A DNA stretch of 64,000 bases, taken from Blastocystis sp. Blastoise. Lineage: Eukaryota; Sar; Bigyra; Opalinata; Blastocystidae. Made by a program: the position numbers and the translations under genes. Positions 1 through 64,000 of the stretch are shown in pieces. Within the stretch, counting starts at the first letter, position 1; the number at the start of each line of letters is the position of its first letter. A model generated the notes under the pieces. That model had not been told where the DNA came from. It worked only from the letters and a program-made list of their open reading frames with translations, and did not search any database. The stretch is from contig JBBPEB010000032.1 of NCBI GenBank assembly GCA_039096225.1, forward strand, positions 352,501-416,500, written 5' to 3'.

Positions 1-39
1 TATAATAACATATAATAATACTAATATAATAATGTATAG

Positions 40-91
40 TAAGGATGATGAAGAAACTGACCTTCCTTCTGTTTATTATCCTGTTCATTAA
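40..91 (+). CDS. 3' terminal exon of an upstream gene (partial)
   Basis: The window opens in an AT-only intron ending TATAG at 39. The sequence after it is open in one frame and encodes the acidic tail KDDEETDLPSVYYPVH, with stop TAA at 89-91. The first base of the exon completes a codon begun upstream, outside the window. Too little is visible to assign a family. The exon is visibly GC-richer than the flanking DNA, which is the usual exon signature here. It could be a chance open frame, but the perfect intron end before it makes that less likely. Confidence 0.5.
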
Positions 92-336
92 ATAATATAT
101 AGTTTATATATATTTATATTTCATATTAATTCATTCATATGTATAATTTGCTATATCTTATTCATTTTTATTTTGTTAATAACATAATGATTATCCAGAC
201 AAATTTGTTTAGAAAATTAAACTACTCAATTTGCTTAGAAAAATAAATTGTATCAATAATTCCAACAAAATTTTCACATATAAAACAAAATAAAGAATAT
301 AAAATAAATTCACATTTTATGAAAGCAAAAGACAGT

Positions 337-700
337 TTAATCAGTTTTAGCATCAATCTTCCTCCAAGCAACAGGATTCTTGTTATACATAGGCCAGTCA
401 ATAACACAAACCTGTAGAAAATAAATTGAAATAGAATATGTCTATCTTATAAGGTTAATCACTAATACAGGTTGAAATACATATAGAATATATACGATAA
501 AACTAATAGCCAAACCTGTAGCCCATATTAAGAAAGAATAATAAAAACTATCCATTGCTAATCCTACAAAGAATCCAACAACGGAAAAAAGGATTAATAT
601 AATGAAATATAATTTTTCGGCAAGAGCTTGACCTTTATAATCCTATAAAAATAATCGATTCATAATGTTTAATGCAATTCTATCATATTAAACTTACCAT
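337..700 (-). CDS. SPC1: Signal peptidase complex subunit 1 (SPC12/SPCS1/Spc1)
   Basis: Small two-TM subunit of the ER signal peptidase complex, which helps define substrates for the catalytic subunit. Exons 698-700, 496-642 and 337-411 join to a 74-residue protein. The N-terminus MDYKGQALAEKL matches the family signature (MDxxGQKLAE). It is followed by two hydrophobic helices (about 13-31 and 35-53) and the conserved luminal-turn/tail motif DWPMYNKNPVAW (family DWPxxxxxPxxW). The first exon is only the ATG: the codon is followed directly by GTAAGT. The length fits the family (70-100 residues). Introns are 53 and 84 bases. Strong identification from motif order; splice sites inferred. Confidence 0.88.
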
Positions 701-1086
701 AATGACAAAAACAAGACAAAAATGATGAAGAAAACAATAGAATAAAAACTAATCAGATGAAATTCCCATGAAATCTCTAACTTATTTACTGGAAGTTTCT
801 AAAAAATCACAATTATTTTTTTGATTTTTTCTTTATGTTATGCTTCTTTTCCTGTTTAAAGAAATAATTATAAATATTGTGGTTGATAATTGATATTCAA
901 GCAAGACTCTGTCTATTATAAAAATAGATAAATCAACAAAGATTAATGATTGTTGTCATTATTCATAGAAGAGTATATAGAGCATTTCTTGTATTATAAA
1001 ATATGGTATATTGAATATATTTTACAAAATAGAAAATATTTCTGTAGTAAGATAAACAAAACAAATGAAAAATATGTAATTATCAT
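701..1086. other. Intergenic DNA between SPC12 and the DNA glycosylase gene
   Basis: AT-rich DNA holding the 5' flank of SPC12 and the 3' flank of the glycosylase gene, both on the minus strand. No open frame with exon-like composition and no RNA gene is seen. Confidence 0.6.
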
Positions 1087-1901
1087 TTATTCGTTTTTCT
1101 TTATGTCATTGAATAATTTGATTTCATTCCTATAGCATTGAAATACTTGTTCATATTGTTCAAATAATTCTTCTTTTTTAATTCCTACTAAACCACTTGT
1201 CGATGAACAAACATATATTTTACTAGCTATATATATATTATTATTATGAAAAAGAATAGAATTAGGTATATTATCTTATATTTCTCTTTTTTAATGTCTT
1301 AATATATTACATAACATTTGAAAAAAAAATGGATTTATAAAAATAATAAATTTTATTTATTTTATATATATACTTTTATATGGAAAGTTAATAGGTCTTT
1401 TTTCTTGTAATCCATTTTTCACATTTTTTCGTTCTTTTGGTGTTAATAATGATAGATATTGTCGTTTACCAGCAAATAACACTATTCTTGGTTCACATAA
1501 TGTAATATCATAATCCTGTGGATATTGTTGATCACGACATATTCTTAATAAATGATTATATAACCGCGAATAAAACGTATTTCGTTCATTCTCTAATGTA
1601 GACATAAGAATAGAATCTGCTTTATTTCCGTGGGAAACATCAATATCTACAAAACCTATATATAACATAAATAAATAAATAAAAATGAAAAAGTACATAA
1701 ATTCATTCACATAAAAAATAAATATATATATATACCTATTTTATATTTTTGGGGTAGACTATTTTGAGTATCAATTGTTAATGATGACGGTATGACTCCC
1801 TATATATATGTATAATAGAAACAGAATATATAAAAGTAATTCATTATATATCTTCATTAATTCTTCTTATTATAATAAGAAAAAAAAATTTAAATAATAA
1901 A

Positions 1902-1969
<68 letters not shown>

Positions 1970-2527
1970 GCCTCCGTTATAAAAATTTCCAGTTAATAAT
2001 TTCCACATTCTATTTGATGGATGACTATACATGTTTCCACTTTGCCAAGCATGATCGGAAGGATTATGACCTATTATTAATAGTACTAAACGGTCTTCTT
2101 TGATATGATGACAAATACAACTATGAAAAACAAAAAAAAATGATATATTCCTATATTTCTATTGAGAATGAATGTATATATATATATACGATTTCTTAAA
2201 ACAATTAAAACATGGAGATGAGAATTTTTCACGGTATTTTGCAGGAAAAGGAGCCACAAATGGATCAATATTGTCTGATTTTACAATTGTTGTTGTGTTA
2301 TTTGAAATACTCTTAGTATCACATTTTGATTCTTCACCTGTGGAAGAACCTAAAGATTCTTTTGATTTTTTAAACTCCTTGATAGGAACTTGAACAGAAG
2401 ATATTGTGTACTTTTCTATTATAATATAAAATAAATATAGAAAAATACTTTCACGGTCATATTGAAACTTTTGTAATTGTTGAATAAAATCAGAACAGTC
2501 ATTTTCATCCAAAGATCGTTTACTCAT
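1087..2527 (-). CDS. Uracil/thymine DNA glycosylase, TDG/Mug superfamily (GHNPS type)
   Basis: Predicted to remove uracil or thymine from mismatched DNA in base-excision repair. Exons 2190-2527, 1970-2120, 1736-1799, 1374-1655 and 1087-1226 give 324 residues. After an acidic/disordered N-terminal part comes LVLLIIGHNPSDHAW, the motif-I region of the family (GxNPS/G, with the conserved Asn). It is followed by SGNMYSHPSNRMWKLL, equivalent to the H/NxFWK segment. The last exon carries CSSTSGLVG, which fits motif II ([ST]SxS/xSG). Residues between include IGFVDIDVSHGNKADS, the region where the family has a conserved G-[IV]-T/V-D-L. The GHNPS variant is known from plants and protists. Lies in tandem with SPC12 and divergent from the G-patch gene 230 bases away. 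A (TA)n run of about 65 bases fills one intron. Confidence 0.8.
1905..1969. repeat. (TA)n microsatellite inside an intron
   Basis: Uninterrupted TA dinucleotides in the third intron of the DNA glycosylase gene, running into the splice donor of the preceding exon. Confidence 0.95.
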
Positions 2528-2757
2528 TTTCTATACACAAATAGTAATTTCATAAAAAAGATGTAATCATTGTATTCAAACATTTATTTAATTGTTTAAA
2601 ATTCAAACTAAGGTCTTCTGTGCTAGAAATGATTAAACTAATATTTGTATTCTTTTGACTGGAAATATCTGAAAAAAAAATAGTAAAGCTACAAACCGAT
2701 TCAGAAATAATTTTCAGAAACGAAAATTTTTTTATTTAATTAACGCTTTTTGGCAAC

Positions 2758-3707
2758 ATGAATTATGATTCTGAATCAATTAAGTATTTAGAAGAATGTG
2801 GGTATGCTGTGAAATATTTTATGAAATCTTCAACGAAACCCAAACAAGAAATAGCTCCTCATAAACCAAATCTACCAAGTATTTCTATATATGATGATTT
2901 AGATATATCTTTAAATAATGGTTTATCATGGAATATGAATGATGATTCTGTTCCTCTGGAGTATAAAACGAATATGAGTCAAAATGGAACTTCAAATCAA
3001 TATATAGATATTCCTATGACTCCAGAAGAAGAAGAAGAAGCAAGAAAGTTAGAAGAAATAGCCAAACGTGCCGAAAGTCGTCATCAAATAAAAAATGACA
3101 CTATTGAAAATCAAAAAGATAATAAAAATATTGAAAAGAAAACTGAACATTCTCAAACAGAGGAAAAACAATTTGATATAAATGATAATAATGATAATAG
3201 TTCGTCACTACATAATAAAGTTGCTCATGAACTTGGATTACAATGCACGTGTCCCGTTTGTTGTCCATTAGTTGGAAATGAAACAGATGTATATTGTCAA
3301 TTATGTAAGGTATGTATATAGTTGTTATTATATAATATTTCTACTTTATAGGTATTTATTATTATTTTTTTTTATTTATAAATCTATTAATCATTATGAA
3401 AATATAATATATATATTTCTATTTATTTATATATTCTTATAATATATTATATATATATAGATGAAAGTACCTCCAAAAGAATGGATGGATCATATATATA
3501 GTATATCTCATCAATATAATCAAAATCAGAATATTCATGTATCACCTATTGAAATATCTTCTACTAATAAAGGATATCAATTATTAGAGAAGTTAGGATG
3601 GAATAAAGACAAAGGATTAGGTAAAGAAGGAGAAGGACGAATGGAGCCAGTTCCAACAAGGTTAAAATTAAATCGACTTGGTGTTGGAAGTCAATTTGAA
3701 GCGTATA

Positions 3708-3747
<40 letters not shown>

Positions 3748-4228
3748 TTATTTTCATATGTTTTATATTTGTTTTTTATGTTTTGTTTTTTATATTTTAT
3801 TTTTTATATTTTGTTTTTTATATTTTGTTTTTTATATTTTGTTTTTTAATAATATATACTATTCTATAATCTATATAGTCCCTTAAGAGTAACACATTTT
3901 CCTGCTTATAATGAACAAGAAGTATTAAGAAAAGGATATTGTCAAGCAGAAGTCATGCAATATGTATATATTATTATATATTATTATTACTATTATATAT
4001 TTATTATTATTATTATTATTATTATATATTTATATCTATATTTATATTATTACTATTGCCTTTATACCCAATTATATACAATATCTTATCATCTATTTAT
4101 AGGGTAAGAATACAGTGGAACATAGTAAAATAATGAAGAAATTACAGAAAGAAAAAGAACAAAAAGAGCAAAGAAAAAGAATTCAACGAGAAAATTGGCT
4201 AAAAGATGAATTTCGTCAATGGAAATAG
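2758..4228 (+). CDS. G-patch domain protein, GPANK1-like
   Basis: G-patch proteins typically recruit and activate DEAH helicases in RNA processing. Exons 2758-3309, 3461-3702, 3879-3963 and 4103-4228 give 334 residues. A charged N-terminal half is followed by a Cys cluster (CTCPVCC...CQLC, about residues 160-183) that could bind zinc. The G-patch starts at GYQLLEKLGWNKDKGLGKEG and runs through GRMEPVPTRLKLNRLGVG. The following RVTHFPAYN matches the segment just after the G-patch in human GPANK1 (RVTHFPAW). The C-terminus is a basic coiled coil ending LKDEFRQWK. No ankyrin repeats are present, unlike the animal protein. Introns consist of ATT and TA repeats. Confidence 0.8.
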
Positions 4229-4464
4229 ATTTAAAAATATTTCAAATTCTTTTTTTTTATTGTTTTTTTATTATTTTATTTTTCATTTTGAAAATATTTA
4301 AATAATCTATTCATTTTTGAAATTAAAAAACATAATTATTATTTTATCTAATAAAAATTATTTTAATAAAAAAGAATAGATTTAATAAATAGGACAAAAC
4401 AACTATACACACTAGACAGAGGAAATAATGAATAATGGCATTAATATATATTTTAAAAAGGAAT

Positions 4465-4860
4465 TTATTCGCTTTGAATGATAGGTTGACGAATTACAGC
4501 AAAATGGAATTCAGTACCAGGTCGAATTAGAATATCTTTCTTTGTACTTCTTAATTGAATGAATTCAACAGGATCCTAAAGAATAGTATTTGATAATGAT
4601 TATTGACTATGAATTGTTTATTAGAAACATACATTTTGTAAATATTCTTTTGATGATTCAGCAAAAACAGTCAATTGCTAAAAAACAATATTATATATAA
4701 TTAACCATATAATTCATACTTTGAATACAAGTGTAGCAAGAGGTCTTACTTCATCATCAGATAAATTAGAACTGACAACATTACCTTCTTTGTTTAAAAT
4801 AATATATCCATCAACACCTTTATAGTTGCTAATTCTCTTTAAAGTTTCATCAAGTTCCAT
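4465..4860 (-). CDS. DYNLRB: Roadblock/LC7 dynein light chain
   Basis: Light chain of cytoplasmic and, where present, flagellar dynein; it dimerises on the intermediate chain. Exons 4720-4860, 4633-4677 and 4465-4575 give 98 residues, the usual family length. The start MELDETLKRISNYKGVDGY matches the family pattern (EETLKRLQxxKGVxGI). It continues IILNKEGNVVSS (family IVVNTEGIPI), and the C-terminal half has the conserved LRxxKKDIxIxPxxxFxFxVIxxP spacing. Transcribed divergently from the SPX-EXS gene with 288 bases between start codons. Introns are 42 and 57 bases, among the shortest in the window. Confidence 0.88.
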
Positions 4861-5001
4861 TTTCAGGGATTCTTATAATTCTATGTTCAGATAATCTTTT
4901 TTTTTACAAAGAAAACTTTTTAATATATTCAGACACACTAAGATCAATCTGATTATTTGAGAATAGCATATCAAATCCCTCCCCCTAAAAAAAGGAAAAA
5001 A

Positions 5002-5010
5002 AATCACGAT
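5002..5010. promoter_or_regulatory. AATCACGAT element in a bidirectional promoter
   Basis: A near-palindromic GC-containing word in the 288-base spacer between the roadblock gene and the SPX-EXS gene, about 140 bases from both start codons. The same word recurs upstream of several other genes in this window. Followed by TTTTATTCTTC and then AAAAGGAGAA. Function inferred only from position and recurrence. Confidence 0.4.
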
Positions 5011-5148
5011 TTTATTCTTCGGGAAAAGGAGAATTTCCTAAATAATCAAAATGATCTTAAAATTATTACTAATTCTTTTTATTGTAGTTTATTACTATCT
5101 TTACTTATATTATAAAAACACTATTAAATAAATAGTAGGATACGTAAT

Positions 5149-9315
<4,167 letters not shown>

Positions 9316-10099
9316 TTTATATATATATATTATTTTTCTTTTATTATTTATCTAAAAAAAATTACTTTCTTTTCTTTTTAGTGTATTTATTCTTTTTTAT
9401 ATTTATGTCTCTATTATTTACTATAAGTTTTCATTCACAAATAACTATTTGAATTCTTGTTTTTGTTATTATTTAAATAACTTGATATTTTTTCATTTTT
9501 AAAAAAAGTTTTATTTAAAGTTGATTCAATACTGACATATCTTTTTTTATTTAAATCTATTTTTAAGAATCATAATCTACTTTATCATCTGAAAAAACAA
9601 AATACCTGCGACGCTTTTAATCCATTCTAATAAAACCTAATGTTGTTTTATTTCATTCGTTAAAACGTTCGCTTTACATACCCAGATAAATTTTTATAAA
9701 ACAATTATTTTATTACAAATAGATCTACCTAATGTGTCAAATGATTAAAGGAAACAATAAAAAAACTCTACAAAAATCATAGTTCTCCAAAAAATATTAT
9801 ATTTATGGAAATTTCTTAGAATTCTCTACGAATGCCACTAGAATCGTGGTAATCAAGTTACATATGATTTGTATGGAAAAAGGGTTCAGTATTACTCGAC
9901 ACTTAATACTTTATTAATATCTGATTATCTCTTCATAATAGCAGTAAATATTTACTACAATCTTTTACCTGTCGATCATTAGAGTATATATATGTATTAA
10001 TAAACCATTCTTAAATACAAATGTGTCATTAAATCTTGTTTTGATATTCTATATCTTGCTTTCGCTATCTGTTTTCACTTCTCATCTAAATACATAGGC
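9316..10099. other. Intergenic DNA, SPX-EXS gene to RRM gene
   Basis: AT-rich spacer between two plus-strand genes. An island of slightly higher GC around 9660-9860 includes GAATCGTG at 9841-9848, a copy of the ATCACG element, about 250 bases before the RRM gene start. No coding sequence is seen. Confidence 0.6.
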
Positions 10100-12735
10100 A
10101 TGAATCAGAATTTTCCTAATTATTATCCTCAATCTCAGCAACAAATAATTACAAAGCTATTTGTAGGTGGTTTATCGTATCAAACAAAAGATGGTATGTC
10201 TTAGCTATTATTGTTTTTCGTTGTTTCAAAATTTTTAATTGACTATTTTTTAATTTACTACGTTTCATAGAAACATTTTTACAATATTTTGCTCGATTTG
10301 GCTTTGTTAAAAAAGCTGTTATCATGAAATCTGCTGATCAATCTTCAAGAGGATTCGGATTTGTTATATTTGAAGATCCTTACGTAGCTAATTATGTTGT
10401 CAATCTCAAAGATCATATTATCGATGGTCGTCGAGTATTTTATTTTATTTATTCATATTCTATATGCTTTTAAATGTTACAAAAATGTTTATTTTATCCT
10501 ATATTCTTTTAGGTAGATATAAGATGGGCATTATCAAAAGATCAAGCTCCACCTCCACAACAACCAGGTATATAAATATCATTAATGATAATTATATATG
10601 TATATATTCTAATTTATTATTATTTTTGTTAATCCTATAGATAATATTTTATTATTATTTTTGTTAATCCTATAGATGATATTTTATTACTATTTTTGTT
10701 AATCCTATAGATAATATTGCCAGAATAACGGTAAATAAATTATTTGTTGGAGGTCTTCATTTTCAAGTTACAAAAAGTATATTTTTTATTTTATTATTAT
10801 TTTTTATTTTATTATTATTATTTCTTTTTTATTTTTGTTTTAATAACAATAATTTATGTATATATACTGATTATATTCCATGATAAATAGATGATTTATA
10901 TCAATATTTCCGTCAATTTGGTGAAATAGATAGTTGTGCCGTTATGATTCATCATGACAGTAATAAAAGTCGTGGATTCGGATTCGTTATATATAAAGAA
11001 GAAGAAAGTGTAAGGCGTGTATTAAGTATATCGAATCATAGTATTATGGATAGAAAGGTATTTATTATTATGTTTATTATGTTTATTATTATGTTTATTA
11101 TGTTTATTATTATGTTTATTATTATTATAATTATTATTATTATTATTATGTTTATTATTATTTTTATGTTTATTATGTTTATTATGTTTATTATGTTTAT
11201 TATTATAGATTGAAGTCAAGTTAGCTGTTCCTAAGTCAAATATCCCTACTCCAAATTCAACAGATATTATTACTGATACTAAAATAGATAGTCCTTCTAC
11301 TACTACTAATGATAATAATAATAATAGTACTACTACTAATGATAATACTAATAATACTGATAATAATACTAAGAATAATACTAATGATAATAATTCAAAT
11401 AATGGTACTACTAATTCTGATACTGTTGTAACTATTCTTAATACTATAACTACTACTGCTGCTACTACTACTGATAATAATAATAATACTTCATCTCAAG
11501 ATAATTCTATTATAAATTCACCAACTTTATCAAATAAATCGATACATTCTGTTAAATCATCAGAGAATACTATTCCACAAACTAATGAGCAATCAGAATT
11601 ACCACCGTATTTATATTTATATTATTCTATATATACTATATCCCATATTTTTATACATAATTTTATATCTATTATTCTCTATAGTCCACTTCCGTCCCGT
11701 GATTATATGGTATCCCCATCAGATCATTCTTTTGGATCCCCTCCATTTCATTCATACTCTCTCTCACCTATTCCTTCTATGAATATAAATAATAATAATA
11801 ATAATAATGATACTAATTATCATAATATATCTATTAATAAAATGAGAAATCCAATTAAAAGTCTTAATAACTTATCACCTCCTCCTTCAACTATTCCTTC
11901 TACATCTATATCTATAAATAATAATTATAATAATAATAACTATAATTATAACTCTATTCGTAGATTATCTTCTAATCAAAACACTCGTTATTCATCACAA
12001 TTCGAATCATTATCACCTGCTCCCACAAATAGTGGGAATACTATTTCTATGTCACATGCCAGTCCTCTCTCTCCTCCTCTTTATCAACAGCGTCATATTT
12101 CACTCCCTCCCAAGCTAAATCAAGAAGATATTCATAGATATACGTCATCTTCTGATATATATAATCAATCTTATGAATATGATTCTATATATAATAATAA
12201 TATTCAATATCATACAAATACTATATATGAAAATGATCTTATTGCTCGTGATAATTATTATGATTCTATATCAAGAAACTCTATTCCTAACTCTAGAAAC
12301 ACAATTGATTTAAGTGAATCAACACGTCGATTTAGTTATATAAATTCGAATCCATTAAATAATTCATTTTCAGAACTTAATACTCCACCACCAGAAAGTA
12401 ATACTATTTCACATTCCGTTAACATTAGTCCAATGAGTGACTTCATTTCTGCGTCTCCTATTCCTGTTCGAACTGGCTCTATTCCTAATTCTTCTATAGA
12501 AAATAATACTAATGAAGTTATTGAAGAACATGATATATATATGAATAATTCAACAGAGACAGAAAACACCAATATAAAAACTAATGTTATAGCTACTGAA
12601 ACATCTGTATATATATATATTTTTTTTTTTGTTTTGTTTTTTTTATTTTTTTTTTTTTTTTTTTTGATTTATTGTTTTTTCATTGTTATTTATTTGTTAT
12701 ATATAATAGTTTTTATTATTTGTTTTTCATTTTTG

Positions 12736-12785
<50 letters not shown>

Positions 12786-13796
12786 TCTTTTATTTCTTAT
12801 TTAGTAATTAATTTCTAAATATTTTTTTATATCTATTTTAAATCCATATTTATTCAATATATATAGTTAAACAAAACAGAATCTCTTCCTCCTCCACTTC
12901 CCCCGCGGGAATGTTGTTATAATCCATTATTATCTCCTATTTCTCAACGATCTCAAGATACTTCTAGTTCTTCCCTTCAATTTAAATCGATGTCTCCTCC
13001 TCTTAAAATACAATTATCTCATCTTTCTTCATCATCTTCTTCTTCGAATATATCAGCTTCTAGTATTCTTGTTAGCTCATTAAGTAAGAATAATAATATT
13101 ATTGATAATAATATTAATAATAATATAATAGTTAATTCACAATCTTCTTCTTCTACTAATACTACTACTACATCTAATTCAAATACTATCAATAATAATG
13201 ATTCATATAACAATATTATTTCTTCTTCTCATTTATCTATGTCTCCTTCTTTAACTACTTCTTATCCTCTTTCTAATTCTCGTAAAACTACTTCTTTATC
13301 TTCTTCAATAGATCTGAATCTTTCGAATCATCTTTCTTCTTCTTCTTTATATAAACCAAGAATACAAAGTTTAGAAGACCTCCGTAAACAACATCCTTAT
13401 AACTATAGTTATATGGATAATCGATATTCTTTCGAAGGATATGCATATGATCAATATCCAATCAATCAATCAGGAATTGATCAAGAACCAATCATTAAGG
13501 ATTCTCTTACTATAAACGATGAACTTCCGTATTATAATTATCAACAAGAGAATAACCATGATTATAACGATATACATTATAATAAATCATTAAATAATTC
13601 TCTATATAATTCTTTATATACTCGAAATTCATCATCAAATTATGATTCTGACCTATCGAATTCTATAGGGAATACTGTTCCAATGAGACCGAAATACAAT
13701 AGTGCACAATATGAATCATTAAATTATGCTTCTCATCCTGAAACACAATCATCACTTTATAGTTCTTTCGAAGATTCTAATTCTCTTAAAAAATAA
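10100..13796 (+). CDS. Tandem RRM RNA-binding protein (Musashi/hnRNP A/B-like) with a long Asn/Ser-rich tail
   Basis: Likely mRNA-binding regulator. Exons 10100-10193, 10271-10434, 10513-10567, 10711-10776, 10891-11057, 11209-11606, 11685-12606 and 12867-13796 give 931 residues. RRM1 (about 16-95) has RNP2 KLFVGGLSY and RNP1 SRGFGFVIF. RRM2 (about 120-195) has KLFVGGLHF and SRGFGFVIY. This paired LFVGGL/RGFGFV layout is typical of Musashi and hnRNP A/B proteins. The remaining roughly 735 residues are low complexity: Asn/Thr runs, Ser runs and scattered proline motifs (ESLPPPLPPRE, SFGSPPF) that look like a phase-separating or SH3-binding tail. The tail is almost intron-free while the RRM part is split into five exons. 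Good identification of domains; orthology not certain. Confidence 0.85.
10621..10710 (+). repeat. 35-bp tandem repeat, about 2.5 copies, each ending in a splice acceptor
   Basis: The sequence TTTTTGTTAATCCTATAG occurs three times, ending at 10640, 10675 and 10710, each copy followed by ATRATATT. It lies at the 3' end of an intron in the RRM gene. Only the third acceptor continues in the open frame; use of the first gives a stop within 11 codons. Confidence 0.9.
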
Positions 13797-15537
13797 GAAA
13801 ATTAATAATTAAAAGAATATATATATATACCTAGATATATAAAATAGATTTATAGTCATCTTATTTCAGTTTACTGTCGATAGTCTTTAGAATAATAGTA
13901 TATTACTTTTTTATTTTTTGGTTATTATTATTTTTTAATCTTTATTTATATATATAATCACACTTTTCCGCAAAATATTTTTAAAATATAATATTTTAAT
14001 TGGTTTTTATTTGTTTTTTTTTATTTGGATTTTATATATAATATATTATTAATAATAATAGTTTTATATATATAAATAGTATTAGTATTATTTATCTTTA
14101 ATTCATGTTTTCTTTTATATTCATAATTGTTTTTTTTTTGTGTGTTGTCTCTTTTAATAGATTTTTATTTTAGTGACGTTTTCTTTTCATTATATATATA
14201 AATATGTATATTTATATATTTATATATTTATATTTATATTTCACTATGAATTCCTTTAAACTTTTTGATACATATGATTGGCTATTTATACTTTTTACTC
14301 CAATTACTTTTCTTAACACACGCAAAATACTTCATAGTGTTTTATATATTTTATTTTTCACTTATTATATATATATATTCATACAGCTTCTGTACTTATA
14401 TTTTTTTTTTTATTTAATCTCTTTTATATAGAAGCACATATATATAAAAGTAGCTTTCTTTCGTTTTGTTTTTGTATTTATTTTGTATTTTTATTGTTGT
14501 TATCATTATAGTATATTATTTTTTTTATTGCATATATATATGATTAAATAGATTTTTATGGTTGATTTTTGTTTAATTTAAAATTTGTTTGAGAGTATTT
14601 AAATTGATAATATATAAACAATTTTTTTTTTTTTATTGACTGTATGAAACCAATATGTTTATTCGACATTAATTAATCTACACCTTCATTCACTACATAA
14701 AACACAATATCTACATTATAACAAAATACTATTATTATAGTAACAGCCATTTGACCAATATCCCAAACACAATAATAATACTTTCATCATAAAAATACCA
14801 TATTTTCATAGAAATAGCATAAAAGATCAGTTCTAAGGAAGTGTTTTGTTGTGGTCCATCTTTTCACAAATATTTGAATATACAATAATAATCATTTTTT
14901 AATGATCACACACTTAGTGCTAGCATTTCGTCAATTAGTATCCAGACTAACATTTTTTTCCTTATGATACTGATTTACTTTGTTCTATCTCATATAACAG
15001 TAATTCTTTTATAATATATGAACTACAGAAAAATATCTACAAAAAAAAATACTTTAGTTTAAAAAAATAGAATTTTTCAAGGCATCAGATTTTCTAAAAA
15101 AACGATGATTGGATTAAAATATGGGAATACCCTATTATCTGCTTTAAAATGTTTATATTTCCTTAAAGAGATATACTTTAAAGAAACGCAAAGAAATTAA
15201 ACCAATTATAGAGAGTTAATTGAGGTTTCATATGTACAGTGATCACAATATATATGAAATATATAAGATAAACAAACAAAGTAAATAGTCATTTATTCGT
15301 GGAAATCTTTTAGTAGTCTGGCATAAATCTATCTTTTTTCATGATTATCGTCATTTAACCTAGAGTCAATATGAATACCCAATCAAGTAGTTTTTTTAAA
15401 AAAAGGAGAAGGATTCTCATATTTATAGAATCACGGGAATTTGTTTTAAAAAACCGGAAAAAGAAGTTTTTATCATTTGGCTTCATGATTGCATTTTTTT
15501 TTGTCTTTTGATAATACTCTTTATATTAATCATCTAA
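13797..15537. other. Long intergenic stretch, RRM gene to MOB gene
   Basis: About 1.7 kb of AT-rich DNA. The first kilobase looks like 3' flank and simple sequence. The last 500 bases are less repetitive and end with AAAAAAAGGAGAAGG at about 15399 and GAATCACG at 15428-15435, roughly 105 bases before the MOB start. No exon-like open frame or RNA gene was found on either strand. Confidence 0.55.
15428..15435. promoter_or_regulatory. GAATCACG element upstream of the MOB gene
   Basis: Copy of the recurring ATCACG word, 103 bases before the ATG of the MOB gene, preceded by an AAAAAGGAGAA block. Assigned only by recurrence at similar distances in other promoters of the window. Confidence 0.35.
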
Positions 15538-16840
15538 ATGGGAAATATCTGTATTCATAGTGTCTCAGATATCCAAGAGCATCTTTCTATCGGTGGAAAT
15601 GTCGATGAACAAGGTGCTGAACAAAGTGACAATAAGTCGGTTAGTATGGTGTATATATCATTTATTTATATTCTTAGATAAAGATGAACGTTCGGTGAGT
15701 CCAACAGATAGTCCAGAAACACGATTATTCTCACATTCAATTCATACAACAGGCATGATGCCTTCCAGTTTGGACAAGAATAACAAATTGTATTATTTCT
15801 ACGTTTTTTTTTTAAATAGTATTTGTCTTTATTGATTCATTAATATAGTGTCGAGAAGAAAGATGGAATTGAAATCGATTTATCTGTTTTATATCCTTTA
15901 AGTGACATTCGTGCATCTATCCAATGTCCCCAGCAATATAGTGTCAATCAGTATTTATTATTATTTTTTAGTTATAAAATTAAAATATATTATTTGTTTA
16001 GATGGATTTATATTCAAACAAAAGAGTTTATTGAAGAAATTAAATTAATCTATGAATCGTAAATATTAATATTTTTTTTTTCTTTTTTTTTTATATTATT
16101 TTTTTTTATTATATAAATGTTATATATATATAGTATATCTTCTGTATGTACCTTAACCAGTTGCCCTGAAATGACTGCAGGACCTCATTTCACATATTTA
16201 TGGACTGATAAGAACTTAAAGACTTCTATTAGAGTATATATTATATGTTTATTATGTTTATTATTATATGTTTATTATGTTTATTATTATTATTATATTT
16301 ATTATTATATGTTTATTATTATGTTTATTATTATGTTGTTTATTATTATGTTGTTTATTATTACATATATATATATATATATATATAGACATCTGCTTGT
16401 GATTATATAAATATGTTATTTACCTGGATTGGTGAAAATATGGATACTAAAGAATATATGAATTGTGTGAATGATAATGTATTTCCCCAGGATTATATGG
16501 ATTTGATGAAGATTATATATAAACGTTTATTTCGTGTTTTAGCACATATCTATCATCATCATCTTGATGTATATATATATATTTATATATATTTATATAT
16601 TTATATATATTTATATATTTATATATTTATATATATTTATATATATATTCTTATTATTAATATATATGTTTATTATTATTTCTATCTAATATAGCGCTTT
16701 AAGATAGAGCATGCTGAAAAACATTTGAATACAACTTTCATTCGATTCGATTTATTTGGAAAAGAATATAATTTATTATCCACAAAAGAAGAATATCCTC
16801 TTAAAAAACTTATTCGAGAGTAGATATATTTATATATATA

Positions 16841-16884
<44 letters not shown>

Positions 16885-16977
16885 TATAGGATATTAGCTA
16901 TAGGATCACAAGAAGCAGATGTTTCGTTAGATCGAAATAAAACGATGAAATCAGTTTCATTAGATGCTGATGATTAA
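15538..16977 (+). CDS. MOB1/phocein family kinase co-activator
   Basis: MOB proteins bind and activate NDR/LATS-family kinases in Hippo/MEN-type pathways. Exons 15538-15643, 15678-15789, 15849-15950, 16002-16058, 16134-16233, 16389-16568, 16695-16819 and 16890-16977 give 289 residues. After a divergent Ser-rich N-terminus (about 65 residues) come QWIYIQTKEFIEEIKLIYES (family EWIAVNTVDFFNQINMLYG), CTLTSCPEMTAGP with the two zinc-ligand cysteines, TYLWTDKN, YKRLFRVLAHIYHHH with the two zinc-ligand histidines, and HLNTTFIRFDLFGKEYNLL. All four metal ligands are conserved. The short tail is unrelated to MOB1. The sequence is divergent, so MOB1, MOB2 or MOB3 subfamily is not assigned. Confidence 0.9.
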
Positions 16978-17917
16978 TACATATATATATATAATATCAA
17001 TTCTATTTTATCTTTTACTCTCCATGAAAAAATATATATTTTTATTTTATTTTATTATATTTATATATATATATCTTTTTTTATTTCCTGCTTTATAGCT
17101 ATTATTTTGTGTCTATCTACAATTGTTTCTCTAAACACAATGCTATGTATATTATATATATTATATACTTTACATATTATATATATTTATATGTATGAAT
17201 ATACATTGATTTAAAATTATATTTAGTTAATCATTTTCTCTATATATATTTTTCTATACTATATATACATATAAATACATTTCTTTTCTCTCTCTTTTTT
17301 TTTTTTGTTATTTTTTATTTTGTTTTTTTTTAAGTATCACTCTTATTAATAAACATAACAATCACTTTTCTTCTTATTTTTGAATATTTTTTATAAATAT
17401 ATTTGTTAGAATGAATAATAGATATATATAATAGTGTCTATTACTTCACTAGTTATTTTTTTATGTATAAAGATATTCTCTTTTTTTATATACTTATGAT
17501 CAAATATATAAATATATATTTCTTATTCTTTAGTAGTTGAAAAAACTATTTCTTATTCTTTATATCTTTACCCTTTTTCAATACTTTTTTTCAAAGAATT
17601 CAATAGTTTTATTTATAATGTTTTCATTGTTTTGTTTGTAGTATTTTTTTTAGGAGTATTCCAAATTTTTTTTATGAATACATTATTATCAATAAATATA
17701 TTATAATAATAATAATAATAATAATAGTGTTCCTACTATATTATTTTCGACTAAACAAATAGAATAGCAAAAATATATTCATTCAAAAGTAATAAGATTT
17801 AAAAGAGAAAAATATTTCAGGATAATATGACAGAGTTATAGTTATATATCTAAAATAAAAAAGAAATAAATGAAATAATAATTATTATAAGTATAATTAA
17901 AACAAGGATAAAATGTA
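16978..17917. other. Intergenic DNA between the MOB gene and a membrane protein gene (convergent 3' flanks)
   Basis: Simple AT-rich sequence with poly-T tracts and a short (AAT)n around 17703-17726. No gene evidence. Both neighbouring genes end here, so it holds two terminator/polyadenylation regions. Confidence 0.6.
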
Positions 17918-19050
17918 TTATGAGTGTCTTTCTACTCTATTCATTAAGAAACGAATACAATTAGCAATACCAAATAAAAGTAAATAAGAAATAATAAGGC
18001 CTATCATAAATGCAAGAATAGAAAGTAGTGTCGTCCATAAATAATTGGATTCTGAATTACTTATAATACAACCAGAATTCGATAAATAGGAAAGTGAAGA
18101 TTCAGAAAAAAATGGAGGATATACAGAAAGAGAATTTAATATATTATCTATATATATATAATAGTGATTAAAAAAGAGAAAACTATTTTTATAACATTAA
18201 AATCTTTATATTTCTTTTATAAACTATTTTTACACAAGTATAGAATATAAAATATAATATAATATATATAATATATAATATATAATATATAATATATAAT
18301 ATATAATATATAATATATAATATATAATATATAATATATAATATATAATATATAATATATAATATATAATATAATATATATAATATATAATATATTATAT
18401 ATTATATATTATATATAATATATAATATATAATATATAATATATAATATATAATATATAATATATAATATACTTTGAATTTTTATGCTAAATTTTTTGTT
18501 GAGATGTTTATTACATATTTCTTTATATAAATTCACATTTTCATTTCCTTTTAAACAATCTAATTGATGAAAATTATATCGTTGATGAATAGATAATGAA
18601 CACGAATAATCAAAATCAAATAAAGATAATGATGATGGTTCTGTAGAATAGAAATAATATAAACCTTCACACGACTGTATTGTATATTGTATATAATTAT
18701 CTATAGAGGAATAAAGTTAGAACAATAATTTTAAAACGTTACCATTCATAATTTGTGGATTACTCAAGATTAATGTGAAGTTTTGAGTATAAATTAAATT
18801 CACAGAGGAGCATGCAGTCTTATAGTGATTCAGACTCATCTTTAATTTGCTTGGATAGTCACCATCTAGCTTACTTAAGGTGATTTTCTTTGTGAAATAT
18901 CTTTTCTTTGTATCATCTATTGTGTAACATTTATTCTGATATGACCCACAATCTACAATATTTAGCATACATTTAATATATACTACTTGTAGCTACTGTT
19001 GTCTGAAATATATAAACTAAAATTAGTACGACTATAGCAATCCTAGTCAT
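17918..19050 (-). CDS. Predicted secreted-type single-pass membrane protein, unknown function
   Basis: Exons 18984-19050, 18743-18952, 18473-18700 and 17918-18147 give about 244 residues. The N-terminus MTRIAIVVLILVYIFQTTVA is a strong signal peptide. The ectodomain has at least eight cysteines (GSYQNKCYTIDD, TACSSVN, IQSCEGLYYF, DYSCSLS, QLDCLKG, KEICNKH, SGCIIS), suggesting disulfides. A hydrophobic helix (LWTTLLSILAFMIGLIISYL, about 200-222) precedes a short basic tail NRVERHS. The first intron would be only 31 bases (18953-18983), with GT...AG ends and a GCTAAAT branch-like word; it is required to keep signal peptide and ectodomain in frame. I do not recognise the family. ATCACGAT lies 133 bases upstream. 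Confidence 0.6.
18241..18471. repeat. (AATAT)n satellite-like array in an intron
   Basis: Some 230 bases of the pentamer TATAA/AATAT, with an inverted stretch near 18382-18415 where the phase flips (TATTATATATTATATATTA), producing a large potential hairpin. It forms most of the last intron of the membrane protein gene. Confidence 0.9.
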
Positions 19051-19433
19051 GAAAATGCAAAGAAAACATAGGTTGGACTGAAAACATTTCCAGTTGTTAT
19101 TTCTATTTTAGTTCACTTTCATGTGAAAGCTGAAATTGTATGAAATTCATCATAATCCTTTTTCTTTTATCAAATCACGATAAAAAATGATAAGGTCTGT
19201 AGTTTGATATAGTGGATGAATCCATACATTAAAGAAAACGTTTCAAATAACTACAATAAAGTGAATTGAAAAAATGGTGAATTATATATAACTTTATAAT
19301 ATTCTTCAATATTTCTACTTAGTGTTTTGAATATAGATAAAATGAAAAAGAAAAACTGACTAGACCATTAGAATGATTGAAAAATAATGAATTAATTACA
19401 AAAAAAATGATATAAGAAATAGTTATATATAGT
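19051..19433. other. Intergenic DNA between a membrane protein gene and Rpt5
   Basis: Contains AATCACGAT at 19183-19191, 133 bases upstream of the minus-strand membrane protein gene, and the 3' flank of Rpt5. No coding sequence seen. Confidence 0.55.
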
Positions 19434-20410
19434 TTAAGCATAATATTGAAGACCTGATTTCTTCTTTGATGCAACCTATATGTTTAGATATATAGAATTA
19501 TTATTATGTTTATATCTAATTATTATTATTATGTTTATATATATGATAACATTATTTTAAAATAATAGTATATAATAATAATAATAAGATAAATATATAT
19601 ATATATACTTGTGAAATAGCTTCCATATAATCTTCATGTTCAACAATGGAACTGTCTCTACGTAAGGCTAACATACCTGCTTCTACACATACTGCCTTCA
19701 TCATAGCACCACTGAAATCCTCAGTTGAACGAGCTATCTCCTCAAAATTAACACCTATATATATATATAAAGAATAATATAAATATTATAAATATATTTA
19801 TAATTAAAAATAGATTTATAAAAATATATATTTTCTTTTTAAATGAAATAAAAGTATTAAATATTAGTATAATTTATATAATAATGAGATAGATATAATA
19901 TATATATGTTGTATAAAAATAGAATATATATAATATATAATATAATATAATATAATATAATATAATATATAAGATACATATACACAATATAATATTATAC
20001 ATATATATATATATACCTTCTTTATCATAGGTCATTCCTCTACTGTGTATCTCTAATATACGCATACGTCCTTCCTCATTTGGATTGGGTAATTCGATTT
20101 TACGATCTAAACGGCCTGAACGTAATAACGCGGGATCTAAAATATCTGGACGATTTGTAGCGGCAATTACTTTTAGAGATATATAATTATAATATATATA
20201 TACATATTGTATTCATAGAAAGAGTTTAAAGAATGATTATATATAGAAAAAAATTATATATATATATATATATTATGTTAGATTTAATATATACTTTAAT
20301 TCTAGTATCTGAACTAAATCCATCTAATTGATTTAATAGTTCTAATAGAGTTCTTTGAACTTCACGACTACCACCTCCCTCGTTACCTCTCTTTACACCT
20401 ACGGCATCTA

Positions 20411-20457
<47 letters not shown>

Positions 20458-20596
20458 TTAATAATATACTTCATCAATAAATATAATAGCACCTTTAAAA
20501 TGATCTTTTTCAATCTTTTCTTTAGCTAAATCAAAACAATCACGTACCATCTATACATATATATATATAATTGTACATAGAATAATAGGATGTAGG

Positions 20597-20633
<37 letters not shown>

Positions 20634-20801
20634 TCTTGCTCCTTCACCTATATACATTTGTGATAATTGTGTTGCGGACAACTTTATAAAAGCAGCTTCT
20701 GTTTCTTTAGCGCATGCACGTGCAAGGAGGGTCTTGCCCGTGCCTGGGGGACCATATAATAATACACCTAGATAATTACATAATAATAATAAATATTAAT
20801 G

Positions 20802-20846
<45 letters not shown>

Positions 20847-20973
20847 TATATATATATATATACCTTTAGGTGCGCGAATACCAATTTTTACATATAATTC
20901 CCCGTGGGAAATTGGTAAAACAACAGCTTCTTTTAATTCCTGAATTTGTTTATCAAGACCACCAATATCACAG

Positions 20974-21014
<41 letters not shown>

Positions 21015-21083
21015 ATTATTACTATTAAATGAATGTAAAATAAATATAATATTCAATAAAAAAAAAGAATATAAAGAGAATAA

Positions 21084-21116
<33 letters not shown>

Positions 21117-21883
21117 TATATACTCATCATCAGGTTTTTCATCTAAATACATCGATTTTACACGAGTATCATATTCATTAGGTAATTTCTCATATATAAT
21201 ATAGGTATCTTTATTTACTCCAATTAATTCCCCTGGGGATAATTCGCTTTTAGGGATGAGACCCGTATTGGGTAAAAAGATAGACTATATTTAACAGAAT
21301 AATAAATAATAATAATTAAAAGAATAATTAAAAGAATAATAATTAAAAGAATAATAAATAAAGAATAATAATTAAAAGAATAATAAATAAATAATAATTA
21401 AAATAATAATTAAAAGAATAATAATTAAAAAAACAATAATAACTTTAAAACATACATGTCTATCTGTTGTTTTCACTACAGAACAATTTATAGTTTTCTT
21501 TGGATTTCGTTCATCAGGTATTTCAATGTGCTATAAAAAAATGAAAAAATATATATAAAATCAATTAAATAACATGATTCACTTGTTGATATTTCAAATA
21601 AACATCATACAAGTATAAAATATATCTATAGATACCTCAACGAAATTGCCTACAAGATAGGGAAGACGAATCGACTTTTTAATCTGACTTTGTTGCTTCT
21701 TTAATAATTCTTGTGTTTGCATAATGAAGTACTTCTTCTCTGCTATTCCAGAATCAATTATATTTATTTCACTTTTCAAAGCAGAAATTCTAGTTCTAAT
21801 TTGTTCATCTGTTAATGTATCTAAGGATTCTATATAACATAGACTAAGATAGACTATTCATTAAAAATACCGAATTCACTCAT
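19434..21883 (-). CDS. RPT5: 26S proteasome regulatory ATPase Rpt5 (PSMC3)
   Basis: AAA ATPase of the 19S base ring, which unfolds substrates and opens the 20S gate. Exons 21871-21883, 21636-21829, 21456-21530, 21124-21284, 20864-20976, 20634-20767, 20470-20550, 20295-20411, 20017-20170, 19609-19754 and 19434-19475 give 409 residues. Visible are the N-terminal coiled coil, [10 protein letters not shown], the OB-fold segment [32 protein letters not shown], Walker A GPPGTGKT, Walker [29 protein letters not shown] with the arginine finger, and the gate-opening HbYX-type tail SGLQYYA that specifies Rpt5. [14 protein letters not shown] has a small insertion relative to human (KEKAPSII). One junction, exon 20295-20411 to 20017-20170, does not fit GT-AG (see findings). 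Confidence 0.95.
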
Positions 21884-22556
21884 TATATGTAGTTTCTTAA
21901 GATAATATGAATAAGAAGAAAATTTAGAAAAAAAAGTCTTAGAGAAAAGGGGAATTTTTAATTCTCGCCTTTTATTTTTATAAAATCACGATTATTCTTC
22001 TTTTCTAGAAAAATGATAACAAAACTATCTAATATGTCCTTTTCTAGGACTCTTAAATTATAGTTAATTCATAAAATAGTTTATGGAGCATATCTATATC
22101 CGTCGTGCTACTAAAAATTGGAATAAAATGTTGATGTCACGCATTTTATCATTTAACCTATTTTTTTTCTGTGCAGAAATAAGCAAACGTTATCAAAAAC
22201 TAATTGTAATATTTATAAGATATATTTTCTAGGAGAAATGATCAACATATATAGCAATTCTTTTTAAAATGTCTCTGTTTTTCATATATATATATTCAAT
22301 GAATACTAAAAATAATTTAAAACAAAACCAATAAATTAGTTAACAACGCATGACACGTTTAAGCCACAAGATACTTATATACTAAGCCTAACAAGGAGAT
22401 CTTTATATAACATAATATAAAAATATATCAGTTAATAGCAATATATGAAAAGTAGAATAAAAAAATAAAACTATATAAAAAAAAATTAAAACTATATAAA
22501 AAAAAATTAAAACTATATAAAAATAACAACAATAAATAAATAGTTAATATATTTAT
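21884..22556. other. Intergenic DNA between Rpt5 and the large adhesin-like gene
   Basis: The right-hand part is the 3' flank of the large gene, with three copies of an AAAACTATATAAAAAAAAATT-type unit around 22467-22530. The left-hand part is the Rpt5 promoter with an ATCACGATT element. No gene evidence. Confidence 0.55.
21983..21993. promoter_or_regulatory. AATCACGATT element upstream of Rpt5
   Basis: Sits about 100-110 bases before the Rpt5 start codon. Its surroundings (AAAAGGGGAATTTTT nearby, ATTATTCTTCTTTT after it) closely resemble those of the copy at 5002-5010. Confidence 0.4.
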
Positions 22557-25500
22557 TTAAACTTTAACAGTTTTGGCACCAGTAGTAGGTTTCTTGTTAC
22601 TGTTAGATTTAGCAGCACTAATTTGTTTATGACCACCCTTCTTGCCCTTCTTTCTACGTAAGACAATGCAAGTTACAATAAGAGCAACAAAGATGATAAT
22701 AATGATAACAGCAATAACAATAAGGACAACACCACCAGCACCAAGACCAGGAGCATCAATAGAACTAAGAGTAATAACAGCAGTTTCAGATCCTTTAGCA
22801 TTAGCAAGAGTAATAGTATAATCAGCTTCAACAAAATTAGTTTGAGGTTTACCACTAATAATACCAGTCTTAGTATTAATAGATAATCCAGCAGGAAGAG
22901 CAGGAGTAATAGTAATATTATATTCAGCAGCTCTAACTCTAGGTTGAGGAGTAGCATTATCTCTACCTGTATAGAAGACATAAGACTTAGCAGAATAAAC
23001 AAGAGGTCTAGGAGCATCTAATTCACATAAATATTGAGGATCAGCATAGACACCATTAGTACAAGCTCTTCTTGTAGCACCAACGAAATAAGCAGGACAA
23101 GCCTTAAAACCAAAGCCACCTTCAGGAGCAGCACCAAATCCATCAATAGCAGGACAAGAAGCAGGTTTATTATTAATATAGAATCCAAGTTCAGATAATT
23201 GAATATGACCATCACCACAATAACTATCATAACCAATAGAAGGATTATTACATTCAAGAACAACCATACGAATAGAATTATAAGCTTCAAGACTATAGAA
23301 ATCATAACTGAAGGTTTGTTTGAAAGTACTAAAGAATTGATTACGTTCATAATCTAATAAAGTCCAAGTATCACCATTATCATTAGAACCTTCAAGTCTC
23401 CAAGTAGAAGGATGTCTTCTATTACAATCATTAGCATTAGTTACCTTATAATGATTCACAAATTCTTTACGACCATTACTAAAAGTATATTGGAAAATAG
23501 CACCAACACAACGAGGACCATTGACAACCTTAGTTTGAATATTATTATCAAAAAGTTTTTCAACACCTTCATTACCAGTATTATTAATATCAGACCAAAC
23601 AGTACCTTCTTTAACTCTATAATCATTATTACCAAGGAAAGAAGCAGATCCTTCAAAACCACAAGTAGTAGGAAGTTTATCCTTCTTATGAATTTCAACA
23701 GCAAATACATTTAATCCAGTAATAACAGATTGAGTAGTAAGACTTTGAGAAAGATAATAACGAACATAAGCATCAGTTTCAGCAGTAGCTAAAGTTTCAC
23801 TATTAATAGCACCAGTAGTAGGCATATTAACTCTATGAATTTCCTTACCATTCAAATACATAACAATACCACCATAAGAAGAAGCACCAAATTCAATACC
23901 AGCAAGAGTAGCATCAAGAGAAGTAATAGTAAATGTAGCTCTATAATATTGAGTAGTACCAGTAGGAGCAGGGAAGCTACCAGGTAAAGCAGTTTGCCAA
24001 GTATTATCAGAGAATGTTACAGTATTCCATCCAGAAGGAGCAGAACCATAAACATATTTCCATTGAGTACCACCAGGAGCAATGAGTCTACCAATATTAG
24101 CAGTAACAGTCTTAGGAGATTCACCATAAGCAACAGTTGTCTTAAGAACAAGTACTTCATCTTCATAGATAATTCTAACATAACCATCACCCCAACCATC
24201 ATTAGCAGTATCACCTAAAACAAGAGTATAAACACCAGCAGGTTTACAATAACCAAATCTTTGAGTAGTATAACTAACGGCAACATTCTTACTATCAACT
24301 ACTTGATTACTAGGATCCTTAAGAGTCCAAGAAGCTTCAATAGCACCACCAGCAAAATAGAATTCAAGCATAAATAATTGATTAGGAGAAGCACAAGCAA
24401 TAACAGAGAAAGTAACAGTAGTAGTAGCAGTTTGTCCTTTAATACTCTTAGCAGTAATAGTATATACAGTAGGAGTTAATAAAGTAGTAGGAACACCATT
24501 GAAATAACCATTAGAAGTATCCATAGTGATACCAGTAGGAAGAGCAGGAGTAATAGTATAATCACTATAATATTCAGAAGAAGTTAAAAGAGCAGGAACA
24601 CTTATACCTTTATAAGCAATAAGATTAGAAGGAGCCATAGATAAAGCAGGAATAACAATAGTATCAAGATCTATAGTATAAAATTCTAATTCAAGAAGAG
24701 CATATCTATTTTGATCCATTAATTGAGCTCTTGTAACAGTTAATCTATAACCAGCCCAAGCTTGAGTTAATCCAGAAATATAGAAACATTGTCTTTGATT
24801 TCTATCTTCCCAAGAAACGTTAGTTTGATTAGAAAGAAGAGTCCATGCTTGACCATCCATAGAACCAGAAATATACCAATCAAGAGGATCATGTTGAGGA
24901 GCATCCCAACTATTAATTACACAATATTTATTAGCATAAGCAGCTTTCTTATTAGAGAACATAATTTGAATAAATTTAGGAGATTTAGAATCGTGAAGAC
25001 CAGTAATCCAACGAGTACCAATATTAGAATCAAAAGCAGAAGAAGCAGAACCATCCATATCAATACTATCACTAGAAGCAATACCAGAAGGATTTAAAGC
25101 AACTTTAGAATCAGCATTTAATCTGAAAAGAGCATCAACATCAAGATCATAACTACCCGAACCAATATTAAGATGAGCCATAGCAATAGTAACAGAATTA
25201 CCAGCATTTAATGAGCTCATAGGGCCAGAAACAGATCTCCAAATGAAACTAGTTTCACCAGAAGTAGCAAAAGAACTAGTAGAAACAGCACCATCAGAAA
25301 TAGCATATCTATAAACTTCAACACCATTAACATAAACTACGCTACCAGCTTTAGCCTTAAAGTATAATTCCCAACCAACCATATTAGTCTTAGAAGTAAT
25401 AGTAAAAGTCTTTCTGAATAAAGCTAAGTTTTGAGTAGCAGTAGTCATAGGAGAATAAGAAGTAGTTTGCCAAGCAGCATCAGAGAAAGAAGTAGCAAAC

Positions 25501-26974
25501 CAATTAGCAGGAACTTGTCCTACAATATATTTAAGACCAGTCTTAGCAGCAAGATCAAGACGAGTATTAACATAGAAAGTATCAGTAGTACCAGAAGGTA
25601 AATATAAACGAGCAACACGAATACTTTCAGTAGCAGAATATTTAATAGAAATATCTAAATAAGCACCTTTTTCCCAACCATTATTACCATCATCAAATAA
25701 AACTACCTTCAGTCTACCAGCAGCTTGACATTCACCATGAAGTTGATCAGCACCATTATTAACACCTTGACCAGCATATAATTGAGTATTAGTTTCAGAA
25801 TAAACAATGAAACGTTCATCAGTAGAAGTACCCTTATTAACCTTACGATAAGTAACTTGAGCTTGAGTAGGTTGAGAACAACCAATGACAGTAATAGTTA
25901 ATTGGAAAGAAGAAGGTTGATTATCAGCACCAACAGCACTAATAGTATAAGCTTGAGAAGAAGCAGCTTCAGTACTACCATAAATATTACCATTATCAGC
26001 ATTTAAGAAAAGACCAGAAGGAAGAGCAGGAGTAATAGTAAAAGTAGTATAACCATTAGAATCAGGATTAATATTAACATCAGAGAAAGCATTAACACTT
26101 TCAATAGCATTAGGATAATGAACACCAGAAGCAAGAATAGGTTTATTATAAGCTACAATTTCAAATTCAGAAACTTGAACTTTACTATCACCATTATTAT
26201 TAAGAACTTCAAATTTAACTTTATTAAATGCTTTTCTATTTGTAAGTAAATAGTAAACTTTAGTTTGTTTTCTACTATCAAAAGTTTCACCAGATTTATT
26301 ATCTAATAAAATCCAAGTAGCACCATTATCTTCAGAAGCCCAAACTTTCCATACTTTAGGATCTCTTCCAGGAACATCATTACCAGAAGTAATACGATAA
26401 GCATTAAACCAAGCTTTAGAACCAGTAGGGAGACTATAAACAGCAGTAACAGCAGTAACATCATCAACTAAGAACTTAGAAGAATAAGAGCCATCAAATA
26501 ATTTAGCACAATTTTCATTAGCATTACCAGTATTTTCAGGAGTACAAGTACCAGTACCACCTTGACCAACAACAACACCATCAGTAGAAGAAAGGAGAGT
26601 AATAAAACCATTGAAAGGATCAACAGAATTTAATTGAGAAGTAGAAGCATGAACTTCAATAGCAAGAGTAATTTGACCAGTAGTACCATAAATAGCTTTA
26701 GGAATAACAACACTATAATTGAATGAATATAGAAATTATATTGTATATATTGATTTTTTTTCAAATTAAACAAATAGTAATATATAAAAAGAGTATATAG
26801 AAATAATATTGAAAAATTTAAATATATATATATATTCAAAAAAATATATAGAATAGAGATATACCTCTTCCAAGTAGCAGATTCTTCAGCAACAGTAGAA
26901 GGAATATCAGCACCAACAACACCACTATATATGAAATAGTTTATAAATGTAATCATAATAATAAGATATATATA

Positions 26975-27010
<36 letters not shown>

Positions 27011-27956
27011 CATAATAATCATAATAATCATAATAATCATAATCATAATTATAATCATAATATATACGCAGGTAAAGCAAAACGATTAATTTCTTCACCA
27101 TTAGCATATAAGATAAATCCAGAATTAGTGTTAACATAAACTTGAATAGCAAAAGCAGCAGCATCATTGACAGAAACATTAAGTCTATAATAACGAGTAG
27201 TAGTAGTAACAGAAGGGAAAGATCCAGGAGCAGTAGCAACCCAAGAAGCATCTCCAAAAGTAGTTTGAGTCCAAGTAGTACCACTTTGAGCAACATTAGA
27301 GTATTTCCAAGAACTACCAGGAGCAACACTTACATTAGCTATAATGAAAAACATTTAGAAATGATTTATAATATCAAAAAGTATCATAAATAATAAGAAT
27401 TTCAAAATATATATATAATAAATAATTATTCAAACAATAATAATCAATATGTATATATACTATTAAAAGGCTTAGCAATATAGGTGGCTTTAGGATCAGA
27501 AGAAGTACTACCAGAAGAAGAATAGAAAACAATTCCAGCATAAGTAATAGAAACCTTAGATCCAGTAGACCAGCCATCACCATAACTAAAGTAATAAAAA
27601 ACAATAGATTTGATATATGAATCATAAAAACATACGAATCTTTAACACCTAAGGTGTAAACAGTATTGAAACTCATGCAGACAGGAATAACATCGGTGTA
27701 ACCAGCGTAACCAACACCAGTCTTTTCAACAATAGCAGTACCATCTAAACTAGTACCTTGTACAATTTTGAAACTTTCTTCAGAAGGATATGCAGCATAG
27801 GTTCTTATAATTTGGAATTCAAGTTGAGGAGCAACGCATTGGGCTTGAACTACACAAAATGATCAAATTAGAAAATTGTGTATTTAAAAAATAGAATATC
27901 AATATACTTAATCCAATAAAGGAAGCAACAAAGAGAATATAAAATATAGTCTTCAT
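22557..27956 (-). CDS. Giant secreted, membrane-anchored protein of three tandem ~495-residue super-repeats (discoidin, Ig-like and galactose-binding-like modules)
   Basis: Likely a cell-surface adhesin or glycan-binding protein. Exons 27908-27956, 27636-27849, 27461-27585, 27068-27338, 26865-26924 and 22557-26712 give 1,624 residues. Signal peptide MKTIFYILFVASFIGLIQA. Three consecutive super-repeats begin at about residues 20, 516 and 1011. Each has a Cys-start module ending in a (D)GWxxG motif (GDGWSTG, NNGWEKG, NDGWGDG), a galactose-binding-like module (SSWKYSN / TGLKYIV / TQWKYVY to a YxNGxEIxR turn), an F5/8-type discoidin-like module (DPKVWKVWASEDNG, DPLDWYISGSMDG, HPSTWRLEGSNDNG) and a He_PIG-type Ig repeat (ITPALPSGL, ITPALPTGI, ITPALPAGL). 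Copy 3 also has a short Cys-rich insert. A TM helix near 1566-1591 is followed by a 33-residue basic tail. The last exon is 4.2 kb with strongly uniform codon choice (GCT, ACT, GGT). Family assignment of modules is by eye. Confidence 0.82.
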
Positions 27957-30152
27957 ATTTAAACCTTTGTAATAAATAAATAAATTTGAGTAATAATGTA
28001 ATGATAAAAAAATCCACGCTTCTCTATTTGTTTACATGGATGTTTGTGTGGAAATCTCGATTTCGGTCTGGGGTACTCCCACTTATGACCGTGGAGCCGA
28101 AGAGCCTTTGGAATAAGATCGTGATGCGTCATTGAAGACGGGTTATCCTTGTTCTTCAATATCCAATGAAAATCAGTATTGAGCCACTTTAAACTTGGAT
28201 TGATGTCGAGGTCTCAAAAAAGGGGAACTAATTGTCAAAATCAAATGAAATTATTAGCCAATGAAAAACCTTTCTAGAAGTTGAGATGAATTCCCAAAAC
28301 ATGTTTCGTCATCATGAATCAAAAGATTTTTATAATAACTATACTGAAAAATGAATAAAAAGAATTGACACATAGATCATCACCATTATATGTGTCTCGT
28401 TTCAAAAATGAATGAATGGTCCTCATTATTTGTTGTTCTAAAAAAATTTTTTTGTGGCTATAAGTTTGTTTATAACGTCGTTATTTTTTTAACTGAAAGA
28501 AGTATTCCTTTATTACTAAAAGATATTCAAGTTATTTACGTAATAGAGGGGAAACTCCCATGGCAGTCAAAGCATAATACGGAATTATAATATCTTCGCT
28601 GACAACCTAATTATTTTAATAGTATTTGATTCTTATCAAGGCGTAATAAATAAAGGTATAATAGTATCATATTTAGACATCTTGTAAAAATAAAGTTGAG
28701 GATTTTCTTTATATATTTACGGTTGAAGAGATCCATATAAAGGCATTTTTATACTCAAAGTATCATATTATTGCATTCTTTATGTGAATAGACTCATTAA
28801 AATGAAAAAAGAAACAAAAAAGTAAATTTTAATTGTTTTTAGAAACCGTGATTGAATACTTATGTTTAAACATTATGCTTTCGTTAGTTATTTAAGCTTA
28901 AAAACCAGCTCAGACTAGCAAGGGTAAAAGAAAAATCAAAATTTATGTTATTAGAAATATGAATAACTGGGAAATTTGTTTCTCATAGAATACATTTTTT
29001 ATTTATATTAGGTTTAAGATAAATAAAAGTCATAATAAAATCATGAAAAAACAATTAACTAATAATTTGTTACTAAACTATTTTTAGATATTGATGTTCC
29101 ATTATATTGATGCAGATCTAAGTAATTTCATTAAAATTATGTTATCAAAAATGAATTATGTTTTCAAAGATAATTAATTTCGTTTTAAAATAGCTTTTAG
29201 CAGTATTTTTCAAAATTTACTATGTAAAAATGAGCACTTTGTGTCATCATTTAAGTATTATGTTTTAAAAATTCAAAAAATTACCGACTAAGATATGATC
29301 GAAATGCATATAAATGATGTTCTAGACATATATAAACATATATATACTCATATATATACTTATATTCCTAATATATATTTAAAAAGACAAAAAAAAATGT
29401 TAAAGGAGGTTTTTAGTAAAATCTCTTTTGTAAATAAACTTTTGCTTTGTACTAAGATGGTAAATATGATAATATTCATTTAAAATATTTTTTACATTCC
29501 TAGATCCATTGTCAGTAGTTATTTATATGTATATTTCGTTTCTGAAAGAATTATGAACAAATGTGTTTTAACATATTTGAAATATTCATGACCATCTTCA
29601 TATAAAATGAATAACAAAGTGATATAGTTTAGACTGGATAACACATAGTATTCTAGATTTATAATAATTGTTGGGTGATAGAAAAACAATACGTCAGACG
29701 CAAGTTATTATTTTTTTAAATATATGTTCTTTCGTTGCCTAAAGTGAATTATTAAAAAAATTAATGATAGATTATAATAAAAAATGAAATGGCATAAAAA
29801 AAATAATGAGTATTTATTTTATAAAAATTCCTTTATTCCAAAAAGAAACTTTATCGGAAGCATTATGTGTAAAACTGAATTCGAAAATTATAAATCAATA
29901 ATTTCTTAATTATATGAAAAACTTTTCTATAATGTATAAAATGCGTATTTATCGTTATTCGTAATATAGCACATCAAAATTTATACATCTTTAAGTAGAT
30001 AGATGAGATAAAAGTATTATGAATTCTGAAAAAAAAATAAAATTTAGTAAACAAGCAAAATAGAAAAACAAAAACATATACATATATAAACATCGAAAAC
30101 ATATTTTAACACTCTTTTATAATTTAGTTTTAATACTTGTATTTTATAAATT
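27957..30152. other. 2.2-kb gene-free stretch with a GC-rich island at its left end
   Basis: Bases 28020-28165 are far less AT-biased than any other non-coding DNA here and lie directly upstream of the adhesin-like gene. They include GGGGTACTCCCAC and ATCGTGAT (28118-28125). The rest, to 30152, is AT-rich but less repetitive than introns. Short open frames at 28390-28590 and 29295-29483 lack introns or family motifs and are not called. No RNA gene was recognised. Confidence 0.55.
28118..28125. promoter_or_regulatory. ATCGTGAT element upstream of the adhesin-like gene
   Basis: Reverse complement of ATCACGAT, about 165 bases upstream of the minus-strand start codon at 27956. Inside the GC-rich island. 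Confidence 0.35.
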
Positions 30153-30223
30153 TTAATTCTTCCATCTAGAGATAAAAAAGAATAGATATATTAATAAATA
30201 AATAATAAAAAATAAATAAATAA

Positions 30224-30262
<39 letters not shown>

Positions 30263-32060
30263 AACATACATCTTAACGACTCTGTCTTTACCTCCTGAAG
30301 CTACACAAATACCAAAAGGGTTCCAATCTAAAGCATATACTTCATCAGCATGACCAGACAAAGTATACATAGCTTTTTTCTCTTTTACTTTCCATATTTT
30401 TATAGTACTATCTTTAGAAGCAGAAGCTACATAACGAGAATCAGGAGACCAAGCTACTTGATATACTGCACCTACATGACCACTTAATGTACTTACAATC
30501 CTATATATAGAGAATACTATATAGAAAATAGTATATAGAGATTTGAAACATAGTAGTAAATATATAAAATGAAAATTAAAAATAAATATATAAAATGAAA
30601 ATTAAAAATAAATATATAAAATAAAAATGAATATAAATATATAAAAATTAAAAAATTAAAAATAAAAAAAAAAAACAATAATATACACATATACATAAAA
30701 CTATATAAATAATACATTAATAATAATTATCACTAAAAAATATACTTTCCAGTAATAGCATCCCAAATTTTAACTTTTTTATCAAAAGATGCAGAAGCAA
30801 TATAACGAGAATCCGGACTAAATGCAATATGATTGACTAATTGTTGATGACCAACCAATCGGAATAAAGGTGTTTTAGAAGTTAGTGGCGTCCAAACAAA
30901 CATAGTAAAATCATCACTACAAGAAACTAATTTCTCTTCTCCTTCTAACTTCTTCTTTGCATATTTCTCACAAGCATTCTTATACATATCTTCTTCATTC
31001 TTAAACGATTGATGTTCAAAATCAAAACCTCCACTTCTTAATGTATATTCATTTGAAAGAGATAAACTATTAATACGATGTCCATGTCCTATTAAAGTTC
31101 TTATTAACTTACCATTATTCTTCTTTTGATGTATATCCATATTCCATACTCTTATAATACGATCTCTACCTGCTGTATATATCATACCTTCACCACTCCA
31201 TTTTACACATTCAATACTATCACTATGACCACTTATTGTTAGTTCTTTTAGCCCAGTACGTACATTCCAAACGATTACAGTACCATCTTTACTACTACTA
31301 GCAACACGTTCACAACTTTTATTTAAATGTAAAGGTTCCCAACATAAAGAAGTAATATATAATCGATGACCACGAAGGGTTTGTATTAATTTACCTGTTT
31401 GAGGATCCCATATCATAACGATACCACTCTTATCTCCTGAAGCATAATAATGACCGTTAGGACTCCATGCTGTACAAAGAACGTGATTTCTATAGGATAT
31501 AGAGATAATAGAATTATATAGTGTAACAGAATGGAGTAGAATTGATAGAATAGAAAAATTGAATTATAAACTAATAAAGAAAAATGTGAAAAAAAAATGA
31601 GAAATAAAAATATGTATATAATTTTTAATGAACCATTCTTTAGATTAATAATAATAATATAATAATAATAATAAACATAATAACAATAATAAACATAATA
31701 ATAACAATAAACATAATAACAATAACTTAATAACAATAAACATAATAACAATAATAAACATAATAATAACAATAAACATAATAACAATAATAAACATAAT
31801 ATCAATAATAAACATAATAATAAACATAATAATATACTTATGGCCAACACAGGTCGTAATAGGAGTACAAGTATTAATATCCCAGAAACGAACTGTCTTA
31901 TCACCACCCCCTGTTCCTAAGACTTGACCATCAGGACTAAATTGAACATGTAAAATAGCTTCTGTATGACCAGGAATATTATTTGAACAACGTGTCACAG
32001 GATTTACACGGAAAATAGATAATGGCACATAACAAATACTTATACTTGTTTCGGTAGATA

Positions 32061-32096
<36 letters not shown>

Positions 32097-32521
32097 AACA
32101 TTACAATATAAATATGAAACAAAAATTTATTTTAAAATAATAATAATGTATATGATCTTAAAAATTACTTCATCTTTAATAGCACCTTCTAAATTCTCAG
32201 TAACTTCTGTATTACCAACATAAAAAGCATAAGGAGTAGGTTCTTCCTCAGTTCCTAAAAGTTGATTCAAGACATCCTCAAGACTTGATGGGTCGTAATC
32301 CATAGGTAAATCAATTTTATCAGATAATTTTCCCTATAAAGGTTACAAAATGATAAATAAATAGTTTAGAGAAATAAAAACTAATATACATACATCTGCA
32401 GATACGAATTGAACGATAACAGTTGAAGCTACTTTTTGTTCATCTTCATCATCAGTCTAAAATAACTTAAATTTGATTTTATTTATAAACTTACTTTACG
32501 TCTTTTACTTTCAGGTTCCAT
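30153..32521 (-). CDS. NLE1: Notchless/Rsa4 WD40 ribosome-assembly factor
   Basis: Docks on pre-60S particles and is pulled by the MIDAS domain of Rea1/Midasin during 60S maturation. Exons 32495-32521, 32394-32456, 32169-32333, 31838-32064, 30746-31489, 30270-30500 and 30153-30165 give 489 residues. The N-terminal ubiquitin-like NLE domain (VIVQFVSADGKLSDKIDLP...AFYVGNTEV) with ETSISICYVP is followed by IFRVNPVTRCSNNIPGHTEA, the diagnostic link to the propeller. Eight WD repeats follow (TVRFWDINT, IVMIWDPQT, TVIVWNVRT, IIRVWNMD, FTMFVWTP, KVKIWDAIT, TIKIWKVK, RVVKIWKN). The final exon is 13 bases and supplies the last WD strand and stop. Divergent from Sas10/Utp3, another nucleolar factor, with 208 bases between starts. 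Confidence 0.93.
30190..30265. repeat. (AAAT)n tetranucleotide repeat in an intron
   Basis: AAAT units with occasional shortened copies fill the intron before the 13-base last exon of the Nle1 gene. Confidence 0.9.
31655..31832. repeat. AACATAATAACAATAAT tandem repeat in an intron
   Basis: Irregular array of AACATAAT and AACAATAAT units in an Nle1 intron. Confidence 0.85.
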
Positions 32522-32729
32522 TTTATACTATTCCTTTTCGAATTAATTAATAAAGATGAAAGAAATAAATTGAAAAAGACAATATGTAGAGTCCCATCAA
32601 AATATCTATAAAAATAGACATTTCATTCAAATAACCACGGAAGAACGCTATTTTGGTGTATTTGTGGTGGTTTTCAACACTTTTTCTTTCGAGGTTGTGA
32701 ATACCTTTTATTTCTGTCAATTAATCACC

Positions 32730-35738
<3,009 letters not shown>

Positions 35739-36339
35739 TGATAGTCTATATTACATGCTTCATATAAAATATATCTTGATTTGTAACGTATTATTTTATC
35801 TATTTTAATTATTCTTGTGTTTGTCTCTTTGTTTCTATGCCATTTTCTTTACTGTTTATATATATTAGATACTTTTTGTTTTTATTCTTTTTTCTTGTTC
35901 ACTTTATTTCTTTTTTTATTTTACTATTTAACTTACAATTTTGGATATTTATCTTCTATTGTATATATATATTTTATGTTTTTAATTTTCTTTATGTTGA
36001 TCGTATTGTCATTCCTATTTTGTTTATTATAATTATTAAATAAAAATGTGACTTTTCTCATTGACGAAATTGCTTAAAATTTATTTAAAAAAATAAAATA
36101 TATTTTGTAAAAAAAATTTATGAATAATTATATATTAACATATGTAAAAATAAATAAAAAGTCAAATAAATAAAATCTCTTTTATTTCTTATAAATTAAA
36201 AAATATATTATAATATGAAATATAAGGATTAATAATGTTGTTCATCAATAACATGAAAAGTTAATGAATAAATATATATATATATAAACTATAAATATAA
36301 TAAAATATAAAGAATTAGATAATATATAATTGAAAAGTT
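35739..36339. other. Intergenic DNA between convergent Sas10/Utp3 and La-motif genes
   Basis: AT-rich 3' flanks of two convergent genes; T-rich on the left, A-rich on the right, as expected for two terminator regions. Nothing else seen. Confidence 0.6.
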
Positions 36340-37902
36340 TTAATAATTATTTCTATATCCTGAATTATAATTTTTATTATTAGTACTATTTCCACGGTAA
36401 TTACTTGGTTGATAAGGTTGATTGCTATAGTCGTTATTATAAGGTTTATAGTTATTATTATTATTATTATATGTATTATTAGAATAACTTTGAGAATGAG
36501 TAGAAGAATGAGAATTATTATTATTATTCATAGAATTACTGGGATAAGAAGAAGAAGACGAAGAAGGATAAGAATTAGTATTATTATATGCTTTTGACGA
36601 GGAAGAAGGATAAGAAGAAGAATTAGAATTATATTTAGTAGCATTTGAAGGATAAGAAGAACTCGTTTGAGTATAATTATTCTTATTATATGAAGAAGAA
36701 GAAGGATAAGAAGAAGAAGAATTTGTTTGAGGATAGTTATTACTATTAGTATTAGTATTATAGTTAGTATTAGGGTAAGAGTCTACAGCATTAGCGGGAG
36801 AATAATTGGCGGTAGAGGGATAAGAAGATCCAGGATAAGAAGATCCAGGATAGGTAGTGTTTTTAGATACAGTAGAAGATTGTTTATATGTATTAGGAAG
36901 AGGGAGAGAGAGTGGAGGAGGAGGAGGAGGAATATTAAATGATTTATAAGAATTACTATTACTTGTATTTATACTATTATTATTATTAGATGTATTATTA
37001 TCATATGTATATGAATGTGAATAATTTATAGTTGCAGTTGTATTATTATTATTAGAAGAAGAAGGAACATATGAATTTGAATAATTATTTGATTTTGAAG
37101 AATAATAATCGTTAGAATAGGAGGGACGAATGGGACGGGAATCAGTAGAGGGTGTAGAATCGCGGGAATAATGACGACTCTTATCATATTTGGTAGTAGA
37201 GGGATAGGAATAATCTTTAGTAGTAGAAGAGGTTGCAGACATATTATAATCTTTTGAATAAGAATCTACTTTTTCTCGTGAATAATTGGTATTTTTAGTA
37301 TCATAATAATTATCATAATCTTTTCTTTTTGGTTTATAACTATTTGAATACATACTTTTATCGTTATTATTACTATCAATAGAACGTTTATTATCTCCAT
37401 AAGAATGATTTGAGGGATCTGTTGAATCATATTTAGAGGGATAGTGAGTATTTCTAGATCCAGGATAACGTGTAGAAGGAATATCACTTGATGAATCATA
37501 ATATTTCTCTGTATATTTCTCATTATAATTATTAGTTGAAGGTCTTTCAGAATATTGATTATTATAATACTTTGATTTATCAGTATATCCTTCTGAATAA
37601 TAAGATTGATTGGAGGTATTGTTATAATTATTCTTATCATTAGGTTTAGAATAAGTATCTTTATAATTATCAGAGAATTTTGAATTATAATTATCATTAT
37701 GTTTATCACTATATTTATTACTATATTTATCATTATGTTTGTTACTACTATAATTATCATTATAATTATCATTAAACTTTCTATTCGACTTATAATTATC
37801 ATTATAATTATCTCTCTTTCCTTCTTTATATCTATTATCATAAGAACGAGAATAATCGCGGGAATCAGGCTTTTCAGAAGACATTAATGCTATGAGGGAA
37901 GA

Positions 37903-37972
<70 letters not shown>

Positions 37973-37978
37973 GTAATG

Positions 37979-38021
<43 letters not shown>

Positions 38022-39688
38022 AGTAGCAGTAAGAGGAGAAGCGAGAGGAATATTATTTGTATTTCGATACTCTTTACACCGTTTTGTATAATCCACTTTC
38101 AAATTCTCATCCTCAAACTTATATCCTGATAAATATTTTACCTATATATATATATTATTATTATTATTATATGTATATAAAATAATAAATATAAAAAAAA
38201 TAAATATAAAAATAATAATAAATATAAAAATAATAATAAATATAAAAATAATAATAAATATAAAAATAATAATAAATATAAAAATAATAATAAATATAAA
38301 AAAAATAAATATAAAGATAATAATAAATATAAAAAAAATAAATATAAAGATAATAATAAATATAAAGATAATAATAAATATAAAAATAATAATAATTATT
38401 AAGATAATTAAATATAAAAAATATATAATAATAAAAATAATAATAAATATAATAAGTATATATATATATATACAGCATTATCAGCAGATGATTGAAGAAG
38501 ATAGTTAACAAAACACCACGAGTGACCTTGAGCGACTTCAGGATAAAACAATCTCATACTATTAATAGACCCTTGTTGAAGGAAGAGAGTAAATATACCA
38601 TAATAATCAGGCTTAGACTTTAAGTTACTATATATATATATATAGGTATATAGTATAATAAACAGAATAAATAATAATATAATAAATGATAATAATAAAC
38701 ATAATAAACATAATAAATACAATAAATATATCCAATAATAAAAAAAATCATAATGAATAGAATAAACATACCCAACAAAAACTTCACTTCCTTGTTGCGC
38801 GTCACTGGGGTCTGCATAACGGTAAACAATTAAACGTTTTCCAAATAGAGAGATTCCCATGAATAATTGAATAACATAAGGAGGTGATTCTGGTCCAGTA
38901 AATTGAACATAAGCAATTCCTTTAGAAAGACCATTACTATCAGTAGCCATAAATAATCGTTTTACTGGTCCTCCTTGACTCATCAATTCATGTAATAATT
39001 TACTAGTCACTTTCGAATCTAAATTATCTACAATAACAGTAGTCTCAGGATCTTTTGGAATTAAGGAATAATCTTCGTAGGATTTTATTCGATGAACAGA
39101 ATATGAATCTCCAGAAACAACCAATAATTGAGATTTCTAGAGAAAAGAAAAAGTTTTTTAAAAATGATGATACTTATTCTAATAAAAAAAATATTCTTTT
39201 TGATTCATAATTCATACTTTAACAGCTGTGTAAAGAACATTTGAATACTCTGTTTCTGGTATAGACGTTTCTTTGAAAATATCCTATAAAAATATATATA
39301 TATATAAAAAAAAAAAAAATTAATTTAGTGTTGAAATGAAAAATATAAGGTATAAACGTTTCATAATTATACTAACTATATATATTGATATATAAAATAT
39401 AAATACTCTGACTTTAGGAAAAGACACAAACACAGAAAAGGGAATATCTCCATTTACATCCATTTTTTGTTTAAGGAATTTGTCCTTAGATAAATTCTCA
39501 TCACCAAAGTAGTATTCCAATTGTTTACGTAACTTGTCAAGTAATTCTTCAGGATAACTACTTATCTTTGTCTGAGATAGTGTAGCGTTTTCTAATAGAG
39601 CTGGATCAAGTTCTAGCTCATTTTTCTTTTCAGTTTCCTCCACTTCAGGTATCGTGTTAGCAATTTCTTCCTCAGGAGTTGTTTCCAT
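36340..39688 (-). CDS. La-motif RNA-binding protein with two RRMs and a Ser/Tyr/Asn-rich tail (LARP-like)
   Basis: La-module proteins bind RNA 3' ends or structured RNAs. Exons 39407-39688, 39218-39283, 38772-39136, 38474-38627, 38021-38141 and 36340-37889 give 845 residues. The La motif (about 45-116) reads LDKLRKQLEYYFGDENLSKD then KFLKQKMDVNGDIPFSVFVS, with FPKVRDIF and VLYTAVKKSQLL. RRM1 (about 140-220) has TTVIVDNLDS and GIAYVQFTG. RRM2 (about 235-305) has SEVFVGNL and GHSWCFVNY. The last exon encodes about 515 disordered residues, almost all S, N, Y, K and D with SYPSSS/SYPGSS repeats and one proline run. This architecture does not match genuine La exactly, so the LARP class is left open. 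The tail carries many charged/tyrosine motifs suited to condensation. Confidence 0.85.
37905..37971. repeat. (AAT)n microsatellite in an intron
   Basis: Pure trinucleotide run in the intron before the last exon of the La-motif gene, next to a TA run at 37983-38018. Confidence 0.95.
38165..38400. repeat. Tandem repeat of AATATAAAAATAATAATA units in an intron
   Basis: About a dozen copies of an 18-base AT unit, some with AAAAAAAT or AAAGATAAT variants, in a La-motif gene intron. Confidence 0.88.
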
Positions 39689-39988
39689 TTTTGATTACCT
39701 TTAAATAATTAATTTAAAAACAAGTGATAATTCATACAGAACAAATTTCTAATAGTTCAATCAATAAATCAAAAAATATTAAATGTTTATTTCAAAAAAA
39801 AAAACGTTTTTGAAAAATACTAAAATTATCTCTAGTTTTAATGAAATAATCGTTGTTTTAATATTTTTTTTTATAATTGCTTTCTCACGAAGTGCAGTTG
39901 TTTAAAGAGTTGTATATATATCATTTATATATAGTTCAAAGTAAAATGTATATACATATATTTTATAGAAAATTTAAAGGACATGATA
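39689..39988. other. Shared promoter region of the La-motif gene and the ER thioredoxin gene
   Basis: 300 bases between divergent start codons. Contains poly-T tracts and CTCACGAAGTGCAG near 39884-39897, a partial match to the ATCACGA element about 100 bases before the plus-strand gene. Confidence 0.5.
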
Positions 39989-42940
<2,952 letters not shown>

Positions 42941-43380
42941 TTCTAAAAGCAACTCTATTTTTTCAATATTATCTTTTTTTTCGATATTTATTTTATTATT
43001 TATTTCTTCATTACTATTATTTGAAGTCATTAAAAAGAATTATTTCTGAACCATATATGTATATTATATTAACTCCTTTTAAATATATGAAGACATTCAA
43101 TTAAATCACAGACTATATACTTTTTCATACTTATAAAAAAATTCAAATAGTTTATTGTTATCATTATTTATATAATTAATAATTATATTATTAAAAAAAC
43201 ACAATAAGTAAATAGAACAAAACAAATATATATATATATAGAATAAGTCTGAAGAACAAAATGTATATATAGAGTATGAATAATAAATGAAAAACAAGGA
43301 GTATCTATATATAAAAGATATTATATACTTTAAATAATAATAAATAATACATATATATAAATGAATAGAATATAAAAGAA
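42941..43380. other. Intergenic DNA between convergent thioredoxin-domain genes
   Basis: 3' flanks of two convergent genes, AT-rich, no further feature seen. Confidence 0.6.
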
Positions 43381-44263
43381 TTAGATTCTTCTTAAAGATT
43401 TCACTTTTTGTCTAGTTACATTTAATAAAGGTGATTGTTCAATTTCCAAATTTAATGGTTCTGAATCATCAATAGTAGAGACAGCAGTATATTTTATACG
43501 TTTACAATTAGTAATTGCATAGAAAATGCATGTGACAATAATGATAAAGAATACAATAACATGAACAGGGCTTACTTTATTTGCTATTTGATGGCCTAAT
43601 AAAGTAGTATACGTTGTTAAATGATTCGTTTGAGCATGAACAAATCGGGTCAAATCACTAGAATCATAGTATAATATAATAAATATAATAATAAATATTA
43701 GTATAATAATCATTATTATAATTATTATTATAAATATAATAAACAATAATAATAAATATAAGTTTAAAATAAAAAATAGAGTATAACTCCTTACAACTAC
43801 ATAAATAAATTTTGAAAAACAATAAATAAATTATAAAAAACAATAAGTAAATATAAAAATATAAAAAAATATATATACCTTGCTGTTTCAAAATCACTAC
43901 AGTCTAAAACAGTACTATTTTGGAAAATGATGAGATAAGTAGGATATTTTGTAACATTGAATGATCTACAGATAGAAACCAAAGGAGCACAATTGATTCG
44001 TACACCAATTCTATGATTTTTCATTGTATCCATTTTCTTCATTGCTTCTTCAAAAACAGGATGCTTCTTTTCACAATCTGCACAAAAATCAGTATAGAAT
44101 TCTCCAACAATAGCTGTTCTTGATGTTACCAAACTGTTCAGTTGTTCAGCTTCAGTGATTGTGATGACATCACCATGAACAACCTATTTTTTTATTTAGA
44201 AGACATAAATCAATATAATACAGTAAATAAAAATAATGTAAAAATGACGTAAATAAGTCTCAT
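43381..44263 (-). CDS. Membrane-anchored thioredoxin-domain protein (TMX-like)
   Basis: Predicted ER membrane oxidoreductase. Exons 44222-44263, 43879-44183 and 43381-43657 give 207 residues. Signal peptide MRLIYVIFTLFLFT resembles that of the neighbouring PDI-like protein. The thioredoxin domain has IVGEFYTDFCADCEKKHPVF with the CxxC centre CADC. It continues RINCAPLVSICRSFNVTKYP, which contains the cis-proline region. A TM helix (VHVIVFFIIIVTCIFYAI, about 145-165) is followed by a cytosolic tail of about 40 residues ending SLRRI. The start was chosen because this ATG gives a signal peptide and phase-0 joining. The hydrophobic stretch further upstream near 44390 has no ATG. One domain only, so shorter than PDI. 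Confidence 0.8.
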
Positions 44264-44612
44264 TTGGCAAAAACAATAATAAAATAAGCTTCTAAAATAT
44301 CTAGTTCTTTTTTCTGTAAACCAAAAGCAGTATACAAAATCGAAAAAATAGTGAAGAAAAGATACAGAATCGTGAGAAACTAAATGTTTTTATGTATTTT
44401 CAGCTCTATATCTGAATATAGTGTTTTATGCTGAAAATACAAGGGAGTCAGTTTTTTATGAAGTTTTTCATTATTTGCGAATCATTAGGAAAACACACGG
44501 TATTTACTGAATAGAATCGTGGTTTTCATTATTCGAGTAAGACAATATATCATAACAAAAGATGTTTCTTTTACTAATTTATAAAAAAAATTACAAAAAG
44601 GAATAAACTATT
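44264..44612. other. Divergent promoter region with two AATCGTG elements
   Basis: AATCGTGA at 44368-44375 lies about 105 bases before the TMX-like start (minus). GAATCGTGG at 44514-44522 lies 91 bases before the VPS9-like start (plus). Two copies in one bidirectional spacer, one per gene, support a regulatory role for the word. Confidence 0.45.
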
Positions 44613-45366
44613 ATGTGTGATAATTGGGATAAATATTGCTTACCATCAGATGCTGATGTGGATCTGATTAATCATAATTATAATTTAATTAAACAAAGCT
44701 TTAGTAACGGATTAAAAGAAATTAACTATGAAACTAGTGATAATCTTAAAAGAAAAGTTGATGAAAAGAAACCAGTTCAATCAATGAAATCCACCATGAG
44801 TTTATTCGGAAAGAGAAAGGATGAATTTGTGTATGTTTAGCTATGTTAGTTAATTCATTCTTAGTTTTGTTTTCTTCTTATTTGAGGTATTGTATTAATT
44901 ATTATATTATATAGTGTTCCAGAACATCCTATTGAGAGTCCTATTGATGATTGGACATTTATATTCAAATATAGACTTTATCAGAGTCTTGATCTTTATT
45001 TACAACAAAGTCAACAAACGAATCCATCAGATACTGGAGTTAACTATCGAGTTAAAGTTTTCAAAGATGAAATATCTATGAATATTTCTGTATTTATATA
45101 TTGTTAATTTATTGCTATATTTATATAAATGATTAAAAATAAAAAATATATTTATTTATATATATATTTATATATATATAGGATGTAAAAGATAATTATA
45201 ATACTCAAACTGAAGAAATAATAAAGAAGATTATGACTTGGAGAAATGATAAGAAGAATAAAGTAATACATAATACAGAAAATCCCAAACAATTATGGTC
45301 ATCTCTTATTAATATTATTCAAATTAATGAAGTATATATTAGTATTTATTATTTGTTATTATTATG

Positions 45367-45432
<66 letters not shown>

Positions 45433-47260
45433 GCTTATTATTTATTATTTATTGCTTATTATTATTATTTTCTCATATTTTTTTTACTTGAATTCTGTTT
45501 AATAGTATTCATTTATATATATATATACTTTTTTTAAATATAATTTTTCGAATCAATCTATTATATATAATAAACGATATATATATAGCAAGATCCTGCT
45601 GCATCTATGATGGATTCCACATTTCAATCTCAATATACTTCTATTCTCTCTCAACATGCATCAAATCATATAACAACTTCTTTAGGAACAGATCCCTCTA
45701 TCCAACAATGTCTCCGTACATTCTTTACAAAGATATTTCATGTTTGGAATCAACCGATTAATCCTAATTTATGGCTGAATCAAAAACCAGGAAGTTTCAG
45801 TCATATGGAATATCAAGGCATGCTCCTTCATTCTATAAGCATGTTTATTTGTATATATCGAAAAGTTATTGAAGGATTATATAGCAATAAACAAGAATTA
45901 TTAGGATCATATGGTGTAGATTATAGTATATTATACTCATTATTATACTTATTACTTTGTTTGTTATTTGTTTATTATGTTTATTATTATTATACTTATT
46001 ATACATTATTATAATCATTATTATACTTATACTTATACTTATTATTATACTTATTATACATTATTATAATCATTATTATACTTATTATTATTATTATTTA
46101 TATATATATCTTATGATGCTATTATATATAACTATAGCTGTTACCTTAATTTTGGCTGATGTGAATAATATCTTTGAGCTTCTTATTCAAAAACTAAAAG
46201 AGAAATATTCATTCCTTTCAGATCCTTCTATATGGTTATATATATCACAAATTATACGTGATAATTTATTTATTCAAGCTTATCCCGTTCTTCAAATACC
46301 TTTCTATCTATTTTACTGTATATATATATATATATTTATAATCTTATTATTTTATAATTATTATAATGTGTTTTAATATATAAACATAGATATATATTAT
46401 ACTCTATTTTTAAAATCAATATATTATTTTAAAATAATATCCAATATATATATATAGTAGCTCAAGATAATTCATTTAGTAGTAATATCCAAGCATATTC
46501 TGCTCTAAGCCCGCGTTCTTTTGATGTTCCCGCCAAATTATTTAATGATATGATATTATATGAATTTCCTTCTGATTCTGAAGGATTTACAGATATAGAT
46601 AAAGAATGGATGTATATAGAAACTATATTCCAAGAACCTATTGCTGTGCTGAAACAGATTTCAGCAGATATCAGTCCACTTTCCAGACTTTCTAAACTGA
46701 CTGTTGCTCTATTTATATCCTAATAATAATAATTATATATATATATATTTATTATTAATTAATAATAATTATTAATAATGATCATAGACATCTCTTCTTT
46801 TATTTATATATAAATTTCTTAATTAATTTACCAACTTAACGATCTTGGCCAATCATTTTGTCCTGATGGAACACAATTAACTAGACCTCAATTAGTATCT
46901 CTCATTGTTTTCTGTATTGTTTTGGTATATATATTATGATTATTATTATGTTTATTATTATATTTATTATACGTATAATTATATTTATTATAATATTATT
47001 ATTATATTATTATTATTATATTATTATTATATTATTATATATATAGTCTAACCTTAGTTCTTGTGTATTCCATTCTCAGTTATTAAAAGCATTTATATTC
47101 CCAGATATGCAAGCTTCTCGTTATTGTATATATATATACTCATTTTTATATCAATATCTAATACAATTTCTTATTTCTATTAATAAATTAATGCTTTTTC
47201 TATATAGACCAAGCATTAAGTATGTTTTTTGAAGTAGTAGATTCCGTTTGTAAACAATAA
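44613..47260 (+). CDS. Putative VPS9-like (Rab5 GEF-type) protein containing an AT-AC intron
   Basis: Exons 44613-44830, 44915-45089, 45182-45331, 45589-45925, 46138-46317, 46458-46714, 46832-46924, 47047-47125 and 47208-47260 give 513 residues. The C-terminal part reads PLSRLSKLTVALFQLNDLGQ, then LTRPQLVSLIVFCIVLSNLS, then YYQALSMFFEVVDSVCKQ. This order resembles a VPS9 domain (KLxxL..., a D/LxLLPxLIYxxxxxNPPxLxSN helix, YYLTxLxxAIxFI), which would make it a Rab5-family exchange factor. The match is distant and lacks a clean DxLLP motif. No other domain is recognised; the middle is helical and hydrophobic in patches. Between exons 6 and 7 there is no GT donor or AG acceptor. The frame is restored by an AT-AC intron (see separate entry). 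Confidence 0.55.
45355..45432. repeat. (ATT)n microsatellite in an intron
   Basis: ATT run at 45366-45431 within an intron of the VPS9-like gene. Confidence 0.95.
46715..46831 (+). other. U12-type AT-AC intron
   Basis: The intron starts ATATCCTAAT (minor-spliceosome 5' splice site consensus ATATCCTTT) and ends TTTCTTAATTAATTTAC. The latter contains TTTCTTAAT (consensus branch site TTCCTTAAC/T), with the branch A nine bases before the terminal AC. Joining ...GCTCTATTT to CAACTTAAC... keeps frame 0 through the next exon. Reading on instead hits TAA within two codons, and no GT donor or AG acceptor gives an alternative join. Both splice elements and the frame agree, so this is the best single case in the window. 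Confidence 0.8.
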
Positions 47261-47746
47261 AATAATATGAATTGATTATCTATAAAATTTATTTTTTTTT
47301 TACTATTTTAACATACTTTTTTATTATCACTATTATGCATTTTATCTTTTGCTTCTCTTTTGTTTCTTGTCTTTAGATATCTTTAAATATATAAATGAAT
47401 TTTCTTTTCAAATTGTTGCAATTTTATTATTATCAGTGTTATCGATATTTAAGTATTATACAAATACACAATATAGAATGTAATATACTCCAAATAAACG
47501 TTTAAATGTAATAATATAGAATTTACTAAATGATGATCAACTATTGAGTAACATAAAAAACATTTATTTCACTGTTTAGAATATGCAGTTCACTTATAAC
47601 ATTAAGTTATTTTAAATATTCATATTATAACTGCACACGAAGAAACAAACAACTTTAGAAAATTTTTTTTACGGGGATCACTTTGTGATATGCTGGGCAA
47701 CTGGAAAGTTTCCTTTGAATAATTTATTTTTTATGTTATCATCAAC
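47261..47746. other. Intergenic DNA between VPS9-like and polytopic membrane protein genes
   Basis: Contains ACGGGGATCACTTTGTGATATGC near 47672, an imperfect inverted repeat (ATCAC/GTGAT) about 70 bases before the next start codon. Otherwise AT-rich and featureless. Confidence 0.5.
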
Positions 47747-49114
47747 ATGGAGCCAGTTATAACTAAAAAAAGCTTACCAACAGATATAAAATCTAAAATG
47801 AAATATATGTTTAAACATTCATTGTAGTATGTCATTCTTCATGTTTCATTCTCTAATTGATTTTTTTGAAGTGGAATTGTATCATTTATTGTTGGTTATA
47901 TACTTGAGTGCTGCTTGTTATATGTGTATTACATAACGCTAGAGGATACTGTTGAAATCAAATGGACACTTTTCTTTGAATCCTCCTTTATGACTACAAA
48001 AGAGAAATTCTTTATGACTGGTGCATTTGTTCCATTCTTTCTTTTCTTCATAGGAATAGCTATAACATGTATTTAATTCAACTTATCTATCTATATTATT
48101 ATAAAATTATTCTCTATAGTAATTTTATGCTGTTTACCAAAGCCAATTGGATGCAATCAATATTGGAAGGAAGATAAAAATAATCAACGTTTTCTTATTT
48201 TGTATATAGAATAATATTATTCATTTGATAATATATATATAGTTTAAGTAATTGGTCCTATTTAACTGGATTTTATATAAGTGTATTATTTATAAATGGA
48301 TTATTCCCTATATGGAGATATAATTTACTTGTATATATATAAATATATTTGTTAATAATATTATTTTACATATATTTGTTTCTTATATTATAATATCATC
48401 ATAATAATTATAATATATATTTCTTATATAATTATATATTTATATATATATATAGTGTAACCCAACTAAGTCTCATACTTCTCCTTGTACTCAAAATACT
48501 GATTTATTACCTCAATTTATACTCCTTCTTGTTGGACTTCTTATAGCTATTATTGTTATTATTAAATATCTTGTTCTTATTCAAAAGTATATTAAATATT
48601 ATATATTATTATTATATTATTATTATTATTATTATTATTATATTATTATATTATTATATATTATCATTTTTTTAAATAATATTAATATACATTATTCATT
48701 TAATATTATTGTATTCCATATATACTATCTAATTTATATTATATTCATTATTCTATAGATGGGACAATCCTAATTTGAATTTATTCCCTGAACAAGCATG
48801 GCATTTTAAAATATTTTATTTCAATTCTCAAGTATATATACATATATATATAATATATTGACAAAAATTTCTTGTTTTTTTTTAAATCTATTTTATTAAT
48901 CATTCATATATATATATTTATATATCACTATTCTATTCTATATAATATAATAACTATATCTATATATATTATTAAGGATTCTTCCTATAATACCAAATAT
49001 CCTGGCGGATTTGGAAAAACACAAAATTTTGCTCATACAAAATCATGGATTAATAATTATCTTATTATTGTTTTAATACTCACTTTTTTTGATACTCTAT
49101 ATATTTATATATAA
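47747..49114 (+). CDS. Polytopic membrane protein, unknown function
   Basis: Exons 47747-47823, 47872-48068, 48120-48201, 48243-48330, 48456-48586, 48759-48831 and 48977-49114 give 261 residues. At least five hydrophobic helices are visible: near 27-46, 75-97, 125-145, 170-192 and 235-255. Loop sequences include LPKPIGCNQYWKEDKNNQRF, CNPTKSHTSPC and WDNPNLNLFPEQAWHFKIF. No cleavable signal peptide. Phases of all seven exons agree and each intron has GTATAT...TATAG ends, so the gene itself is well supported. I do not recognise the family, and nothing in the neighbourhood suggests a function. Confidence 0.65.
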
Positions 49115-49758
49115 TTCTCACTGTTTTATCATTTCTCATGTATTACATATTTCTTTTATGAGTTAATACTGTTTCCTTGCTTATTTTTATAATTAATTTT
49201 ATTACGTATTCTTTTATAGTTTAAAAAACATTTAAATTAGTTATAAATACAAAAAAAAAACTAAAAAACCCCTATAAACATACATTTACTTGATATAATT
49301 TGTTCTATTTAATTATCAAGATGCTTAATCAAATTTATCTTTCTTTTATAGCAGAGAATCATAATGATAAAGATAACAAATAATTACATCATCATTTCTA
49401 ACTATCCATTTCAAATTCTTATTACGAATTTCGTATATGACTTTTAAATTAGAATTGAATAAAAAACCTATTTCATTTTAAAAGCTTTAGAGAAGCGAAT
49501 TAATATATATATATATTTATTTTTCAAAATATTTCGACTCAACAGTTCATGTAATATATTCTTCACAATTAAACAAATATATCATTATTGCAAAATTCTA
49601 TCAATAAATTACGTAAATGGAATATCTCTTCAAAAGAAAAATCTCAGATTGAGATCAACGTTGTATCTGAATCCAAGACACAATTAATTTCTCTTTTTAT
49701 ATCTGACAAAGTATTTTATTGTTTATTTGTTTTGTTGTTGTTCGTATATCCATATTCA
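49115..49758. other. Intergenic DNA before the rhamnosidase-like gene
   Basis: AT-rich spacer. The frame of the following gene stays open back to 49588 with an earlier ATG, but that extension is poorly coding-like and places the signal peptide internally, so it is treated as 5' leader. Confidence 0.5.
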
Positions 49759-52143
49759 ATGTTTAGATTGAATATATTATTGATACTTTTCACATTAACA
49801 ATATATGTTTCTGCTTCAAGCGACATATATGAAGAATTTCCTACAAATTCAACTGCTCAATGGATTTGGACTGAAGAAAATAAAGTTTCTGGACGCTGGG
49901 TAGCATTTAGAAAGATATTTATGAATGACTCTCCATTTGATACGTATATAATGTCAATTGCTGTTGATTCCAAGTACTGGTTATGGATTAATGATAAATT
50001 AGTTGTTTACGAAGGAGGTATGAAACGTGGTCCTAATCGTAATGATGGTTTCTATGATTCTATTGATATAACGTCTTCCATTCAACCAGGAAAAAATCTG
50101 TTTAGTATATTAGTTTGGTACTTTGGTCGATCCTCTTCTTCCCATGTATCTAGTGGTCAATCAGGTCTTATTTTCACTTTAAATGATGACATTCTTGTTA
50201 GTGATAACACTTGGAAAGTAATGCCAATGGAAGCTTATCAAGATGATGTTATTAATCCTAGTGTATTATTATCAGAACCAAATGTATTCTATAATGCTTC
50301 TAGAGCCATAGAGAATTGGCAATCAGTTGATTTTATAGATGATCAATGGCCTAATGCTAAAGAATATGGTGGCTATCCTTGTCAACCATGGAATCAGCTT
50401 TGGAAACACAATATACCACAATGGTATATTGGTCCAATTATAGAAAAAACTGGTTCTGAAATACTTTTCATAAAGAATATGACTAAAGAAGAAATAAAAA
50501 CTGAATATGTAATGGATGTTGATGAAGATTATGTTCATTATATGATTCACTTACCTAGAAATATTCAATATACACCTTATATTCATGTAATTAGTTCATC
50601 AAATAAAGTTTTGTTTTTAGATCCAGAAATCAAGAAGATTACTATTGAAGTAACTCATTCAGCAAAATATATAACAAAAGAGGGTGATCAAAAATATGAA
50701 TCCTTAGGGTGGTTGAATGGTCAAACGGCACATTTTATTGTTCCTCAATCAATTCAAATTGTTTCATTTGGTTATCGTGAATCTCGTTATAATAGTGACT
50801 TCTCAGGTACTTTTGAATGTAATGATCTATTCTATAATCAATTATGGGAAAAATCACGTAATTCATTGATTGTAACAGTTCGTGATAATTTTATGGATTG
50901 TCCTGATCGAGAACGTACTCATTGGACAGGAGACCAAGTCATTGAATCTAGAATGGCTTTCTATGTAACTGATCCTTCTTTATATCCTTTGATACGTAAA
51001 GGTATATTAATCACTCAAGATTGGTCAAATGAAGATCATGTTATACCAACTGTAGCACCATCACCAAATTGGATTGAATTACCTGCTCAATCATTAGCTG
51101 GAATATATGGTGCTTATCTATATACATATTATACAAAAGATTTATCTGTTTTAAAACATGGATATATAGTCTATAAAGGTTATGTATTAAATCAATTTAA
51201 TATGTCTTCTAATGGTCTTATTGAATATAGACATGGACAATGGGATTGGATAGATTGGGGTGATCATATAGACAGTTATCTTGCTCAAACAGCTTGGTAT
51301 GCATATATACTTCAATTTATGATTAAAATATGTATATTAATACAGAATGAAGAAGATATAGTATTATATCAACAACGAGTTGATTCTATACAAATACATT
51401 TCCATGATTATTTCTGGAATAATGCATTAAAAGCGTATAAATCTCCTGATTATAATGATGAAGTAGATGAAAGAGGCAATGCATTAGCTATTATTGCAAA
51501 TCTTGTTCCTAATAATGTTAAAGATAGTATTTTACATTTTATATATACTATGAAACATTCAAGTCCGTATATGGAAAATTATGTTTTAGAATCTTTATTA
51601 CAAAATGGATATATAGATGAAGTATTAGAAAGAATGAAAGATAGATATACAGAAATGGTATCTTTTGATTATAGTACATTATGGGAATTTTGGACCAAAG
51701 AGACAGGTACTTTAAATCATGGCTGGTCAGGAGGAAGTGTATACCTATTTCCTATGTATATAGCAGGAGTAAAACCTACTCGTATGGGATATGATTCTTA
51801 TGATATTAAACCTAATCTTGGATCGTTAACAAAAGTTAATAGTCGTATTCACACTATTAAAGGTGTAATAACTATAAATATTAATAAACAAATAATAAAT
51901 AATAATGAAACTGAAAGTATTTTAATTGAGTTGAAATCTATTCCTGATTCTTTAGCTACTTTATATTTAAAATCAAATAAATATACATTACTTAAAATAA
52001 ATAATATTTCTCTTCAATTAGTCAATTATACTCCTGAAGAACTCTCTGAATTCGAAAAGAATACTTCTACAGCTATTACTACTAATGATGGATATATTCT
52101 CATTACTATGAATAAACTTGAATATACTATTGCAGCTCAATAA
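49759..52143 (+). CDS. Secreted alpha-L-rhamnosidase-like glycosidase (GH78), intronless
   Basis: Predicted to remove terminal alpha-L-rhamnose from plant pectin or glycosides. A single exon encodes 794 residues. The start at 49759 gives the signal peptide MFRLNILLILFTLTIYVSAS; an ATG 57 codons upstream is in frame but less likely. An N-terminal beta-sandwich region (WIWTEENKVSGRWVAFRKIF, YWLWINDKLV) is typical of GH78. The catalytic (alpha/alpha)6 domain has MDCPDRERTHWTGDQ, matching the GH78 signature DCPQRxExxxWxGD with its acidic catalytic residues, then GTLNHGWSGGSVYLFPMYI and a beta-sandwich tail (GYDSYDIKPNLGS). Total length is normal for compact GH78. The lack of any intron contrasts with every long neighbour and is compatible with acquisition from bacteria, though native intronless genes also exist. 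Confidence 0.85.
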   Translation: MFRLNILLILFTLTIYVSASSDIYEEFPTNSTAQWIWTEENKVSGRWVAFRKIFMNDSPFDTYIMSIAVDSKYWLWINDKLVVYEGGMKRGPNRNDGFYDSIDITSSIQPGKNLFSILVWYFGRSSSSHVSSGQSGLIFTLNDDILVSDNTWKVMPMEAYQDDVINPSVLLSEPNVFYNASRAIENWQSVDFIDDQWPNAKEYGGYPCQPWNQLWKHNIPQWYIGPIIEKTGSEILFIKNMTKEEIKTEYVMDVDEDYVHYMIHLPRNIQYTPYIHVISSSNKVLFLDPEIKKITIEVTHSAKYITKEGDQKYESLGWLNGQTAHFIVPQSIQIVSFGYRESRYNSDFSGTFECNDLFYNQLWEKSRNSLIVTVRDNFMDCPDRERTHWTGDQVIESRMAFYVTDPSLYPLIRKGILITQDWSNEDHVIPTVAPSPNWIELPAQSLAGIYGAYLYTYYTKDLSVLKHGYIVYKGYVLNQFNMSSNGLIEYRHGQWDWIDWGDHIDSYLAQTAWYAYILQFMIKICILIQNEEDIVLYQQRVDSIQIHFHDYFWNNALKAYKSPDYNDEVDERGNALAIIANLVPNNVKDSILHFIYTMKHSSPYMENYVLESLLQNGYIDEVLERMKDRYTEMVSFDYSTLWEFWTKETGTLNHGWSGGSVYLFPMYIAGVKPTRMGYDSYDIKPNLGSLTKVNSRIHTIKGVITININKQIINNNETESILIELKSIPDSLATLYLKSNKYTLLKINNISLQLVNYTPEELSEFEKNTSTAITTNDGYILITMNKLEYTIAAQ

Positions 52144-52415
52144 ATTATATTATCTATCTTATATATATATATATTTTTTAATAATAATAAGAAAGCGTTT
52201 TAATATGAATATATATGTTATAGTTATAATATATAGTAAATATTTTAATATATGGTTTTGTATTCATGAGAAACAATTCTGGCAATTAATTTGTTGATAT
52301 CAATTGACGCGTTTTATGTAAAAAAAAAATGAACAAATAAATATACATAATATTTTACATACGTTATTAATAACAATATACTAAAGAAAATGATATATAT
52401 TTATATATATATATT

Positions 52416-56027
<3,612 letters not shown>

Positions 56028-56471
56028 TGGTTTTTATGTTTTTCTATACTTGATTAATTTAAATATGATATTCAGATCAGTTTATACTATTATCTGGACT
56101 AAATAGCACAAGTATTGACGAATAATCAACACAACTTAATTGTTTTTATTAGAATTTGAATATTCATATGGTCAATTAAACAATATTTGATTCTTGTATT
56201 CTTTATATCATAATAAAATGTTTTTGATATCTTTATTTTTTAAATAACAAAACAAATGAATAAAAAATAATATTAAAAAGAAACATAATTTAATTTAATG
56301 TATATACTATAAACAAAAACTGAAAATTAGATTATTAATATTTTGAAATTGTTATTATTAGTTAATATTTACATGTATCAAGAAAAATATATTATACTAA
56401 CTTTCTATTCTAATAAAGTCATTATAAATATATATGTACATATATGTATGATATAGATTTCAGCGCAACTA
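56028..56471. other. Intergenic DNA between the polyAsn gene and the FYVE gene
   Basis: AT-rich, holding the 5' flank of the polyAsn gene and the 3' flank of the FYVE gene. No feature recognised. Confidence 0.6.
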
Positions 56472-61113
<4,642 letters not shown>

Positions 61114-61546
61114 CTTTCAAAATGTTACGTAATAATGTATATTAACACAAAAACGGAAAAAGATAATTTAAACACAATAATCCTGATTATTTCATATTTC
61201 TATTGTAAACACAAACATTTCTGGGAATTTCCAAACTTTGGTAAAAAAATAAAATTCCCCTGGGAAGTTGGTAAAGTATGGGAATAAATGAAAAAAAAAA
61301 GAAAAGTTCCATGGGGGTAGAGAGAAATGAAATAGAAAAACAACGATAGTTTCAAGTGTTCTTTCATTTACCCCTGGATTGTTGGTTTTCCTTTATTATT
61401 AAGTTGGTCGTTTTTATGTAGACATATTTTCTGAGTGACCTCATAGCATTATAATCAATTAAAGTAAGTTATTAGATTTGATTGAATACCATTTAATTAT
61501 ATCTATTAAAATTTGTGGCATACATAATCCTTTTTATTCTATTAAA
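61114..61546. promoter_or_regulatory. Divergent promoter region of the FYVE and RPL34 genes with GC-rich inverted repeats
   Basis: In very AT-rich surroundings this spacer has CCCCTGGGAAGTTGG near 61257, CCATGGGGGTAG near 61309 and TTACCCCTGGA near 61368. The last two are inverted copies of one C4-containing word about 55 bases apart. They lie 170-290 bases before the L34 start. No other spacer here has this motif, so it may be specific to the ribosomal protein gene. Confidence 0.45.
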
Positions 61547-62229
61547 ATGAGATTTTCCAAAAGAGTTACCCTCCGTCGTAGACACTCTTATTCTACTAAG
61601 AGCAACAGAACCGTTGTTGTAAAAACCCCTGGTTCCAGATTAACTGTTCATTATCTTCATAAGGTTCCTAAGGCCCCCGTTTGTGGTTCTTGCCACAGAC
61701 TTCTTCATGGTCTTCCTGCTATGCGTAATGTTGAATCCAAGAACGCTTCCAGATGCCACAAGACCATTTCCCGTGTTTATGGTGGTCACCTCTGTGCTCA
61801 CTGTGTCCGTGAAAGGTATATATTTTTTTATATATATGACTTTTTTTTTGATATATATACTATTTTTTGTTTTTAAAATATATATCTTTATCTATGAAAG
61901 AGTAGATTATATTGTATAAAAAGAAAATAGAAACAATATATATATATATACTTCGTACAAGTTTAGGATAATTATTACATTTTCAAATCATTAATTATAA
62001 TATATTCAATTCAAAATATTCTTCCATCAAACTATATTTTCTCTATTTATAAAGAATTGTTCGTGCTTTCTTAATTGAAGAACAAAAGCAAGCTCAAAAG
62101 GTTGTTGCCAAGAAGGTCGTTGTTAAGGCTGCTGAACCCGTCGAAAAGAAGGCTGCCAAGAAGTCTAGCAAGAAGACTGAAAAGAAGACCACCGATAAGA
62201 AATCTAAGAAGACTACTAAGAAGAACTAA
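61547..62229 (+). CDS. RPL34: 60S ribosomal protein L34 (eL34)
   Basis: Large-subunit ribosomal protein. Exons 61547-61815 and 62055-62229 give 147 residues. Diagnostic segments: RVTLRRRHSYSTKSNRTVVV (family VTxRRRxxYNTxSNKxxxV), KTPGSRLTVHYLHK, PVCGSCHRLLHGLPAMR, HKTISRVYGGHLCAHCVRER and IVRAFLIEEQK. The two CxxC pairs form the zinc ribbon (CGSC, CAHC). A lysine-rich tail of about 35 residues after FLIEEQK is longer than in yeast. The frame is open upstream to an earlier ATG at 61478, but family alignment fixes the start here. The codon choice is more GC-ending (CTT, GCC, AAG) than in neighbours, as expected for a highly expressed gene. Confidence 0.95.
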
Positions 62230-62428
62230 ACGGTATCTTTGAATTGATTATACACTTGGAAAATTTTTTTGATATTTGGTTTAGATATTCACATACAGTT
62301 TTTTCTTAATATAAATACTATTATAAAATTAAAACGATGCTTTATTTAATTATTTTATATGACAAGACTATTTTATTACAATCAATTATAAGCATTCTTT
62401 TAAAACAAAACAAAAGTTTATCAAAAAG

Positions 62429-63951
62429 TTAGTTTTTTATAGATGACATTTTATCATAGAGATTGACCATAAATTCATAGGTCATGAATGTAATAGAAGA
62501 GTTGGGTACTGTACGCAGTATATTAGGAATAAAGCCACTATAGAGACCACGTATTCCTTCTTTTAAGAAGCTAGTTTTAAGGCAATTGATGAATCCAGAA
62601 TAAATAGATTGTGCTCCAAATTGTTGTAGTCGACTTCGTGTAACTTGTAATGGATAGGTAAGGAAGGAGGCAACAGCTTTTGAAATACCGCCATATATAA
62701 ACCCTGTTTTACCATTATCTGTGATATTAAAATGATGTCCAATTCGTTTACATTCTTCATAAGTTGTTAACTATATAATAGTATAGAATAAATTATTAGT
62801 ATTTATAAAAATATAAATAATTTATTTATTATATATAAATAATATATATATATATATATATACTTGTAATACACCATGAGAGACAAGAAGAAGTGACGGA
62901 ATAAGACCACAATATAATGTTTTAAATCCTTCTTTTTGTACTATTTGTATCAATGCATCTATAGTATAATCATATATATTTATATATTACTTTTAGAAAC
63001 AGGTTTATCATAGTAATAGATTATAAAGACAAAAAAACATCATTATAATATATATATATATAAACCTAAAAATGACTTATATTGTTGTTCTTTTGGAATC
63101 TATATTATAATATATAATAATACATTAAATAAATCAACATAATATATTAAATCAATATAATATATTAAATCAATAGAATATATTAAATCAATAGAATATA
63201 ATAAATAAATATAATAATATATTAAATCAATAGAATAATATATTAAATCAATAGAATATATTAAATCAATATTTAAAAAGCGTGAACTAATCAAAACAAA
63301 TAAATATAAATAAAATGAGTAAAAGTAATATATAAAATTCATGATTTCTATATATATATATACTAAATTCTTTTGTTGTAGTTGCATTCTTGTTTTTATA
63401 ACCCAAATTGGAGCAGTAATAACAGAGCCTATTATTCCTGCTTCTGTTGCACTTAAAAAGTTATAAAACGTATTTAAATTCTCTCTAATAAAATAAATAA
63501 AGTAGAATAGAATAGTATATATTTTATAATTATTCAATTAAATAATAAAAAAAAAGAAGAAGAAGAAACGACTTATTCTATACTAAAAAAAGTATTTATA
63601 TATACGTATGTGAAATTTTTCTATATCTTGTTTTTGCATTTTCATAGAAAGTGAAATAGCAACCCCAAGAAGCAACTGATCCTATCAAGCTTGGGGTAAT
63701 TCCTTGATAAAATGTTTTTATGCCTCTTTCTGTATATATTTCTTTTATTGTATTGCAAAAAGGAGTCACCCATGACTTGTAGACAGTATTATTCACTTGC
63801 ATTCGCGTCCTAATCAAGTCTAATGGATACAACAATATTGTAGGCATAGCTCCTATATATAAAGATATTCTTTATATATATATTGAAAAGGCATACCACT
63901 TGTAGAACCACAAACAAACTGTTTAAAATCATTTCTTCCCCTTGAGGTCAT
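62429..63951 (-). CDS. Mitochondrial carrier (SLC25), SLC25A32/Flx1-like (FAD/folate/NAD-type)
   Basis: Inner-membrane (mitochondrial or mitochondrion-derived organelle) transporter. Exons 63897-63951, 63606-63852, 63364-63484, 63066-63099, 62864-62958 and 62429-62770 give 297 residues. Three carrier repeats each have a PxD/xxxK/R signature: YPLDLIRTRMQ, APIWVIKTRMQLQ and YPLQVTRSRLQQ. Features shared with SLC25A32 and yeast Flx1 are SWGCYFTFYENA, SATEAG before the second signature, the W in PIWVIKTR, and LVSHGVLQLTTYEE (family TSHGALQFMAYE). Substrate is inferred from the subfamily, not shown; yeast Ndt1-type NAD carriers are close relatives. An array of AATATATTAAATC units occupies the third intron. 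Confidence 0.87.
63110..63270. repeat. ATATATTAAATCAATAGA tandem repeat in an intron
   Basis: Eight or so copies of an 18-base unit, with one longer variant (ATAAATAAATATAATA), in an SLC25 gene intron. Confidence 0.88.
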
Positions 63952-64000
63952 GTTCCCAATAATTTATTTGATGATAAATAGATAAAATAATCCAATATTA

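Follow-up and report, generated by a model that had tools for sequence, protein, structure and literature searches.

Evidence for a U12-type AT-AC intron in Blastocystis sp. Blastoise and for minor-spliceosome RNA genes in its genome

Introduction

Minor (U12-type) introns of Blastocystis have been described before, among others in a pan-eukaryotic survey of 2023 whose authors are reportedly Larue and Roy. In Blastocystis ST1 that survey counts 253 minor introns, 196 of which are AT-AC and 49% of which lie in phase 0, with a median length of 39 bp (figures as in the sections of PMC10639083 cited here). In the parts of their paper cited here, Gentekaki et al. (2017) counted 346 U12-type introns, spread over 319 ST1 genes and typically with AT-AC borders, and reported the full set of four minor snRNAs along with seven U12-specific proteins; U12-type introns and components were identifiable in ST7 too (PMC5608401). 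GT-AG is the commoner U12 subtype in general, according to the review PMC3584512, whereas the intron described below is AT-AC.

Here, we report an intron at 46715-46831 of a window of 64,000 nucleotides (the whole stretch of DNA analyzed). A preliminary description had remarked that a U12-type AT-AC intron at this place would be notable in a fungal host. An identical NCBI protein and its taxonomy identify the organism as the stramenopile Blastocystis sp. Blastoise (Opalinata), and the surprise falls away with the fungus; the U12-type reading is upheld by the splice signals, the identical public protein and the minor snRNA genes. Because U12-type introns and their machinery are already published for Blastocystis, the intron is best regarded as real and mostly expected for the genus, and its AT-AC borders are those typical of ST1 and ST7, which belong to the same genus (PMC5608401, cited sections). 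With it, a minor-class intron is confirmed for another Blastocystis lineage, a very AT-rich one with a G+C content of ∼23% (window) against 39.6 to 54.6% in ST1, ST4, and ST7 and a genome of 33.3 Mb against 12.9 to 18.8 Mb (PMC5608401, cited sections). At 117 nt, it is also a long intron for a genus in which the intron-length mode is 30 bp (ST1, ST4, and ST7; PMC5608401, cited sections).

Materials and methods

Frame-keeping joins were scanned by combining donors at 46560-46723 with acceptors at 46740-46924. The genome was searched with a composite pattern (ATATCCTT, 40 to 70 or 70 to 100 bases, CCTTAAY, 6 to 14 bases, AC), with the reversed pattern as control. Fifty-nine loci (L021 to L079) yielded 52 distinct candidates (50 under a fixed acceptor rule); four locus-less places of the 40- to 70-base search were left out. 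Rfam models were run against the 33.33-Mb genome (34 contigs), with 14 prokaryote genomes as controls and a loose limit of E 10.

Results and discussion

The intron (46715-46831, forward strand, 117 nt, phase 0) lies between exons at 46458-46714 and 46832-46924 (forward strand, gene model). The coding sequence is open up to ...GTTGCTCTATTT (46714) and resumes with CAACTTAACGATCTTGG at 46832, where the protein reading goes on in frame; read unspliced, the frame runs into TAA at 46721-46723. The ends of the intron are ATATCCTAAT...TTTCTTAATTAATTTAC. Its 5′ splice site (46715-46721, forward strand) is ATATCCT, followed by AAT, so that positions 1 to 7 fit RTATCCTT and position 8 is A, where the genome-wide candidates described below mostly continue in T. 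The branch word TTTCTTAAT (46815-46823, forward strand) is near TTCCTTAAY, with T in place of a consensus C; set by eye against GTAAGGAA of the U12 gene, all of its bases but the bulged A can pair, two of them as G-U. The second A of this word (46822) stands 9 nt before the last C (46831) of the 3′ splice site TAC (46829-46831, forward strand), and 9 nt is also the commonest distance among the 40 open genome-wide candidates. Counted in our own way, with the second A and the last base as end points, the Blastoise mode is thus 9, against an optimum of 11 to 13 nt given in the review (PMC3584512). Since its donor leaves ATATCCTT at position 8 and its branch word has T for C, the intron fits the pattern less well than the candidates of the genome count do. 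Donor, branch word, short branch-to-end distance, and AT-AC ends are all present, as are minor snRNA genes in the genome; human U12-type introns likewise show the donor, the branch word, and a short distance to the 3′ end (PMC3584512, cited sections). The preliminary description had read the junction in the same way, with a donor, branch word, and terminal AC of U12 type, a branch-to-acceptor distance of about 9, a join in phase 0, and a TAA on read-through, and on all these points the sequence, the open join, and the public protein agree with it.

The host gene (44613-47260, forward strand) has nine exons and eight introns and encodes 513 aa. Its spliced model is identical to NCBI WA158_005254 (hypothetical protein, Blastocystis sp. 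Blastoise) over 513/513 residues (100% identity), AT-AC join included, which we take as strong support for the join and not as independent proof. In a search of ∼5.8 billion proteins, only one of 4,092 candidates was significant, namely, WA158_005254 itself. This want of relatives would suit an assembly or gene-model artefact, that is, a pseudogene locus or a forced join, but the nine exons join stop-free into 513 codons and the same AT-AC intron type recurs in conserved genes, and we regard an artefact as extremely improbable.

Seven introns of the host gene are GT-AG and one is AT-AC. The earlier statement that the other clear introns are GT-AG holds for seven of seven in the host gene, which is what our check covered. 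These GT-AG introns (between 44831 and 47207 of the window) measure 82 to 257 nt, all end in TATAG, and are far longer than the 30-bp mode of ST1, ST4, and ST7 (PMC5608401, cited sections).

We are nearly certain that 46715-46831 is a U12-type AT-AC spliceosomal intron, and we propose that it is removed by the minor spliceosome. This reading draws on the splice signals, the open join, the join in the public protein, the minor snRNA genes, and similar introns in conserved genes. That the minor snRNAs of Blastoise process this intron in vivo is our inference, and the order of minor splicing steps is taken from other organisms (review PMC3584512, cited sections). U11 would bind the ATATCCT donor by base pairing, and U12 would do so at the branch word TTTCTTAAT, where one A stays bulged. 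The U4atac/U6atac.U5 particle would join next, and U6atac would take the place of U11 at the donor. Excision between 46714 and 46832 would then join the F and Q codons in phase 0. The major spliceosome could also excise a U2-type intron with these ends, since AT-AC ends are not confined to the U12 class (PMC3584512, cited sections). Such an origin is very improbable here, however, because the donor and branch word that define the U12 class (PMC3584512, cited sections) are both in the intron and the minor snRNAs are encoded in the genome.

The join scan returned two frame-keeping GT-AG joins (46612-46884 and 46674-46895), one GC-AG join, and 45 AT-AC pairs with an open frame. AT-AC ends are therefore of little weight by themselves; by eye, 46715 is the only donor among these pairs that starts with ATATCC. 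Either GT-AG join might represent an ordinary U2-type intron, spliced by the major spliceosome, beside which the AT-AC signals would have arisen by chance: the frame is open in both, and the donor GTATATAG of 46612-46884 resembles the other donors of the host gene. These joins would, however, delete 52 and 35 further codons, respectively, leave no VPS9 match, and contradict the public protein, and we give them only a very slight chance. An alternative AC for the U12-type intron, at 46840, keeps the frame and gives a slightly better VPS9 score; its distance from the branch A is 18 nt, and the public protein does not use it.

A donor, a branch word, and an AC at the right distance recurred in 21 of 5,000 dinucleotide shuffles of 46685-46861, counted irrespective of whether the join was open. 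A looser composite run over the whole window found five places on the forward strand and none on the reverse strand, against two and one in the reversed sequence, and the motif alone is therefore inconclusive. The case for the U12-type intron is carried by the open join, the public protein, and the genome-wide evidence.

The host gene had been called VPS9-like, a label for which part of the protein gives a weak match and the whole protein does not. A Pfam scan of all 513 aa yielded no convincing match, with VPS9 absent at E ≤1 and the unrelated NUP160 at E 0.071. When the last 143 residues were scanned, VPS9 (PF02204) was the sole family listed (14.1 bits, E 0.064), matching residues 48 to 126 of that piece and so spanning the AT-AC join at residue 69; the curated Pfam cut-off of 27 was not reached. 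With the alternative acceptor at 46840, the match rose to 16.2 bits (E 0.014), also below the cut-off. Pfam gave no VPS9 match for either GT-AG join variant or for the pre-intron exon read on to its stop, and one of the GT-AG variants had DUF5506 at E 0.2. Solved structures searched by sequence with the host protein gave three matches at E 2 to 2.1, and an AlphaFold single-sequence model (mean pLDDT, 37.1) was too poor for a fold search. Judged from these sequence matches, a VPS9-like host gene is possible and not established.

Across the genome, the composite AT-AC pattern matched 34 places with 40 to 70 bases (control, 6) and 30 places with 70 to 100 bases (control, 10); the totals of 64 and 16 count some places twice, as they include overlapping places that offer a choice of two AC ends, and others that both searches returned. 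The GT-AG equivalent, run with 40 to 70 bases only, had one match, and its control had one. For this one donor/branch pattern and one spacing range, the AT-AC bias looks near-total and may be new; it also looks stronger than in ST1 (196/253) and contrasts with human minor introns, ∼26% of which are AT-AC (PMC10639083, cited sections). A loose donor (ATATC) combined with TCCTTAAY showed no excess (114 against 142 in the control), and many of its listed matches were copies of two repeated elements. A donor-only pattern (4,776 against 4,277 in the control) was discarded as too unspecific.

A join with 20 or more open codons on each side was found for 40 of the 52 candidates and for 44% of 709 control ATAT/AC joins at the same loci, which makes this a weak test. 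The 40 open candidates are 64 to 127 nt long, a span that follows from the search patterns, which covered that spacing only, against the ST1 median of 39 bp (PMC10639083, cited sections). Their branch-to-end distance has its mode at 9, and 23/40 are in phase 0, the phase having been chosen by openness, compared with 49% in ST1 (PMC10639083, cited sections). When a join had to be open and the unspliced reading closed, the candidates passed at 34/50 against 153/376 of the control joins (15 codons), 31/50 against 133/389 (20 codons), and 20/50 against 54/380 (30 codons).

Nine joined candidates, picked by eye as conserved-looking or informative from 30 joins of 28 candidate introns, were trimmed for Pfam; in seven of the nine, which is not a general rate, a Pfam domain runs across the join (LSM, NAGLU, mitochondrial carrier, Helicase_C_2, SNF2, and two amino-acid transporters). 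Of the other two, the ninth is without a Pfam match, and the family matched by the sixth stops short of the join. The sixth, a mitochondrial L15 candidate, aligns to a fungal homologue with 58% identity over 115 columns and a single gap, which adjoins the join; an identical Blastoise protein was not among the best 120 of its 7,975 matches.

The preliminary description had proposed a search for minor snRNA genes, which placed U6atac on contig C21, the one on which the window also lies (63.8 bits; Rfam cut-off, 33), and U11 on contig C4 (62.9 bits; cut-off, 39) above their cut-offs. U12 on contig C24 (46.8 bits, E 6.1e-7) and a U4atac candidate on contig C8 (29.7 bits, E 0.045) fell below theirs (53 for each); the upstream element described below supports both, and pairing with U6atac also supports U4atac. 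Over its first 62 letters, the U4atac candidate forms a duplex with U6atac of −32.7 kcal/mol, a value reached by 0 of 1,000 letter shuffles (mean, −18.7; s.d., 3.8), and its first 13 letters pair unbroken. At E 10, the control genomes were matched by U6atac in 11/14, U11 in 3/14, U12 in 7/14, and U4atac in 11/14 cases, none above the cut-off. The search for U11/U12-specific proteins covered one of them, PDCD7 (U11-59K), and gave a C-terminal match just below its cut-off of 27 (25.3 bits, E 1.8e-4), and 0/14 control genomes matched. A second, weaker U6atac match on contig C21 proved to be the ordinary U6 gene.

The U6atac gene (C21:544821-544937; L009 1501-1617, reverse strand within L009) has AGCCGA for AAAGGA in its donor-pairing segment in the Rfam alignment (GAGCCGAGAGAAGG against the consensus GAAAGGAGAGAAGG), a difference from the human system. 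As GAGAGAAGGTTNGCA has a single exact match in the genome, a second copy with the same core is not seen there; a search for further U6atac genes in viral contigs gave 48 contexts, none of which passed a simple downstream filter. In a CHO-cell assay, U6atac G14 and G15 pair with donor C5 and C6, and a change of C5/C6 is rescued by the matching U6atac G14/G15 change plus a U11 change (PMC4980772, cited sections). In our alignment, G15 is kept and positions 13 and 14 are C, which leaves donor C6 and U7 unable to pair in the usual register. The candidate introns, a set selected for that donor, keep ATATCCTT; in contrast to the CHO assay, position 14 is C here and the donors are still CC. We found no Blastocystis U6atac sequence in the text of PMC10639083 or PMC5608401, as far as the sections cited here extend, and the AGCCGA change may be new, to judge by the gene sequence. 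It is conceivable, though less likely than not, that the minor spliceosome of Blastoise is almost AT-AC-only and that its U6atac AGCCGA is unpaired with +6/+7 of ATATCCTT; donor recognition would then depend more on U11 and on proteins than in animals. If the change is real and used, the need of a minor spliceosome for U6atac-donor pairing becomes testable, and this possible change is the part most worth specialist attention.

The element ACTTCTAATCANNNTGT stands upstream of all four minor snRNA genes, starting 58 to 65 bases before the RNA, on the contigs of U6atac (C21:544986-545002), U12 (C24:844667-844683), U11 (C4:1684337-1684353), and U4atac (C8:151212-151228). A pattern search of the genome found it 19 times and the reversed pattern 0 times. 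Eight of the 15 other places were examined and comprised two U1 genes, two U2 genes, one U5 gene, and three copies of an AT-rich family. The element is thus common to the U1, U2, U5, U11, U12, U4atac, and U6atac genes, ∼60 bases upstream (including L080, L081, and L083 to L085), and the U6 gene has a near version with one extra T. Literature searches on promoters of Blastocystis snRNA genes found no report.

Ten copies of the AT-rich family, with membership judged by a shared word, carry ACTTCTAATCANNNTGT, eight on contig C15 and two on contig C28; the three examined (L082, L086, and L087) matched no Rfam family over its cut-off. The word ATTAATTTAATTTT, or one similar by eye, follows the U1, U5, and U12 genes and, less closely, the U11 gene (L080, L084, L085, L016, and L019), and is perhaps a 3′-end signal.

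The polyadenylation motif TGTTTGTT occurred 37 times, against 35 for the reversed word, in the window together with loci L001 to L087 (310,200 bases, partly overlapping). The motif is thus not enriched; it stands at ∼1 per 8.4 kb, compared with a density in ST1, ST4, and ST7 of ∼1 per 3 kb (PMC5608401, cited sections). In Blastoise, polyadenylation may seldom create stop codons, or another motif may be used.

On the forward strand of the window, 49573-52143 is a long open frame (856 codons, stop to stop); its portion from 49750 onward has a match to a bacterial-type alpha-L-rhamnosidase domain (PF17389, E 1.4e-26).
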